Shown: piece by piece, positions 1 to 64,000 of the stretch
How positions within the stretch are numbered: the first letter of the stretch is position 1
How the letters are laid out: the number at the start of each line of letters is the position of its first letter
Assembly (NCBI RefSeq): GCF_015291885.1
Contig: NZ_CP036186.1
Span: forward strand, 558,001-622,000
From: Stutzerimonas stutzeri
GTDB taxonomy: Bacteria; Pseudomonadota; Gammaproteobacteria; Pseudomonadales; Pseudomonadaceae
Length of the DNA stretch: 64,000 nucleotides
Direction: 5' to 3'
Notes under the pieces: generated by a model
What the model was told of the DNA's origin: nothing
Seen by the model: the letters and a program-made list of their open reading frames with translations, nothing else
Databases searched by the model: none
Program-made: the position numbers and the translations under genes

Positions 1-224
1 CGGCGCTGGTCGCCGCGTTGCAGGAAGGGCGGCTCGGTGGTGCGGGTCTGGATGTCTTTGCCGAGGAGCCGAGGGTGCCGACGGCACTCTGCGAGTTGCC
101 CAACGTCGTCCTGCTGCCGCACATCGGCAGTGCCACCCATGAAACCCGCAGGGCGATGGAGGATCTGCTATTGGACAACCTGGACTGCTTTGTCCGCGAA
201 GGCCGCCTGCTGACGCCGGTCTAG
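1..224 (+). CDS. D-isomer 2-hydroxyacid dehydrogenase, C-terminal end (partial)
   Basis: The coding frame is open from base 3 and stops at 224, so only about the last 73 residues are present and the start lies outside the window. The segment [11 protein letters not shown] followed by [12 protein letters not shown] is the typical C-terminal part of the NAD(P)-dependent D-2-hydroxyacid dehydrogenase family, and the His of PHIGSAT is the catalytic acid/base. Members reduce glyoxylate, hydroxypyruvate or 2-ketogluconate. The neighbouring aldose epimerase and OprD-type porin would suit a sugar-acid role (2-ketogluconate reductase type), but that is inference from context. Confidence 0.85.
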
Positions 225-343
225 GCGCCGCAGCAGACAGCTGCACCGCAGCGAGTCGCGGATGCTGAGCGCCGTGCAGTCCGCGGCGCAGTCTCATCGC
301 TAACACCGTCGCTGCTGGCGGTTGCCAACCATCAGGAGCACGC

Positions 344-1234
344 ATGGCTTCCCTTGACGAGCTGCACCTCTCGCACGCCGGTTTCCGGCTCTCGGTCTGT
401 CCGGCATTGGGTGGTGCCATCACCCGTTTTGCCCTGGATGATTTCGACCTGCTGAGGCCCTGGGACGGCATCGAGCAAGTGCGCCGCGCAAGTTGCTTCG
501 TGCTGGCGCCGTATTCCAATCGCATCGGTGATGGACTGTTCGAGGTGAATGGCGAACAGCATCGGCTGCGGTTGAATTCCGCGGAGCACGACTTGCCGAT
601 TCACGGCGTGGGCTGGAAGCGCCCTTGGACGCAGGCTGCGCAGGAGGCCGATCGTCTTCTGCTGACCCTGCAGCACCGGGCCGAAGGCGAAGCCCGGCAG
701 GACTGGCCTTTCTCCTTCGAACTCGAGCATGAGCTCGGTCTCGACGAGCAGGGCGCCTGGATGCGGCTGGTGCTGAGCAATCGTAGTGATCGGGTGATGC
801 CGGCAGGGCTCGGCTGGCACCCATACTTCTTGCGCCATGATGGCGTGACGCTGCGTTTTGCTGCCCAGCAGGTCTGGCTGAGTGACGATCAGCAGCTGCC
901 GCGCAAGGCGGTGGACGTACCAGAGCGCTGGGACTACCGGCAGGCGCGGGAGCTGCACGAACCCGAGCTGGATCATTGCTTTAGTGGTTGGGATGGCACG
1001 GCAACACTGCAGTGGCACGCTGCAGGGGTCACGCTGCAAATCGAAGCTGACCCGTCGATGGCGCATCTGGTGGTGTATACGCCGCCGGCCGCGCAAGGGC
1101 TCTTCGCCGTGGAGCCGGTATCCCATCGCAACGATGCGTTGAGTACGCCCGATCCGGCCAAGCACGGAGTCGTGTATCTGCAGCCGGGCGAGCGACTGGA
1201 GCGGCGCTGCCGCCTGCGCGTCACGCGTCGCTGA
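344..1234 (+). CDS. aldose 1-epimerase family protein
   Basis: This 296-residue cytosolic protein belongs to the galactose-mutarotase-like superfamily, which interconverts alpha and beta anomers of aldoses. Family marks include the N-terminal ALGGAITRF segment, APYSNRIGDGLF (residues about 52-63, the conserved N-R of the sugar site), HGVGWKRPW, the GLGWHPYF block with its catalytic-type His, and a C-terminal VVYTPPAAQGLFAVEPVSH. The ATG at 344 fits the family start, with an AGGAG-like ribosome site just upstream. It follows the dehydrogenase fragment by 119 bp on the same strand and is convergent with the porin. The substrate cannot be read from sequence. Confidence 0.88.
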   Translation: MASLDELHLSHAGFRLSVCPALGGAITRFALDDFDLLRPWDGIEQVRRASCFVLAPYSNRIGDGLFEVNGEQHRLRLNSAEHDLPIHGVGWKRPWTQAAQEADRLLLTLQHRAEGEARQDWPFSFELEHELGLDEQGAWMRLVLSNRSDRVMPAGLGWHPYFLRHDGVTLRFAAQQVWLSDDQQLPRKAVDVPERWDYRQARELHEPELDHCFSGWDGTATLQWHAAGVTLQIEADPSMAHLVVYTPPAAQGLFAVEPVSHRNDALSTPDPAKHGVVYLQPGERLERRCRLRVTRR

Positions 1235-1243
1235 AAGCGGATG

Positions 1244-1268
1244 AAAAAGGCCCGTCAGACGACGGGCC
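1244..1268 (-). terminator. Rho-independent terminator of the porin gene
   Basis: GGCCCGTC (1249-1256), loop AGAC, GACGGGCC (1261-1268). Read on the minus strand the 8-bp stem is followed by TTTTTC, as expected for the porin gene ending at 1318. It may also stop transcription from the convergent epimerase gene. Confidence 0.8.
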
Positions 1269-1317
1269 AAAGATTTATCGCAACCGGAGCGAGGAGGGTT
1301 GCGTACTGCGCTACCGC

Positions 1318-2589
1318 TTACAGCAGAGACAGCGGGTAATTGAAGATCAGCCGGTTCTCGTCGAACTCGGTGGTGCTGTAGTCACGACGGATGCTGGAGT
1401 TGCGCCACTTTACGTTGAGGTTCTTGAACGGGCCGCTCTGCACTGTGTAGGCAAGCTCCGACTCGCGGCCCCATTCTTTACCGTCATCCACGCCGCCAGC
1501 TTCAATGCGATCGCCGCTGATGTAGCGGTTCATGATGGTCAGGCCCGGAACGCCCATGCCGGTGAAGTTGTAGTCATGGCGTAGCTGCCACGAACGCTCG
1601 TTCGGGTTGTCGTAGGCCGAGTTGAACGAGTCGTTGGCCAGGGTGCCGCCGCTGGTGCCGTTGACGCGCATCCAGCCGTTGTCGCCGCTGACCTTCTGCA
1701 GGCCGACGTAGAAGGTGTTGCCACCGACCTGCAGGCCGAACAGGCCGGAGTAGGTCTTGTTGTCCAGATCGCCGACCAGTGCGCTGCCTTCTTCCTTGCC
1801 GGTGAAGTAACCGAGGTTGGCGGTCAGCGCCATGCCTTCACCCAGCGGTTGGGTGTGCAGGAGCTGGAAATAGTTCTGCTGGTAGATGTCTTCCAGGCGT
1901 GCGTGCCAGGCGCCTATCTTCGTCTTGGCGCCGAGGTCGTACTCACCGCCGACAAAGTTGAACCGATCAGAGGTAACGCCACCGAAGCCCTGCAGGGACA
2001 TGTCGTCCATGCTGCCATCATCGCGCGGGCTGTTCTGCCGCATCTGACCGCCATAGAGTGCCAGACCATTGATCTCCTTGGAGGTGATCATGCCGCCCTT
2101 GAAGGTCTGCGGCAGGGAGCGCCCGTCGTCCGAGCGCAGGATCGGCAGCACCACCATCCATTCACCGACGCGCATTTCGGTTTCGGACAGCTTGGCCTTC
2201 GCCGCAACCGCCAGGCGGCCGAAGTCATCCGGCGGATGCCGGTCGCCCGGTGCGCCATGTACCGGCAGCAGGCCCGTGCCATAGGTGCCGCCACCGCCAT
2301 CGAGCTTGACGGCCAATAGACCCAGCGCATCCACGCCGAAACCGATCGGGCCAGGCGTATAGCCGGACTGGAAATTGAGAATGAAGCTCTGCGTCCACTC
2401 TTCGGCCTTGCTCAGCGGCGCGTCCGGATTGGTGAAGTTGCGGTTGATGTAAAAGTTGCGCAGGTTCAGTGACAGCTTCGAGTCATCGATGAAGCCCTCG
2501 GCTTGCGCACTGGCGGCAAAGCCGAGCGATGCGAGGGTCATGCAACCGCCAGCGAAAAGCGCGACGGATGAGGAGGTGCGTGGGGTCAT
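1318..2589 (-). CDS. OprD-family outer-membrane porin
   Basis: A 423-residue precursor of the Pseudomonas OprD/Opd porin family, monomeric 18-strand barrels for uptake of small carboxylates, amino acids and related compounds. Residues 1-30 form a signal peptide ending ASAQA. The mature protein opens with GFIDDSKLSLNLRNFYINR, the conserved first strand, and continues with family blocks such as EEWTQSFILNFQSGYT, QNYFQLLHTQPLG, SWQLRHDYNF and, near the end, a strand ending in F-N-Y-P-L. The ATG at 2589 is chosen over an upstream in-frame start because GGGAG precedes it by about 8 nt and the signal peptide begins there. Substrate unknown. Confidence 0.92.
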   Translation of the reverse strand: MTPRTSSSVALFAGGCMTLASLGFAASAQAEGFIDDSKLSLNLRNFYINRNFTNPDAPLSKAEEWTQSFILNFQSGYTPGPIGFGVDALGLLAVKLDGGGGTYGTGLLPVHGAPGDRHPPDDFGRLAVAAKAKLSETEMRVGEWMVVLPILRSDDGRSLPQTFKGGMITSKEINGLALYGGQMRQNSPRDDGSMDDMSLQGFGGVTSDRFNFVGGEYDLGAKTKIGAWHARLEDIYQQNYFQLLHTQPLGEGMALTANLGYFTGKEEGSALVGDLDNKTYSGLFGLQVGGNTFYVGLQKVSGDNGWMRVNGTSGGTLANDSFNSAYDNPNERSWQLRHDYNFTGMGVPGLTIMNRYISGDRIEAGGVDDGKEWGRESELAYTVQSGPFKNLNVKWRNSSIRRDYSTTEFDENRLIFNYPLSLL

Positions 2590-2682
2590 TATTGTTGTAC
2601 TCCCTTGCTTGATGGGCCGCCCCGGTGTGGCCACCGTGGGGGCGGTGGTCTATGCCTGATGGCAAGTCTAATGACGTCAGTT

Positions 2683-2692
2683 GTCATATGAC
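2683..2692. promoter_or_regulatory. palindrome upstream of the porin gene
   Basis: GTCATATGAC is a perfect 10-bp palindrome about 95 bp upstream of the porin start, within TTGTCATATGACT. It resembles GntR/FadR-type half-sites (TNGT...ACNA). No other gene or clear signal was seen in the 300-bp gap 2590-2889. Regulator unknown. Confidence 0.3.
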
Positions 2693-2889
2693 TGCAGGCA
2701 TTATGGACATGGCTTCGTCGTTGTCAACGTCGCCTAAAGTCGAAAGAAGGGATGGCCCACAGCAGAGAATACGGGCGCCTCGTCAGGCCTGTGCTGTATT
2801 TGAGGGGGCCGGCAGCGTAAGCACGCGATGGTCTTGTGCTTTGCTGCCGAGAAGGCGATCACTCGCAGATTGACAAGTGATCGTATGAC

Positions 2890-3393
2890 TCAGGGGCGAC
2901 GATAGGGTGAAGTGGCAGCCGGGGAGAGATCGAATGTGCCTTTCTCGACGAAGCGCTGGGTGCCGAACAAACCGCCGGCAAGCTTGCCACGCAACACGTA
3001 GGGTACTTCGTCGAGGCCGACGTGTTCGGCAAGCCCGAGGGCCTGGCGCGCAGCAGAGAAAGCCGAGATGGTCACCGGTACGCTGAGCACGCTCTCACCG
3101 AAGCGTGGCACCGTGCCGCGCTGGTCGCTGACCCCGCTGGCCAGCCGGCGGCCGTTGACCTCCAGGTCCAACGCGACGCCGCTGTAATCGATGGCGGCCT
3201 CGTTGGGGTTCTGCAGGCGGAGCCTGACCATGAAGCGCAATTCCAGACCTTCGCCCTGCAATGGTTGAATGCCGGCGACCTGGACATTGAGCGGGTCGCG
3301 CGGCGAGAAGGCGGCGCAGGCGCCTAGCGCGGAGGCGAGCAGGGCGATCAGCAGCAGGCGCAGCGGTTGGTGAAGCGTGGCAAATATGTGCAC
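2890..3393 (-). CDS. LEA type 2 (WHy-domain) lipoprotein
   Basis: A 167-residue protein with a lipoprotein signal peptide: hydrophobic residues about 9-24 then the lipobox LGAC, so it is predicted to be lipid-anchored. The rest is a single LEA-2/water-stress domain (LRFMVRLRLQNPNEAAIDYSG is the diagnostic N-P-N strand). Such domains are linked to desiccation or envelope stress; the exact role is unknown. The start is a GTG directly after the stop codon of the slipin gene (TGA then GTG), so translation is probably coupled and the gene is the last of the nfeD-slipin-LEA operon. Confidence 0.8.
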   Translation of the reverse strand: MHIFATLHQPLRLLLIALLASALGACAAFSPRDPLNVQVAGIQPLQGEGLELRFMVRLRLQNPNEAAIDYSGVALDLEVNGRRLASGVSDQRGTVPRFGESVLSVPVTISAFSAARQALGLAEHVGLDEVPYVLRGKLAGGLFGTQRFVEKGTFDLSPAATSPYRRP

Positions 3394-4152
3394 TCAGGAT
3401 TTCCTGTCGAGGTTCTTGATGCCCTGCAGCAGCTCTATGGGCAGCGGAAAGACGATGGTGGAGCTCTTGTCGCCGGCGATGTTGCTCAGCGTCTGCATGT
3501 AGCGCAGTTGCATCGCTCCCGATTGCCGGCCGAGCATCTCGGCGGCCTGCATCAGCTTCTCCGAAGCCTGCAATTCGCCCTCTGCATGAATGACCTTGGC
3601 TCGGCGCTCGCGTTCCGCCTCGGCCTGGCGGGCAATGGCGCGAACCATGGACTCGTCGAGATCAACATGCTTGATCTCGACGTTGGACACCTTGATGCCC
3701 CAGGCGTCGGTCTGTGCATCGAGCACCTGTTGGATGTCGCTGTTGAGCTGTTCTCGTTCGGCCAGCATGTCGTCCAGCTCGTGCTTGCCGAGTACCGCGC
3801 GCAGGGTGGTCTGCGCCAGCTGGCTGGTGGCCGAATGGTAATCCTCGACCTGGATGATCGCTTTCTGCGCATCGAGGACGCGGTAGTACACCACCGCATT
3901 GACCTTGACCGAGACGTTATCGCGGGAGATCACGTCCTGGGTTGGCACGTCCAGCACCAGGGTGCGCAGGTCGACCCGAACCATCTGCTGCAGCCCCGGG
4001 ATGATCAGGATCAGCCCGGGGCCCTTGACCTTCCAGAAGCGCCCGAGCATGAACACCACGCCGCGCTCGTATTCGCGCAGGATGCGAAAGGTCGAGGCCA
4101 GCAGCCCCAACAACAGCACCAGCAACACCAGAAAACTCATTTCATAACCCAT
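3394..4152 (-). CDS. slipin (stomatin-like SPFH membrane protein)
   Basis: A 252-residue SPFH/stomatin protein. Residues 1-20 are a membrane segment ([18 protein letters not shown]), followed by the SPFH domain with [21 protein letters not shown] and [23 protein letters not shown], then a charged coiled-coil ([18 protein letters not shown]) characteristic of slipins. These proteins oligomerise in ordered membrane domains and are found with NfeD proteases. The gene overlaps the 3' end of the nfeD gene by 11 bp, supporting one transcript and a joint complex. Confidence 0.92.
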
Positions 4153-5521
4153 GGTTCAGCTCCTCTCGATTGGTTGATGGTTGTGCCGCGACCTCCAGGT
4201 GCAGGCCTTGCCGCGCAATCACCCGTACCTGTTGGCCGACCTGCAAGGGCATGGCACTGCGCACCTGCCAGTTCTCGCCCTGCAGATGCACCCAGCCGCT
4301 GTGCGGGTTCTGCGGCGGCACTGAATCCACCAGCGCCAGGCTGCCGATGAGTTCGCTGTCACCACCGACGAGGCGCTGCCGTCGTGCCTTCAGCGCCATG
4401 GCGACGATGGCGAACACCAGCAGTGCGCTGACGATGCCCAGCGGCACGATCAATGAGAGCGGGATGCCGAAGCCGGGCACTTCCGTGTCGATCAGGATCA
4501 CCGCGCCCGCGACGAATGCCGCGACCCCGCCAATGCCGAGTACGCCGAAGCTCGGTAGAAAGCCCTCGGCCACCATGAAGGCGATGCCTAGCAGAATCAG
4601 CGCCACCCCGGCGTAGTTCACCGGTAACAGCTGCAGCGAATACAGCGCGAGAATCAGGCAGATGCCGCCGAGCACGCCGCCAGCGCCGATGCCGGGGTTG
4701 GAGAATTCGAGAATCAGCCCGTAGATGCCGATCATCATCAGAATCAACGCCACGCTTGGGTTGGTGATCACCGCCAGCAGGCGCACCCGCCAGTCCGGTG
4801 CATGTTCGATCAGCTGAGCATCGGCGGTGCTCAGGCTGACCTCTCCTTCGGCGGTGACGAGGGTCTTGCCGTCGAGCTGGCGCAGCAGATCGGCGACATC
4901 GCGCGCCAGGTAGTCGATGACCTTGAGTTCCAGCGCTTCGCTGGCCGAGAGGCTGACCGCCTCGCGCACCGCCTGCTCGGCCCATTCGGCATTGCGTTCG
5001 CGCAACTGCGCGAGTCCACGGATGTAGGCGGCGGCATCGTTGACCTGTTTGCGGCTCATGGCATCGCCGGGGGCTTTGGTTTGCTCGCCCTTTTCGCCTT
5101 GCGGCTGCTCGGGCGGCGCGCCGGGCATGCCTCCGATCTGCACCGGCGTTGCCGCGCCGAGGTTGGTGCCTGGGGCCATCGCCGCAACATGGCTGGCGTA
5201 GAGCATGTAGGTGCCGGCGCTGGCTGCGCGGGCGCCGCTGGGGGTCACATAGGTAGCAACCGGAATCGGACTGGCGAGGATCGCCTTGATGATGGCGCGC
5301 ATCGAAAGGTCCAGGCCGCCAGGGGTGTCCAGTTCCAGCACCACCAGCTGTGCGCCTTCGTCGCCGGCATGCTTGAGGCCGCGCAGAACATAGTCGGCGC
5401 TGGCCGGGCCGATGGCGCCATCCACCCGCAGCAGCGTCACCGGAGCGGCGGCCAATACCGGTCCGACCAGTAACAGCAGCAAGGCCAGCGACCGGCGCAA
5501 TAGGCGCATGGAGCGAGGCAT
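4142..5521 (-). CDS. NfeD-type membrane serine protease (ClpP-fold plus NfeD domain)
   Basis: A 459-residue long-form NfeD (STOPP protease). A signal peptide (residues 1-26, ending VLAAAP) leads into a ClpP/crotonase-like domain with [12 protein letters not shown] and the nucleophile region [23 protein letters not shown], where Ser-Ala-Gly matches the family's catalytic serine. Four to five membrane segments follow, then a soluble OB-fold NfeD domain near the C terminus ([23 protein letters not shown]). Homologues cleave hydrophobic stretches in stomatin partners, matching the next gene. The ATG at 5521 is favoured because GAGGAGAAT lies just upstream and the signal peptide starts there. Confidence 0.9.
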
Positions 5522-5703
5522 GGCATTCTCCTCGGGCAGTGCAGGAGGTACTGCCTGTCCCTTGAGCGTAGACGACAGGCCCAGCTGCGTCGGTTGCTGC
5601 GCGGGAATGCCGCGCCGTGGCACAGGCACAGGCACTGACCTCCGGCCGAGGTTGCTGCCTCATACTGGCCGGCTGGCCATGTCCGTAGAAGAAGGAGTCA
5701 CCC

Positions 5704-5757
5704 GTGGATGAGAAAGCGATCAGCGCGATCAAGCGCCGGCAGGATAGGACGATCTGA
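5704..5757 (+). CDS. possible 17-codon leader ORF
   Basis: A GTG at 5704 has a strong ribosome site (AAGGAG, 5692-5697, spacing 6) and opens a 17-codon frame (VDEKAISAIKRRQDRTI) whose TGA shares its last base with the ATG of the next gene (TGATG). The arrangement suggests translational coupling. No homology is recognised and the frame could be chance. Confidence 0.35.
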   Translation: MDEKAISAIKRRQDRTI

Positions 5758-5954
5758 TGCCGGCGCCTCGTAACCAGACCGTCGAAAAGATGATGGGGGC
5801 CGTGCGCTGGATAGGCTTCGGTGCCTGCTCACTGGCAGCCGTCGGCTATGCAGCGATCGGCAATTACAACATGGCCGGGGCGATGCTGGCGCTGGCCGTG
5901 CTTTCCTGGATCAACATCCGTCGCAAGCGTTCGCCACGGCCGCCTGAGCGCTAG
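5757..5954 (+). CDS. small membrane protein, unknown function
   Basis: A 65-residue protein with two predicted membrane segments (residues about 15-33, MGAVRWIGFGACSLAAVGYA, and 36-52, NMAGAMLALAVLSWINI) and a basic tail (RRKRSPRPPER), so it probably sits in the inner membrane with a positively charged cytoplasmic end. The ATG overlaps the stop of a 17-codon upstream frame. Its stop overlaps the 3' end of the convergent SDR gene by 4 bp. The family is not recognised. Confidence 0.6.
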   Translation: MPAPRNQTVEKMMGAVRWIGFGACSLAAVGYAAIGNYNMAGAMLALAVLSWINIRRKRSPRPPER

Positions 5955-6943
5955 TGCCGGCGTCGACCCAATGCCCATCCCGCACCCAACGCCAGCAGGG
6001 CGCCGGCGCCCAGGGCCAGCTTGCCCACATTCGCCGCGCTGATGGTCAGCGCGTGTGATTGCGCCTGATCACCGAAGCGGCCGTCGGTCGCGTGTAGACC
6101 CTCGACCGGCTCGAACAGGTTGTCCGAACGGTTTTCCGGCACGCGCTCGGGCACCAGCTGCCCGTGCCAGGCTTGCCGCGCGAGCATGCGATCGAGCAGA
6201 CCGGGCATGAACAGCGTGCCGATGATCGCTTTCAGGCTCGCCGTGCCGACCCACAACTCCCGTGGTGCTTCGTGGGCTGCGCGCAAGATGGCGCGGGCGG
6301 CAACTTCTGGTGTATGGATTGGCGGCACCGGTTGCGCGCGCCAACCCACCTTGTTGCGTGCCCAGTCGAATTGCGGCGTGTTGTGCGCCGGCAGCTGGAC
6401 CATGGTCAGGCGGATGGCGCTGTTATCGTGTATCAGCTCACAGCGCAGCGAGTCGATGAAGCCGCGGATCGCGAACTTGGCACCGCAGTAGGCCGACTGC
6501 AGCGGTATGGCGCGATAGGCCAATGCCGAGCCGACCTGGACGATGGTGCCGCTATTGCGCGGGCGCATGCAGCGCAGGGCGGCGAGGGTGCCGTGCACGC
6601 TACCGAGGTACGTCACTTCGGTGACGCGACGAATTTCGTCTGCGGTCAAGGACGCGAAGGGGCCGAACACGGTCGCCATCGCCGCGTTCACCCAGACATC
6701 GATCGGCCCCAGTTCCGTCTCTATGCGGCTGGCTGCGGCATCCAGCGCCTTGGCATCGGCGACATCGGCGGAAATCGCCAAAACGGTCGCACCCAGTGCT
6801 TCGAGTTGCTCCTGAGTGTCGCGCAGGCCCTGTTCACCCCGGGCGATCAGCGCGACCTGGTAGCCGGCTTTCGCAAAGGCCTCGGCGGTTGCTCGGCCGA
6901 CACCTGCGGTCGCACCGCAGATCACCGAGATTGGTTCAGACAT
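5951..6943 (-). CDS. SDR-family oxidoreductase with C-terminal membrane anchor
   Basis: A 330-residue short-chain dehydrogenase/reductase. The NAD(P)-binding motif is GATAGVGRA (residues about 10-18, the TGxxxGxG variant), the NAG-type motif is VNAAMATVFGP, and the active site is S-x-Y-CGAK with the conserved YxxxK at about 152-156. A long C-terminal extension ends in a membrane segment (VGKLALGAGALLALGAGWALGRRRH), typical of the larger membrane-tethered SDRs common in pseudomonads. Substrate unknown. The gene is convergent with the small membrane protein gene and has its own promoter region in 6944-7385. Confidence 0.85.
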   Translation of the reverse strand: MSEPISVICGATAGVGRATAEAFAKAGYQVALIARGEQGLRDTQEQLEALGATVLAISADVADAKALDAAASRIETELGPIDVWVNAAMATVFGPFASLTADEIRRVTEVTYLGSVHGTLAALRCMRPRNSGTIVQVGSALAYRAIPLQSAYCGAKFAIRGFIDSLRCELIHDNSAIRLTMVQLPAHNTPQFDWARNKVGWRAQPVPPIHTPEVAARAILRAAHEAPRELWVGTASLKAIIGTLFMPGLLDRMLARQAWHGQLVPERVPENRSDNLFEPVEGLHATDGRFGDQAQSHALTISAANVGKLALGAGALLALGAGWALGRRRH

Positions 6944-7272
6944 GGGAAATCCTCTGCTCGAAGAAGAAAGCGGCGCGATTCGGTCGCCCGCAAGGTCTGC
7001 TAAGACGACCCGTATAGGCTGCGGCGAGTTCCGACCCAGACTGGTAACTGTTCCTTACTGAATTGCTCGGCTATCGACCAATGGCCAATGGTGGCGTCAG
7101 GGCTCTTCTGGGATGGTTAGCAGGCTAAGCGATATGCTTGGCGCCGCCCCTTGGCTCAAAAGGCGAAGCGGCATGACGCAACGGTGCCATCGCTGCAGGT
7201 ATGGCTGCGTCTTCCCCCTCCGTGCATCTATCAGATGCCCTCGGCGGCTTATCCGGTCGCCTTCGGATCATT

Positions 7273-7295
7273 GCCCGCTGCCCATGGCAGCGGGC
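7273..7295. repeat. strong hairpin in a 440-bp intergenic region
   Basis: GCCCGCTGCC-CAT-GGCAGCGGGC is a perfect 10-bp stem with a 3-nt loop and no T-tract, about 90 bp upstream of the Pmp3-like gene. It could be an RNA structure in that gene's leader. Apart from this, nothing coding was seen in 6944-7385. Confidence 0.4.
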
Positions 7296-7385
7296 GTCGC
7301 CGGTTTAAGAACGGAACCCGTCTGCGCCGATCAGGTCGATTCAGGTAGGCCTAGCCAAGGCCACCCTGACCTGACGGAGACCATG

Positions 7386-7544
7386 ATGGACCTCATCCGC
7401 ATCATTATTGCGATTCTGCTACCGCCGCTTGGCGTGTTCCTCCAGGTGGGTTTTGCTGGTGCTTTCTGGCTGAACATCCTGCTTACGCTGCTGGGCTACA
7501 TCCCAGGCATCATCCACGCAGTCTGGATCATCGCCCGCCGTTGA
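7386..7544 (+). CDS. YqaE/Pmp3 family small membrane protein
   Basis: A 52-residue protein of the PMP3/UPF0057 (YqaE) family: two membrane helices, with the diagnostic ILLPPLGVFLQVGF and LNILLTLLGYIPGIIHAVWII. Eukaryotic Pmp3 affects membrane potential and salt tolerance, and bacterial members are stress-linked inner-membrane peptides of unclear action. Two ATGs are adjacent (7383, 7386). The second is preferred because GGAGA at 7376-7380 is then 5 nt away. It is transcribed alone, with a terminator immediately downstream. Confidence 0.88.
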   Translation: MDLIRIIIAILLPPLGVFLQVGFAGAFWLNILLTLLGYIPGIIHAVWIIARR

Positions 7545-7551
7545 TCGCCAC

Positions 7552-7578
7552 CGGCCCGACGTTGTTCGGGCCGTTTTT
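7552..7578 (+). terminator. Rho-independent terminator
   Basis: CGGCCCGA (7552-7559), loop CGTTGT, TCGGGCCG (7566-7573), then TTTTT. It lies 8 bp after the Pmp3-like gene. Confidence 0.9.
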
Positions 7579-7732
7579 GAACTCCCTCCTCTGGCCGTGT
7601 AGAGTCGCGCTTCCTGCGCTGCGGAACCTATTACGCGCGAAACACTCAAGAAAACGCCGGTAACCGAGCGCGATCGCCTTTTAGCGATGTCATGCGCGTT
7701 GCCGTCGCGTCGGTTATTCGGAAAGGAAACCA

Positions 7733-10700
7733 ATGAGCGAGTCCTTCATCGATCAGAGCAATTTCAGGCGGATACTGAACCGCAACGTGGCCGTGCCACT
7801 AGGGTTCGGGTTCCTCAGCGCCTTTTTCTTCAGCGCTATCGTCTATTACCTGTTGAGTGTCAGTCATTGGGTTGATCAGTCGGTCAAGGGCGTCGCCCAT
7901 GCCCACGAGGCACTGCGGCTGGTCGCCGATCTGGAAACCGGTATGCGCGGCTACCTGATCGCCGGCGAGGAGGTTTTTCTCGACCCCTACCGTCAGGGTC
8001 TGGAGCGCGTGCAGCAAGAGCTGGACGAGCTCAAAGAATACTCGCGCGACGACCCGTTGCAGATGGCGCGCCTCCAGAAGATCGAGGCCGCTCACCGTCT
8101 CTGGCTGACCTTTGCCGAGGAAGGCATCACTCGGCGCACGGCTGGAGAGCCGATAGTCGACTACGTGCGTACTCGCCGAGGCTTGGATCTGACCGATCAG
8201 CGCCGTGACCTGCTCAATGAGTACATCGCAGCCGAGCGGCAACGCCGTGCTGAGCGCATCAGCAACTCCGAATCGATGACCACGGCGCTGATCGGCGGCT
8301 TCCTGCTGTTCAGCCTGATCTTCAGCGGTATTCTGGTCTATCTCGGCCGCCGCGACCTGACCTCGCTGTCGGAAAGCTACTCGCAGTCGTTGCAGCGCCA
8401 GCAGTCCCATTCCGAGGCGCTTGAGCAGCAGGCCTGGTACCGCACCGGGCAGACCCAGCTCAGCGAGTCGATCATCGGCGAACTGGCCCTGCCAGCCCTG
8501 GGTCAGGGTGTGCTGAATTTTCTTTCGCGCTACATCGATGCGGCGGTCGGCGCGCTCTACGTGGTGCAGGATGGCAAGCTGCAACGCGTCGCCGAATATG
8601 CCTACGACCCCGAATACCTGCAGAGTGCGCGCACGCTGGACATCGGCAACGGTTTGGTCGGCCAGGCCGCGCTGGAGCGGCGGGTGATGGCGCTCGAAGA
8701 CCTGCCTGCGGACTACCTGAAGGTCACCTCGGCGCTGGGCGATACGACGCCGCGCTCGGTGCTGATCGTGCCGGTGGAAGACAGCGGCATGCTCAACGGC
8801 GTGATCGAGCTGGGTTTCCTGCGGCCCCTGCGTGAGCAGGACAGCGAACTGCTGCGGCGCATCGCTCCCAGCATTGCTTCGGCCATCGAGGCCGCGCGTT
8901 ACCGCCAGCGGCTGCAGAGGGTGCTGGCCGAGACCCAGCAGCTCAACGAGGAGCTGCAGGTGCAGCAGGAAGAGCTGCGCGCCGCCAACGAGGAGTTGGA
9001 AGAACAGTCCAATGCCCTGCGCGAATCCCAGGCGCACATGGAAGAGCAGCAGGCCGAGCTGGAGCAGACCAATGAGCAGCTCGCCGAGCAGGCCGAGGAA
9101 CTGGCCCGCCAGCGCGATCAGATGGACGACAAGAATCAGCGCCTGAACGAAGTGCAGCTGATGCTCGAACAGCGCGCGGACGAATTGCAGCGCGCCAGCC
9201 GTTACAAGTCCGAATTCCTCGCCAACATGTCCCACGAGCTGCGCACGCCGCTGAACAGCTCGCTGATCCTGGCCAAGCTGCTGGCCGACAACCCTGATGG
9301 CAATCTGAGCGACGATCAGGTGCAGTTCGCCCGTTCCATCTATTCGGCGGGTAACGATCTGCTCACGCTGATCAACGACATCCTCGACATCTCCAAGGTG
9401 GAAGCCGGCAAGCTCGAAGTGCATCCCGAGCTGACCATCCTTTCCCGCCTGGTCGACGGCATGAAGAATCTGTTCCTGCCACAGGCCATGGAGAAGGCCC
9501 TGAGCTTCAGCGTCGAACTGGCCGACGACCTGCCGCCCACCCTGTTCACCGACCGCCAGCGCCTGGAGCAGATCCTCAAGAACCTGTTGGCCAACGCCTT
9601 CAAGTTCACCGAGAAGGGCTCGGTCACCCTGCGCGTCGAGCCGCGCGATGGCGGCATGCTGGCCTTCGCGGTGCGCGACACCGGCATCGGCATCGCGCCG
9701 GAGCAGCAGGCGGCGATCTTCGAGGCGTTCCGCCAGGCCGATGGCACCACCAACCGACGTTATGGCGGCACGGGCCTGGGCCTGTCGATCTCCCGCGAGC
9801 TGGCGAACCTGCTGGGCGGCCAGATTGAGGTGCAGAGTGCGCCGGGCGCCGGCAGTACCTTTACCCTGGTGTTGCCGCAGAGCTACAGCGAGCCGCTCGC
9901 CGTCGAGCCGACCACCGCGCCGCAGCCGAGCCGTGCACCGGTCACCATGGCCGAAGCGATCACGCCGCCGCCGGCGCGCCGCGACGAGCCGGAGCTGCCG
10001 AACCGCGGCGCCGTGTCCTACGAGCGCCTGCCCGACGACCGCGACAAGTACCCGTTCAAGGAGCGCTGCGTGCTGGTCATCGAGGACGAGCCGCAGTTCG
10101 CGCGCATCCTCCGTGACCTGGCCCACGAACTCGAGTACAGCTGCCTGCTGTCGCAGAACGCCGACGACGGCTTCGACACCGCGGTGCAGTACAAGCCCGA
10201 TGCCATCCTGCTCGACATGCGCCTGCCGGACCATTCCGGCCTGACCGTGCTCGAGCGCCTCAAGGAAAACTCGGCGACCCGCCATATTCCGGTGCACGTG
10301 GTCTCGGTGGAGGATCGCAAGGAAGCCGCGCTGCAGATGGGCGCGGTGGGCTACGCGATGAAACCCACCACCCGCGAGGAACTGAAGGACGTGTTCGGTC
10401 GCCTGGAAGCCAAGCTGGCGCAGAAGGTCAAGCGCATCCTGCTGGTCGAGGACGACGCCCTGCAGCGCGAGAGCATGTCGCGGCTGATCGAGGACGTGGA
10501 CATCGAGATCACCGCCGTCGAGTTCGGCGAGCAGGCCCTCGAACTGCTGCGCAGCACCGTGTTCGACTGCATGATCATCGACCTCAAACTGCCGGACATG
10601 GATGGCAGCGAACTGCTCGAACGCATGGCCAAGGAGGATATCTGCTCCTTCCCGCCGGTGATCGTCTACACCGGGCGCAACCTGACCCGCGACGAGGAAG

Positions 10701-11245
10701 CGGCGCTGCTCAAATACTCGCGCTCGATCATCATCAAGGGGGCGCGCTCGCCGGAGCGCCTGCTCGACGAGGTCACCCTGTTCCTGCACAAGGTCGAGTC
10801 GGACATGCCGCCCGAGCGGCAGAAGATGCTGAAAAGCGCGCGCAGCCGCGAGAAGGCCTTCGAGGGCCGCACGATCCTGGTGGTGGACGACGACGTGCGC
10901 AACGTCTTCGCCCTGACCAGCGCGCTGGAACAGAAGGGCGCGCTGGTGGAAATCGCCCGCAACGGTCTGGAGGCCATCGACAAGCTGCAGCACGATGCCG
11001 GCATCGACCTGGTGCTGATGGACATCATGATGCCGGAGATGGATGGCTTCACCGCCATGCAGGAAATCCGCAAGGATGCCCGCTTCGCCAAGCTGCCGAT
11101 CATCGCGGTGACCGCCAAGGCGATGAAGGACGATCAGGATCGCTGTCTGCGTGCCGGCGCCAACGATTACCTGGCCAAGCCCATCGACCTCGACCGATTG
11201 TTCTCGCTGATCCGCGTCTGGCTGCCGAAAGTGGAGCTGCTGTGA
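7733..11245 (+). CDS. hybrid sensor histidine kinase, CHASE3-GAF-HisKA-HATPase-REC-REC-REC
   Basis: A 1170-residue membrane sensor. Order: TM1 (about 22-43), periplasmic CHASE3 domain (about 45-180, with DLETGMRGYLIAGEE), TM2 (about 184-206), GAF domain (about 245-385), a long Gln/Glu-rich coiled coil (about 390-485), HisKA with SHELRTP (phospho-His 501), HATPase with NLLANAFKFT, DTGIGI and GGTGLGLSI, then three receivers with acceptor Asp at about 828 (LLDMRLP), 950 (IIDLKLP) and 1097 (LMDIMMP). Multi-receiver kinases run phosphorelays or integrate inputs. The ATG at 7733 has GGAAAGGAAACC upstream. It is the first gene of a four-gene operon with cheR and cheB, so methylation-type signalling may be integrated, though no chemoreceptor is present. 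Confidence 0.95.
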   Translation: MSESFIDQSNFRRILNRNVAVPLGFGFLSAFFFSAIVYYLLSVSHWVDQSVKGVAHAHEALRLVADLETGMRGYLIAGEEVFLDPYRQGLERVQQELDELKEYSRDDPLQMARLQKIEAAHRLWLTFAEEGITRRTAGEPIVDYVRTRRGLDLTDQRRDLLNEYIAAERQRRAERISNSESMTTALIGGFLLFSLIFSGILVYLGRRDLTSLSESYSQSLQRQQSHSEALEQQAWYRTGQTQLSESIIGELALPALGQGVLNFLSRYIDAAVGALYVVQDGKLQRVAEYAYDPEYLQSARTLDIGNGLVGQAALERRVMALEDLPADYLKVTSALGDTTPRSVLIVPVEDSGMLNGVIELGFLRPLREQDSELLRRIAPSIASAIEAARYRQRLQRVLAETQQLNEELQVQQEELRAANEELEEQSNALRESQAHMEEQQAELEQTNEQLAEQAEELARQRDQMDDKNQRLNEVQLMLEQRADELQRASRYKSEFLANMSHELRTPLNSSLILAKLLADNPDGNLSDDQVQFARSIYSAGNDLLTLINDILDISKVEAGKLEVHPELTILSRLVDGMKNLFLPQAMEKALSFSVELADDLPPTLFTDRQRLEQILKNLLANAFKFTEKGSVTLRVEPRDGGMLAFAVRDTGIGIAPEQQAAIFEAFRQADGTTNRRYGGTGLGLSISRELANLLGGQIEVQSAPGAGSTFTLVLPQSYSEPLAVEPTTAPQPSRAPVTMAEAITPPPARRDEPELPNRGAVSYERLPDDRDKYPFKERCVLVIEDEPQFARILRDLAHELEYSCLLSQNADDGFDTAVQYKPDAILLDMRLPDHSGLTVLERLKENSATRHIPVHVVSVEDRKEAALQMGAVGYAMKPTTREELKDVFGRLEAKLAQKVKRILLVEDDALQRESMSRLIEDVDIEITAVEFGEQALELLRSTVFDCMIIDLKLPDMDGSELLERMAKEDICSFPPVIVYTGRNLTRDEEAALLKYSRSIIIKGARSPERLLDEVTLFLHKVESDMPPERQKMLKSARSREKAFEGRTILVVDDDVRNVFALTSALEQKGALVEIARNGLEAIDKLQHDAGIDLVLMDIMMPEMDGFTAMQEIRKDARFAKLPIIAVTAKAMKDDQDRCLRAGANDYLAKPIDLDRLFSLIRVWLPKVELL

Positions 11246-11246
11246 C

Positions 11247-12065
11247 ATGCCCGACCGTAACGTCGAGATCGAACTCAAGCTGCTGATCGAGGCCATCTAC
11301 CTCAAGTACAGCTACGACTTCCGCGACTACTCCAGCGCCTCGCTCAAGCGCCGGGTGCTGCTGGCGCTCAAGCAGCTCGACTGCGGCAGCATCTCGGAAC
11401 TGCAGCGCAAGATCCTCTACGACCCGCACGCCTTCATGGACCTGCTGCAGTACCTCACCATCCCGGTCAGCGAGATGTTCCGCGACCCGAGCTACTACCG
11501 GTCGCTGCGCGAGCACGTGGTGCCGGTGCTGCGCACCTATCCGTCGCTGAAGATCTGGGTCGCCGGCTGCAGCACCGGCGAGGAGGTCTACTCGATGGCC
11601 ATCCTGCTCAAGGAGGAGGGGCTGCTGGAGCGGACGATCATCTACGCCACCGACATCAACCCGCGGTCGCTGGAACAGGCGCGCCAGGGCATCTTCGCCA
11701 TCGACCACCTGCGCCAGTACACGGCGAACTATCAGCAGGCCGGCGGCACGCAGAGCTTTTCCGACTACTACACCGCCGCCTACGACTCGGCGATCATGGA
11801 CAAGTCGCTGAAAGAAAAGGTTACGTTTGCCGATCATAGTCTGGCGACCGATAGCGTATTTTCCGAGACACAGCTGATTTCTTGCCGAAATGTGCTGATC
11901 TACTTCAATAAGCCGCTGCAGGATCGGGCGTTCGGCCTGTTCCACGAGTCGCTCTGCCACCGGGGTTTCCTTGGCCTTGGCAGCAAGGAGACCGTCGAGT
12001 TCTCGGGCTACGCCGGTCTCTACGAGCCGTTCGACAAATCGGAAAGGATCTTCCGCAAACTATGA
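11247..12065 (+). CDS. CheR-type protein-glutamate methyltransferase
   Basis: A 272-residue CheR-family SAM-dependent methyltransferase with an N-terminal alpha domain (KRRVLLALKQ) and the C-terminal SAM-binding fold: KIWVAGCSTGEEVYSMAI (SAM motif), IIYATDIN, and SCRNVLIYF. Classical CheR methylates glutamates of chemoreceptors. Here the gene sits one base after the hybrid kinase stop and overlaps the cheB gene by 4 bp (ATGA), with no receptor or cheA/cheW nearby, so the target is probably within a non-chemotactic kinase system (inference). No TPR domain is seen. Confidence 0.92.
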   Translation: MPDRNVEIELKLLIEAIYLKYSYDFRDYSSASLKRRVLLALKQLDCGSISELQRKILYDPHAFMDLLQYLTIPVSEMFRDPSYYRSLREHVVPVLRTYPSLKIWVAGCSTGEEVYSMAILLKEEGLLERTIIYATDINPRSLEQARQGIFAIDHLRQYTANYQQAGGTQSFSDYYTAAYDSAIMDKSLKEKVTFADHSLATDSVFSETQLISCRNVLIYFNKPLQDRAFGLFHESLCHRGFLGLGSKETVEFSGYAGLYEPFDKSERIFRKL

Positions 12066-12664
12066 GCAGCTCCGATCAGGCGATTTTGCAAGGTAAACGC
12101 CAGCCGTCGATCGAGGCCGTGGTGATGGGTGCCTCGGCTGGTGGGCTGGAGGCGCTCGGCATGGTGCTCGAAGGCCTGCCCAGCGGCTACCGCCCGCCGA
12201 TACTGGTAGTCCAGCACGTACCGGCTAACGGGCCCACTCATCTGGCCGAGATCTTCGCTCGCAGAACCCGGCTACAGGTCAAGGAAGCGGACGACAAGGA
12301 CCAGTTACGCTCAGGAATGCTGTACTTTGCCGCACCCGGATATCACCTGCTGGTCGAGAGCGACCTTAGCCTGTCACTGAGCCAGGATAATGCTGTGCAT
12401 TTTTCCCGCCCGTCGATCGACGTACTGTTCGAATCGGCGGCGGATGTTTGGGGGCCGCAGGTCGCGGGCGTTTTGCTGACCGGCGCCAATGAAGATGGCG
12501 CAGCCGGTCTCGAGGCGATTCACCGCAACGGTGGACTGACCGTGATTCAGGACCCCGCCGAAGCGGCCGTACCAACCATGCCTCGCGCCGCTTTGCAGCG
12601 CTTCGCGCCGGATTACATCTTGCCCCTACGCGACATCCACCGATTGTTGCGAGAACTGGAGTGA
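12062..12664 (+). CDS. stand-alone CheB methylesterase domain
   Basis: A 200-residue protein made only of the CheB C-terminal esterase/deamidase domain. The catalytic triad is visible: Ser25 in GASAGG, His52 in VVQHVPANGP, Asp145 in LLTGANEDGAAG. The usual N-terminal receiver is missing, so its activity is not controlled by phosphorylation of its own chain; control may come from the neighbouring receiver proteins (inference). It overlaps cheR by 4 bp and lies 2 bp before the downstream kinase gene, so all four genes are probably translated from one message. Confidence 0.92.
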   Translation: MSSSDQAILQGKRQPSIEAVVMGASAGGLEALGMVLEGLPSGYRPPILVVQHVPANGPTHLAEIFARRTRLQVKEADDKDQLRSGMLYFAAPGYHLLVESDLSLSLSQDNAVHFSRPSIDVLFESAADVWGPQVAGVLLTGANEDGAAGLEAIHRNGGLTVIQDPAEAAVPTMPRAALQRFAPDYILPLRDIHRLLRELE

Positions 12665-12666
12665 CC

Positions 12667-13857
12667 ATGCCCGACCGTACCGACGAGGTGAACCTGCTGA
12701 TCGTCGATGACCTGCCGGAAAATCTGCTGGCTCTGGACGCGCTGTTGCAGGCGCCCGGCATACGGGTTCATCAGGCCGAATCGGCCGAGCAGGCGCTGGA
12801 GCTGTTGCTGCGACATGAGTTCGCCCTGGCCATTCTCGATGTGCAGATGCCGGGCATGGACGGCTTCCAGCTGGCCGAGCTGATGCGCGGCACCGAACGC
12901 ACCAAGCAGATCCCCATCGTCTTCGTCAGCGCCGCCGGCCGTGAGCTCAACTATGCCTTCAAGGGTTACGAGAGCGGCGCGGTGGATTTCATGCACAAGC
13001 CGCTGGATGCCCACGCGGTGCGCAGCAAGGTCAGTGTGTTCGTCGATCTGTATCGCGGGCGCAAGCGCCTGGCGCGCCAACTGGAGGCCCTGGAACGGAG
13101 CCGTCGTGAGCAGGAAGTGCTGCTCGACGAACTGCGCAGCACCCAGGCCGAGCTGGAGGGCGCCGTGCGCATGCGCGATGACTTCATGTCGATCGTCTCG
13201 CACGAGCTGAAAACGCCGCTGAACACCCTGATACTTGAAGTGCAGCTACGCAAGCTGCAGCTCAGCCGCAACAACTTCACTGCTTTTAGCGAAGAGCGGC
13301 TGCGCAACATGGTCGACAAGGACGAGCGGCAGATCCAGAGCCTGATCCGCCTGATCGACGACATGCTCGATGTCTCGCGTATTCGCACCGGCAAGCTGTC
13401 AATTCGTCCGAGTCGTACCGACCTTGCGCAGCTGGTCGGTAATGTCGTCGAGAGCTTCGCGGCGCAAATGGAAGCCTGCGGTTGCGAGCTGCGACTGGAG
13501 CGCGCCGAGTCGATTATCGGCGTCTGGGACGCCTTTCGTATCGAACAGGTCCTGGCCAACCTCCTGACCAATGCCATGCGCTATGGCTCAGGTAAACCGG
13601 TGCAGGTCAGCGTTGCAGCGTGTGCGGAGGGAGCTTGCATCGAGGTGCGCGACCACGGCATCGGCATCAGCCCGAAGAGCCTGGAGCGCATCTTCTGCCA
13701 GTTCGAACGCGCCGAGGGCAGCGAAGGCAGCGCCGGACTGGGTCTTGGCCTGTTTATCGCCGATCAAATAGTCAGAGCCCATGACGGCCGCATTCAGGTG
13801 CAGAGCCAGGAAGGCCAGGGCTCGCTGTTCCGCGTCGTGTTGCCACTGGGCGAGTAA
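12667..13857 (+). CDS. receiver-histidine kinase (REC-HisKA-HATPase)
   Basis: A 396-residue soluble protein with a receiver first and a kinase second. The receiver has LLIVDDLPENLLALDALL, acceptor Asp58 in AILDVQMPGMDGFQ and the KPLD loop. A short coiled coil leads to HisKA with SHELKTP (phospho-His 179), then HATPase with NLLTNAMRYG, VRDHGIGI and GLGLGLFIADQI. There are no membrane segments, so input must come through the receiver, probably from the 1170-residue kinase in the same operon. The ATG at 12667 is used (GGAG 5-8 nt upstream); a GTG at 12661 is also in frame. Confidence 0.92.
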   Translation: MPDRTDEVNLLIVDDLPENLLALDALLQAPGIRVHQAESAEQALELLLRHEFALAILDVQMPGMDGFQLAELMRGTERTKQIPIVFVSAAGRELNYAFKGYESGAVDFMHKPLDAHAVRSKVSVFVDLYRGRKRLARQLEALERSRREQEVLLDELRSTQAELEGAVRMRDDFMSIVSHELKTPLNTLILEVQLRKLQLSRNNFTAFSEERLRNMVDKDERQIQSLIRLIDDMLDVSRIRTGKLSIRPSRTDLAQLVGNVVESFAAQMEACGCELRLERAESIIGVWDAFRIEQVLANLLTNAMRYGSGKPVQVSVAACAEGACIEVRDHGIGISPKSLERIFCQFERAEGSEGSAGLGLGLFIADQIVRAHDGRIQVQSQEGQGSLFRVVLPLGE

Positions 13858-13911
13858 CCTCGCCGTCTATCCTGTTTTGTCGTTTTGTTTTGTGCAGGCC
13901 TACGGCCTGCA

Positions 13912-13993
13912 TTCGCCGCGAGGGCGCGCCTCCCACGAGAGGGCTCGGCGCAGGCTGCTCGGGCTTTTGTGGGAGGCTCGGCCTCGGGGCGAA
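13912..13993. repeat. REPIN-like inverted pair of palindromic repeats
   Basis: Two 25-bp units in inverted orientation: 13912-13936 (TTCGCCGCGAGG...CTCCCAC) and 13969-13993 (GTGGGAGG...GGGGCGAA), about 80 percent complementary, separated by 32 bp. This is the usual form of Pseudomonas REP doublets. Just upstream, GCAGGCC-TAC-GGCCTGC (about 13894-13910) is another hairpin and may help terminate the signalling operon. Confidence 0.6.
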
Positions 13994-14066
13994 GTGCTCG
14001 ATCTTCCGCCTGATATGCAACCCTTTTTGGGGCTGGGCGTGATGCGTCGAGCCGATGCAGGCTCGA

Positions 14067-15581
<1,515 letters not shown>

Positions 15582-15618
15582 TCAGGACGTTGGAGGACGA
15601 CGGACGCCTGGACGTTCC

Positions 15619-18600
15619 TCAGGCGCGATCGTCGGTTGCCGGCTTGTCGCCATCGGCCGGTTTGGTTGCGGCGCTGAGCTGCAGCTGCTGCCCCGCAAAG
15701 TTCTTGAGGAAGATATCCACCTGACGGAAGGCGATGCTGATGCCCGCCTTGTTGAACTCGCGATCGATGAAGCGGTTGATCTCGTCGGTGGCCGGGTTGC
15801 GGTCGCCGAGGTCGCGCACGTGGATGCGCAGCTCGTGGTCCAGCGTGCTTTCGCCGAAATTGAGGAAGAACACCTGCGGCTCGGGCTCCTTGAGCACACG
15901 CGGGTTGTCCTGCGCTGCCTTGTAGAGCAGCGCCTTGACCTTGTCCAGGTCCGATCCGTAGGCGACGCCGACCTTGATCGTCACGCGCGTTACGGTGTCG
16001 CTCAGCGACCAGTTGATCAGCTGGCCGGTGATGAAGGTCTTGTTCGGGACGATGATGTCCTTGCGGTCGAAGTCGGTGATGGTGGTGGCACGGATGCGAA
16101 TCCGGCTGACCGTGCCGGACAGGTTGCCGATGGTGACCACGTCGCCGATGCGCACCGGGCGCTCGAAGAGGATGATCAGACCGGAAATGAAGTTGGCGAA
16201 GATCTCCTGCAGGCCGAAACCCAGGCCGACCGAGAGCGCCGCCACCAGCCATTGCAGCTTGTCCCAGCTGACCCCGAGGGTGGACAGTGTGGCGACGATG
16301 CCGAAGCCGGCCAGCGCATAGGACAGCAGCGTGGTGGTGGCATAGGCGCTGCCCTGGGCCAGGCGCAGCTTGGACAGCACCATGACTTCAAGCAGGCCCG
16401 GCAGGTTGCGTGCCAGGGCCACGGTGATGGCGATGATCAGCAGCGCACCGAGCAGGTTGTTCAGGCTGATCGCCGCGGTGGTCAGCGTTTCGCCGCTGCC
16501 GGTGGTGTATTCATAGAGGGTGATGTTGTCCAGGTAGGAGACCACCGAGATCAGGTCCGACCACACCCAGTACAGCGCCACCAGGAACACGCCGAACATG
16601 GTCAGGCGGGTCAGGCGCAGGGACTGCTGGTTGACCTGCTCGATGTCCAGCCCAGGCTCGCCCTGGGCTTCGATCGTATCGCTCTGCTCATCGGCCATGG
16701 CTTGCCGTCTGGCCAGTGCGCGCTTGTAGGCCAGGCGCCGCGCCGCCACCGTCAGCCCGCGGATCAGCGCGGCCTCGACGACGATCCAGATCATCAGCAG
16801 GTAAAGGGTGTCGATCAGCCGGTCGGTCAGCTTCAGCGCGGTGTAGTAGTAGCCGAAGCCCACCGCGACGATCAGCGCGATCGGTAGCACGCTGAACAGC
16901 AGGCCGATCATCAGTCTCACTGGTGGCGCATTCTGGCTCGATGGGCCTTTGAGCAGCAGGCGGTTGAGACGCCAACTCATCAGGGCGAAGCAGGTCAGCA
17001 CCACGAGGATGCCGAGCACGTCGTCGGCCAACCGCGCCGGCTGGTGCTCGGCGACGCTGACCACCGCCACCAGGGCCATGACGATCAGGCCGAGGCGGCG
17101 GATCTCGTCGCGCAGGAAGGCCACCTGCGGCCGTGACCAGCCGAAGTGCAGCTCGGCGACACGCCCCGGCGAGAGCATGCGGTAGGCGCTGTAGAACACC
17201 AGCCAGGCCTGGGCCATTTCGAACAGGGCGGCACCGAGCACGTAGTTCTGTCCGCGCGCATCCATCTGCAGCAGATAGCCGCAGAGGGCGAGGAACAATG
17301 CGCCAGGCAAGGCCAGCAAGAGGTTGAGCAATAGCGCCAGCGGTGTATGCAGCTGGCTGTCGTTGCGGAAGTGGCCGATCTGCTCGCTCAGCGAGCTGAG
17401 CTTGGCGTCGATCTTGTTGCGCCACCAGAGCAGGGCGGCGATCAGCAGCAGCAGCGGCAGGAAGAACAGCGGCCGCTCCTTGAGACCGGCGCCCAGTTCC
17501 TGCAGCGCCGACAGCCAGGGCATCGACGCCAGCTGGGCCTTGAGGCGCTGGGGGGCGCCCTGCAGCCAGCTGAGATCCAGCGGCTTGTTGCTGGGAATCC
17601 AGAACATCTGCTCGTCGAGGGTATCGCTGAGCGCGCGCGCGGTGTCCTGCAGCTGCTTCTGGTTCAGCTGCAGGGTGATCGAGGCGTTGAGCAGCGCATC
17701 CAGCTCGCGATTGAGGCGGTCGAGCAGCTCGCTGCGGGTGGTCGCCAGGTCGAGCAGCGTGCGCCGCAGTTCAGGCGTGATTTCCTCTTCCTTCTGCTGT
17801 GCCAGCAGCTGTTCGACGTAGGCCGCGGGGTTACCGGCGGCCTCGCGGCGCTGGTTGAGTTCGAACTGATAGAGGCGGATATCGGCGATCTCGTCGGCGA
17901 GATTCTTGTCCAGTTGCAGGCTCGGCAAGGCCTGCTTCTGCTGGTAGAGAATGCGCGATAGCAGCAGGCTGCCCTCGAGCACGGCGATCTGCTCCTCCAG
18001 TGCCTGATCGGTCTGGTTGAGGGTGTCGAGCTGCTGGCGGGTCCTGAGGTTCTGCTGGTTGAGGCGGTTGAGGCGCTCGGTGGCGCGCAGCAGGTAGTCG
18101 GACAGCTTGAGGTTCTCGGCGCTCTCGGCGGCAAGCAGCTTGTCCGAGCCGGCCTGCTGCACCCGTGCCGAGAACTCGGCGACGGTCTGTTCCGATTCGG
18201 CGCGGCGCTTCTCGTTGATCAGGCCCTGCAGCGCCTGGGTGTCCTGCTCGGCGCGGGCAATGCGCTCGGCCAGCAGGTCACGGCGTGCCTTGCCCAGGTC
18301 CTGCAGCAGGCTGTTGCCGGCCAGCTCTTGGCGGCGCAGGTCGATCTGTGCAGTGAGCGAGACGATCTCGGCGTCCAGCAGTGCCCGACGTTCTTCGCTC
18401 AGCGGCTTGCCTGACTCGCGCCCGCTCTTGAGCAGATTGTTGATTTCCTGGATGCGCGTCTGCGCCGTGCTGATCTGCGCCTGGGCGCGCTCCGGACGGG
18501 TCTGCGCGCTGATGATCATGCTGTTGGCGGCGCTGAACTGCTTCTGCCATTCGGACAGCTCCTCGACCCGCGCGCTCAGGCGCTGTTCGAGCGCCTCTAC

Positions 18601-18906
18601 CGACTGGCTGGCATAGCGCTTGGCGGGGTCTTCGTCGGGGCTGGCCTTGAGCTTGGCCAGTTCGCGCTGGGCCTCGGCGATTTCCTTGGGGGCCTGAGCC
18701 AGCAGGGCCTTGAGTTCCTCGGCGCGCTTGTTGCTGGTTTCGGTTTGCTGGAGCAGACGCTGGGTCTGCTCGCCGAGCGACAACGCCGGCTTGGCTTCGC
18801 CTTCGGCGGCGGGCGGCGTGCCGGTCAGGCTGTCGAGGGATTGGGCGTGCAGCGGGGCAACGAACAGGCAGAGCGTGGAAAGCAGCAGGGTGCGCAGAAA
18901 TGACAT
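15619..18906 (-). CDS. large mechanosensitive channel of the MscS/MscK (KefA) type
   Basis: A 1095-residue inner-membrane protein. A signal peptide (1-22, ending PLHAQ) is followed by a long periplasmic coiled-coil region (about 40-450, many EEL/AEAQRE heptads), about eleven membrane segments (about 490-860), and the MscS pore/beta domain with GLGFGLQEIFANFISGLIILFERPVRIGD and IVPNKTFITGQLINWSLSD. It releases solutes on hypo-osmotic shock. Length and layout match MscK/YjeP rather than the small MscS. The ATG at 18906 is chosen because the signal peptide begins there; the frame is open 39 codons further upstream. Confidence 0.92.
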   Translation of the reverse strand: MSFLRTLLLSTLCLFVAPLHAQSLDSLTGTPPAAEGEAKPALSLGEQTQRLLQQTETSNKRAEELKALLAQAPKEIAEAQRELAKLKASPDEDPAKRYASQSVEALEQRLSARVEELSEWQKQFSAANSMIISAQTRPERAQAQISTAQTRIQEINNLLKSGRESGKPLSEERRALLDAEIVSLTAQIDLRRQELAGNSLLQDLGKARRDLLAERIARAEQDTQALQGLINEKRRAESEQTVAEFSARVQQAGSDKLLAAESAENLKLSDYLLRATERLNRLNQQNLRTRQQLDTLNQTDQALEEQIAVLEGSLLLSRILYQQKQALPSLQLDKNLADEIADIRLYQFELNQRREAAGNPAAYVEQLLAQQKEEEITPELRRTLLDLATTRSELLDRLNRELDALLNASITLQLNQKQLQDTARALSDTLDEQMFWIPSNKPLDLSWLQGAPQRLKAQLASMPWLSALQELGAGLKERPLFFLPLLLLIAALLWWRNKIDAKLSSLSEQIGHFRNDSQLHTPLALLLNLLLALPGALFLALCGYLLQMDARGQNYVLGAALFEMAQAWLVFYSAYRMLSPGRVAELHFGWSRPQVAFLRDEIRRLGLIVMALVAVVSVAEHQPARLADDVLGILVVLTCFALMSWRLNRLLLKGPSSQNAPPVRLMIGLLFSVLPIALIVAVGFGYYYTALKLTDRLIDTLYLLMIWIVVEAALIRGLTVAARRLAYKRALARRQAMADEQSDTIEAQGEPGLDIEQVNQQSLRLTRLTMFGVFLVALYWVWSDLISVVSYLDNITLYEYTTGSGETLTTAAISLNNLLGALLIIAITVALARNLPGLLEVMVLSKLRLAQGSAYATTTLLSYALAGFGIVATLSTLGVSWDKLQWLVAALSVGLGFGLQEIFANFISGLIILFERPVRIGDVVTIGNLSGTVSRIRIRATTITDFDRKDIIVPNKTFITGQLINWSLSDTVTRVTIKVGVAYGSDLDKVKALLYKAAQDNPRVLKEPEPQVFFLNFGESTLDHELRIHVRDLGDRNPATDEINRFIDREFNKAGISIAFRQVDIFLKNFAGQQLQLSAATKPADGDKPATDDRA

Positions 18907-19090
18907 GGAGGCAGACGCAGGCGGGTGACCGAAAGTGCGAAAGTCTACGGGCTGCGCCAGCCGAGCGCGAGTACCGTGCAACGGGTCGACGGACGGGCTC
19001 GTTGGCCGGGCGGTTCGCAGCAATGCAGTGATTCGCGGCGCCGGTTCGCTAGCCGGCGAAACGGGGCGATCGGCGGACCGCCTCCAGACG

Positions 19091-20836
19091 CTAGAACATC
19101 AGCTGCGGGCCGGGCTTGTCGCCGTCCGGAAACTTCAGGCCGACCTTGCGCACCTCGCCCGCGTCCATCGCCGCCACGGTCCAGGTCAGGCCATTCCATT
19201 CGATCTGATCACCCACCACTGGATTGCCGCCGACCTCTTCGGCCATGAAAGCGCCGATGGTCTGCTCGCCATTCACATCACCGAGTTTGAGGCCGTAAAG
19301 CGCTGTGATCGCGCTCAGTTGCGCGTCGGCCTCGAGGATGAAGTCGCCGAAGAAGCGCAGGTCCTGGCCGCGAGTGGGCGCCTGGCTGAACAGCTTGCCG
19401 AGGGCCGGCAGGTCTTCGTCATGACCGATCACGCAGAGGATGTCGTCCACCTGCAGGCGGGTACTGCCCGACGGGTGCAGCAGCTCCTTTCCGCGGAACA
19501 GCGCAGCAATGCGCGTGCCCGGGGGCATCTTCAACTCGCGCAGGGCGGCGCCGACGCACCATTTGCTGGCACTCAGGCGGTAGACGAATATCTCCCACTG
19601 GCTGGTGGTGTGCACCTGCAGGCCAATGCGCGAGACCGGCATCGGCGATGGCGGGACTTCCACCTTGGCCTTCTTTGCCGCCCAGGCCAGCGTCGAGCCC
19701 TGCAGCAGCAACGACACCAGCACGATGAAGAACGCCACGTTGAAGAACAGCTGGGCATTTTCCAGCCCGGCCATCAGCGGGAACACCGCGAGGATCACCG
19801 GCACCGCGCCGCGCAGACCGATCCAGGAAATGAACAGGCGTTCGCGCAGGTGGAAGCTGCGAAACGGCAGCAGGCTGACGAACACCGCCAGCGGCCGGGC
19901 GAAGAGGATCATCCATAGCGACAGCGCCAGTGCCGGCAGGGCGATGGGCAGCAGCTCGCTGGGCGTGAGCAGCAGACCGAGCACCAGGAACATGCCGATC
20001 TGGCTGAGCCAGGCCAGGCCATCGAACATGTGCAGGATGCCGTGGCGGTTGCGGATCGGCCGGTTGCCCAGCAGCAGGCCGCAGACATAGATCGCCAGGA
20101 TGCCGCTGCCGCCAATGGCGCCGGACAGGGCGAAGATCATCAGGCCGCCGGCCACCGCCAGCAGCGGATAGAGGCCGTCGGCCACCGACAGACGGTTGAT
20201 CAGCTGCAGCAGCAGCCAGCCGCCGAGCAGGCCGAGCACGGTGCCGATGCCGAACTGCTGCAGCAGGCTGAGCAGGAAATCCCAGCCAAAGGTGGACTGG
20301 CCGGCGAGCAGCATCTCGATCAGTGCGACGGTCAGGAACATCGCCATCGGGTCGTTGCTGCCCGATTCGATTTCCAGCGTCGAACCGACCCGCTCGTTCA
20401 GGCCCTTGCCGTTGAGAAGATTGAACACCACGGCGGCATCGGTGGAGCCGACGATCGCACCGATCAGCAGGCCCTGCAGCAGCGGCAGGTCGAACAGCCA
20501 GGCGGCGGCCAGGCCGGTGAAGCCGGAGGTGATCGCCACGCCCAGGGTTGCTAGCGAGAATGCCGGTTTCAGCGCGACGCGGAAGGTAGCGGTGCGGGTG
20601 CGCATGCCGCCATCGAGCAGGATTATCGCCAGCGCCAGGTTGCTGATGATGAAGGCCAGGCGGTAGTCCTCGAAGACGATACCGCCGACGCCATCGACCC
20701 CGGCAAGCATGCCGACGCCAAGAAAAATCACCAGGATCGGCACACCGAGTCGCGCCGAAAGCGAGCTCATCAGGATACTCGCCGCCACCAACAAGGCACC
20801 GATGAAGAACAGGTGGTTGATGCTGCCGACGTCCAA
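19091..20836 (-). CDS. CPA1 cation/proton antiporter (NhaP2/CvrA type)
   Basis: A 581-residue K+/H+ or Na+/H+ antiporter. About 12 membrane segments cover residues 5-400, with [38 protein letters not shown] carrying the conserved ion-site acidic residues. A TrkA-C regulatory domain (about 410-480) and a CorC/HlyC-type C-terminal domain (about 500-581, with [17 protein letters not shown]) follow, as in NhaP2 (formerly CvrA). It is probably involved in cytoplasmic K+ control at low osmolarity, which goes with the neighbouring MscK-type channel. There is no overlap with neighbours, and a divergent or own promoter lies in 20837-20920. Confidence 0.9.
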
Positions 20837-20920
20837 ATGAAGTCTCCACTAGAGAAAGCTGCCGCGTGCCCATGCACGGGATATGCCAGCGATTCTAACC
20901 TGATGATTTGACTGCCTGTC

Positions 20921-20947
20921 AAAAAAACGCCCCGCATGAGCGGGGCG
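20921..20947 (-). terminator. Rho-independent terminator
   Basis: On the minus strand CGCCCCGC-TCAT-GCGGGGCG is followed by seven T. It terminates the acyl-CoA dehydrogenase gene ending at 20972. Confidence 0.9.
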
Positions 20948-20971
20948 CTGTAACAGCATGTATGGCGTACG

Positions 20972-22774
20972 CTAGAACCAGGCGTCCTGCATGGAGAGGC
21001 AGGTATCGTCGCGTGTTTCGAGGATGGCCAGCTCGTGCTCGCAAGCCGGTACTTCCCAGCTGAGGAAGTAGCGTGCGGCCTGCAGCTTGCCGCGGTAGAA
21101 GTCGGCATCTGCCGGATTGCCCTCGGCCAACCCGCGCTCGGCACGCAGTGCCTGTTCCAGCCAGCGCCAGCCGATCACTGCGTGGCCGAACACCTTCAGA
21201 TACAGCGCCGAGTTGGCCAGCGCCTGGTTGACCTTCCCTGCCATCAGGTCGCCCAGGAGCGCCTGGGTCACGCTGGTCAGCCGGGCGACGTGCTGTTCCA
21301 GTGGCTGGCGCAAGGCACCGAGCGAGTCGTATTCGGCGGCGCGCTGGCAGCAGTCCTGGATCAGCCCGAGCAGCTGGCGCAGGCCGGCGCCCTTGTTCTG
21401 CATCAGCTTGCGGCCGAGCAGGTCCAGCGACTGGATACCGTGAGTACCTTCATGGATCGGGTTGAGGCGGTTGTCGCGGTAGTACTGCTCCACCGGGTAC
21501 TCGCGGGTGTAGCCGTGGCCGCCGAGGATCTGGATCGCCAGTTCGTTGGCCTTCAGGCAGAACTCCGATGGCCAGGACTTGACGATGGGGGTGAGCAGGT
21601 CGAGCAATTCCGCCGCACTGCGCCGCGCCTCCTCGCTTTCCGCAGTGTGCTCGTCGTCCACCAGCCGCGCGGAATACAGGCCGAGGTCGAAGGCGCCCTC
21701 GACGTAGGCCTTCTGCGTCAGCAGCATGCGCTTGACGTCGGTGTGCTCGATGATCGGCACCTGGGTCGACGCCGGGTCCTTGCCGTCCGGCAGGCGGCCC
21801 TGCGGACGCTCGCGGGCGTAGTTCAGCGAGTAGAGGTAGCCGGCGTAGCCGAGCATGATCGCGCCCATGCCGACACCGATGCGCGCCTCGTTCATCATCT
21901 GGAACATATAGGCCAGGCCCTTGTGCGGCTCGCCTACCAGGTAGCCGACGCAGTTGCCGTTGTCGCCGAAGTTCAACGCGGTGCTGGTGGTGCCGCGCCA
22001 GCCCATCTTGTGGAACAGGCCGGCCAGCAGCACGTCGTTGCGTTCGCCCAGCGAGCCGTCGTCGTTGATCAGGAACTTCGGCACGATGAACAGGCTGATG
22101 CCCTTAACCCCGGGCGGTGCGTCCGGCAGCTTGGCCAGCACCATGTGCACGATGTTTTCCGACAGCGGGTGGTCGCCGCCGGAGATGAAGATCTTGTTGC
22201 CCTTGAGGCGATAGCTGCCGTCACCGGCCGGTTCGGCGCGCGTGCGGATGTCCGACAGCGAGGAGCCGGCGTGCGGCTCGGTGAGTGCCATGGTGCCGAA
22301 GAAGCGCCCCTCGAGCATCGGCTGCAGGAAGCGCTGCTTCTGCTCCTCCGAGCCGAAAGCTTCGATCAGGTGCGAGGCGCCCATGCTCAGCATCGGGTAG
22401 GAGCTGGTGGCGATGTTGGCGGACTGGAAATGCGCGAAGCAGGCCCGCGACAGCAGGTTCGGCAGCTGCATGCCGCCGTCGTCGAAGCTGCGCTGGGCAT
22501 TGTGGAAACCCGCCTCGATAAAGGCGTCCACCGCCGGCTTGACCTCGGGAATCAGCACCGCTTCGCCGTTGACGTACTGCGGCTCGTGCTCGTCGGACTT
22601 GCGGTTGTGCGGCGCGAAGTACTTTTCGGCGATGGTGCGCGCGGTACCGATGGCGGCGTCGAAGGTTTCGCGGCTGTGATCGGCGAAGTGCTCGCGGCGG
22701 GTCAGGGCCTCGGCGTCCAGCACCTCGTAGAGTTCGAAGGCCAGGTTGCGCGGGCAGAGCAGGGTCTCGGTCAT
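20972..22774 (-). CDS. acyl-CoA dehydrogenase, long form
   Basis: A 600-residue flavoprotein of the acyl-CoA dehydrogenase family with the extra C-terminal domain found in about 600-residue members (DmdC/FadE-like group). Conserved segments: MALTEPHAGSSLSDIRTRAEP (flavin/substrate site), KGNKIFISGGDHPLSENIVHMVLAKLPDAPPGVKGISLF, KMGWRGTTSTALNF and QILGGHGYTREYPVEQYYRDNRLNPIHEGTHGIQ. It catalyses FAD-dependent alpha-beta desaturation of an acyl-CoA; chain length cannot be inferred. The ATG at 22774 has GGAGG six bases upstream. It is a single-gene unit with a terminator just after it. Confidence 0.93.
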   Translation of the reverse strand: MTETLLCPRNLAFELYEVLDAEALTRREHFADHSRETFDAAIGTARTIAEKYFAPHNRKSDEHEPQYVNGEAVLIPEVKPAVDAFIEAGFHNAQRSFDDGGMQLPNLLSRACFAHFQSANIATSSYPMLSMGASHLIEAFGSEEQKQRFLQPMLEGRFFGTMALTEPHAGSSLSDIRTRAEPAGDGSYRLKGNKIFISGGDHPLSENIVHMVLAKLPDAPPGVKGISLFIVPKFLINDDGSLGERNDVLLAGLFHKMGWRGTTSTALNFGDNGNCVGYLVGEPHKGLAYMFQMMNEARIGVGMGAIMLGYAGYLYSLNYARERPQGRLPDGKDPASTQVPIIEHTDVKRMLLTQKAYVEGAFDLGLYSARLVDDEHTAESEEARRSAAELLDLLTPIVKSWPSEFCLKANELAIQILGGHGYTREYPVEQYYRDNRLNPIHEGTHGIQSLDLLGRKLMQNKGAGLRQLLGLIQDCCQRAAEYDSLGALRQPLEQHVARLTSVTQALLGDLMAGKVNQALANSALYLKVFGHAVIGWRWLEQALRAERGLAEGNPADADFYRGKLQAARYFLSWEVPACEHELAILETRDDTCLSMQDAWF

Positions 22775-22876
22775 GGTCAACCTCCGTTTTTATCGGCTTG
22801 AGTCTAAGGACCGCGCTTTTCCATTGCCTAGCTTCATCCATTGCACTGATGAAGCGTCAACACGGGGTCGGTCCAT

Positions 22877-23767
22877 TCAGCCGAACAGCTGGCGCATGAG
22901 CGCGGCCAGTTCGCCCTCGCCCAGGCCGGCGGCATCGAGATGGCTGAGCGCGGCCGCTCGATGCATTGCCAGTTGCTGCTCGGCCGCCTGTTGGCCAAGC
23001 AGCGCGACCACGGTCGCCTTGGCCCGGTCCTGCTGACAGTCCTTGCCGGTCTGCTCCGGCGTCAGGCCATCGGCGATATCGTCGAGCAGCTGAAACGCCA
23101 GCCCCAGCTCGTTGGCAAAGCCTTGCAGATGGCGTGTCCGCGTCCGCTCCGCGCCGGCAAGCAGGGCCGCAACTTCCAATGCGGCGGTGAACAGCGAGCC
23201 GGTTTTCAGCTGATTGGTGGCAATCACCGCATCCAGCTGCTGCGACTGCCCTGTGCCGTGCAGGTCGCGGAACTGGCCGCGGACCAGCCCCTGCGCGCCC
23301 ACCGCCCTGGCCAAGAGTGCGACCGCATCGTTGCGCTGGCGCGGGCTCAGGCTCGGCGCCATGGCAGTGATGCCGTAGGCATGGCTGAGCAGAGCCACCG
23401 AGGCGAGCACGGCGACATCCTCGCCGAACCGCAGGTGGATGGTCGGCTGGCCGCGGCGCAGGCTGGCGTTGTCCATGCAGGGCATGTCGTCGAGAAACAG
23501 CGAGGCGGCATGGATCATCTCCAGCGCGCAGGCCGGATCCAGACCGATCGCCGGATCGGCATCCAGATCGCCCAGTGCCAGCAGAAGCAGCAACGGCCTG
23601 AGCCGCTTGCCGGGCGCCAGGGTGCCTTCGCGCAGGGCCTGGGTGACGGTGTCCAGCTCCGATTCCGGAAATGGCAGGCGCAGCGCCAGTCGCTCGTCGA
23701 CCTGTCGGCGCAGACGCAGCAGGTTGTCGCATTGCGGAAGCGGGAGACTGGAGTTCTGCGTTTGCAT
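22877..23767 (-). CDS. crtE: geranylgeranyl diphosphate synthase CrtE
   Basis: A 296-residue trans-prenyltransferase making GGPP from IPP and shorter allylic diphosphates, the entry step of carotenoid synthesis. The first aspartate motif is LFLDDMPCMDNA, the CrtE-type form with a Pro-Cys insertion, and the second is FQLLDDIAD. GKRLRPLLLLLA and RRGQPTIHLRFGEDVAVL are also typical. The start chosen is ATG 23767 with GAGGG 7 nt upstream; the frame runs 11 codons further. It is divergent from idi2 and the rest of the crt operon, so both promoters lie in 23768-23925. The housekeeping IspA would be a different gene; the setting makes CrtE the firm call. Confidence 0.93.
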   Translation of the reverse strand: MQTQNSSLPLPQCDNLLRLRRQVDERLALRLPFPESELDTVTQALREGTLAPGKRLRPLLLLLALGDLDADPAIGLDPACALEMIHAASLFLDDMPCMDNASLRRGQPTIHLRFGEDVAVLASVALLSHAYGITAMAPSLSPRQRNDAVALLARAVGAQGLVRGQFRDLHGTGQSQQLDAVIATNQLKTGSLFTAALEVAALLAGAERTRTRHLQGFANELGLAFQLLDDIADGLTPEQTGKDCQQDRAKATVVALLGQQAAEQQLAMHRAAALSHLDAAGLGEGELAALMRQLFG

Positions 23768-23816
23768 GGCGTTGCCCTCGCTGCGCCCCAGTCCGAGCAC
23801 CAGGGTTGCGGATAAT

Positions 23817-23857
23817 GTTGTACAACTATTGGACGGTTTGACAAAAAGTTGTACAAG
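23817..23857. promoter_or_regulatory. twin TTGTACAA palindromes in the crtE/idi2 divergent promoter
   Basis: GTTGTACAAC (23817-23826) is a perfect palindrome. A second TTGTACAA lies at 23849-23856, with centres 31 bp apart (about three helical turns). TTGACA (23838-23843) lies between them as a possible -35 for idi2-crtXYIB, with no good -10 at normal distance. For crtE, TTGTCA and CATTAT are 21 bp apart, a long spacer of the kind used by MerR-type regulators. The repeats are the best candidate operators for a shared carotenoid regulator. Confidence 0.5.
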
Positions 23858-23925
23858 TCGTGCCGTCGTATAGCACTTTTTTCAGGGCTTCTCGTCCAAA
23901 GAAGTCTTCCCGGGAGCCGATTTCC

Positions 23926-24966
23926 ATGAGCAAGCAGTCGCTGGTCAGCCGCAAGAACGATCATCTGGACATCGTCCTCGACCCCACCCGCGCCATCGCC
24001 GCGACAGGGACCGGTTTCGGCGCCTTCCGCTTTGAGCACTGCGCCCTGCCCGAGTTGCACCTGGACCAGATCGACCTGCAGACGGCGCTGTTCGGACGGC
24101 GCCTGCGCGCGCCCCTGCTGATCAGCTCCATGACCGGCGGCGCGGCACGCTCGGCGGCGATCAATGCGCATCTGGCCGAGGCCGCCCAGCAGCTGGGCAT
24201 TGCGATGGCCGTGGGTTCGCAGCGGGTGGCGCTGGAAACCGCCGGCGATCAGGGCCTCACCGGCCAGTTGCGCCAGCTGGCGCCGGACATCCTGCTGCTG
24301 GCCAACTTCGGCGCCGCCCAGCTGGTTCGGGGCTATGGCGTGGACGAGGCGCGGCGGGCGGTGGAGATGATCGAAGGCGACGCGCTGATCGTGCACCTCA
24401 ACCCGCTGCAGGAGGCCGTGCAGACCGGTGGCGATCGGGACTGGCGCGGCGTGCTGCAGGCGATCGAGGCGCTGGCCGCGAGCCTGCCGGTGCCGGTGGT
24501 GATCAAGGAAGTCGGCGCGGGAATATCCGCGGCGGTGGCCCGGCGCCTGGTCGATGCCGGGGTGGCCGCCATCGATGTGGCCGGTGCCGGCGGCACCAGT
24601 TGGGCTGCGGTAGAGGCCGCGCGGGCGGCAGACGCCAGCCAGCAGGCTATTGCCGAGGCGTTCGCCGATTGGGGCATACCCACGGCGCAGGCACTGCTGG
24701 CGGTGCGCGAGGCCTGCCCGACCACGCCGTTGATCGCTTCCGGCGGTATCCGCGATGGCGTCGAGGCGGCCAAGGCGATCTGCCTGGGCGCCGATCTGGT
24801 GGGGCAGGCGGCCGGCGTGTTGCAGGCGGCGATGCACAGCAGCGAGGCGGTGGTCAGCCATTTCGAAGTGCTGATCGAGCAGTTGCGCATTGCCTGTTTC
24901 TGTACCGGCTCGGCCGATCTCGCCGGGCTGCGACAGGCGCGGCTGCTGCAGCTGTCCGCCTGCTGA
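23926..24966 (+). CDS. fni: type 2 isopentenyl-diphosphate delta-isomerase
   Basis: A 346-residue FMN-dependent IDI-2, interconverting IPP and DMAPP to feed CrtE. Signature segments are [11 protein letters not shown] at the N terminus, [58 protein letters not shown] and [10 protein letters not shown], with [24 protein letters not shown] forming the FMN phosphate site. It is unrelated to the zinc-type Idi-1. Its position between crtE and crtX matches carotenoid clusters of Pantoea-type bacteria. The ATG at 23926 is preceded by GGGAG (spacing about 9). Confidence 0.95.
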
Positions 24967-24985
24967 TGCCCGGCCCGGCGCTCCG

Positions 24986-26272
24986 ATGACACATTTTGCG
25001 GCAATTGCGCCGCCCTTCCTCAGCCATCTGCGGGCGTTCGAGGCGATCGCCTGGCAGCTGCAGCAACATGGCCACCGTGTGACCTTTATCCAGCAGGCCG
25101 ATGTCGGCGCGCTGCTGGACCTGCCCGCGGCGGGCTTCGCCGCCATCGGTAGCGACACCCATCCGCCGGGCTCGCTGGCCGCTGTGGTGCGTCGTGCCGC
25201 CAGTCCCGGACCGTTCGGCATTCGCCGGGTGATCGCCGACATGGCGGCGAGCACCGAGCTGTTCTGCCGCGAGGCGCCTGCCGTGTTGCGGGCGCTGGAA
25301 ATGGAGGCGGTGCTGGCCGACCAGATGGAGCCGGCCGGTGCGCTGCTGGCCGAGCACCTCGGGCTGCCATTCGTTTCCATCGCCTGCGCCCTGCCGTTCA
25401 ACCGCGAGCCGCTGGTGCCACTGCCGGTGATGCCCTGGCGCTACCGGGCCACGGACTGGGGCGAGCAGCTCAACCGGCACAGCAGCGGCGTCTACGATCG
25501 GCTGATGCGGCCGCACGGCGAAGTGATCGAGCGCTATTGCCGGGTGTTCGGCCTGGCCAGGCGCACGAGCCTGAGCGACTGTCTGTCGCCGCTGCTGCAG
25601 ATCAGCCAGACGGTGAACGGCTTCGACTTTCCGCGGCAGGCCCTGCCGCCACACTTTCATGCGCTCGGCCCGCTGCGCCAGCCGCTGCCGATGGCGGCCG
25701 GGCTTGAGTGGCCGCTGGACCGCGCACGGCCTTTCGTCTTCGCCTCGCTGGGCACGCTGCAGGGCCACCGCTACGGCCTGTTGCGCAATATCGCCCGCGC
25801 CTGTCGGCGGCTCGATGTGCAGCTGCTGATCGCCCATTGCGGTGGGCTGGATGCCGCAGCGGCCGCCAGGCTCCGGCAGGAAGGCGCATGCTGGGTCACC
25901 GACTTCGCACCGCAGCGGGCCGTGCTGGCGCAGGCGTCGGCCGTGGTGACTCATGCCGGGCTGAACACCGTGCTCGATGCCTTGGAGGCGGGTGTGCCGA
26001 TGCTGGCGCTGCCGATCGCCTTCGACCAACCCGGTGTCGCCGCGCGTATCGAGCACGCCGGCGTCGGGCTGCGCCTGCTTCCGGCGCTGGCCAGCCCGGC
26101 GCGTATCGCCCATGCGCTGCGGCGGCTGCTGGACGAAACGTCCTTCCGCCAGCGTGCCGCGGCGCTCGGTGAAGAGGTCCGCCAGGCCGGTGGCGCGGCC
26201 CGCGCCGCCGAGCTGATCGAATGCGCGCTCGGCTGCGTTCGGCCTCGGTCGGAGGTGGCCGATGACGCCTGA
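24986..26272 (+). CDS. crtX: zeaxanthin glucosyltransferase CrtX
   Basis: A 428-residue GT1-family UDP-glycosyltransferase that adds glucose to the hydroxyl groups of zeaxanthin. The N-terminal acceptor domain starts MTHFAAIAPPFLSHLRAFEAIAWQL. The C-terminal donor domain carries PFVFASLGTLQGHRYGLLRNIARACRRL, DFAPQRAVLAQASAVVTHAGLNTVLDALEAGVPMLALPIAFDQPGVAARIE, the UDP-sugar motif. It starts 19 bp after the isomerase and overlaps crtY by 11 bp. Its presence predicts glycosylated zeaxanthin as the end product. Confidence 0.92.
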   Translation: MTHFAAIAPPFLSHLRAFEAIAWQLQQHGHRVTFIQQADVGALLDLPAAGFAAIGSDTHPPGSLAAVVRRAASPGPFGIRRVIADMAASTELFCREAPAVLRALEMEAVLADQMEPAGALLAEHLGLPFVSIACALPFNREPLVPLPVMPWRYRATDWGEQLNRHSSGVYDRLMRPHGEVIERYCRVFGLARRTSLSDCLSPLLQISQTVNGFDFPRQALPPHFHALGPLRQPLPMAAGLEWPLDRARPFVFASLGTLQGHRYGLLRNIARACRRLDVQLLIAHCGGLDAAAAARLRQEGACWVTDFAPQRAVLAQASAVVTHAGLNTVLDALEAGVPMLALPIAFDQPGVAARIEHAGVGLRLLPALASPARIAHALRRLLDETSFRQRAAALGEEVRQAGGAARAAELIECALGCVRPRSEVADDA

Positions 26273-27428
26273 TGCAGACCTGATCCTGGTCGGCGGTGGC
26301 CTGGCCAACGGGTTGCTGGCCCTGCGCTTGCGCCAGCAGCGGCCGGAGCTGCGCGTGCTGCTCCTGGAGCAGGGCGAAACCCTCGGCAGCAACCACACCT
26401 GGTCGTTTCACCAGCACGACCTGACCCCGGCGCAGCAGGCCTGGCTGGCACCGTTGGTGGAGCAGCGCTGGCCGGGTTACGAGGTGATCTTTCCCGCCCT
26501 GCGACGGCAGCTCGGCAGCGGCTACGCGAGCATTTTCTCGGCGCGCTTTCATCAGCACCTGATGGCTGAGCTCGGCGGGCAGATTCGCCTGGGCGTGGAG
26601 GTGTCCGCGGTCGAGCCGCAACGCGTTCAGCTGGTCGGCGGGCAGAGCCTGGAGGCCGGGGCGGTGATCGACGGGCGCGGCGTGCGGCGCAGCGCTCAGC
26701 TGGCGCTGGGCTTCCAGAAGTTTCTCGGCCAGGAGTTGCGTCTGCAGCAGCCCCATGGCCTGCGGGTGCCGATCATCATGGACGCCAGCGTCGCCCAGAA
26801 AGACGGCTATCGCTTCGTCTACGTGCTGCCGCTCAGCGTCGACAGCCTGCTGATCGAAGACACCTACTACGCCGACGGCGATGCGGTGGCGCCGGAGGCA
26901 CTGCGCGCCAATATCCAGCGCTACGCCGAGGGCCGCGGCTGGGCGATCCGCCAGGTGCTGCGCGAGGAGCAGGGCGTGCTGCCCATCGTGCTGTCCGGCG
27001 ATATCGCGGCGTTCTGGGGCGAGGCGCGTGGGGTGCCGCAGAGCGGACTGTCGGCCGCGCTGTTCCACCCCACCACGGGCTATTCGCTGCCCGATGCGGT
27101 GCGCCTGGCCGATCACCTGGTCGCCCTCGATCGCTGGGATGCAGGCAGCCTGTTCGCCGCGATTCGCGACTATTCCACGCTGCAGTGGCGCCGGCGCGGC
27201 TTCTTCCGCCTGCTCAATCGCATGCTGTTCATGGCCGGCCCGGCGGATCGCCGCTGGGCGGTGATGCAGCGTTTTTACCGGCTGCGCGAACCGCTGATCC
27301 AGCGCTTCTACGCGGCCGAGCTGACTGCCTGGGACCGCTTGCGCATCGTCTCGGGCAAACCTCCCGTGCCGGTGGGCGAGGCGCTGCGGGCGCTGGCCGC
27401 CAGCAATCTGCACAAGGACAGACGATGA
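26262..27428 (+). CDS. crtY: lycopene beta-cyclase CrtY
   Basis: A 388-residue FAD/NAD-fold lycopene cyclase converting lycopene to beta-carotene. DADLILVGGGLANGLLALRLRQQRP is the N-terminal dinucleotide fold. GSNHTWSFHQHDL, VIDGRGVR, FQKFLGQELRLQQPHGLRVPIIMDA and FVYVLPLSVDSLLIEDTYY are conserved CrtY blocks, as is LFHPTTGYSLPDAVRLAD. Its ends overlap crtX (11 bp) and crtI (ATGA, 4 bp), so translation is coupled through the operon. Confidence 0.95.
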   Translation: MTPDADLILVGGGLANGLLALRLRQQRPELRVLLLEQGETLGSNHTWSFHQHDLTPAQQAWLAPLVEQRWPGYEVIFPALRRQLGSGYASIFSARFHQHLMAELGGQIRLGVEVSAVEPQRVQLVGGQSLEAGAVIDGRGVRRSAQLALGFQKFLGQELRLQQPHGLRVPIIMDASVAQKDGYRFVYVLPLSVDSLLIEDTYYADGDAVAPEALRANIQRYAEGRGWAIRQVLREEQGVLPIVLSGDIAAFWGEARGVPQSGLSAALFHPTTGYSLPDAVRLADHLVALDRWDAGSLFAAIRDYSTLQWRRRGFFRLLNRMLFMAGPADRRWAVMQRFYRLREPLIQRFYAAELTAWDRLRIVSGKPPVPVGEALRALAASNLHKDRR

Positions 27429-28942
27429 ACCAAGCAACAGGCGGTGTGAGGCGGGCGGTGGTGATCGGTGCCGGTTTCGGCGGGCTGGCGTTGGCGATCC
27501 GCCTGCAGCGCGCCGGCGTCCAGACGACGCTGCTGGAAAAGCGCGACAAGCCGGGCGGCCGCGCCTACGTCTACCACGACCAGGGTTTCACCTTCGACGC
27601 CGGGCCGACGGTGATCACCGATCCGCCGGCGTTGGAAGAACTCTTCAGCGGCGCCGGCAAGCGCATGGCCGACTATGTCGAGCTGCTGCCGGTCAGCCCC
27701 TTCTACCGGCTGTGCTGGGAGGACGGCTACAGCTTCGACTACGTCAACGACCAGGCCCAGCTGGACCGGCAGATCCACGCGCTCAACCCTCGTGACGTGG
27801 CCGGCTATCAGCGCTTTCTCGCCTATTCGCGGGCGGTGTACGAGGAGGGCTACGTCAAGCTCGGCACCGTGCCCTTCCTGTCGTTTCGCAGCATGATCGG
27901 CGTCGCCCCGCAGCTGGCCAAGCTGCAGGCCTGGCGCAACGTGTACAGCATGGTGGCCAAGTTCGTGGAGAACGACCGGCTGCGCCAGGCGCTGTCCTTT
28001 CACTCGCTGCTGGTGGGCGGCAATCCGTTCGAGACCTCGTCCATCTACGCGCTGATCCATGCCCTGGAGCGCCAGGGCGGTGTCTGGTTTCCCCGCGGCG
28101 GCACCGGGGCGCTGGTGCAGGGGATGGTCCGGCTGTTCGAAGATCTGGGCGGCAGGCTGGAGCTGAACGCCGAGGTCGCGCGGATCGAGCTGGAGGCCGG
28201 ACGCGCGAAGGCCGTGATCACCGGTGACGGGCGCCGCTTCGACACCGATGCGGTGGCGTCCAACGCGGATGTGGTCAACACCTACAAGCAGCTGCTCGGG
28301 CATGAGGCGCGTGGTCGCGACGAGGCCAAACGGCTCTCCGGCAAGCGTTTTTCGATGTCCCTGTTCGTCATCCATTTCGGTCTCAAGCGCCGTCATGAGC
28401 ACCTGCAACATCACACGGTGTGTTTCGGCCCGCGTTACCGCGAGCTGATCGACGAGATCTTCAAGCGCGAGACGCTGGCCGACGACTTTTCCCTCTACCT
28501 GCACGCGCCCTGCGTCACCGATCCTTCGCTGGCGCCGGAAGGCTGCGCCAGCCATTACGTGCTGGCGCCGGTGCCGCACCTGGGCACGGCGGATATCGAC
28601 TGGGCGGAGGAGGGGCCAAAGTACCGCGACCGCATCTTCGAGTACCTGGAGCGGCACTACATGCCGGGGCTGCGTGGCGATCTGGTGACCCACCGGATCT
28701 TCACGCCGCAGGATTTTCGCGACGAGCTCAACGCCCATCTGGGCTCGGCGTTTTCGCTGGAGCCGATCCTCACCCAGAGCGCCTGGTTCCGCCCGCACAA
28801 CCGCGACGACGTGATTCCCAACCTCTATATCGTCGGCGCCGGCACTCACCCGGGTGCCGGCGTGCCGGGCGTCGTCGGTTCGGCCAAGGCCACCGCCGGG
28901 CTGATGCTGGAGGACTTCATGCTGAAGGGGCAGGCCGGATGA
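27425..28942 (+). CDS. crtI: phytoene desaturase CrtI
   Basis: A 505-residue bacterial phytoene desaturase that takes phytoene through four desaturations to lycopene. VVIGAGFGGLALAIRLQRAGVQTTLLEKRDKPGGRAY is the FAD-binding fold, TFDAGPTVITDP is the CrtI block, and the C terminus has NLYIVGAGTHPGAGVPGVVGSAKATA, the family signature. It shares ATGA with crtY upstream and crtB downstream. Confidence 0.96.
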   Translation: MNQATGGVRRAVVIGAGFGGLALAIRLQRAGVQTTLLEKRDKPGGRAYVYHDQGFTFDAGPTVITDPPALEELFSGAGKRMADYVELLPVSPFYRLCWEDGYSFDYVNDQAQLDRQIHALNPRDVAGYQRFLAYSRAVYEEGYVKLGTVPFLSFRSMIGVAPQLAKLQAWRNVYSMVAKFVENDRLRQALSFHSLLVGGNPFETSSIYALIHALERQGGVWFPRGGTGALVQGMVRLFEDLGGRLELNAEVARIELEAGRAKAVITGDGRRFDTDAVASNADVVNTYKQLLGHEARGRDEAKRLSGKRFSMSLFVIHFGLKRRHEHLQHHTVCFGPRYRELIDEIFKRETLADDFSLYLHAPCVTDPSLAPEGCASHYVLAPVPHLGTADIDWAEEGPKYRDRIFEYLERHYMPGLRGDLVTHRIFTPQDFRDELNAHLGSAFSLEPILTQSAWFRPHNRDDVIPNLYIVGAGTHPGAGVPGVVGSAKATAGLMLEDFMLKGQAG

Positions 28943-29865
28943 ACGATCAGGTCATCGATCACTCCACTCAGGCGATCAATGTCGGCTCCAAGAGCTTCGC
29001 CGCGGCGGCGAAGCTGTTCGACGAGCGCACCCGCCAGAGTGCGGTGATGCTCTACGCCTGGTGCCGCCATTGCGACGACGTGATCGACGGGCAGACGCTG
29101 GGGCATGGTCAGGTCGAGGGCGATCGTTCCACCGGCGAAGCGCGACTGGCCGAGCTGGTCGACCTGACCGAACGCGCCTATGCCGGCGAGCCGATGGCCG
29201 ATCCGGCGTTCGCCGCCTTCCAGCAGGTGATCCAGCGTCATCGGATTCCCAAGGCCCATCCGCTGGAACATCTGGCGGGTTTTCGCATGGATGTGCAGGG
29301 CTACCGCTACCAGACCCTCGATGACACCTTGCTGTATTGCTACCGGGTTGCCGGCGTGGTCGGCCTGATGATGGCGCGGGTGATGGGCGCCGAAGCGGAG
29401 CCGACGCTGGATCGCGCCTGTGATCTGGGCTTGGCCTTTCAGCTCACCAACATTGCCCGCGATATCGTCGAGGATGCGCAGATCGGCCGCGTCTACCTGC
29501 CGGCCGAGTGGTTGGCGGAGGTGGGTATTCCGGAGGACGAGGTCGCGCTGCCTCAGCATCGTGCCGCGTTGGCGACGCTGGCGGCGCGGCTGGTGGATCT
29601 GGCCGAGCCCTACTATCGCTCTGCGTCTCAGGGCTTGCGCGACCTGCCGTTACGCTCGGCCTGGTCGATTGCCACGGCCCATGGCGTCTACCGGCAGATT
29701 GGCGTCGAGGTGAAGGCGCGCGGCGCGGCGGCGTGGGATGCGCGGGTGTCGACCAGCAAAGGGCAGAAGCTGCAGTTCCTGCTGGGGGGTGGTGTGCTGG
29801 CGCTGGCCTCGCGGCGGATGCAGGTCAGGCCGCGTCCTGACGGTCTCTGGAGACGTCCTCGCTAG
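28939..29865 (+). CDS. crtB: phytoene synthase CrtB
   Basis: A 308-residue squalene/phytoene synthase condensing two GGPP to phytoene. The two acid clusters are YAWCRHCDDVIDG and LAFQLTNIARDIVEDAQIGRVYLP. YCYRVAGVVGLMMARVMG is also conserved. It is the last gene of the idi2-crtXYIB run. Its last 41 bp overlap the 3' end of crtZ on the opposite strand, which may create antisense interference between the two transcripts. Confidence 0.96.
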   Translation: MNDQVIDHSTQAINVGSKSFAAAAKLFDERTRQSAVMLYAWCRHCDDVIDGQTLGHGQVEGDRSTGEARLAELVDLTERAYAGEPMADPAFAAFQQVIQRHRIPKAHPLEHLAGFRMDVQGYRYQTLDDTLLYCYRVAGVVGLMMARVMGAEAEPTLDRACDLGLAFQLTNIARDIVEDAQIGRVYLPAEWLAEVGIPEDEVALPQHRAALATLAARLVDLAEPYYRSASQGLRDLPLRSAWSIATAHGVYRQIGVEVKARGAAAWDARVSTSKGQKLQFLLGGGVLALASRRMQVRPRPDGLWRRPR

Positions 29866-30358
29866 ATGCACCCTGGTGCTTGCGCAACGGCCCGTCGTGC
29901 AGTTCTCGCAGCTGCTGCTTGAGTACCGGCAGCGGCGGCGCATAGAGGAAACCGAATGACACGCAGCGCTCCTTGCCTTCTACCGCATGGTGCATGCGAT
30001 GCGCCTGATACAGCCGTTTGAGGTAGCCGTTGCGCGGCACGTAGCGCAGCGGCCAGCGGTGATGGACCAGGCCGTCGTGGGCGACGAAGTAGAGAAAGCC
30101 GTAAGCCGTCATGCCAGCGCCGATCCATTCCAGCGGGTGATAACCGGCGGTACCCAGGGCGATCAGCAGAATCGCCACGCCAGCGAACACCACCGCATAC
30201 AGGTCGTTCTTCTCGAACCAGCCGCTGCGTGGCTCGTGGTGCGACTTGTGCCAGCCCCAGCCCCAGCCGTGCATCACGTACTTGTGCGCCCACCAGGCGA
30301 AGACCTCCATGCCGGCCAGGGTGGCGAGGAAGACGAGCGTGTTGGTCAGTGGGCTCAT
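29825..30358 (-). CDS. crtZ: beta-carotene hydroxylase CrtZ
   Basis: A 177-residue di-iron membrane hydroxylase that converts beta-carotene to zeaxanthin. The histidine clusters are HKYVMHG, WHKSHHEPR, VAHDGLVHHRWPL and YQAHRMHHAVEG, with four membrane helices between. It is transcribed towards crtB and overlaps it by 41 bp, the arrangement seen in Pantoea crt clusters. Confidence 0.95.
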   Translation of the reverse strand: MSPLTNTLVFLATLAGMEVFAWWAHKYVMHGWGWGWHKSHHEPRSGWFEKNDLYAVVFAGVAILLIALGTAGYHPLEWIGAGMTAYGFLYFVAHDGLVHHRWPLRYVPRNGYLKRLYQAHRMHHAVEGKERCVSFGFLYAPPLPVLKQQLRELHDGPLRKHQGASSEDVSRDRQDAA

Positions 30359-30440
30359 GGCGGGATTCCGTGTGACGTGCGGTCGATTCTACGCCCCGTC
30401 GCGGCGGCTCAGGGCTCGCCGCGACGGACTGCGTAATGAC

Positions 30441-31484
30441 TCAGGCCCGCCATCCGGCCGCAAGTTCACGGGTCAGCTGGCCGGCCGGGATCTCCCGGCA
30501 GCCGCTGACGTTCTGCCCGGCCCACAGCGGCGTGCAGTGATCCAGGCCCTGCTTCTCGGTCTGGGCACGCAGCGCGCCGATGGCGTTGCCGGCCAGCGGG
30601 AAGGGCGGCACGCCTTCGGGCAGCGGACCCAGCTCGCGCATGATGCGGTTGACGATGCCGCGCGCCGGGCGCCCGCTGAACAGGGTGGTCAGCGCGGTAT
30701 GCGCTGCGTGCGGGCTCTTCAGCGCGGCGCGATGCAGCGCATTGGTGCGGCTCTCCGGGCACAGCAGGTAGGCCGTGCCCAGTTGCACACCAGCCGCGCC
30801 GAGCGTCTGCGCTGCAGCCGCGCACCCGGCATCGGCGATGCCGCCCGCGGCGACCACCGGCACGTTCAGCGCGGCGACCAGTTGCGGCAGCAGGGCAAAG
30901 GTGCCGAGTTGGGTGGTCAGGTCCTCGCTGAGAAAGATGCCGCGGTGGCCGCCGGCTTCCAGGCCCTGGGCAATCACCAGGTCGACGTCGTGCTGCTGCA
31001 GCCAGAGGCCTTCGGCGACCGTAGTCGCGCTGGAGGCGATCTTCGCCCCGGTGGCGCGGGCGCGTTGCAGCAGATCGGGCGCCGGCAGGCCGAAGTGGAA
31101 GCTGACCAGCGCCGGCTTGTGCCGCTCCAGCACCGCGGCCATTGCCGCATCGAACGGCTGGCGGGTGGCGCCGGTGGGAATGCTCGCCGGGTCGATGGCG
31201 AATTCGGCGAACATGGGTGCGAGCATCCGGTGCCAGGCGTCGAAGGCCGTCGGGTCGGCAGCCGGCGTCTGGTGGCAGAAGAAGTTGACGTTGTAGGGCC
31301 GGTCGGTCAGCGCCTCGATGGCGGTCAGTTCGGCGTCCAGCGCCTCGGCATTGAGCATGCCGGCCGGGATCGAACCCAGCCCGCCGGCCTCGCACACCGC
31401 CGCGGCCAGCAGGTGATTCTGCGCACCGGCCATGGGCGCCTGGATGATCGGGTGCTCGATACCGAAGAGATCGCGCAGGTCCAT
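30441..31484 (-). CDS. nitronate monooxygenase family protein
   Basis: A 347-residue FMN enzyme of the NMO/2-nitropropane dioxygenase family, which oxidises propionate-3-nitronate-like compounds. It has HPIIQAPMAGAQNHLLAAAVCEAGGLGSIPAG (N-terminal flavin region), the class I style LVSFHFGLP, DLVIAQGLEAGGHRG (catalytic-type His region and FMN phosphate loop) and VVAAGGIADAGCAAAAQTLGAAGVQLGTAYLLCPE. It stands alone between crtZ and rlmJ and has no evident link to carotenoids. Confidence 0.9.
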   Translation of the reverse strand: MDLRDLFGIEHPIIQAPMAGAQNHLLAAAVCEAGGLGSIPAGMLNAEALDAELTAIEALTDRPYNVNFFCHQTPAADPTAFDAWHRMLAPMFAEFAIDPASIPTGATRQPFDAAMAAVLERHKPALVSFHFGLPAPDLLQRARATGAKIASSATTVAEGLWLQQHDVDLVIAQGLEAGGHRGIFLSEDLTTQLGTFALLPQLVAALNVPVVAAGGIADAGCAAAAQTLGAAGVQLGTAYLLCPESRTNALHRAALKSPHAAHTALTTLFSGRPARGIVNRIMRELGPLPEGVPPFPLAGNAIGALRAQTEKQGLDHCTPLWAGQNVSGCREIPAGQLTRELAAGWRA

Positions 31485-31619
31485 GAGGTCAGCTCCGTTC
31501 AGTCGTCGTGGGGCGCCACTGTAGCCCGTGTCGGTGGCCGTGGAAAACGACGCTGGTCATGCCGGACCTGCGCAGCGCAAGGCGGACGGGTAAACTGCGC
31601 GGCTCTCGAGGAGGATCAG

Positions 31620-32459
31620 ATGAACTACCGCCACGCCTTCCATGCCGGCAACCACGCCGATGTGCTCAAACACCTGGTGCTGAGCCGGATCTTCGCCCTG
31701 CTGTCGCGCAAGGAGGCGCCCTTCGCCTACCTCGACAGCCATGCCGGCGTCGGCCTCTACGACCTGGCCGGCGACCAGGCCAGCCGTACTGGCGAGTGGC
31801 TGCAGGGCATCGCCCGCATCTGGCAGGCGGAGGCGCACCCGGCGCTGCTCGATGACTACCTCAGTGTGATCCGCCAGCTCAACCCGGACGGCGCGCTTCG
31901 TTACTACCCGGGCTCGCCGGAACTGGCGCGGCAGCTGACCCGCGAACAGGATCGGCTGCAGCTCAACGAGAAGCACCCCGAGGATGGCGCGCTGCTCAAG
32001 GACAACATGGCCGGCGACCGCCGCGTGGCGGTGCATCGCGGCGAGGGCTGGCATGTGCCGCGGGCGTTGATGCCGACGCAGGAAAAGCGCGTGGTGCTGC
32101 TGATCGACCCGCCCTTCGAACAGGCCGACGAATTGAGCCGTTGCGTCACGGCAATGAAGGAGGCGCTTGGCCGCATGCGCCAGACCATCGGCGTGATTTG
32201 GTACCCGATCAAGGATGAGCGCCAGCTCAAGCGCTTCTATCAGGACCTCGCGCGCAGCGGCGCACCGAAACTGCTGCGTGCCGAACTGTTCGTCCACCCG
32301 GCCGACGATGCCAGCCGCCTGAGCGGTTCGGGCCTGGCCATCGTCAACCCGCCGTGGGGGCTGGAGGACGAACTGCGTGCGCTGTTGCCTTGGCTCGCCG
32401 AGCAGCTGGCGCAGAGTCAGGGCAGCTGGCGGCTGGACTGGCTGATCGAGGAGGCCTGA
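31620..32459 (+). CDS. rlmJ: 23S rRNA (adenine2030-N6)-methyltransferase RlmJ
   Basis: A 279-residue RlmJ (YhiR) enzyme that methylates A2030 of 23S rRNA. It begins MNYRHAFHAGNHADVLKHLVL, the family N terminus, and has FAYLDSHAGVGLYDL (SAM motif), RVVLLIDPPFEQ (the DPPF catalytic motif) and GSGLAIVNPPWGLE. AGGAGG 6 nt before the ATG at 31620 fixes the start. It is convergent with srkA, with a repeat pair between them. Confidence 0.96.
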   Translation: MNYRHAFHAGNHADVLKHLVLSRIFALLSRKEAPFAYLDSHAGVGLYDLAGDQASRTGEWLQGIARIWQAEAHPALLDDYLSVIRQLNPDGALRYYPGSPELARQLTREQDRLQLNEKHPEDGALLKDNMAGDRRVAVHRGEGWHVPRALMPTQEKRVVLLIDPPFEQADELSRCVTAMKEALGRMRQTIGVIWYPIKDERQLKRFYQDLARSGAPKLLRAELFVHPADDASRLSGSGLAIVNPPWGLEDELRALLPWLAEQLAQSQGSWRLDWLIEEA

Positions 32460-32494
32460 AGAGGGCGTTTGCCTGGGTAGGGTTTGGTCCGCTC

Positions 32495-32573
32495 GGTGGG
32501 CTCAAGCCCACCCTACGACGCCGGGCGCCTCACAGCCATGTGGCCGAACCCGTAGGGTGGGCTTCAGCCCACC
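32495..32573. repeat. REPIN-like inverted repeat pair between convergent genes
   Basis: GGTGGGCTCAAGCCCACC plus CTACG (32495-32517) and its inverted partner CGTAG plus GGTGGGCTTCAGCCCACC (32551-32573). Each unit is itself a GTGGGCT..AGCCCAC hairpin, so this is a REP doublet of the GTAGGGTGGGC type frequent in Pseudomonas. It fills the gap between rlmJ and srkA and may act as a bidirectional terminator. Confidence 0.75.
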
Positions 32574-32586
32574 ACCCTGCCCGATA

Positions 32587-33561
32587 CTAAAACAGCCTGA
32601 GCGGCTCTTCCTGCAGCGCCGATATCTGCTCGCGCAGGATCAGCACCTGGTCGCCCCAGTAACGCTCGCTGCCAAACCAGGGAAAGCTCATCGGGAAGGC
32701 CGGATCGTCCCAGCGGCGGGCGAGCCAGGCGCTGTAGTGCATCAGCCGCAGGGCGCGCAACGCCTCGATCAGCGGCAGCTCGCGGGGGGCAAAATCATGG
32801 AATTCGTTGTAGCCGTCCACCAGTTCGGCCAGCTGGCCAAGCCGCTCGTGGCGTTCGCCGGCGAGCATCATCCACAGGTCCTGCACCGATGGGCCCATGC
32901 GGCAATCATCGAGATCGACCAAATAGAAGGCATCGTCGCGGGCGAGGATGTTGCCCGGGTGGCAATCGCCATGCAGGCGGATCGGGGTGAAGTTCGTGCT
33001 GGCGAAGACGTCTTCGACCCGCTTGAGCAGGTCGCGCGCCACCGATTCATAGGCCGGCAGCAGGCTTTTGGGCACGAAGCCGCCTTCCAGCAAGCTATTC
33101 AGCGAATCGTGGCCGAAGTTCTGCACTGCCAGGGTTTCCCGGTGTTCGAACGGCCGATTGGTGCCCACCGCATGCATGCGTCCCAATAGCTGGCCGAGGC
33201 GATAGAGCTGGTCGAGATTGCCCGGTTCCGGCGCGCGGCCGCCACGGCGTGGGAAGAGCGCGAAGCGGAACCCCGCATGCTCGAACAGCGTCGTGCCGTT
33301 GCGCTCCAGCGGCGCCACTACAGGCACCTCGTGTTCGGCCAGTTCCAGGCTGAACTGGTGCTCCTCGAGAATCGCCTCGTTGCTCCAGCGACCGGGCCGG
33401 TAGAACTTGGCGATCAGTGGTGTTTCGTCTTCGATGCCCACTTGATAGACGCGGTTCTCGTAGCTGTTGAGCGCCAGCACGCGGGCATCGCTGAGATAAC
33501 CGATGCTTTCCACAGCGTCGAGGACCAGGTCCGGCGTGAGTGTGTCGAAGGGATGAGACAT
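32587..33561 (-). CDS. srkA: stress response serine/threonine kinase SrkA (YihE)
   Basis: A 324-residue APH-fold kinase of the SrkA/YihE family. LTPDLVLDAVESIGYLSDARVLALNSYENRVYQVG is the N terminus; PLIAKFYRPGRWS has the ATP-site Lys; RLHGDCHPGNILARDDAFYLVDLDDCRMGPSVQDLWML has the catalytic H-G-D-x-H-x-x-N and the metal-binding D-x-D. E. coli SrkA counters stress-induced cell death. Single-gene unit. Confidence 0.93.
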   Translation of the reverse strand: MSHPFDTLTPDLVLDAVESIGYLSDARVLALNSYENRVYQVGIEDETPLIAKFYRPGRWSNEAILEEHQFSLELAEHEVPVVAPLERNGTTLFEHAGFRFALFPRRGGRAPEPGNLDQLYRLGQLLGRMHAVGTNRPFEHRETLAVQNFGHDSLNSLLEGGFVPKSLLPAYESVARDLLKRVEDVFASTNFTPIRLHGDCHPGNILARDDAFYLVDLDDCRMGPSVQDLWMMLAGERHERLGQLAELVDGYNEFHDFAPRELPLIEALRALRLMHYSAWLARRWDDPAFPMSFPWFGSERYWGDQVLILREQISALQEEPLRLF

Positions 33562-33632
33562 GACCGGCTCCGCGGAATAGGCCGATCAGTGTATTGCACC
33601 GGGGCTTTTAAACAACCGCGCGTCCGCCGCGA

Positions 33633-34337
33633 TCAGTTGCCCGGCTTGGGCGTGCGCGCCAGGCAATAGACATCCACTCGAGCCGCACCCGCACGCTTGA
33701 GCAGTTGCGCCAGCGCCTCGGCGGTCGCGCCGGTGGTCAGTACGTCGTCGACCAATGCCAGATGGCGGCCCTCGATGTTGGCTGCGGATGCGACGCGGAA
33801 CGCCTGGCGCAGATTGCGCCGTCGGGTGGCGGCGTCCAGCTGCTGCTGCGGTGGCGTATCGACGATCCGCTCGAGCAGGTGCTCATCGACCGGCAGTTTC
33901 AGCGCGGCGGCCAGCCACTGCGCCAGCATCTGCGCCTGATTGAAGCCACGCTGGCGCAGGCGTCGACGTGCCAGCGGTACCGGGACCAGAAGGTCAGGCT
34001 GCGGTAGTCCCTCGGTAAAAGCGTGTTGCAGATGCAGCGCCATTCGCTCGCCAAGCAGGCGGCCGAATGGCCAGCGCGCCTGGTGCTTGAAGCGGGTGAT
34101 CAGCGTGTCGACGGGAAAGGCGAAGCACCAGGGCACTTCGACATGGTCGTAGCTCGGTGGCCGCTTCAGGCACTCGCCGCAGATCAGCCCGTGGGTCGGC
34201 AGCGGCACGGCGCAGACTGCGCACTGGCCATCGAGCCAGGGCAGTTCCGCTTCGCACGGGATACACAGTGGATGGCCTTCGCAAGGCTCATCGCACAACA
34301 AACATTGCTGTTTATTAATTGACCAATTGTAAACCAT
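33633..34337 (-). CDS. comF: ComF family phosphoribosyltransferase-like protein
   Basis: A 234-residue ComF/GntX-type protein with an N-terminal double zinc-ribbon (CLLCDEPCEGHPLCIPCEAELPW, CAVCAVPLP, ICGECLKRPP: eight Cys in four CxxC-like pairs) and a C-terminal PRTase domain with LVPVPLARRRLRQRGFNQAQMLAQ and LALVDDVLTTGATAEAL (PRPP loop). The family takes part in DNA uptake; naturally transformable P. stutzeri is known to use com genes. It is divergent from bioB, and its start codon at 34335-34337 overlaps the BirA-like operator. Confidence 0.9.
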   Translation of the reverse strand: MVYNWSINKQQCLLCDEPCEGHPLCIPCEAELPWLDGQCAVCAVPLPTHGLICGECLKRPPSYDHVEVPWCFAFPVDTLITRFKHQARWPFGRLLGERMALHLQHAFTEGLPQPDLLVPVPLARRRLRQRGFNQAQMLAQWLAAALKLPVDEHLLERIVDTPPQQQLDAATRRRNLRQAFRVASAANIEGRHLALVDDVLTTGATAEALAQLLKRAGAARVDVYCLARTPKPGN

Positions 34338-34358
34338 TATTCCTTTCCTGGTTGACAG
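34327..34358. promoter_or_regulatory. BirA-type biotin operator and bioB promoter
   Basis: TTGTAAACC (34327-34335), 14-nt spacer, GGTTGACAG (34350-34358). This matches the proteobacterial BirA operator, TTGTAAACC-N14/15-GGTTTACAA, with two mismatches in the right arm. TTGACA of the right arm (34352-34357) also serves as a -35, with a weak -10 (TAACCA, 34374-34379). BirA with biotinoyl-AMP bound here would shut off bioBFHCD. Confidence 0.8.
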
Positions 34359-34430
34359 CGTTTCGAGCTTGGCTAACCATTCCGCATCCGTGCCAGGCCG
34401 CCGAGCCGCTATTAATTACAAGGAATGCCC

Positions 34431-35489
34431 ATGAGCGCCACCTCCGCTTCCGTTACGCGTCACGATTGGACTCTTGCCGAGGTCAAGGCGCTCTTCGAGC
34501 AACCCTTCAACGATCTGCTGTTCCAGGCGCAGACCGTGCACCGTCAGCACTTCGATGCTAACCGCGTGCAGGTTTCCACGCTGCTCTCGATCAAGACCGG
34601 CGCCTGCCCGGAAGACTGCAAGTACTGCCCGCAATCGGGGCACTACAACACCGGCCTCGATAAAGAGAAGCTGATGGAAGTGCAGAAGGTGCTGGAGGCG
34701 GCGGCCGAAGCCAAGGCCATCGGCTCGACGCGCTTCTGCATGGGGGCGGCGTGGAAGCATCCGTCGGCCAAGGACATGCCCTACGTGCTGAAGATGGTCG
34801 AAGGGGTCAAGGCCATGGGCCTGGAAACCTGCATGACCCTTGGGAAGCTCGATCAGGAGCAGACCAAGGCGCTGGCGACGGCGGGGCTGGATTACTACAA
34901 CCACAACCTCGACACCTCGCCGGAGTACTACGGCAATATCATCACCACCCGCACCTACGGTGAGCGTCTGGAGACGCTGAGCTACGTGCGCGAGGCGGGG
35001 ATGAAGATCTGCTCCGGCGGCATTCTCGGCATGGGCGAGTCGCTGGACGATCGCGCCGGCCTGCTGATCCAGCTGGCCAACCTGCCTGAGCACCCGGAAT
35101 CGGTGCCGATCAACATGCTGGTCAAGGTCAAGGGCACGCCGCTGGCCGAGGAACAGGACGTCGATCCGTTCGACTTCATCCGCATGCTCGCCGTGGCGCG
35201 GATCATGATGCCGAAATCCCATGTGCGGCTGTCCGCCGGACGCGAGCAGATGAACGAACAGATGCAGGCCCTGGCCTTCTTCGCCGGCGCCAACTCGATC
35301 TTCTACGGCGAGAAGCTGCTGACCACTGCCAATCCGCAGGCGGACAAGGACATGCAGCTGTTCGCGCGTCTGGGCATCAAGCCGGAAGAGCGCCACGAGC
35401 ATGCCGACGAAGTACACCAGGCGGCCATCGAGCAGGCGCTGATCGAGCAGCGCGACAGCAAGCTGTTCTACAACGCCGCTTCAGCCTGA
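34431..35489 (+). CDS. bioB: biotin synthase BioB
   Basis: A 352-residue radical-SAM enzyme inserting sulfur into dethiobiotin. [19 protein letters not shown] holds the CxxxCxxC 4Fe-4S site; [32 protein letters not shown] and RLSAGREQM bind SAM, substrate and the 2Fe-2S cluster. The ATG at 34431 is chosen over 34425 because AAGGA then sits at the right distance. It is the first gene of the biotin operon. Confidence 0.98.
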
Positions 35490-35560
35490 TGATTCGTTTC
35501 GGTTGACGGAGGCGCCAACTGCGCCCCGATTCCCCCGACACTTAACGCGACTCTTCGTAA

Positions 35561-35588
35561 GGTGGATAACCCGCTGCGGTTATCCACC
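35561..35588. repeat. perfect 11-bp-stem palindrome between bioB and bioF
   Basis: GGTGGATAACC-CGCTGC-GGTTATCCACC. This is the GTGGATAAC...GTTATCCAC palindrome common between Pseudomonas genes. It sits in the bioB-bioF gap, where the RNA hairpin could stabilise the bioB message. The arms resemble DnaA boxes by chance (TTATCCACC), which is not taken as a replication signal. Confidence 0.6.
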
Positions 35589-35608
35589 ATTCGCCGGTAT
35601 CCGAGTCC

Positions 35609-36787
35609 ATGACTTTCGATCTCTCCGCCCGTCTTGCCGAGCGCCGCGCGGCCCATCTCTATCGTCAACGCCCGTTGCTGGAAACACCGCAGCAGCCGGA
35701 AGTGATGGTCGATGGGCAGCGGCTGCTGGCGTTCTGCTCCAACGACTACCTGGGATTGGCCAGCCATCCCGAGGTGATCGTAGCCATGCAGCAGGGCGCC
35801 GCGAAGTGGGGCGTGGGCGGCGGCGCCTCGCATCTGGTGATCGGCCACAGCACGCCGCATCACCAGCTCGAAGAAGCCCTCGCCGAATTCACCGACCGCC
35901 CGCGTGCCCTGCTGTTTTCCACCGGCTACATGGCGAATCTGGCCGCGGTGACGGCGCTGGTCGGGCAGGGCGATACGGTGCTGCAGGATCGCCTCAATCA
36001 CGCTTCCCTGCTCGACGCCGGTCTGCTCTCGGGCGCGCGTTTCTCGCGCTACCTGCACAACGACGCCGAGAGCCTCGGCAAGCGCCTGGAGAAGGCCAGC
36101 GGCAATACCCTGGTGGTGACCGATGGCGTATTCAGCATGGACGGCGATCTCGCCGACCTGCCGGCGATCTGCGCCACGGCCAAGCAGCGTGGCGCCTGGG
36201 TGATGGTCGACGATGCCCATGGCTTCGGTCCGCTGGGCGCGACGGGCGGCGGCATCGTCGAGCACTTCGGCCTGGGCATGGATGACGTGCCGGTGCTGGT
36301 TGGCACGTTGGGCAAGGCGTTCGGCACCGCGGGTGCCTTTGTCGCCGGCAGCGAGGCGCTGATCGAAACGCTGATCCAGTTCGCTCGGCCCTACATCTAC
36401 ACCACTAGCCAGCCGCCGGCGGTGGCCTGTGCCACACTCAAAAGCCTGGAGCTGCTGAGCAGCGAAGGCTGGCGCCGAGAGCATCTGAACCGATTGGTCG
36501 CGCGTTTCCGCGAGGGCGCGCAGCAGATCGGACTGACGCTGATGGACAGCCCGACGCCGATCCAGCCGGTGCTGGTGGGCAGCAGCGAACGGGCGTTAAG
36601 GCTGTCGGCGTTGCTGCGCGAACGCGGCATCCTGGTCGGCGCGATTCGCCCGCCGACCGTTCCGGCCGGCAGCGCGCGACTGCGGATCACCTTCACCGCG
36701 AGCCACAGTGAGGTGCAGCTGGACCGTCTGCTGCTAGCGCTGGCCGAGTGCTGGGCTCTATTGCCCAAGGAGAACGAGGATGCGTGA
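35609..36787 (+). CDS. bioF: 8-amino-7-oxononanoate synthase BioF
   Basis: A 392-residue PLP enzyme of the alpha-oxoamine synthase family that joins pimeloyl-ACP and alanine. [73 protein letters not shown] and [18 protein letters not shown] (PLP Lys) are all present. Overlaps bioH by 8 bp. Confidence 0.97.
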
Positions 36788-37505
36788 TCGACTGATTCTT
36801 CTGCCAGGCTGGGCGTTCGGCCCGGCTGCCCTGGAGCCCCTGGCCGAGCTGTTGCGTGATCGTGAGCCGCGGCTGCAGGTCGACATTGTCCCGCTGCCGG
36901 CGCTGGAACGACCAGCTGCCTGGCTCGACGAGCTGGATGCACGGCTGCCCGTCGACAGCTGGATAGCGGGCTGGTCCCTGGGCGGAATGCTGGCCACGCA
37001 GCTGGCAGCACGCCGTGGCGACAACTGCCCTGGCCTGATCACCATCTGTAGCAACCCCTGCTTCCGCAGCCGCGACGATTGGCCGACGGCCATGCCTGCC
37101 GAAGTCTTCGATGCCTTCGATGCGGCATTCCAGATGGGACCGGAGGACACGCTCAAGCGCTTCAGTTTGCTCTGCAGCCGCGGCGCGTACGATCCGCGCA
37201 CGCTTGCCCGGCAGTTGCAGGTCAGTCTGCTCGACCAGCCTGTGGCCGTCGCGGCCGCCGGTTTGCGCCTGCTTGCCGATCTGGATGGACGCGAGTCGCT
37301 GCAGCGTTACGTTGGACCGCAGCTACACCTGTTCGCGGGCAGCGATGCGCTGGTCCCTGGGGCTGCCGCGGAGGCGCTGCTGGCCAGCCTACCGGATGTA
37401 GAGGTCGATGTGCTGGCCAATGCCAGCCACGGCTTGCCGCTGGAGCGCGCCGACGACGTGGCGACGGCCATGCTGGCGTTCATGGGTGAGGGCGAAGATG
37501 ACTGA
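36780..37505 (+). CDS. bioH: pimeloyl-ACP methyl ester carboxylesterase BioH
   Basis: A 241-residue alpha/beta hydrolase that removes the methyl group from pimeloyl-ACP methyl ester, closing the BioC-BioH pimelate route. Marks: [21 protein letters not shown], nucleophile [19 protein letters not shown], and the catalytic His in [14 protein letters not shown] near the end. The overlaps with bioF (8 bp) and bioC (8 bp) show tight operon packing. Confidence 0.93.
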
Positions 37506-38313
37506 AGCATCGCTCAGCGAGCGTCCACCGGCGCAGTTACCTGACAAGCGCCAGGTCGCAGCATCGTTTTCCCGTGCTGCTGCCAGCTACGACAGCGTCG
37601 CCGCGCTGCAGCGGAAAGTCGGTAATCAATTGCTGGCCCGACTGCCTTCAACTCGGCAACCCAGCTGCTGGCTCGATCTTGGCAGTGGCACCGGCTACTT
37701 TTCCCGCGCCCTGGCCGCGGCCTTTCCGGAGGCCGATGGCCTGGCACTGGATATCGCCGAGGGCATGCTGCGCCACGCGCGGCCGCAGGGAGGCGCACGG
37801 CATTTCGTCACCGGTGATGCCGAGCGGCTGCCGCTGCGTGATGGCAGCGTCGATCTGATCTATTCGAGCCTGGCGCTGCAGTGGTGCGAGGATTTCGCAG
37901 TCGTGCTGAGCGAAGCGCGGCGGGTGTTACGTCCGGGCGGCATCCTCGCCTTCACCAGTCTGTGCAGCGGTACCCTGCAGGAGCTGCGGGACAGCTGGCT
38001 GGTGGTGGACGGCTTCGCTCACGTCAATCGCTTCCGCTCGCTGGAGGCCTACCAGGCGCTGTGTAGGGACTGCGGTCTGGGATTGGTGAGTCTCGAAGTG
38101 CGCCCGGAAGTGCTGCATTTCCCCGATTTGCGGCAGCTGACCCATGAGCTCAAGGCGCTGGGTGCGCACAACCTGAACCCGGGTCGCCCGGACGGGTTGA
38201 CCGGGCGCTCACGCATCCGCGCGCTGGTCGAGGCCTACGAAGATTTCCGCCAGCCCGAAGGGCTCCCGGCGACCTACCAGGTGATCTACGGCATTCTGCA
38301 CAAGGAGCCATGA
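37498..38313 (+). CDS. bioC: malonyl-ACP O-methyltransferase BioC
   Basis: A 271-residue SAM-dependent methyltransferase that masks malonyl-ACP so that fatty-acid synthase can build pimelate. [31 protein letters not shown] is the BioC N terminus. [36 protein letters not shown] is the SAM site, and [14 protein letters not shown] is conserved. The ATG lies inside the bioH stop region (8-bp overlap), and its end overlaps bioD by 4 bp. Confidence 0.95.
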
Positions 38314-39023
38314 TGCATCGCGCTTTCTTCATTGCCGGCACTGATACCGACGTCGGCAAGACCACCGTCGCAGCTGGTTTGCTGCATACCGCGCGCGCGC
38401 AAGGGATGTCCACCGCGGCGGTGAAGCCGGTCGCCTCAGGCTGCGAACGGACCGAGCAGGGTTTACGTAACAGCGATGCGTTGGCCCTGCTGGCCGAGTG
38501 CAGCCTTGCGCTGGACTATGCGACGGTCAACCCGTTCGCGTTCGAGCCGGCCATTGCCCCGCACATAGCCGCCCGCGAAGCGGGTGTCGAACTGACCGCC
38601 GCTAGTCTGATCGACGCCGTGCAACTGGTACTGGCCCGGCAGGCAGACTTCACCCTGATCGAGGGCGCGGGCGGCTGGCGAGTCCCGCTGAATGCGCGGG
38701 AGTATCTGTCGGCATTGCCCGCGGCGCTGGGTTTGCCGGTTATTCTCGTGGTTGGGGTGCGCTTGGGTTGTATCAACCATGCGCTGCTCAGCGCCGAAGC
38801 AATCGCCCGCGATGGCCTGGTGCTGGCTGGCTGGGTGGCGAATATCGTTGACCCTGCCACTTCGCGCCTGGAGGAAAACCTCTCTACCCTCGCTGAGTTG
38901 CTGCCGGCACCCTGCCTTGGCCGGGTGCCGCGCCTTGCTGAGGCTACTGCACGACAAGTTGCACAGCACCTGACGCTCTCTCCATTGCGGCTGACATGCG
39001 CAGATTCGCATTCCGACGGCTAG
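38310..39023 (+). CDS. bioD: dethiobiotin synthetase BioD
   Basis: A 237-residue ATP-dependent carboxylase forming the ureido ring of dethiobiotin. [26 protein letters not shown] is the P-loop; [23 protein letters not shown] and [17 protein letters not shown] are family blocks. Two adjacent ATGs (38310, 38313) are possible starts. It is the last biotin gene of the operon; bioA is not in the window. Confidence 0.96.
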
Positions 39024-39086
39024 CGCCTTGCGATAGCTGCCTGCATCTGCTTGAATGATGGCAATCTGATAGCGCGTGGAGTCACC

Positions 39087-39335
39087 ATGCAGATCACTAA
39101 CAGTATGATGAGCGCCGGTCTAAGCGCCTTCCAGAGCGGCCAGCAGCGTGTCGAACAGGCCGCCTCGGCTATCGCATCTGCCAGTGGGCCTGTGCCTGAA
39201 AATTCTCAGGCTGTTGCGGACATCACCGAGCAGATGATTCAGCTGAAAGTTGGTGAACACAGCGCCAAGGTTGGAGCCCGGGTGATCCAGAGTGCTGATG
39301 AAGTGCTCGGCACGCTGATCGATACCCAGGCCTGA
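39087..39335 (+). CDS. small protein resembling a miniature flagellar rod protein
   Basis: An 82-residue protein. The first 30 residues (MQITNSMMSAGLSAFQSGQQ...) look like the N-terminal helix of flagellar rod/hook proteins, and the end (VADITEQMIQLKVGEHSAKVGARVIQSADEVLGTLIDTQA) resembles the Flg_bbr_C helix that pairs with it; everything between is missing. It follows bioD by 63 bp, has GGAG before the ATG and a terminator over its stop. A similar small gene follows bioD in P. aeruginosa. Function unknown; no flagellar genes are nearby. Confidence 0.7.
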   Translation: MQITNSMMSAGLSAFQSGQQRVEQAASAIASASGPVPENSQAVADITEQMIQLKVGEHSAKVGARVIQSADEVLGTLIDTQA

Positions 39336-39353
39336 TCTCAGGCCTGTACTTTT
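39327..39353 (+). terminator. terminator over the stop codon of the small rod-like gene
   Basis: CAGGCCTGA-TC-TCAGGCCTG (39327-39346) is a perfect 9-bp stem that includes the TGA stop, followed by TACTTTT. It probably ends the biotin operon plus the small gene. Confidence 0.65.
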
Positions 39354-39553
39354 CCTGCTCACCTGCGCCGTCGGTCGTCTCGTTCGACGCGATGCCTCTC
39401 TCCTCACCGTCTTTTTTGGTGCCATTCCGGCAGACGTACTCACGCCCTGCTTTTGCAACAGCTCGTTTCCATAGCCTTTACCCGACAGCCAGTTTCCCGC
39501 TCAGGCGCGACATCTGAATGCATTCAGGTCTCTACGCGTGCATGTTCCTCCGC

Positions 39554-39597
39554 TTGACATCGATCAGGTCGAAACGTATGTTTCAAACGCCTGTTTG
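39554..39597 (+). promoter_or_regulatory. promoter with two PsrA-like operators
   Basis: TTGACA (39554-39559), 17-nt spacer, TATGTT (39577-39582). Overlapping the -10 is GAAAC-GTAT-GTTTC (39571-39584), a perfect palindrome, and sharing its last C is CAAAC-GCCT-GTTTG (39584-39597). Both fit the PsrA consensus (G/C)AAAC-N2-4-GTTT(G/C); PsrA is the fatty-acid-sensing TetR regulator of Pseudomonas beta-oxidation genes. The start codon is about 100 bp downstream. Confidence 0.7.
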
Positions 39598-39694
39598 ACC
39601 CTTCGGGCTAGTTGTCCGACGGTCGAAATCGAATTCAAATGGCTGGGTCGTCCCGGTCAGCTTGTAACAAGAACTCACCGCTGAGGTTTACGCT

Positions 39695-41500
39695 ATGCCC
39701 GACTACAAGGCCCCCTTGCGCGATATCCGCTTCGTACGTGACGAGCTGCTCGGCTACGAGGCGCATTACCAGAGCCTGCCGGGATGTGAAGACGCCACCC
39801 CGGATATGGTCAATGCCATTCTCGACGAAGGCGCGAAGTTCTGTGAGCAGGTGCTCGCACCGCTGAACCGCGTCGGCGACATCGAAGGTTGTACCTGGAG
39901 CGAGTCGGGTGTGAAAACGCCGACCGGATTCAAGGAAGCGTACGAGCAGTACGTGGAAGGCGGCTGGCCGAGCCTGGCCCATGACGTCGACCACGGCGGC
40001 CAGGGTCTGCCCGAGTCTCTCGGTCTGGCTATCAGTGAAATGATCGGTCAGGCCAACTGGTCCTGGGGCATGTACCCCGGCCTGTCCCATGGCTGCATGA
40101 ACACCATTGCTACCCACGGCACCGATGATCAGAAGCACACCTACCTGAGCAAGCTGGTTTCCGGTCAGTGGACTGGCACCATGTGCTTGACCGAGCCGCA
40201 CTGCGGTACCGACCTTGGCATGCTGCGCACCAAGGCCGAGCCTCAGGCTGACGGCAGCTACAAGCTGAACGGCACCAAGATCTTCATCTCTTCCGGTGAG
40301 CACGACATGGCCGAGAATATCGTCCACATTGTGCTGGCTCGCCTGCCCGATGCTCCGGCTGGCACCAAGGGTATTTCCCTGTTCATCGTGCCCAAGTTCC
40401 TGCCCAACGCTGAAGGCGAGAAGGGCGAGCGCAACGGTGTGACCTGCGGCTCGCTGGAACACAAGATGGGTATCCATGGCAACGCGACCTGCGTCATGAA
40501 CTTCGACGGCGCTACCGGCTTCCTGATCGGGCCGCCGAACAAGGGCCTGAACGCCATGTTCACCTTCATGAATACCGCACGTCTGGGTACCGCACTGCAG
40601 GGCCTGGCGCATGCCGAGATCGGTTTCCAGGGTGGCATCAAGTACGCTCGCGAGCGTCTGCAGATGCGTGCGCTTACCGGTCCTAAAGCGCCTGAGAAGG
40701 CAGCCGACCCGATTATCGTGCACCCTGACGTGCGCCGTATGCTGTTGACCATGAAGGCATTCGCCGAGGGCAACCGCGCGATGGTTTACTTCACTGCCAA
40801 GCAGGTCGACATCGTCAAGAACAGCCAGGATGAAGAGCAGAAGAAGCAGGCCGACACACTGCTGGCCTTCCTCACGCCGATCGCCAAGGCTTTCATGACC
40901 GAAGTGGGTTTCGAAGCGGCCAACCATGGCGTACAGATCTACGGTGGCCACGGCTTCATTGCCGAGTGGGGCATGGAGCAGAACGTGCGTGATGCCCGTA
41001 TCTCCATGCTGTACGAAGGCACCACCGGTATCCAGGCGTTGGACCTGTTGGGCCGCAAGGTGCTGATGACTCAGGGCGAGGCGCTGAAGTCCTTCACCAA
41101 GATCGTGCACAAGTTCTGCCAGAACCAGGAAGGCAACGATGCCATCAAGGAGTTCGTTACCCCCCTGAACCAGCTGAACAAGGAGTGGGGCGAGCTGACC
41201 ATGAAGATCGGCATGGCTGCCATGAAGGACCGTGAAATGGTCGGTGCGGCATCGGTCGATTACTGCATGTATTCCGGCTATGCCTGCCTCGCCTATTTCT
41301 GGGCTGACATGGCTCGGGTTGCTGCCGAGAAACTGGCTGAAGGCACCTCCGAGGAGGCGTTCTACAAGGCCAAGCTGCAGACCGCTCGCTTCTACTTCCA
41401 GCGCATCCTGCCGCGTACCCGCATGCATGTTGATGCCATGATGTCGGGTGCCGATAACCTGATGGAAATGGCTGAGGAAGATTTCGCGCTCGGTTACTAA
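39695..41500 (+). CDS. acyl-CoA dehydrogenase (FadE type)
   Basis: A 601-residue acyl-CoA dehydrogenase with the extended C-terminal domain. [73 protein letters not shown] and [42 protein letters not shown] give the flavin and substrate sites. It performs the first step of beta-oxidation. P. aeruginosa carries FadE-type genes at the same place after its biotin cluster. The two PsrA-like boxes in the promoter support a fatty-acid role. Confidence 0.94.
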
Positions 41501-41520
41501 TAGGCTGAAGAAGTTGTAGA

Positions 41521-41551
41521 AAAAAGCCGCTGCTCTGCAGCGGCTTTTTTT
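41521..41551 (+). terminator. Rho-independent terminator
   Basis: AAAAAGCCGCTGC-TCT-GCAGCGGC followed by TTTTTTT, 20 bp after the acyl-CoA dehydrogenase stop. Confidence 0.95.
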
Positions 41552-41666
41552 GCGCAGGTATAGACGGCTTTGCCGTGCGGGATAGCGCATTGGATGGTTT
41601 TTTGGCTGCGTAACGGGTGGCGAGAAGGCAAAATGCTAGCTTTCTCGGCAACACGCCGGAGCACTC

Positions 41667-42956
41667 TTGTCACGTACCGTCTCGCCCCGCTTCAGCCACT
41701 TCCTTGCGCCGCTGGCCTTGCTATTGGGCGGCGAAGTCATTGCGCGTCAGGGATCGCTGAACGAGTTCTTCACATCGCTTTATAACGTCCTGCCCACCGT
41801 GCTGCTGTTGCTCGGTGGTGCGCTCTGCATGATGTACGGGCGCATTCGTGAGTCCTTTCTGCTGCTTTGTGTCTATCTGGTTTATTTTTTGCTCGACACC
41901 CATGTCGACCATTTCCGCGCGCACGGCACGCTGTTGGACGATGCGGCCCTTACTTTTCATCTGTGCAGCCTGCTCTTACCGTTGCTCTATGGCCTGTATG
42001 GGGTGTGGCGGGAGCGCAGTCATCTTGCTCAAGACGGGCTGGCGCGTGCAGCGGTGCTGTTTGTCGTCGGCATTGTTGCCCTGGCGTTGGCAAGACGTTT
42101 TCCTGAAGCATTACACGCCTGGCTCGTCGTGATTCGCTGGCCAGCCCTGCAGGCTGACTGGCTGCCGCTCATTCAGCTGGCGTACCCGGCGTTCTTCGGG
42201 GCGCTCGTGCTACTGATCATCCAGTACCTGCGCCAGCCAAGGCCGACCCATGCGGCGCAGGTCGTTGCTTTGCTTGGGTTGTTGCTGATGCTTCCGCAGA
42301 CGTTCAGCCGCGCCGGTGCCTTGAACGTGTTGAGCAGTCATGTGCTGTTGATATTGGTGGTGGCGATCGCCCATGAAGCGTATCTCATGGCCTTCCGTGA
42401 CGAGCTGACTGGGCTGCCCGGCCGTCGTGCGTTGAACGAGCGCTTGCAGCGCCTCGGGCGGCAGTACGTGCTGGCAATGGCGGATGTGGACCATTTCAAG
42501 AGCTTCAACGATACCCATGGGCATGATGTCGGCGATCAGGTGCTGCGGATGGTCGCCAGTCGGTTACGTAAAATCGGCGGCGGTGGGCGCGCCTATCGCT
42601 ATGGGGGTGAGGAGTTCACTCTGGTGTTCCCGGGACGCAGTATCGAGCAGTGTTTGCCACATCTGGAGGCGATACGCCAAGCCGTGGAGGCCTATGCGCT
42701 GCAATTGCGCGATACAAGCAGCCGGCCGAAAGATGATCGACGTGGCCGCATGGCTCGCGGCGCATCTTCTGCCAGTCAAGTCTCGGTAACCATCAGCATC
42801 GGCGTGGCGGAACGGCAGGTCGAGCAACGCAGCGCAGCAGAGGTCATCAAAGCGGCTGATGAAGCGCTCTACGCCGCAAAGAAGGCCGGGCGCAATTGTG
42901 TGCGAGTGCACGGTAGCGGGCGTGGCGCGGTGCGGATGGCCGTGCGTTCGCGTTAG
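41667..42956 (+). CDS. membrane-bound diguanylate cyclase (GGDEF)
   Basis: A 429-residue protein with about six to seven membrane helices in residues 10-235 and a C-terminal GGDEF domain (about 240-415). FRDELTGLPGRRALNERL, MADVDHFKSFNDTHGHDVGDQVLRMVASRL and the active loop YRYGGEEF are intact, so c-di-GMP synthesis is expected. No RxxD inhibitory site precedes the loop. A 20-residue basic insertion (around RPKDDRRGRMARG) interrupts the domain before VSVTISIGVAE. The start is a TTG at 41667 with GGAG upstream; no in-frame ATG precedes the first helix. It separates two acyl-CoA dehydrogenase genes. Confidence 0.92.
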   Translation: MSRTVSPRFSHFLAPLALLLGGEVIARQGSLNEFFTSLYNVLPTVLLLLGGALCMMYGRIRESFLLLCVYLVYFLLDTHVDHFRAHGTLLDDAALTFHLCSLLLPLLYGLYGVWRERSHLAQDGLARAAVLFVVGIVALALARRFPEALHAWLVVIRWPALQADWLPLIQLAYPAFFGALVLLIIQYLRQPRPTHAAQVVALLGLLLMLPQTFSRAGALNVLSSHVLLILVVAIAHEAYLMAFRDELTGLPGRRALNERLQRLGRQYVLAMADVDHFKSFNDTHGHDVGDQVLRMVASRLRKIGGGGRAYRYGGEEFTLVFPGRSIEQCLPHLEAIRQAVEAYALQLRDTSSRPKDDRRGRMARGASSASQVSVTISIGVAERQVEQRSAAEVIKAADEALYAAKKAGRNCVRVHGSGRGAVRMAVRSR

Positions 42957-43095
42957 GGTTGCATGAGTGCTGTTTGTGACCAATAAAAACCATTAAGTCA
43001 TAAAAAGACGCTTAATCCCCTATTGGTTATTCGGTTAGACTCGCTGGAAACGGCCCACAGTGGCTGCAACCCAGTGTCTTGCGAGGAACCTTGCC

Positions 43096-44874
43096 ATGGC
43101 TGACTACCAAGCGCCGCTGCGCGACATGCGTTTTGTCCTGAATGAAGTCTTCGACGCGCCGAAACTTTGGCAGTCGCTGCCAGCCCTGGCCGAGGTTGTC
43201 GATGCCGAAACGGCCGACGCCATTCTTGAGGAAGCCGGCAAGATCACGGCCAACAGCATTGCTCCGCTCAACCGCAGCGGTGATGAAGAGGGCTGTCGCT
43301 GGGAGGCCGGGGCGGTTTCTACGCCCGCCGGCTACCGCGAGGCTTATCAGTTGTACGCCGAAGGCGGCTGGGTAGGTGTTGGTGGTGATCCGGCGTTCGG
43401 CGGCATGGGCATGCCGAAAGTCATCTCGGCTCAGGTCGAGGAAATGATGAACTCCGCCAGCCTGGCCTTCGGTCTCTATCCAATGCTGACGTCCGGCGCC
43501 TGCCTGTCGATCTATGCCCACGCCAGCGAGGAGCTCAAGCAGAAGTACCTGCCGAACATGTATGCCGGTGTCTGGTCCGGCTCCATGTGCCTGACCGAGC
43601 CCCATGCGGGCACCGACCTGGGCATCATTCGCACCAAGGCTGAGCCACAGGCCGATGGTTCCTACAAGGTTAGCGGAACCAAGATCTTCATCACCGGCGG
43701 CGAGCACGACTTGACCGAGAACATCATCCATCTGGTGCTGGCCAAACTGCCGGATGCGCCGGCTGGCTCCCGCGGCATCTCGTTGTTCCTGGTGCCAAAG
43801 GTCATGGTCAATGAGGATGGCACCCTGGGTGAGCGAAACTCGCTGTCCTGCGGTTCCATCGAGCACAAGATGGGTATCCAGGCCTCGGCAACCTGCGTGA
43901 TGAATTTCGACGGTGCCACCGGTTGGATGGTCGGCGAGCCGAACAAGGGCCTGGCGGCGATGTTCACCATGATGAACTACGAGCGCTTGGGAGTTGGTAT
44001 CCAGGGTTTGTCGACCGGTGAACGTTCCTATCAGAGCGCAATCGAGTATGCCCGCGATCGTACGCAGAGCCGCGCCCCGACCGGGCCGGTGGCGCAGGAC
44101 AAGGCCGCTGACCCGATCATCGTGCACCCGGATGTGCGTCGCATGCTGCTGACGATGAAGGCGCTAAACGAGGGTGGCCGGGCCTTCTCCAGCTATGTCG
44201 CGCTGCAGCTCGATATCGCCAAGTTCAGCGATGACGACGAGGCGCGACTGCGTGCCGAGGCTCAGGTGGCGCTGCTGACGCCAGTAGCCAAAGCATTCCT
44301 TACCGATATGGGGCTGGAAACCACGGTTCATGGCCAGCAAGTCTTCGGCGGCCACGGCTTCATTCGTGAGTGGGGTCAGGAGCAGCTGGTGCGTGACTGC
44401 CGGATCACTCAGATCTACGAGGGCACCAATGGCATTCAGGCATTGGACCTGGTCGGCCGCAAGATCGTCGGCAGTGGCGGCGCCATGTATCAGGCGTTCG
44501 TCGATGAGATTCGCGCCTTTATAGCCGATGCGGATCCGCAGCTGGCAGAGTTCGCCAAGCCCCTCAAAGCTGCAATGGATAATCTGGACGAGTTGACTGC
44601 TTGGGTGATCGACCAGGCCAAGACGAACCCAAACGAGATCGGTGCCGCATCGGTGGAATACCTCCACGTGTTCGGCTACACCGCGTACGCATACATGTGG
44701 GCGCGCATGGCAGCCGTCGCATTTGCCAAGCAGGAGGAAGGGGATTTTTACCAGAGCAAGCTTGGAACAGCGCGTTTCTACTTTGCCCGTTTGCTGCCTC
44801 GCATCCATTCGCTGAGCGCGTCGGTCAAAGCTGGAAGCGAGTCGCTGTATCTGCTTGATGCCGCTCAATTTTAA
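43096..44874 (+). CDS. acyl-CoA dehydrogenase (FadE type), second copy
   Basis: A 592-residue paralogue of the 601-residue enzyme encoded upstream, with the same blocks: [86 protein letters not shown] and QVFGGHGFIREWGQEQLVRDCRITQIYEGTNGIQALDLVGRK. The two are clearly duplicated but diverged, so they probably differ in chain-length preference. GAGGAA lies upstream of the ATG. No PsrA-like box was found in its 140-bp upstream region. Confidence 0.94.
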   Translation: MADYQAPLRDMRFVLNEVFDAPKLWQSLPALAEVVDAETADAILEEAGKITANSIAPLNRSGDEEGCRWEAGAVSTPAGYREAYQLYAEGGWVGVGGDPAFGGMGMPKVISAQVEEMMNSASLAFGLYPMLTSGACLSIYAHASEELKQKYLPNMYAGVWSGSMCLTEPHAGTDLGIIRTKAEPQADGSYKVSGTKIFITGGEHDLTENIIHLVLAKLPDAPAGSRGISLFLVPKVMVNEDGTLGERNSLSCGSIEHKMGIQASATCVMNFDGATGWMVGEPNKGLAAMFTMMNYERLGVGIQGLSTGERSYQSAIEYARDRTQSRAPTGPVAQDKAADPIIVHPDVRRMLLTMKALNEGGRAFSSYVALQLDIAKFSDDDEARLRAEAQVALLTPVAKAFLTDMGLETTVHGQQVFGGHGFIREWGQEQLVRDCRITQIYEGTNGIQALDLVGRKIVGSGGAMYQAFVDEIRAFIADADPQLAEFAKPLKAAMDNLDELTAWVIDQAKTNPNEIGAASVEYLHVFGYTAYAYMWARMAAVAFAKQEEGDFYQSKLGTARFYFARLLPRIHSLSASVKAGSESLYLLDAAQF

Positions 44875-44880
44875 GTCGCA

Positions 44881-44938
44881 CGGCTTAATCTAAAGGTAAT
44901 ATGAAATTATTTGGCCATGACGCGGAACGATTAAGCCG
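44881..44938. repeat. 10-bp inverted repeat after the acyl-CoA dehydrogenase gene
   Basis: CGGCTTAATC (44881-44890) and GATTAAGCCG (44929-44938) are exact inverse complements 38 bp apart, between the dehydrogenase stop and the GacA box. Possible long hairpin or old element end; the role is unknown. Confidence 0.35.
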
Positions 44939-44965
44939 CGCCTCAGGTCATAAAAACCGCGCATA

Positions 44966-44983
44966 TGTAAGCCTAGACCTACA
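44966..44983 (+). promoter_or_regulatory. GacA box upstream of the Rsm-type sRNA
   Basis: TGTAAG-CCTAGA-CCTACA matches the GacA upstream activating sequence TGTAAG-N6-CTTACA with one mismatch. It lies about 100 bp before the proposed sRNA start; TAATCT (45070-45075) is the likely -10. Confidence 0.8.
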
Positions 44984-45080
44984 GCTCTGCATCACGGATG
45001 ACGCGATGTAGGAAAAGGCTTACATGGCGTGATGCAAAATGGCTACTACTGGCCATCACGGTCTGGCGGTAATCTACTGC

Positions 45081-45210
45081 ATAAGGACGTGGCGCAAGGA
45101 AAGCGCAGATCAACAATACGGACCACACAGGGAGCGGCGCCAGGACGGCGCGCGATCACGGATGTCAGGATTCAGTCTGCAGAGCCCCGCTTCGGCGGGG
45201 TTTTTCTTTT
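45081..45210 (+). ncRNA. rsmY: Rsm-type regulatory sRNA (probable rsmY)
   Basis: The stretch has no ORF but seven GGA motifs in about 105 nt (AAGGAC, AAGGAA, ACGGAC, AGGGAG, AGGACG, ACGGAT, AGGATT). Two are presented in hairpin loops: GCGC-AAGGAAA-GCGC and GGCGCC-AGGAC-GGCGC. It ends in CCCCGC-TTCG-GCGGGG-TTTTT (45185-45205). With the GacA box upstream this is the architecture of RsmX/Y/Z RNAs, which sequester the translational repressor RsmA/RsmE. Choosing rsmY over rsmZ rests on the chromosomal neighbourhood (biotin/acyl-CoA dehydrogenase region in P. aeruginosa) and is less sure. The exact 5' end is estimated from the -10. Confidence 0.8.
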
Positions 45211-45218
45211 CTGCTTAG

Positions 45219-46409
45219 GGATGGTCTGAAAAAGACTTCCCGAATCTGGTGAAATACGCCGATCCCGTTGCCCGAGTTTCCCGATGAAGCAAATGACCTT
45301 CGCCGACGCCGAGTACGCCGGCAAGCGCAAGCAGACCCGCAAAGAGTTGTTCCTGATCGAGATGGATCAGGTGGTGCCGTGGAAAGGTTTGATTGCCCTG
45401 ATCGAGCCGCACTACCCCAAGGGTGAAGGTGGTCGTCCGGCGTATCAGCTGATGGCGATGCTGCGCGTACATTTGATGCAGAACTGGTTCGGCTACAGCG
45501 ATCCAGCGATGGAGGAGGCGCTGTACGAGACCACAATCTTGCGCCAGTTTGCCGGGCTGAACCTAGAGCGTATTCCCGACGAAACCACCATCCTCAATTT
45601 CCGTCGCCTGCTGGAGAAGCACGAGTTGGCGGCCGGGATTCTGGCGGTGATCAATGGTTACCTGGGCGATCGGGGCCTGTCGCTGCGCCAGGGCACCATC
45701 GTCGATGCCACGCTGATCCATGCGCCGAGTTCGACCAAGAACAAGGACGGTAAGCGTGACCCGGAAATGCACCAGACCAAGAAGGGCAATCAGTATTACT
45801 TCGGCATGAAGGCCCACATCGGCGCGGATACCGAGTCTGGCCTGGTGCACAGCGTGGTGGGGACGGCAGCCAACGTTGCTGACGTTACCCAGGTCGACAA
45901 ACTGCTGCATGGAAAGGAAAACATGGTCGGCGCCGACGCGGGTTACACCGGCGTAGAGAAACGCCCGGAACATGAAGGCCGGGAGGTGATCTGGCAGATT
46001 GCGGCCCGCCGCAGTACGTACAAGAAGCTGAGTAAGCGCAGTGCGCTGTACAAAGCCAAGCGCAAGATCGAGAAATCCAAGGCCCAGGTGCGCGCCAAAG
46101 TCGAGCACCCGTTCCGGGTGATCAAGCGCCAATTCGGCTACGTGAAGACACGCTTCCGTGGCCTGGCGAAGAACACCGCGCAGTTGGTGACACTGTTCGC
46201 GCTGTCGAACCTGTGGATGGCGCGCCGACATTTGCTGACGAATGCAGGAGAGGTGCGTCTGTAATGCGGGAAATGGCCGGCGCGAGGTGCTCGCGCCGGC
46301 TATAAATCCGGAAAGAGGGGATGATTTGATCGTTTTTTAGCCGAATCACCGTTTTGAAATCGGCAAGGGCTGGAGTCAGCCAGAAATACCTGACTACTTC
46401 AGACCATCC
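45219..46409 (+). mobile_element. IS5-family insertion sequence, copy 1
   Basis: A 1191-bp element with ends GGATGGTCTGAA and TTCAGACCATCC, flanked by the 4-bp target duplication TTAG (45215-45218 and 46410-46413), the YTAR target of the IS5 family. It inserted only about 10 bp after the sRNA terminator. It appears complete. Confidence 0.95.
45284..46264 (+). CDS. IS5-family transposase
   Basis: A 326-residue DDE transposase. The N-terminal DUF772-type domain (FLIEMDQVVPWKGLIALIEPHYPKGEGGRPAYQLMAMLRVHLMQNWFGYSDPAMEEALYE) is followed by the catalytic region: first Asp in GTIVDATLIHAPSS, second in MVGADAGYTGVEKR, Glu in KVEHPFRVIKRQFGYVKTRFRGLAKN (Y-R-E signature context). The frame is intact, so the element may be active. 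Confidence 0.95.
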   Translation: MKQMTFADAEYAGKRKQTRKELFLIEMDQVVPWKGLIALIEPHYPKGEGGRPAYQLMAMLRVHLMQNWFGYSDPAMEEALYETTILRQFAGLNLERIPDETTILNFRRLLEKHELAAGILAVINGYLGDRGLSLRQGTIVDATLIHAPSSTKNKDGKRDPEMHQTKKGNQYYFGMKAHIGADTESGLVHSVVGTAANVADVTQVDKLLHGKENMVGADAGYTGVEKRPEHEGREVIWQIAARRSTYKKLSKRSALYKAKRKIEKSKAQVRAKVEHPFRVIKRQFGYVKTRFRGLAKNTAQLVTLFALSNLWMARRHLLTNAGEVRL

Positions 46410-46486
46410 TTAGTTCAGGCACGCATCTAGCGTCGCGATGCAGGCTCGTTGTAGGAGCGGCTTAATCTGCCTGGCTAACGCTCGCC

Positions 46487-46750
46487 TTAATCCGGCATGC
46501 AAACGCCTGTGCCTCCCAACCCGCAATACCCCCCCGGATTTTTTGCCAGATACTGCTGGTGGTAGGCCTCTGCGTAATAGAACGTTGGGGCGTCGGCAAT
46601 TTCTGTGGTGATCTCCGGAAAGCCGGCATCGCGCAGACGCTGCTGAAAGCGATCACGACTGGCCTGCGCCTCGGTGTGCTGCTGTGCGTTCATGCAGTAG
46701 ATTGCCGAGCGGTACTGGCTGCCGATGTCATTGCCCTGGCGCATCCCTTG
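46487..46750 (-). pseudogene. msrA: msrA, 3' remnant cut by island insertion
   Basis: About 87 codons of the C-terminal part of peptide-methionine (S)-S-oxide reductase. The frame reads [19 protein letters not shown]...[30 protein letters not shown] and ends at TAA (46487-46489). The codons CAA GGG (46745-46750) still match the family ([10 protein letters not shown]), and the next codon upstream is a stop, so homology ends at 46750. The N-terminal half with the catalytic GCFW Cys is absent from the window, as expected if a mobile island inserted here. Confidence 0.88.
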
Positions 46751-47964
46751 TTAGTATGACTTGGCCTGGCAGCTATCTATGTAAACTGATATCACCGCCA
46801 GCCTAGCTTCTACGAATGGTCTGAGAAGGTCCTTTCTCGAAATATGCAGCCCAGCAACCATGAGTGTTGCAGATTAGCTATTTCGCGATACCGAGGCGTA
46901 TTCGGCGTTTCCGCAAAGTTCCAAAGTTTTGTTTCTTAAAAATTGAGTAACTGGATTTAGCCGTTCTGGGCTTATCTTTGTTTTGTACTGACTTTGCGAC
47001 AGGTCACAGAGGAGAGTACATGGTTCTGATTGTCAATGTTGACTTTCGCAGTAGTCACGATTCGAGGCTCTCACAGCTCTCACATAAAATTCCGCAGTTT
47101 TTCAATAATTCAGCTGAACCATATAGCGAGGCAAACGCCTACATGCGGTTTTTGTCCCGCCGATTAATGCCGAAAAGTATGAAAACTATCGCGGAACATA
47201 TTAAAGAGTTTTTGGTTTGGTCGGAAAACTCCGGAATTGAACTTATAGATGTTACGGATGATGTCTTTGACAGCTACGTAGATGCGCTCTGTGGTTATCG
47301 AAAGGCATCTGAAGTGCCGCTTAGCTGGAGTACTGTAAATGCAAGAGCGACAGGTGTTTATCGCTATCTTGTATGGTGTTATGAGAAAAGGTTATGCCCC
47401 GATTTGAATCCAGTCGAGGTCGCTAGCTCATACGGCGGGTTGCGGAAAAAATATAACACCAAAGGACATCACTCAAGAAAAATAAACGATCATACAAAAT
47501 TTCTTATCTTGGAAACTGCCGTTAAGTTCATTGATACCCTTTCCGAGGTTTCGGGGTTCGAAAATTCAGAAGTAAGGCTAAGGAATAAGTTGATTGGAGC
47601 GTTTATGCTTCAGTCGGGACTTAGGATATCTGAAGTAGTAGAATTTCCTTTAAAAGATCTGCCCGAGGTTAATCTAAGAGGGCACTCGACCCCACCGAGG
47701 GTTATCGGCAAGGGTGGGAAAGCAAGACTGGTTTTGATACCCAATAAGCTGCTTGTTAAGTTTTGGCAGTACGTAGATTTTGACAGGCAAAGAGTTGTAG
47801 AAAAAATAGAATCGACCGCTGGAAATGATGTTGTGGATGATGTGCTCTTCTTAAGTGAAAAAGGTCGAAGGTTGACAGCTAACTGGATAGAAAAGTTGTT
47901 TGCCAAGGCAAGTGAGAGACTTGGGGTTAAGACCGTACCACATGTGTTAAGGCATGGCGGCGGC

Positions 47965-49059
47965 AAAAACTGAGTGCAACACCTGACCTTTCCGGTACGG
48001 TGCTGCCCCTATGTCTTATACCGAACTCAGCGTTGAAGAGCGCGCCACCATTCAAATCGGTCGTACCCAAGGCTTCAGCCTGCGCAGGATTGCCTGCTTG
48101 ATCAACCGATCCCCTTCGACCATCAGCCGTGAGCTGCGCCGTAACCGAGGTGCTTGCGGTGGCTACTCGGCCCGCCTGGCCCAGCAGCAAATGCAGGCCC
48201 GCCGCCAGGTTTGTCGACCGATGCGAAAACTGTTGCCGGGTAGCGAGCGCTTCGAACTGGTGACCCATATGCTGCGTGAGCGTTTGTCTCCCGAGCAGAT
48301 TGCCGGCAAGCTGCGCAGCATGAACATACCCAACCTGCGAGATGCCTACGTCTGTCGCGAGACGATCTACAACGCGATCTATGCCCTGCCAGTGGGTGAG
48401 CTGCGTAAGGAGCTGATCATCTGTCTGCGCCAAGGCAAGACGACGCGCCGGCCGCGCTCTGGTGGCGTGGATCGGCGCGGCCAGATCCCCGAGATGGTCA
48501 GTATTCATGTGCGCCCGCCGGAGATTGAAGACAGGCTGATGCCGGGGCATTGGGAAGGCGACCTCATCAAGGGTAAGGCCAACGCCTCGTCCGTCGGTAC
48601 GCTGGTGGAACGCACCAGTGGCTACCTGATGTTGGTGAAGATGAACGACGCGACGGCGACTTCGGCACTGGAAGGCTTCAGCGCCGCGCTCAATAGCATG
48701 CCGCTGGAGATGCGCAAGAGCATGACTTACGACCAGGGCCGGGAGATGGCGCGACACGCCGAGATCACCCAAAGAACCGGCGTGGCGATCTACTTCTGCG
48801 ACCCGCACAGCCCCTGGCAGCGCGGCAGCAACGAAAACATCAACGGCCTGATTCGCCAGTACTTGCCCAAGGGCACAGACCTGTCGGTACATAGCCAGGA
48901 GAAGCTGGACGCCATTGCGCTGCAACTGAACATGCGACCGCGCAAGCGCTTCGACTTCAAATGCCCCATCGAGGTGATGGGAGAGGTCATGCAAAATTCC
49001 ATGGCAATGCGGCATGATGCTCCGGCTTCAATTCAATAACCGTGTTGCACTCAGCTCCT
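47965..49059 (+). mobile_element. IS30-family insertion sequence in ginA
   Basis: About 1095 bp with inverted ends CTGAGTGCAACAC (47970-47982) and GTGTTGCACTCAG (49042-49054), extending imperfectly by about 5 bp on each side. A 2-bp GC duplication is possible, but removing the element this way leaves the ginA frame off by one, so the exact ends are uncertain by a few bases. Confidence 0.85.
48011..49039 (+). CDS. IS30-family transposase
   Basis: A 342-residue IS30 transposase. The N-terminal HTH is YTELSVEERATIQIGRTQGFSLRRIACLINRSPSTISRELRRN. The DDE domain has PGHWEGDLIKG (first Asp), TYDQGREMARH (second Asp) and CDPHSPWQRGSNENINGLIRQYLPKGTDLS (Glu). It fills nearly the whole element and has no frameshift. 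Confidence 0.96.
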   Translation: MSYTELSVEERATIQIGRTQGFSLRRIACLINRSPSTISRELRRNRGACGGYSARLAQQQMQARRQVCRPMRKLLPGSERFELVTHMLRERLSPEQIAGKLRSMNIPNLRDAYVCRETIYNAIYALPVGELRKELIICLRQGKTTRRPRSGGVDRRGQIPEMVSIHVRPPEIEDRLMPGHWEGDLIKGKANASSVGTLVERTSGYLMLVKMNDATATSALEGFSAALNSMPLEMRKSMTYDQGREMARHAEITQRTGVAIYFCDPHSPWQRGSNENINGLIRQYLPKGTDLSVHSQEKLDAIALQLNMRPRKRFDFKCPIEVMGEVMQNSMAMRHDAPASIQ

Positions 49060-49249
49060 GCAACCGCCCATACATACGGTACCTACCATTACCTTTTGAA
49101 TAAAGATCTGGCGGGGCTGGCCAATTTAATGGGGCACTCTAATGAGAACACGACTCGGAATTTCTATGTCCATACGGCCTTACTGATTTCCTATGCTGGG
49201 ACATATAGAGCTCTACAGGATGAGATTGATAGAGTGATAGGGGCTGCTA

Positions 49250-51310
49250 ATGGATGAAAGCAGGTCCAGCTCTCTTCATTTCCTTACTGCGGCTGAGGAG
49301 CGTGCAGAAACAGAACTTAAATTCACCACAGAATGTAAAAACACGGCAAAACTATATGCGTATGACTTAAGTAGCAAGCCATACTCTGATTCGTTTCGGG
49401 ATGTACTCGGAGTAGTGGTGTGGGCTATTTACCGGCGAAGAAATATGATGGGGCATTTAAGTCGGTTGGCGATTATCGAGATACTTCCAAGGTTCTTTAA
49501 ATTTCTTGAAAGTGTTTTGATCTATAGAGCGGAGCAGCTCTCAGGGGATACGCTGCGATACTTTGCGGAATGGCTAAAAAAGGATAAAAGTTTAAGCTAT
49601 TCAACTGCGGCCTCTATGTATCGAAAAATTTCACCCGTATTTTTGCAAATGAGTAGCCATTATAAGGTTAGCGATAGTTTTATTCCCGTTCGTAATGCCT
49701 TTCCCAAGTCAAGCTCGCTTGTCTCGTCCTGTGTTGGATATGATCAGGAAGAGTTGAAAGGTATTCTCAATGCGGCTGTGCGTGGGATGCGTGAAAGCGC
49801 GTCTAGGTTTGAGAAGACGTATCAGCCTAAATGGATAGGAATAGCTCCGCCATTAGAAGATGTGGCTCCTATTGGTCCGTGTGGCAGTAGGTCATATTGG
49901 GCCAGTGAAGAATATAGAACCTGGTGGTGGGAGAATAATTGTGGATGTATGAGGCTTAATAGCAATGCACTTTACAAGCTGCCAAAAGGGCAGGCTTTTT
50001 TTCAGTCTACGGCACCAGACGGTAAAAAGGGCAGTGTCAAGTATTTGAGCGAATTTTATGACCGCATAGGTGCTGGCCCTGATTATAAGCCAAAGTATTT
50101 GGGGTTGCCCTGTCCTATCAATTACCGTACGCCATGGAAAAAGAAAGATTATCTTGTCTGGTACTGGGAAAACAAATTAGGTTGCAGAGCTCTATCTGGC
50201 GGTGAATTGAAGAAGATTGCGCCAGAGTTCTGGGGGGCTTTGAAAGAATATTTTGGGGGAAGGATAAAGGATTTTTACAAGGAGTTGGGTGTATATCGCT
50301 GGGTTCAAGCAGAGGACCTGATTCCATATTACTTGTTGCTCTTGATTAGAACGCAGTTGAATCCATCTACTGTCCAGCGCCTGACAATAGACTGCCTAGT
50401 TCCTGACCCGTTGAATGATGGTCGTGTCATGATTGACTGGAAAAAGTATCGGTCTTTTAAGAAAGGAATGACCATTCCTACTGATAAAGGCAACGATGGC
50501 TGGCCTGCGATGATAATTAAACGGGTGAGTGCCATTACCGAGTCTATTAGGGAGGACGGCCAAGATGAGTTGTGGATTGCAAACGCCAATCGTTTCAAAG
50601 TTAGCCAGCCTCTAGGTAGCTCTGCATTTAAAAGGGCTCTTCAAGCTTTTTCACGTAAACATGCATTAACAAGCAGTGATGGTAAACCTTTATCTATTCA
50701 GGCGCGACTGATTCGTCCAGCAATGGCTTGGAGTGAATACTTAAGGACTGAAGATATGAACTATCTTCAGGCGTTATTAGGACATGCCAGGCTTTCAACA
50801 ACTGCTGATTATTTGAGGCGGTTAGATGATCCAATCTTTCTGACCCGACGAGCAGTTCATCAGGATGCAGTTTTTGTTCGACTTTCCTCTGCTGAAGATG
50901 GCTCTTTGATTAGCGAGTCTCTGGAAGCAAGTGAGAGTACTCAAGGAATGCACGAGGCTCTTTTAAATCACTGCAGGGATCCGTTGAGATCTCCTGCCTC
51001 TGGGCAGAAAACTGGGTCCTTATGTAGCGCTAGTAGTGAGGTGTGTTTGGGATGTCAGAATTTAATAATAACCTTTCTTGATATAAAGAAGTACTTCTGC
51101 TTCATTGCCTTCCATGATTATCTTTTGCAGGCTGGAGATATAACTGATTTGGAGCACAGGAAGGCTACTTCTGAGAAGCGATTCATTTGGGAGAATTATA
51201 TACTTGTAAAATATGACTCAGGCGTTATTGAGAGAATAAGGTCTGAGGCTCTGACTTTTCCAATCCTGGAGTGGGATATTTCCCTGTATGAGGAGAGAAA
51301 GCATGGTTGA
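49250..51310 (+). CDS. ginB: ginB-like large tyrosine-recombinase-related protein
   Basis: A 686-residue protein, intact. The middle carries repeated W-rich stretches (SYWASEEYRTWWWENNCGC and KDYLVWYWENKLGC, each about 100 residues apart). The C-terminal half is integrase-like: Arg in LLLIRTQLNPSTVQRLTIDCL (box I), QARLIRPAMAWSEYL in place of the usual HxLRH (box II, so the first His is missing), LLGHARLSTTADYLRR (His and Tyr). A Cys cluster CSASSEVCLGCQN and a later Cys lie near the end. It is much longer than ordinary integrases, as with Tn554 TnpB and GinB. It overlaps ginA and ginC by 8 bp each. Its codon use is far more AT-rich than that of the flanking genes. Confidence 0.8.
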   Translation: MDESRSSSLHFLTAAEERAETELKFTTECKNTAKLYAYDLSSKPYSDSFRDVLGVVVWAIYRRRNMMGHLSRLAIIEILPRFFKFLESVLIYRAEQLSGDTLRYFAEWLKKDKSLSYSTAASMYRKISPVFLQMSSHYKVSDSFIPVRNAFPKSSSLVSSCVGYDQEELKGILNAAVRGMRESASRFEKTYQPKWIGIAPPLEDVAPIGPCGSRSYWASEEYRTWWWENNCGCMRLNSNALYKLPKGQAFFQSTAPDGKKGSVKYLSEFYDRIGAGPDYKPKYLGLPCPINYRTPWKKKDYLVWYWENKLGCRALSGGELKKIAPEFWGALKEYFGGRIKDFYKELGVYRWVQAEDLIPYYLLLLIRTQLNPSTVQRLTIDCLVPDPLNDGRVMIDWKKYRSFKKGMTIPTDKGNDGWPAMIIKRVSAITESIREDGQDELWIANANRFKVSQPLGSSAFKRALQAFSRKHALTSSDGKPLSIQARLIRPAMAWSEYLRTEDMNYLQALLGHARLSTTADYLRRLDDPIFLTRRAVHQDAVFVRLSSAEDGSLISESLEASESTQGMHEALLNHCRDPLRSPASGQKTGSLCSASSEVCLGCQNLIITFLDIKKYFCFIAFHDYLLQAGDITDLEHRKATSEKRFIWENYILVKYDSGVIERIRSEALTFPILEWDISLYEERKHG

Positions 51311-52762
51311 TCGTTTAGGCTCTCCTCTATATTTATTTACGAGAGATATTGTCCAGGAGTTAAATAATGAACTGGGCTTTTACACTAATCTCAAGGGCGT
51401 GTCGGAGTCGGTTAGAGCGAAAATTAAGATATCGACATTGTCATTTTATAAAGATAATGTTTGGGATTTTTCTGCCGAGTATCAAAGTTTACGCTCAAGG
51501 GCCGTTGTTCTTAAGTTCAGCCAGATTCATTTTGAGGATGGCAGTGACATAACCATGCCGGGTTATGAGTGTTATTTGAGTTCGGTTAAGGAGTATTGTT
51601 ATTCATTGTTGGTTGACCCTCCCTCTACATATCCCAAGTGGTCAACTATTTGCGTTGCAATGACAAAGGGGGTCAGAAATCTTTTAAGGTTCATGAGAGA
51701 GGCGGGGATCGACAGGTTTTCTGGTGTTATCGATCTTGATTTACAGGCGTTTCAGGATTGGGTGGCTGAATCCGAAAATAAAGCTGGAGGATTGATTACG
51801 GATAGGACGCTTAAGTCAAGAGTTTATGGGCTCTCGTGGCTCTATGAGCAATCCGGAAAGCTTACTGACGGATTGTGTACTTGGCCTTTTGGAGATAGTC
51901 GCAGTGAAACGGAATGGGCTAAGGATCGTGCGCAGAAAAAACTACCTAGAAAATATCAGACTACACCAGAGATGCCGGACTCGGTTGCGAAGAAGCTAAT
52001 TCTATGTGCGATAGATGATTTATCTATTGCTGGCAAATTGGAGGAAATAAGGGCGAAGCGTAAGGAATATAAGTCTAGAAGAGCAATTTCTAGAAAGCTG
52101 TTGCCCACTGGTGAGTATAAGCATTCTGTGGAGGTGATTAATCCATTTCCTTGGGATAGATATGGTATTTCTTCTTCGCATCAAGTAAAGACATTGGAGT
52201 CAAGGCTCCTTGTGGCTGGTTATATTTTGATAGCGATGTTTTCAGGTATGCGGTTCCATGAAATGGCCCATATTAAGGTTGGTCGTGCTAATAATTGGAA
52301 TGTGCGACCGGTTAGCGTTGATGGTGGGGTTAAGTATTTTTATTTCTTGATGTCGAAAACGAATAAATTGCAGCATGATGCTACTAGCTACCTCTGGCAA
52401 ACGATTCCTTACGTCGAGCGTGTTTTGGAGGCGCTTGAACAAGGCTTGGCTCATCGTTATAAGAGAGGAAATTCTTTTCTTTTCTCGGGCTACCTAAACA
52501 CTAGTGAAAGGATCTCACTTTCTACCATAAATTATGCCTTAAAAAAATATGCTGAATATCATTGTGTGGAATTTGATGGGGAGGTGTGGCCGGTTGCGAC
52601 ACATCAGTTTAGAAAGAAGTTCTCACGACTTATGATTAGGAGTGGTCTTGGTTTGGTTGCGCTTCAAGATCAATTGAAGCACTTTGATATTGAGATGACG
52701 AAGAATTACGGTGACTTAAATCTCTACTCTGAATTGCAGCAGGAGAAATTTACCCTGTCTAG

Positions 52763-53954
52763 GGATGGTCTGAAGTAGCCATGCATTTCCGGCTGACTTC
52801 AGCCTCCGCCGATTTTGAAAGCGGCAAACCGATCAAAAACGATCAGATAACCAGCTCATTTCGGTGTTTCTAGCCGCCGAGAACACCTCGCGGCGGCCAT
52901 TTCCTGCATTACAGGCGCACCTCTCCTGCATTGGTCAGCAAATGTCGGCGTGCCATCCACAGGTTCGACAACGCGAACAGCGTCACCAGTTGCGCAGTAT
53001 TCTTGGCCAAGCCACGGAAGCGCGTCTTCACATAACCGAACTGCCGCTTGATCACCCGAAACGGGTGCTCAACCTTGGCCCGTACCTGAGCCTTGGATTT
53101 CTCGATCTTGCGTCTGGCTTTGTACAGCGCGCTGCTCTTGCCCAGCTTTTTGTAAGTGCTGCGCCGTGCTGCCACCTGCCAAATCACTTCGCGGCCATCA
53201 TGCTCGGCACGCTTCTCGACGCCGGTATAACCCGCATCGGCGCAGACCACGTTTTCCTCGCCATGCAGCAACTTGTCGACCTGGGTGACGTCCGCCACGT
53301 TAGCCGCCGTACCTACCACGCTATGCACCAGGCCCGATTCGTCATCGACGCCGATGTGGGCCTTCATGCCAAAGTAATACTGGTTGCCCTTCTTGGTCTG
53401 GTGCATCTCTGGGTCGCGCTTGCCGTCTTTGTTCTTGGTCGAACTCGGCGCATTGATCAGCGTGGCATCGACGATGGTGCCTTGGCGCAGCGACAGGCCA
53501 CGGTCACCCAGGTAGCCATTGATCACGGCCAGGATGCCAGCAGCCAGTTCGTGTTTCTCCAGCAGGCGACGGAAGTTGAGGATGGTGGTTTCGTCGGGGA
53601 TACGCTCCAGGCTCAGCCCCGCGAACTGCCGCAGGATGGTGGTCTCGTACAGTGCCTCCTCCATCGCTGGATCGCTATAACCGAACCAGTTTTGCATTAG
53701 ATGAACCCGCAGCATTGCCATCAACGGGTACGCCGGACGGCCACCTTCACCCTTGGGGTAATGCGGCTCGATCAGGGCAATCAACCCCTTCCACGGCACC
53801 ACCCGATCCATCTCGATCAGGAACAGCTCTTTGCGGGTCTGCTTGCGCTTGCCGGCGTACTCGGCATCGGCGAAGGTCATCTGCTTCATCAGAAAACTCG
53901 GTGGGTGGCGTTCGGCTATTTTGCCAAAATCAGGAAGTCTTTTTCAGACTGTCC
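52763..53954 (-). mobile_element. IS5-family insertion sequence, copy 2, in ginC
   Basis: A 1192-bp element in the opposite orientation to copy 1. Ends GGATGGTCTGAA and TTCAGACTGTCC (two mismatches) are flanked by the target duplication CTAG (52759-52762 and 53955-53958). Confidence 0.95.
52909..53889 (-). CDS. IS5-family transposase, copy 2
   Basis: A 326-residue transposase differing from copy 1 at about 18 positions (for example MDRVVPW for MDQVVPW, LINAPSS for LIHAPSS, VDDESGLVHS for ADTESGLVHS). The DDE residues are intact. The divergence shows that the two copies arrived independently rather than by a recent local duplication. Confidence 0.95.
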   Translation of the reverse strand: MKQMTFADAEYAGKRKQTRKELFLIEMDRVVPWKGLIALIEPHYPKGEGGRPAYPLMAMLRVHLMQNWFGYSDPAMEEALYETTILRQFAGLSLERIPDETTILNFRRLLEKHELAAGILAVINGYLGDRGLSLRQGTIVDATLINAPSSTKNKDGKRDPEMHQTKKGNQYYFGMKAHIGVDDESGLVHSVVGTAANVADVTQVDKLLHGEENVVCADAGYTGVEKRAEHDGREVIWQVAARRSTYKKLGKSSALYKARRKIEKSKAQVRAKVEHPFRVIKRQFGYVKTRFRGLAKNTAQLVTLFALSNLWMARRHLLTNAGEVRL

Positions 53955-54362
53955 CTAGAGAGAAGTACGACGAAATTATGCTGACTCAGGTCCCTATTAT
54001 TGGTGGTGGTGCTGATGAAGTTGAGGGGTATAGGAAGGCTTTTATGGGTATGCCTGCCGATGATAGAGAGCGGCTCTTGGATAATCTATCCAAGAAAGCG
54101 CTTATTGAGCAAATGGATGATGGCTTGTGTATGTTTAGAGCCAAAAAGGCGCTTTGTGGGGGAGATAGTGCAAACTGTCGTCCGGCAGATTGTAATAACT
54201 CTATTATTCCTGCTGAAGGTATGAGGCGAACCTTGACCTGGCGTAAGAGCGAGAATCAAAGAATGAGAGACTTCTTTTCTGGTCAGCCATTAAAGGTGGC
54301 CCATTTAGATGACAGGATCTCTGAAATTGATAAATTGCTCAGTCAAATGGATGGCTTAAATT

Positions 54363-54833
54363 GTGAATAATAAAAAACCTCGTGGCAGCTTGGTAGGCCT
54401 CAAAGAAAATCGAGAGGCCCTGAAGGCAAAAAATACTGAGGCAATGTTGAAAGTTGTTGAGCAACTGGGGAAGGAAAAACCAGATGCGCTATGGTCTTAC
54501 AAGGACGTTTGGTCTGGTGCGGGCTTGAAAAGTAATGTTGCCCTCAATAGTCCATGGAATTCTCATGTTCGTGATGCAATCGACGCTCATAACTCTAGTA
54601 TTCGAGAAGCATCAGAGCTTGAGGTGTTGGCTTTAACGCAAAAAAAGACGCTGAGGGTAATAAATGGAGAATTGAGGAAGCAGGTTGAAGTCATGCGAAA
54701 AGAAAGAGATCAAGCGTTGTCGAAGATTGCTATTTATGAGGCTGAAACTGACTTCTATAAAAGAAAATGTGAGGGGCTTTTGAGGGTGAATGAGCGCCTA
54801 AGGAGTAGCCCCGGCGGTTTAAGTGTCGTTTAG
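54363..54833 (+). CDS. ginD: ginD-like small coiled-coil protein
   Basis: A 156-residue basic protein starting at a GTG that overlaps the ginC stop by 8 bp. Residues 1-75 are mixed (KPRGSLVGLKENREALKAKNTEAMLKVVEQL, WSYKDVWSGAGLKSNVALNSPWNSHVRDAID). Residues about 80-145 form a coiled coil (LTQKKTLRVINGELRKQVEVMRKERDQALSKI). Size, position and coiled coil match GinD and recall TnpC of Tn554, accessory factors for their recombinases. The frame is intact. Confidence 0.75.
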   Translation: MNNKKPRGSLVGLKENREALKAKNTEAMLKVVEQLGKEKPDALWSYKDVWSGAGLKSNVALNSPWNSHVRDAIDAHNSSIREASELEVLALTQKKTLRVINGELRKQVEVMRKERDQALSKIAIYEAETDFYKRKCEGLLRVNERLRSSPGGLSVV

Positions 54834-55026
54834 TCAATTGGCGTTATAAGACGTCTCTGTTTTCGCTATGGTCGTCTCAGGTAGCTATCTCCCTTACCTG
54901 TGGGCCGTTGCGCTGCATCTGTCGCCATCTGCCTGGTTCGGGCGATTCTGTTAACCAGCTACTAGGCGGTCTTGCTTTGACGTAACATCACATCACGTTA
55001 CTGACCCAAGCCAGGTGCCCAAGCCT

Positions 55027-55200
55027 ATGAAAACTAGCAATCGCGTTGTGATCGAGGTTGATCCTGCCCAAAAGCAGCAGATCTACGCCGCACTCAAGGC
55101 ACGTGGGTTGACCATGCGCGAGTGGTTTCTGCAGCAGGTGAGCCAGGAACTTTCCATTCCCAAGCCCACCACCCCCTCCAGTCAGTCGAGCAACGATTAA
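55027..55200 (+). CDS. small ribbon-helix-helix-like protein
   Basis: A 57-residue protein: RVVIEVDPAQKQQIYAALKARGLTMREWFLQQVSQEL reads as a beta strand followed by two helices, the Arc/MetJ-like layout of small DNA-binding or antitoxin proteins, with a Ser/Thr/Pro-rich tail. An in-frame GTG at 55015 is an alternative start. Upstream, GTAAC-ATCACATCAC-GTTAC (54982-55001) is an inverted repeat that might be its operator. No toxin gene is adjacent. Function not established. Confidence 0.55.
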   Translation: MKTSNRVVIEVDPAQKQQIYAALKARGLTMREWFLQQVSQELSIPKPTTPSSQSSND

Positions 55201-55236
55201 GTAATTCTCAGGGAGTCGAGCAGATGCTCAAGACAG

Positions 55237-55326
55237 TCAAGCTGCGATGGAGGCACCGGGTTCAGAACACTCCTGAATGACCTGGGCCTTAAAAGATTTG
55301 CTGTAGGTACGGCGCTGAGGGGGCAT
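55237..55326 (-). pseudogene. IS66-family tnpA remnant
   Basis: About 30 codons on the minus strand, MPPQRRTYSKSFKAQVIQEC followed by SEPGASIAA, match the start of the IS66 TnpA accessory protein, then the frame is lost. The rest of the element is absent. Apart from this scar, nothing coding was seen between 55201 and the sHsp20 gene at 55584. Confidence 0.75.
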
Positions 55327-55583
55327 GGAAAATCCGCTTGATGGGCCATGGCCTTCGGCGGCGGTGTCGGGAAGGTGTGTTGGACGGACGGATACTGTTG
55401 AACTACGTTGTCTGGGGCAACGGAAGTGTTTCGGCCCGACTCTGGAACGCGATCCGCAGCGACGACTGGGCAATTCCGCACGTTGGCCTGAGCAGCCTCG
55501 GGGAAATCGTCGGCTGGGCGCGCTGTCCGTCGCCGCGGGCAAACGGATTGAGTGAGTCTTCAACTGATTTCTGGAGGTATGAC

Positions 55584-56153
55584 ATGGACATTGATTTCAA
55601 GAAGTTGGCTCCCTGGAACTGGTTCAAGAAGGAGCAGGAAGAACAACAGAGCACTGCCTCGCTGCCCGTGCAGCGCAATGACCTGCCGGTGGCGGGTGGG
55701 CCCGTCAGTCCCATCCTGCAATTGCACCGCGAGATCGACCGCCTCTTCGACGACACGTTTCGAGGCTTCGGTTTCCCGGCGCTGGCCATGCCACGCTGGC
55801 CGTCGGACTGGCCGGGCCTGCTGAAGCCGGCGCTGGACATCCAGGAGACCGACAAGCAGTACAAGATCGCCCTGGAAGTGCCCGGCGTCGAGGAAAAAGA
55901 CATCCAGATCACGCTCGACAACGACGTGCTGCTGGTGCGCGGTGAAAAGCGTCAGGAGCAGGAAACGAAAGACGGCGGTTTCCACCGGGTGGAGCGCTGC
56001 TACGGCAGCTTTCAGCGCGCTCTGAACCTGCCGGCCGATGCCAACCAGGACACGATCAAGGCCGCTTTCAAGAACGGCGTGCTCACGATCACGATGGAAA
56101 AGCGCGAGGCCAGTACGTCCAAGCAGGGGCGCTCGATCCCGATCAACGGCTGA
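55584..56153 (+). CDS. small heat-shock protein, tLST sHsp20
   Basis: A 189-residue Hsp20 chaperone that holds unfolding proteins. It begins MDIDFKKLAPWNWFKKEQEE, the N terminus seen in the first tLST/LHR gene. The alpha-crystallin domain runs from about 80 to 180 (PALDIQETDKQYKIALEVPGVEEKDIQITLDNDVLLVRGEKRQE ... FKNGVLTITMEK), and the C-terminal R-S-I-P-I is the I-x-I anchor. GGAGG 6 nt before ATG 55584 fixes the start; the frame is open much further upstream but without a ribosome site. It is the first gene of the stress locus. Confidence 0.93.
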   Translation: MDIDFKKLAPWNWFKKEQEEQQSTASLPVQRNDLPVAGGPVSPILQLHREIDRLFDDTFRGFGFPALAMPRWPSDWPGLLKPALDIQETDKQYKIALEVPGVEEKDIQITLDNDVLLVRGEKRQEQETKDGGFHRVERCYGSFQRALNLPADANQDTIKAAFKNGVLTITMEKREASTSKQGRSIPING

Positions 56154-56246
56154 CGCGGGGCAGCGCGTTTTTCTCAAAAACCACAAAGAGATGAGGCACC
56201 GTGATCGGCGGTGCCTCGTCAGATCAATCTTTACAGGAGCATCAGC

Positions 56247-59096
56247 ATGGCCAGAAAACAATGCCAAGTCTGCGGCCAGCCCGCCACGGTGCGGGTGGAA
56301 GCCAATCTCAATGGTCGCCACAGCACCATGCTGTTGTGTGACGATCACTATCGCCAACTGGTGCGCCAGCAAAAGCGCACCGTCTCACCGCTGGAAGCCT
56401 TGTTCGGCTCGCGCAGCGGGCTGTTCGAAGACTTCCTTGGCAGCGACTTCTTCCGCATCGGTGACGACGCACCGTCCATGGCGGCCGATACCGACGAGGT
56501 GGTCGATGCCTCGTTCGGCGAACCCGCCCCGGCCGGTACGGGCACCGCGCGCCGTCGCGGCAGTGGGCTCGCCAGCCGTATCAGCGAACAGTCCGAGGCC
56601 CTATTGCAGGAGGCCGCCCGACACGCTGCAGAGTTCGGGCGCGCCGAAGTCGATACCGAACACCTGCTGCTGGCGCTATCCGACAGCGACGTGGTCAAGA
56701 CCATCCTGGGGCAGTTCAAGATCAAGGTCGATGACCTCAAGCGCCAGATCGAATCCGAAGCCAAGCGCGGCGATAAGCCGTTCGAGGGCGAGATCGGCGT
56801 GTCGCCCCGGGTCAAGGACGCGCTCAGCCGTGCTTTCGTGGCCTCCAACGAACTCGGCCACTCTTATGTCGGGCCGGAGCATTTCCTGATCGGGCTCGCC
56901 GAGGAAGGCGAAGGTTTGGCGGCCAACCTGCTGCGCCGTTACGGCCTCACGCCGCAAGCGCTGCGCCAGCAGGTAAGCAAGGTGGTCGGCAAAGGGGCCG
57001 AGGATGGCCGCGCCGAGACGCCGACCAACACGCCGGAACTCGACAAGTATTCGCGCGACCTCACCAAGATGGCGCGCGAGGGCAAGCTCGATCCGGTCAT
57101 CGGCCGCGCGCAGGAGATCGAGACGACCATCGAAGTGCTGGCCCGGCGCAAGAAGAACAACCCGGTGCTGATCGGCGAGCCCGGCGTCGGCAAGACCGCC
57201 ATCGTCGAAGGGCTGGCGCAGCGCATGGTCGCCGGCGAAGTGCCCGAGACGCTGCGCGACAAGCGTCTGGTCGAACTCAACATCAACGCCATGGTGGCAG
57301 GCGCCAAGTACCGCGGCGAGTTCGAGGAGCGCGTGCAGAAGGTGCTCAAGGAAGTGACCGAGCACCAGGGCGAGATGATTCTCTTCATCGATGAAGTGCA
57401 CACCATCGTCGGTGCCGGCCAGGGTGGCGGCGAAGGCGGGCTGGACGTGGCCAACGTGTTCAAGCCGATGATGGCGCGCGGCGAGCTGAACCTGATCGGC
57501 GCCACCACGCTCAACGAGTATCAGAAGTACATCGAGAAGGACGCCGCGCTGGAGCGTCGTTTCCAGCCGGTGATGGTGCCCGAGCCGACGGTAGCGCAGA
57601 CCATGATGATCCTGCGCGGCCTGCGCGACACCTTCGAGGCGCACCACAAGGTCAGCATCACCGAGGATGCGATCATCGCCGCCGCCGAGTTGTCGGACCG
57701 CTACATCACCGCGCGCTTTTTGCCTGACAAGGCCATCGACCTGCTTGACCAGGCGGCCGCACGCGTGAAGCTGTCAGCCACGGCCCGCCCGGTGGCGGTG
57801 CAAGAGCTGGAGTCCGAACTGCACCAGTTGCGGCGTGAGCAGGACTACATGGCCTCGCGCAAGCAGTACGACAAGGCCGCCGAGCTGGGCAAGCGCATCG
57901 AGGCAAAAGAGGCCGAACTCAAGAAGCTCATCGAAGATTGGGAGCGCGAGCGCGCCTCGGGCAGCGCCGAAGTCAAGGCCGAGCATGTCGCGCAGATCGT
58001 CTCGCGCCTGACCGGCATTCCGGTCAACGAGCTGACGGTGGAGGAACGCGAGAAGCTGTTGCATCTGGAGCAGCGGCTGCACGAGCGCCTGGTGGGCCAG
58101 GACGAAGCGGTGCGCGCGGTGGCCGATGCCGTGCGGTTGTCGCGCGCGGGGCTGCGCGAAGGCGGCAAGCCGGTGGCGACTTTTCTGTTCCTCGGGCCGA
58201 CCGGCGTGGGCAAGACCGAGCTCGCCAAGGCGCTGGCCGAGTCCATCTATGGCGATGAAGGTGCGCTGCTGCGCATCGACATGTCCGAGTACGGGGAACG
58301 CCATACCGTGGCACGCCTGGTGGGCGCGCCTCCGGGCTATGTGGGCTATGACGAGGGGGGGCAGCTCACCGAGAAAGTGCGGCGCAAACCCTACAGCGTG
58401 TTGTTGCTCGATGAGATCGAAAAAGCGCACCCCGACGTCTACAACATCCTGTTGCAGGTATTCGACGACGGGCGGCTCACCGACGGCAAGGGCCGGGTGG
58501 TGGATTTCACCAATACCATCATCATCGCCACCTCGAACTTGGGCTCGGACATCATCCAGCGTCGGCTGAAGGCGCGTGGTGCGGCCGGCGAGGAGTACGA
58601 AAAGACCAAGGGCGAGGTGATGGACGTGCTGCGCGGCCACTTCCGGCCCGAGTTCCTCAACCGCATCGACGAGATCATCGTCTTCCATGCGCTGGGCAAG
58701 GAGGAGATCCGCCATATCGTCGGCCTGCAGCTCGATCGTGTGGCCCGCAACGCCGCCAGCCAGGGCGTGACGCTGACCTTCGATCAGACCTTGATCGATC
58801 ACTTCGCGGAGGAAGGCTACAAGCCCGAGTTCGGCGCGCGCGAGCTCAAGCGGCTGATCCGCAGCGAGCTGGAAACCGCGCTGGCACGCGAGATGCTCGG
58901 TGGTGGCATCGGCAAGGCCGATCACGCCAGCGCCCGCTGGGATGACAAGGCCGAACGGGTGGTCTTCGAGCGCCAGGAGCCAGCCGCGCAGCCGGCCGAG
59001 CCTGAAAAGCCCGATGCAGCGAACGTGGCCGAGGCACCGCCGAACGGCGAGAGCAAGCCTGCGCGCAAGAAGAAGTCAGCGGGCGGCGGATCTTGA
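56247..59096 (+). CDS. clpG: ClpG/ClpK stand-alone AAA+ disaggregase
   Basis: A 949-residue Hsp100 ATPase, the main heat-tolerance factor of tLST. The N-terminal extension has a CCCH zinc site (Cys6, Cys9, Cys31, His34) specific to ClpG/ClpK, then a Clp_N domain (about 110-250), AAA1 with GEPGVGKT at 310-317 and [14 protein letters not shown], a short middle coiled coil (about 525-585), AAA2 with GPTGVGKT at 650-657 and [29 protein letters not shown], and a charged C-terminal tail ([20 protein letters not shown]...). The start is ATG 56247 with AGGAG 7 nt upstream. It disaggregates proteins without DnaK in published work on homologues. Confidence 0.96.
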
Positions 59097-59112
59097 GCGA
59101 TGGGAGGCTGTC

Positions 59113-60543
59113 GTGTCCGACCCCAATGGGCTGACATGGGCAGCCACCCTCGTGTCGCTGGCGGTCGCTGTTCCCACAGCGGGGCACGCGGTCATCTACA
59201 AGCGTGACCCTCGATCGGCCACGCTGTGGGTACTGCTGATCGCCTTGTTGCCGCTGGGCGGTTCGCTGCTGTATGGGCTGTTCGGCATCAACCGTTACCA
59301 GCGGCGGGCGCGGCGGCTCTTCCCGGGGGCAGATCCTGCTGCTCGGCAGGACCTCTCGCCCACGATGCCCGAGGCTGTATCGCCGCCGCTTGCCGGTCTG
59401 GCCCACCTGGTGGGACGCGCCACCGGCCAGTCGCTGACCAGCGGCAACCGCATCGAGCCGCTCATCGATGGCGAGCAGGCCTACCCGGCCATGCTCGCTC
59501 CCATCGAATCGGCGCGGCACAGCGTCGCGCTGGCTTCGTACATCTTCGACGGCCAAGGCATCGGGGCGCAGTTCGTCGATGCGCTGCGCCGGGCTCATGC
59601 GCGCGGCGTGCAAGTGCGGGTGCTGATCGACGACGTGTATGCCCGCTGGACGCCCCGCAGCGCCTACCGCGCCTTGCAGCGCGCCGGCGTTCCGGTGGCG
59701 ACGTTCAACCCGACATTGATTCCCGCGCGCCTGCATGCCGCGCATCTGCGCAATCACCGCAAGCTGCTGGTGATCGATGGCGAGACGGGTTTCACCGGCG
59801 GCATGAACATCTTCGGTTCGTATTGGCGGCCCGATGCGCCGGGCCAGGCCTGTCACGATTTGCACTTTCGTCTGCGCGGGCCGGTGGTAGAGCATCTGAT
59901 GCGGAGCTTCACCGATGATTGGTGCGATACCACGGGCGAGCGGCTCAGCAAGGGTTACTGGGGCGAACCGCCCGTAATGGCTGATGAGCAAGGAACCTCT
60001 TGGGCGCGCGGCATCGAGGCCGGTCCCGACGAGGCCCTGGACCGGATGCGCTGGACCTTCATGGGCGCTTTGAGCGCGGCGAAGCATTCGGTGCGCATCT
60101 GGACACCTTACTTCGTCCCCGATCAGCCGATGATCGCGGCGCTGAGTACGGCCGCGTTGCGCGGCGTGCGTATCGACGTGCTGACGCCCGCAAACGGCGA
60201 CCATCCCACGGTGCAATGGGCCGCGCGCGCCCACTACTGGCAGGTGCTGGAGCACGGTGTGCGCATCTTCGAACGGCCTGGCCCGTTCGACCACAGCAAG
60301 CTGATGCTGGTAGACGGAGCGTGGTGCTGCCTGGGTTCGGCCAATTGGGATGCGCGCAGTTTGCGCCTCAACTTCGAGTTCAATGTGGAGGTGTACGACA
60401 CCGCGTTGTCTAGGCGGCTGTCATCCCTTTTTGATGCCGCTCGTGATGCGTCGGGCGAGATATCGGCGAAGGCGTTGCGCGCCCGCCCGCTGGCCATCCG
60501 CTTGCGCGACGGGGTGGCCCGTCTGTTCACCCCCGTTCTCTAG
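59113..60543 (+). CDS. phospholipase D / cardiolipin synthase-like protein
   Basis: A 476-residue membrane protein with two N-terminal helices (residues about 5-22 and 36-55) and two PLD catalytic motifs: NHRKLLVIDGETGFTGGMNIFGSYW (His about 215) and FDHSKLMLVDGAWCCLGSANWDARSL (His about 394). Both keep H-x-K-x4-D. This is the arrangement of cardiolipin synthases; within tLST it probably adjusts membrane lipids during heat. The start is GTG 59113 with GGAGG 5 nt upstream, 16 bp after clpG. Confidence 0.9.
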   Translation: MSDPNGLTWAATLVSLAVAVPTAGHAVIYKRDPRSATLWVLLIALLPLGGSLLYGLFGINRYQRRARRLFPGADPAARQDLSPTMPEAVSPPLAGLAHLVGRATGQSLTSGNRIEPLIDGEQAYPAMLAPIESARHSVALASYIFDGQGIGAQFVDALRRAHARGVQVRVLIDDVYARWTPRSAYRALQRAGVPVATFNPTLIPARLHAAHLRNHRKLLVIDGETGFTGGMNIFGSYWRPDAPGQACHDLHFRLRGPVVEHLMRSFTDDWCDTTGERLSKGYWGEPPVMADEQGTSWARGIEAGPDEALDRMRWTFMGALSAAKHSVRIWTPYFVPDQPMIAALSTAALRGVRIDVLTPANGDHPTVQWAARAHYWQVLEHGVRIFERPGPFDHSKLMLVDGAWCCLGSANWDARSLRLNFEFNVEVYDTALSRRLSSLFDAARDASGEISAKALRARPLAIRLRDGVARLFTPVL

Positions 60544-60570
60544 CGACACGACTTGCGAGGTACCCTGCCC

Positions 60571-62388
<1,818 letters not shown>

Positions 62389-62475
62389 AAACAGTAGTAG
62401 GTGCCATTCAGAGTAAACCGACGGCTCTGTTCAGTGCGTCATCCAATTCGTCGGCATTGTTCAAGGAGAACCGAT

Positions 62476-62934
62476 ATGTCTGCATTGACTCCGTGGGACC
62501 CCTTCCGGGAACTGGATGAATTGCAAAACCGCCTGGCGACGATGTTCGGACGGACACCCCAGCGACAGGGCGCCCGTACCGGCAACGAAGCCATGACCAC
62601 GGCGGACTGGGCACCAATGGCGGACATCAGCGAGGATGAGAACGCATTCCTCCTCAAGCTGGATCTGCCGGAGGTCCCCAAGGATGCCGTGCGCGTCAGC
62701 GCGGAAAACGGTGTGCTCACCATCAGCGGCGAGCGCAAACTGGAAAAAGAGGAGCAGGGCAAGAAGTTCCACCGCATCGAACGTGCGTATGGCCGCTTTG
62801 TGCGCAGCTTTGTCTTGCCTGACAACGTTGATCCGACCAAGGTGACGGCTTCGATGAAAGACGGCGCGCTGGAAGTGCGGCTTGTCAAGGCCGAGCAAGC
62901 CAAACCGAAACAGATTGAAATCTCAGTCAACTAA
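62476..62934 (+). CDS. second small heat-shock protein of tLST
   Basis: A 152-residue Hsp20 with the classical N terminus MSALTPWDPFRELDELQNRLATMFG, the alpha-crystallin domain (about 40-140, with DENAFLLKLDLPEVPKDAVRVSAENGVLTISGERK and VKASMKDGALEVRLVK-like end) and a short tail ending PKQIEISVN (I-x-I). It is only distantly related to the first sHsp20 of the locus, so the two may form different oligomers. AAGGAG lies 7 nt before ATG 62476. Confidence 0.95.
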   Translation: MSALTPWDPFRELDELQNRLATMFGRTPQRQGARTGNEAMTTADWAPMADISEDENAFLLKLDLPEVPKDAVRVSAENGVLTISGERKLEKEEQGKKFHRIERAYGRFVRSFVLPDNVDPTKVTASMKDGALEVRLVKAEQAKPKQIEISVN

Positions 62935-62956
62935 CTTTAATCAAGAGCCCAAGATC

Positions 62957-63871
62957 ATGAATATCAAACAGCCAAAATACATCTTCTCCGCACTTGCCCT
63001 GGCGGTCGTCGTCGGACTGAGCGGACCGGCTCTGGCCCAATCAGCGGCAGGTTCTAGCCCAGGTGCTGCAGCACCCTCTGCCGCATCCAAGGCGGCGCAG
63101 CCACAGGTAGATGACAAGGTCGCCCGGGAAGCCGCGAAAAAGCGCGCCGAACTCGCCCAAGATGCAATCACTGCGCTGGCCAAGACCCATGAGGCATTGA
63201 TCCTCCTTGATGCAAAGAAGACCAAGGAGGCGCTCGCTGCGCTGGAACTGGCCAGCGGAAAGCTGGAACTGGTATTGGCGCGTGAGCCAAAACTTGCTTT
63301 GGCGCCCGTCGATGTAAGCGTCATCACCCATGACATCCACGCCGACGTGGAATCGGTCAAGAAAGCGGTCAAGTTGTCTCGGGAGTTGTTGGATGATGGC
63401 GAGGTGCAAAAGGCACGGCCCATCGTCGCCAATCTTGCCAGCGAAATCGTGATCGAAACCGACAACCTGCCGATGGCAACGTACCCGGCAGCGATCAAGT
63501 CGGCCGCACGGCTCATCGACAGCGGCAAGATCGACGACGCCAAGGCGGAACTCGCCCGAGCACTGAACACGCTGGTGGTGACCTCGGTCGCCTTTCCTCT
63601 GCCCGTGCTACGGGCCGAAGCCGCGATGGCAAAAGCGGAAAAGCTGGCCGAGACCGACAAGCGCGATGCCAAACAGAGCGAGGAGCTCAGCGCCCTGCTG
63701 GCCTACGTGCGCACGGAAATCGAGCTGGCGCAGATCCTGGGTTATGGCAAGAAGGCGGATTTCGAACCCATCTTCGATCAGGTGAAGTCCATTGAGCAAA
63801 AGTCGGCTGGTGGCAAAAGCGGCAAGGGATGGTTCGACGAGTTGAAGACGCGCATCCAAAAGCTGTTTTGA
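62957..63871 (+). CDS. yfdX: YfdX family protein of tLST
   Basis: A 304-residue YfdX-domain protein with a signal peptide (residues 1-27, MNIKQPKYIFSALALAVVV... ending ALA-Q), hence periplasmic. An Ala-rich linker leads to a helical YfdX domain rich in Lys/Ala/Glu (EAAKKRAELAQDAITALAKTHEALILLDAKKTKEALAALELASGKLELVLAREP). E. coli YfdX is linked to acid stress and has chaperone-like behaviour. Within tLST it usually comes as a pair with a second YfdX, and a new gene starts 100 bp downstream. The start is ATG 62957. Confidence 0.9.
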   Translation: MNIKQPKYIFSALALAVVVGLSGPALAQSAAGSSPGAAAPSAASKAAQPQVDDKVAREAAKKRAELAQDAITALAKTHEALILLDAKKTKEALAALELASGKLELVLAREPKLALAPVDVSVITHDIHADVESVKKAVKLSRELLDDGEVQKARPIVANLASEIVIETDNLPMATYPAAIKSAARLIDSGKIDDAKAELARALNTLVVTSVAFPLPVLRAEAAMAKAEKLAETDKRDAKQSEELSALLAYVRTEIELAQILGYGKKADFEPIFDQVKSIEQKSAGGKSGKGWFDELKTRIQKLF

Positions 63872-63973
63872 GGTGATGAAGGGGCTGACTGCTCTGTCGG
63901 TCAGTCTCGCGATGTTCGCATTCAGCCCCAATAGATTCGCCTATTTTCACTATCTCATACGAGGCATATCACC

Positions 63974-64000
63974 ATGAATGAGCAAACACCGAATCCCAAT
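63974..64000 (+). CDS. start of the next tLST gene (partial)
   Basis: ATG at 63974 opens MNEQTPNPN and runs off the window, with GAGG about 8 nt upstream. By position in known tLST loci this would be the second yfdX or hdeD gene; nine codons cannot decide. Confidence 0.4.

What the first reader, a model, noticed from the sequence alone, without database searches (positions are those of the whole stretch)
46751..64000. A tLST heat-resistance locus carried on a GInt-type (ginABCD) island
Seen: a four-gene overlapping operon (about 380, 686, about 623 and 156 residues), three proteins with tyrosine-recombinase boxes and one small coiled-coil protein, begins about 270 bp inside a break in msrA. 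It is followed by sHsp20-ClpG-PLD-FtsH-sHsp20-YfdX. Known: GInt islands are defined by ginABCD at one border with variable cargo; tLST/LHR loci move between Proteobacteria. Inferred: this GInt vehicle carries the tLST. I do not recall this link being described and it would give a mechanism for tLST spread.
Basis: partly seen in the sequence, partly recalled or inferred. Interest (0 to 1): 0.85.

Follow-up and report, generated by a model that had tools for sequence, protein, structure and literature searches.

The report
Mobile island replaces gene it breaks
A block of heat-resistance genes in this bacterium rides on a mobile-type DNA element that has inserted into the repair gene msrA and carries its own, differently spelled msrA copy, so the host probably does not lose the function.

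Summary
The island is real and its right border is now found. It is 26,239 bp long (window 46751 to 72989 in window numbering, i.e. beyond the window) and splits msrA: the C-terminal half lies left, the N-terminal half right. It carries a truncated tLST. The recombinase operon does not fit published GInts: its second protein is the degenerate one, the order reported for strand-biased circularizing elements (SEs: intA-tfp-intB-srap). It forms a clade of its own. Two IS insertions break intA and intB, so this copy looks immobile. Relatives sit in msrA of five other genomes and on one plasmid. Three of these genomes and the plasmid share a nearly identical phosphite (ptx) element, so the backbone has moved recently and swaps cargo. 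The strongest result was not in the finding: all six msrA insertions, and the plasmid copy, carry a second, complete msrA near the right end, diverged at the attachment site. In the three occupied genomes counted in one search it is the only complete msrA. Whether it is expressed or rescues the host was not tested. Nothing found makes this the general vehicle of tLST.

The parts
46523..46744 (-). 3' half of host msrA (C-terminal half of the protein); the N-terminal half lies outside the window at contig 630990-631229
   Evidence: PF01625 positions 78-152; junction
46745..46750 (.). left 6-bp spacer of attL (CCCTTG), taken as host-derived
   Evidence: reads as msrA Gln-Gly codons
46751..46760 (.). 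left element end, inward TTAGTATGAC; 8 of 10 bases match the right end TTAGGAGGAC of the G011 relative
47020..47955 (+). intA-like tyrosine recombinase, 5' fragment (RHRHY in the unbroken plasmid relative)
47956..49068 (+). IS30-family insertion that splits intA
   Evidence: gap in homology; one search lists ten further copies at 100% in the genome
49069..49257 (+). intA 3' fragment
49250..51310 (+). tfp-like protein, 686 aa, predicted tyrosine-recombinase fold lacking box-I Arg and HxxR His
51303..52765 (+). intB-like tyrosine recombinase, 5' fragment
52759..53958 (-). IS5-type insertion that splits intB
53955..54370 (+). intB 3' fragment
54363..54833 (+). srap/ginD-like small protein, 156 aa
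54834..54884 (.). end of the conserved left backbone shared at 97% with relatives
55243..55583 (.). left part of the tLST stretch, shared with an E. coli plasmid tLST where a transposase gene is annotated
55584..56153 (+). tLST sHsp20
56247..59096 (+). tLST clpK (ClpG_GI), NF033606 2159 bits
59113..60543 (+). tLST cardiolipin synthase (PLD)
60571..62388 (+). tLST ftsH
62476..62934 (+). tLST second sHsp20
62957..63871 (+). tLST yfdX1
63974..64000 (+). start of tLST yfdX2; the island continues outside the window to contig 630989 with hdeD, orf11, trx, a PAS/GGDEF-type gene, an IS5, psiE, truncated htpX and the complete cargo msrA (contig 630303-630827, minus strand)

Best explanation
This is a site-specific integrative element that works like an SE (intA-tfp-intB-srap), in a family of its own, which recognises a conserved stretch of msrA coding for Gln-Gly-Met and inserts beside a 6-bp spacer. 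The tLST is cargo, in the slot where close relatives carry a phosphite-oxidation (ptx) operon. Near its far end the element carries a complete msrA from a different MsrA subgroup, whose DNA at the attachment site is diverged; it most likely replaces the msrA that the insertion destroys and is itself not a target. Shown: both borders, halves of msrA, spacer pattern, a nearly identical element at several sites, conserved cargo msrA. Inferred: the circular copy-out/copy-in route, that the cargo msrA is expressed and rescues, that it escapes insertion, and that this IS-broken copy cannot move alone.
For: Split msrA with both halves. An element 99.7-100% identical, wherever both are held, in G011, G044, P. 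chengduensis (G475) and a P. aeruginosa plasmid, with different left spacers. Left and right spacers differ in 8 of 8 elements with both ends read; in G044 the left spacer equals the unoccupied site of congeners with the same flanks, and the plasmid copy carries the msrA-type spacer GCCCTG at its right, as expected if it came from an msrA site. A complete cargo msrA near the right end in 6 of 6 msrA insertions and in the plasmid copy. In G000, G011 and G044 it is the only complete PF01625 gene, while 9 unoccupied congeners in the same search have 1 (6) or 2 (3) complete copies. At the site all 7 cargo genes encode TTLNRQG where the 5 host genes read there encode TQGMRQG, with a different spacer.
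Against: Four of the seven elements are nearly identical and G474's right end is 99% like theirs, so the independent lineages are about three (ptx type, this one, Halomonas). In G474 and the Halomonas genome another complete msrA exists besides the cargo copy. The TTLNRQG spelling is shared, with small variants, by all 26 nearest database relatives printed, so it need not have evolved to evade insertion. A same-family element in comM (G1051) carries no msrA in the 68 kb read and no comM copy, so replacing the target is not a family rule. By BLASTP the second protein is nearer the unassigned 'big' class (4e-22) than the SE-like set (5e-15), though the first and third are nearer the SE-like set. 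No activity was tested.
Confidence: 0.75

Rival explanations
1. It is a true GInt (ginABCD) carrying a tLST; the naming of the degenerate gene is a detail.
For: Four-gene operon at one border, variable cargo, 6-nt staggered cuts and hybrid att sites are also described for GInts. Bardaji et al. accepted any three consecutive homologues at a permissive threshold.
Against: GInts have GinC, the third protein, degenerate; here the second is. SE and GInt are reported to differ in gene order. Insertion here cuts msrA in the middle, whereas GInts are said probably not to inactivate their targets completely.
Confidence: 0.15
2. The second msrA is chance cargo and has no rescuing role.
For: Cargo regions of such elements vary; expression was not tested; the Halomonas cargo MsrA is not clearly sister to the others; two of six occupied genomes have a further complete msrA.
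Against: Same gene near the same end in 7 of 7, while the middle cargo differs; it is the only complete msrA in 3 of 3 occupied genomes counted, and in G475. None in 31 control stretches of other or related elements, though most of those are 9-14 kb around the core genes and lack right ends.
Confidence: 0.2
3. The tLST entered by its own element or by homologous recombination and the recombinases play no part in its transfer.
For: Its left part is shared with an E. coli tLST where a transposase gene is annotated; other tLSTs are flanked by IS5, IS3 or Tn7 elements (passage); both catalytic recombinase genes are broken here; none of the other six elements found here carries a tLST in the parts read.
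Against: The tLST lies wholly inside the two att ends and stops 36 bp before the right module (htpX remnant to 72270, module from 72307); no flanking repeats found.
Confidence: 0.35

Closest known systems
SE, strand-biased circularizing integrative element (Idola et al. 2023, PMC10214605)
   Same: Order intA-tfp-intB-srap, degenerate second protein, imperfect inverted ends, 6-bp spacer from the host on the left and brought in on the right
   Different: Tfp 686 aa against 548-565 aa in the SE-like set here; Srap-like protein has no TetR_N or DUF6262 match and no clear BLASTP link; separate clade; msrA target with a replacement gene
GInt (Bardaji et al. 2017, PMC5385486)
   Same: Four-gene operon at one end, three recombinase-fold proteins, variable cargo
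   Different: Degenerate protein is second not third; target gene cut in the middle, with a substitute on board
Tn554 / Tn552-II with target-gene-like gene tgl (PMC12486829, passages read)
   Same: Spacer brought in from the donor; a copy of the target gene on board, suggested there as a possible rescue
   Different: No tfp counterpart in Tn554; the tgl there still contains a copy of the att sequence, whereas here the site is diverged
tLST / LHR / TLPQC
   Same: Gene order and 94.4% nucleotide identity over 11.7 kb to an E. coli plasmid tLST
   Different: No kefB or degP found, htpX cut short, different GGDEF gene; lies in an msrA element rather than beside IS, Tn7 or a tRNA gene

Membership tests
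SE | intA-tfp-intB-srap order with catalytic first and third and degenerate second protein | tested here: met
   18 operons with the plasmid relative standing in for the window: box-I Arg present in first and third and replaced by Asn in the second in 18 of 18; HxxR His of the second lost in 17 of 18 (L020 keeps it)
SE | split attB kept in attL and attR | tested here: met
SE | imperfect inverted repeats around a 6-bp spacer | tested here: met
   TTAGTATGAC / TTAGGAGGAC 8 of 10; G1051 TTAGTCGGACC / TTAGGCGGACC 10 of 11, read by eye. Published SEs have 13-19 bp repeats, so ours are short
SE | host spacer at left, donor spacer at right | tested here: met
   8 of 8 differ; direct check against an unoccupied site in one case, G044. 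Four of six right spacers in msrA insertions also read as Gln-Gly, so codons alone do not decide those
SE | homology of Tfp and Srap to the published sets | tested here: inconclusive
   No published sequence was fetched; against the SE-like set Tfp E 5e-15 and Srap E 0.03; Tfp is nearer the 'big' class (4e-22); own clade
SE | strand-biased circles without an empty site | not testable with these tools
   needs PCR and sequencing
GInt | third protein (GinC) is the degenerate one | tested here: not met
   against the text
GInt | sequence membership in GinA-D sets | not tested
   No authentic GInt sequence found; a look beside gdhA in 20 of 56 congeners gave none
Tn554 | two recombinases plus TnpC, no Tfp | tested here: not met
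   definition
RIT | three recombinases; the lack of a fourth gene is recalled | tested here: not met
   A fourth gene is present in relatives
tLST | sHsp20-clpK-cls-ftsH-sHsp20-yfdX1-yfdX2-hdeD-orf11-trx | tested here: met
   no kefB or degP match, htpX truncated

The most novel reading that the evidence does not exclude
A family of SE-like elements follows a break-and-replace strategy: it destroys a conserved housekeeping gene at a conserved codon motif and supplies an insertion-proof version from a different subgroup, which makes the insertion nearly free, may make loss of the element costly (the host would lose its only msrA if excision left a scar), and so stabilises any cargo, here a heat and oxidant tolerance locus.
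Probability: 0.55. Interest if true: 0.8.

Novelty: new variant of a known kind. Interest (0 to 1): 0.68.

Why it matters
A tLST review says that data on the elements flanking tLST are too scarce for a systematic analysis (passage). This gives one fully bordered chromosomal example with a testable mechanism. The replacement msrA is a clear, testable case of a mobile element paying for its own insertion, with a natural comparison: the same family in msrA with a replacement and in comM without one. MsrA protects against oxidants (general knowledge), as the tLST is reported to do against chlorine (abstract of PMC8290217), so the two may also act together (inference).

Tried and rejected
Rejected: GInt membership, because the degenerate gene is in the wrong place. 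Rejected: a 6-bp target duplication, because left and right differ in 8 of 8. Rejected: a common tLST vehicle, on the plasmid counts. Tried without result: solved-structure sequence search with the Tfp profile, no match at E 0.01, though the fold search then gave only tyrosine recombinases in the 50 rows shown of 113 (TM-scores to the query about 0.2, one domain being aligned); looking for an authentic GInt beside gdhA in 20 of 56 congeners with a motif scan; an empty plasmid site for the P. aeruginosa copy (1 of 53 records covers most of the query, the plasmid itself); the MsrA tree, which does not settle whether the Halomonas cargo gene shares one origin with the others; the ClpK survey, 1 of 369 class genomes over the cut-off, that one being the window's own. 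Searches for print on tLST with GInt or SE, or on msrA as a target: and in-paper finds 18, 19, 21, 23, 49, 51, 85, 96, 97; none linked them in what I saw (open-licence library only, listings mostly). Papers: PMC10214605 parts 1-4 of 10 and passages; PMC5385486 parts 1-3 of 6 and passages; PMC8290217, PMC8407380, PMC7685784 and PMC12486829 passages only.
Full report
Observation. The window is contig 558001-622000 of a one-contig 4,639,098-bp genome. PF01625 finds three msrA matches in the genome: a complete gene at contig 630354-630815, positions 1-80 at 630990-631229, and positions 78-152 at 604523-604753. The two partial ones are the broken host gene; the complete one lies inside the island next to the right border. 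The element runs from window 46751 to 72989 in window numbering, 26,239 bp.

Operon. In the P. aeruginosa plasmid NZ_CP115216.1 the unbroken operon encodes 373, 686, 623 and 156 aa. The window copy matches it at about 97% but is interrupted by an IS30-family element in the first gene and an IS5-type element in the third. In 18 aligned operons, with the plasmid relative standing in for the window, the first and third proteins keep the box-I Arg in 18 of 18; the second has Asn there in 18 of 18 and lacks the HxxR His in 17 of 18, L020 keeping it. In the 'big' class of 7 the third protein has Tyr for that His. Among 23 close relatives of the window's second protein, including itself, the box-I Arg is Asn in 23, the His is lost in 23, and the catalytic Tyr is kept in 23. 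The second protein is predicted with moderate confidence (mean pLDDT 78.4, pTM 0.55) and its best PDB matches are Cre, XerA and XerH.

Which family. Published SEs have the degenerate protein second and GInts third (PMC10214605 parts 1-4, PMC5385486 parts 1-3). Three well-supported clades appear in trees of each recombinase (27, 27 and 25 rows, of which 3 fall outside them): this one; one that I take for SEs because its fourth protein has a TetR_N match just under Pfam's cut-off and is annotated TetR-like, as described for Srap; and one with a larger second protein. Roots are midpoint roots, for drawing only. BLASTP is mixed: the first and third proteins are nearer the SE-like set than the big class, the second is nearer the big class, and the fourth has no clear link to either. 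No published SE or GInt protein was fetched. I therefore call it SE-like, in a family of its own.

Ends and spacers. Spacers left/right: G000 CCCTTG/TCCCTG; G011 CCCCTG/TCCCTG; G044 TCCCTG/CCCGTG; G474 GCCCTG/TCCCTG; G475 GCCCTG/TCCCTG; Halomonas GCCCTG/GCCATG; plasmid CTTCTG/GCCCTG; G1051 ACCTTG/ACCCTG (the last read by eye). They differ in 8 of 8. All six left spacers in msrA read as Gln-Gly codons; so do four of the six right ones, so codons alone do not decide every case. In G044 the flanks and left spacer equal the unoccupied site of four congeners (L038, L039, L040, L047). The plasmid's right spacer is of the msrA type, so that copy probably came from an msrA site.

Distribution. Of 30 fetched congener loci (of 56 places in 55 of 56 genomes), 3 are occupied and 27 have both msrA halves adjacent; the other 26 places were not opened. 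With the Tfp profile, family members were found in 3 of 398 genomes of the family (109 of 398 have some match, the weaker ones being other classes or other recombinases), 2 of 398 of the genus of G440 and 1 of 390 of the order, the window's own. G908 lies on a 4.8-kb contig and was not used. The operon is known to be unbroken where it lies on one contig: G011, G044 and the plasmid; in G474, G475 and Halomonas contig ends hide part of it. The ptx-type elements in G011, G044, P. chengduensis (G475) and the plasmid are 99.7-100% identical where both are held, in stretches that include the ptx genes. G474 matches them at 99% over 4.7 kb on the right but 92.5% on the left, and its cargo was not seen.

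The second msrA. It was found in G000, G011, G044 (the same strain as G473), G474, G475 and Halomonas LBP4 (G477), and on the plasmid. It was not found in three family members elsewhere: the whole of plasmid NZ_AP015030.1, the 19-kb L020 (right end not seen) and the 68-kb stretch of G1051. G1051's element is inserted in a ComM/YifB-type gene: the two flanking pieces match Mg_chelatase (PF01078) and ChlI (PF13541), the name comM being recalled, and no copy of them lies inside the element. In one search, 12 genomes were searched: the 3 occupied ones each have only the cargo copy and two halves; of 9 unoccupied, 6 have one and 3 have two complete genes. In one search, G475 also has only the cargo copy, whereas G474 and G477 have a further complete msrA. 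Where the 5 host genes read encode [12 protein letters not shown], the 7 cargo genes encode HDPTTLNRQGAD or -ND; over the att region the right arm is largely kept while the spacer and left arm differ. This spelling is shared by the cargo gene's nearest database relatives, so capture of a site-free gene is a simpler reading than evolution of resistance.

The tLST. Homology to an E. coli plasmid tLST runs from 55243 to 67199 at 94.4-97.9% and resumes at 71605-72270 (74%) over psiE and a truncated htpX; no kefB or degP match was found. The element's right module starts at 72307. The E. coli locus lies beside tnsA-E, and Kamal et al. note IS5, IS3 and Tn7 elements at tLST borders (passage). So tLST uses several vehicles and this is one more.

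Mechanism. Most likely steps: the recombinases join the two ends in a circle with the left spacer (inferred from SE work); the circle recombines with the msrA site, keeping the host spacer at left and leaving its own at right (pattern shown); the cargo msrA supplies MsrA (inferred). In this genome both catalytic recombinases are interrupted and the Tfp search found no second family member, so the tLST is probably fixed here unless helped in trans.

Noticed in passing
L022 (plasmid NZ_CP115216.1) and G011, G044, G475: A nearly identical phosphite-oxidation (ptx) element of about 27 kb occurs in msrA of three genomes of different species and on a P. aeruginosa plasmid, a sign of recent spread across genera.
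   Followed up: partly
G1051 contig 2 (L184-L187): A family member sits in a comM/yifB-type gene, a known island hotspot (recalled), with no copy of its target inside; its cargo was not annotated.
   Followed up: partly
L067, L100-L103, L106, L108, L109, L112: A third class of four-gene recombinase operons with a second protein of 780-1410 aa; I could not assign it to GInt, SE or RIT.
   Followed up: partly
L173 (E. coli plasmid NZ_CP061755.1): A tLST directly beside a Tn7-like tnsABCDE set; whether it is Tn7-like cargo was not tested.
   Followed up: no
window 45284-46264, 48011-49039, 52909-53889 and contig copies: IS5-type and IS30 elements are numerous in this genome; one IS5-type copy lies just left of the broken msrA.
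   Followed up: no
window numbering 67379-70186: A 935-aa protein with a GGDEF-like stretch lies where the E. coli tLST has kefB and a shorter diguanylate cyclase gene.
   Followed up: no
L104, L107, L068: Three operons fall outside the three main classes in the recombinase trees.
   Followed up: no
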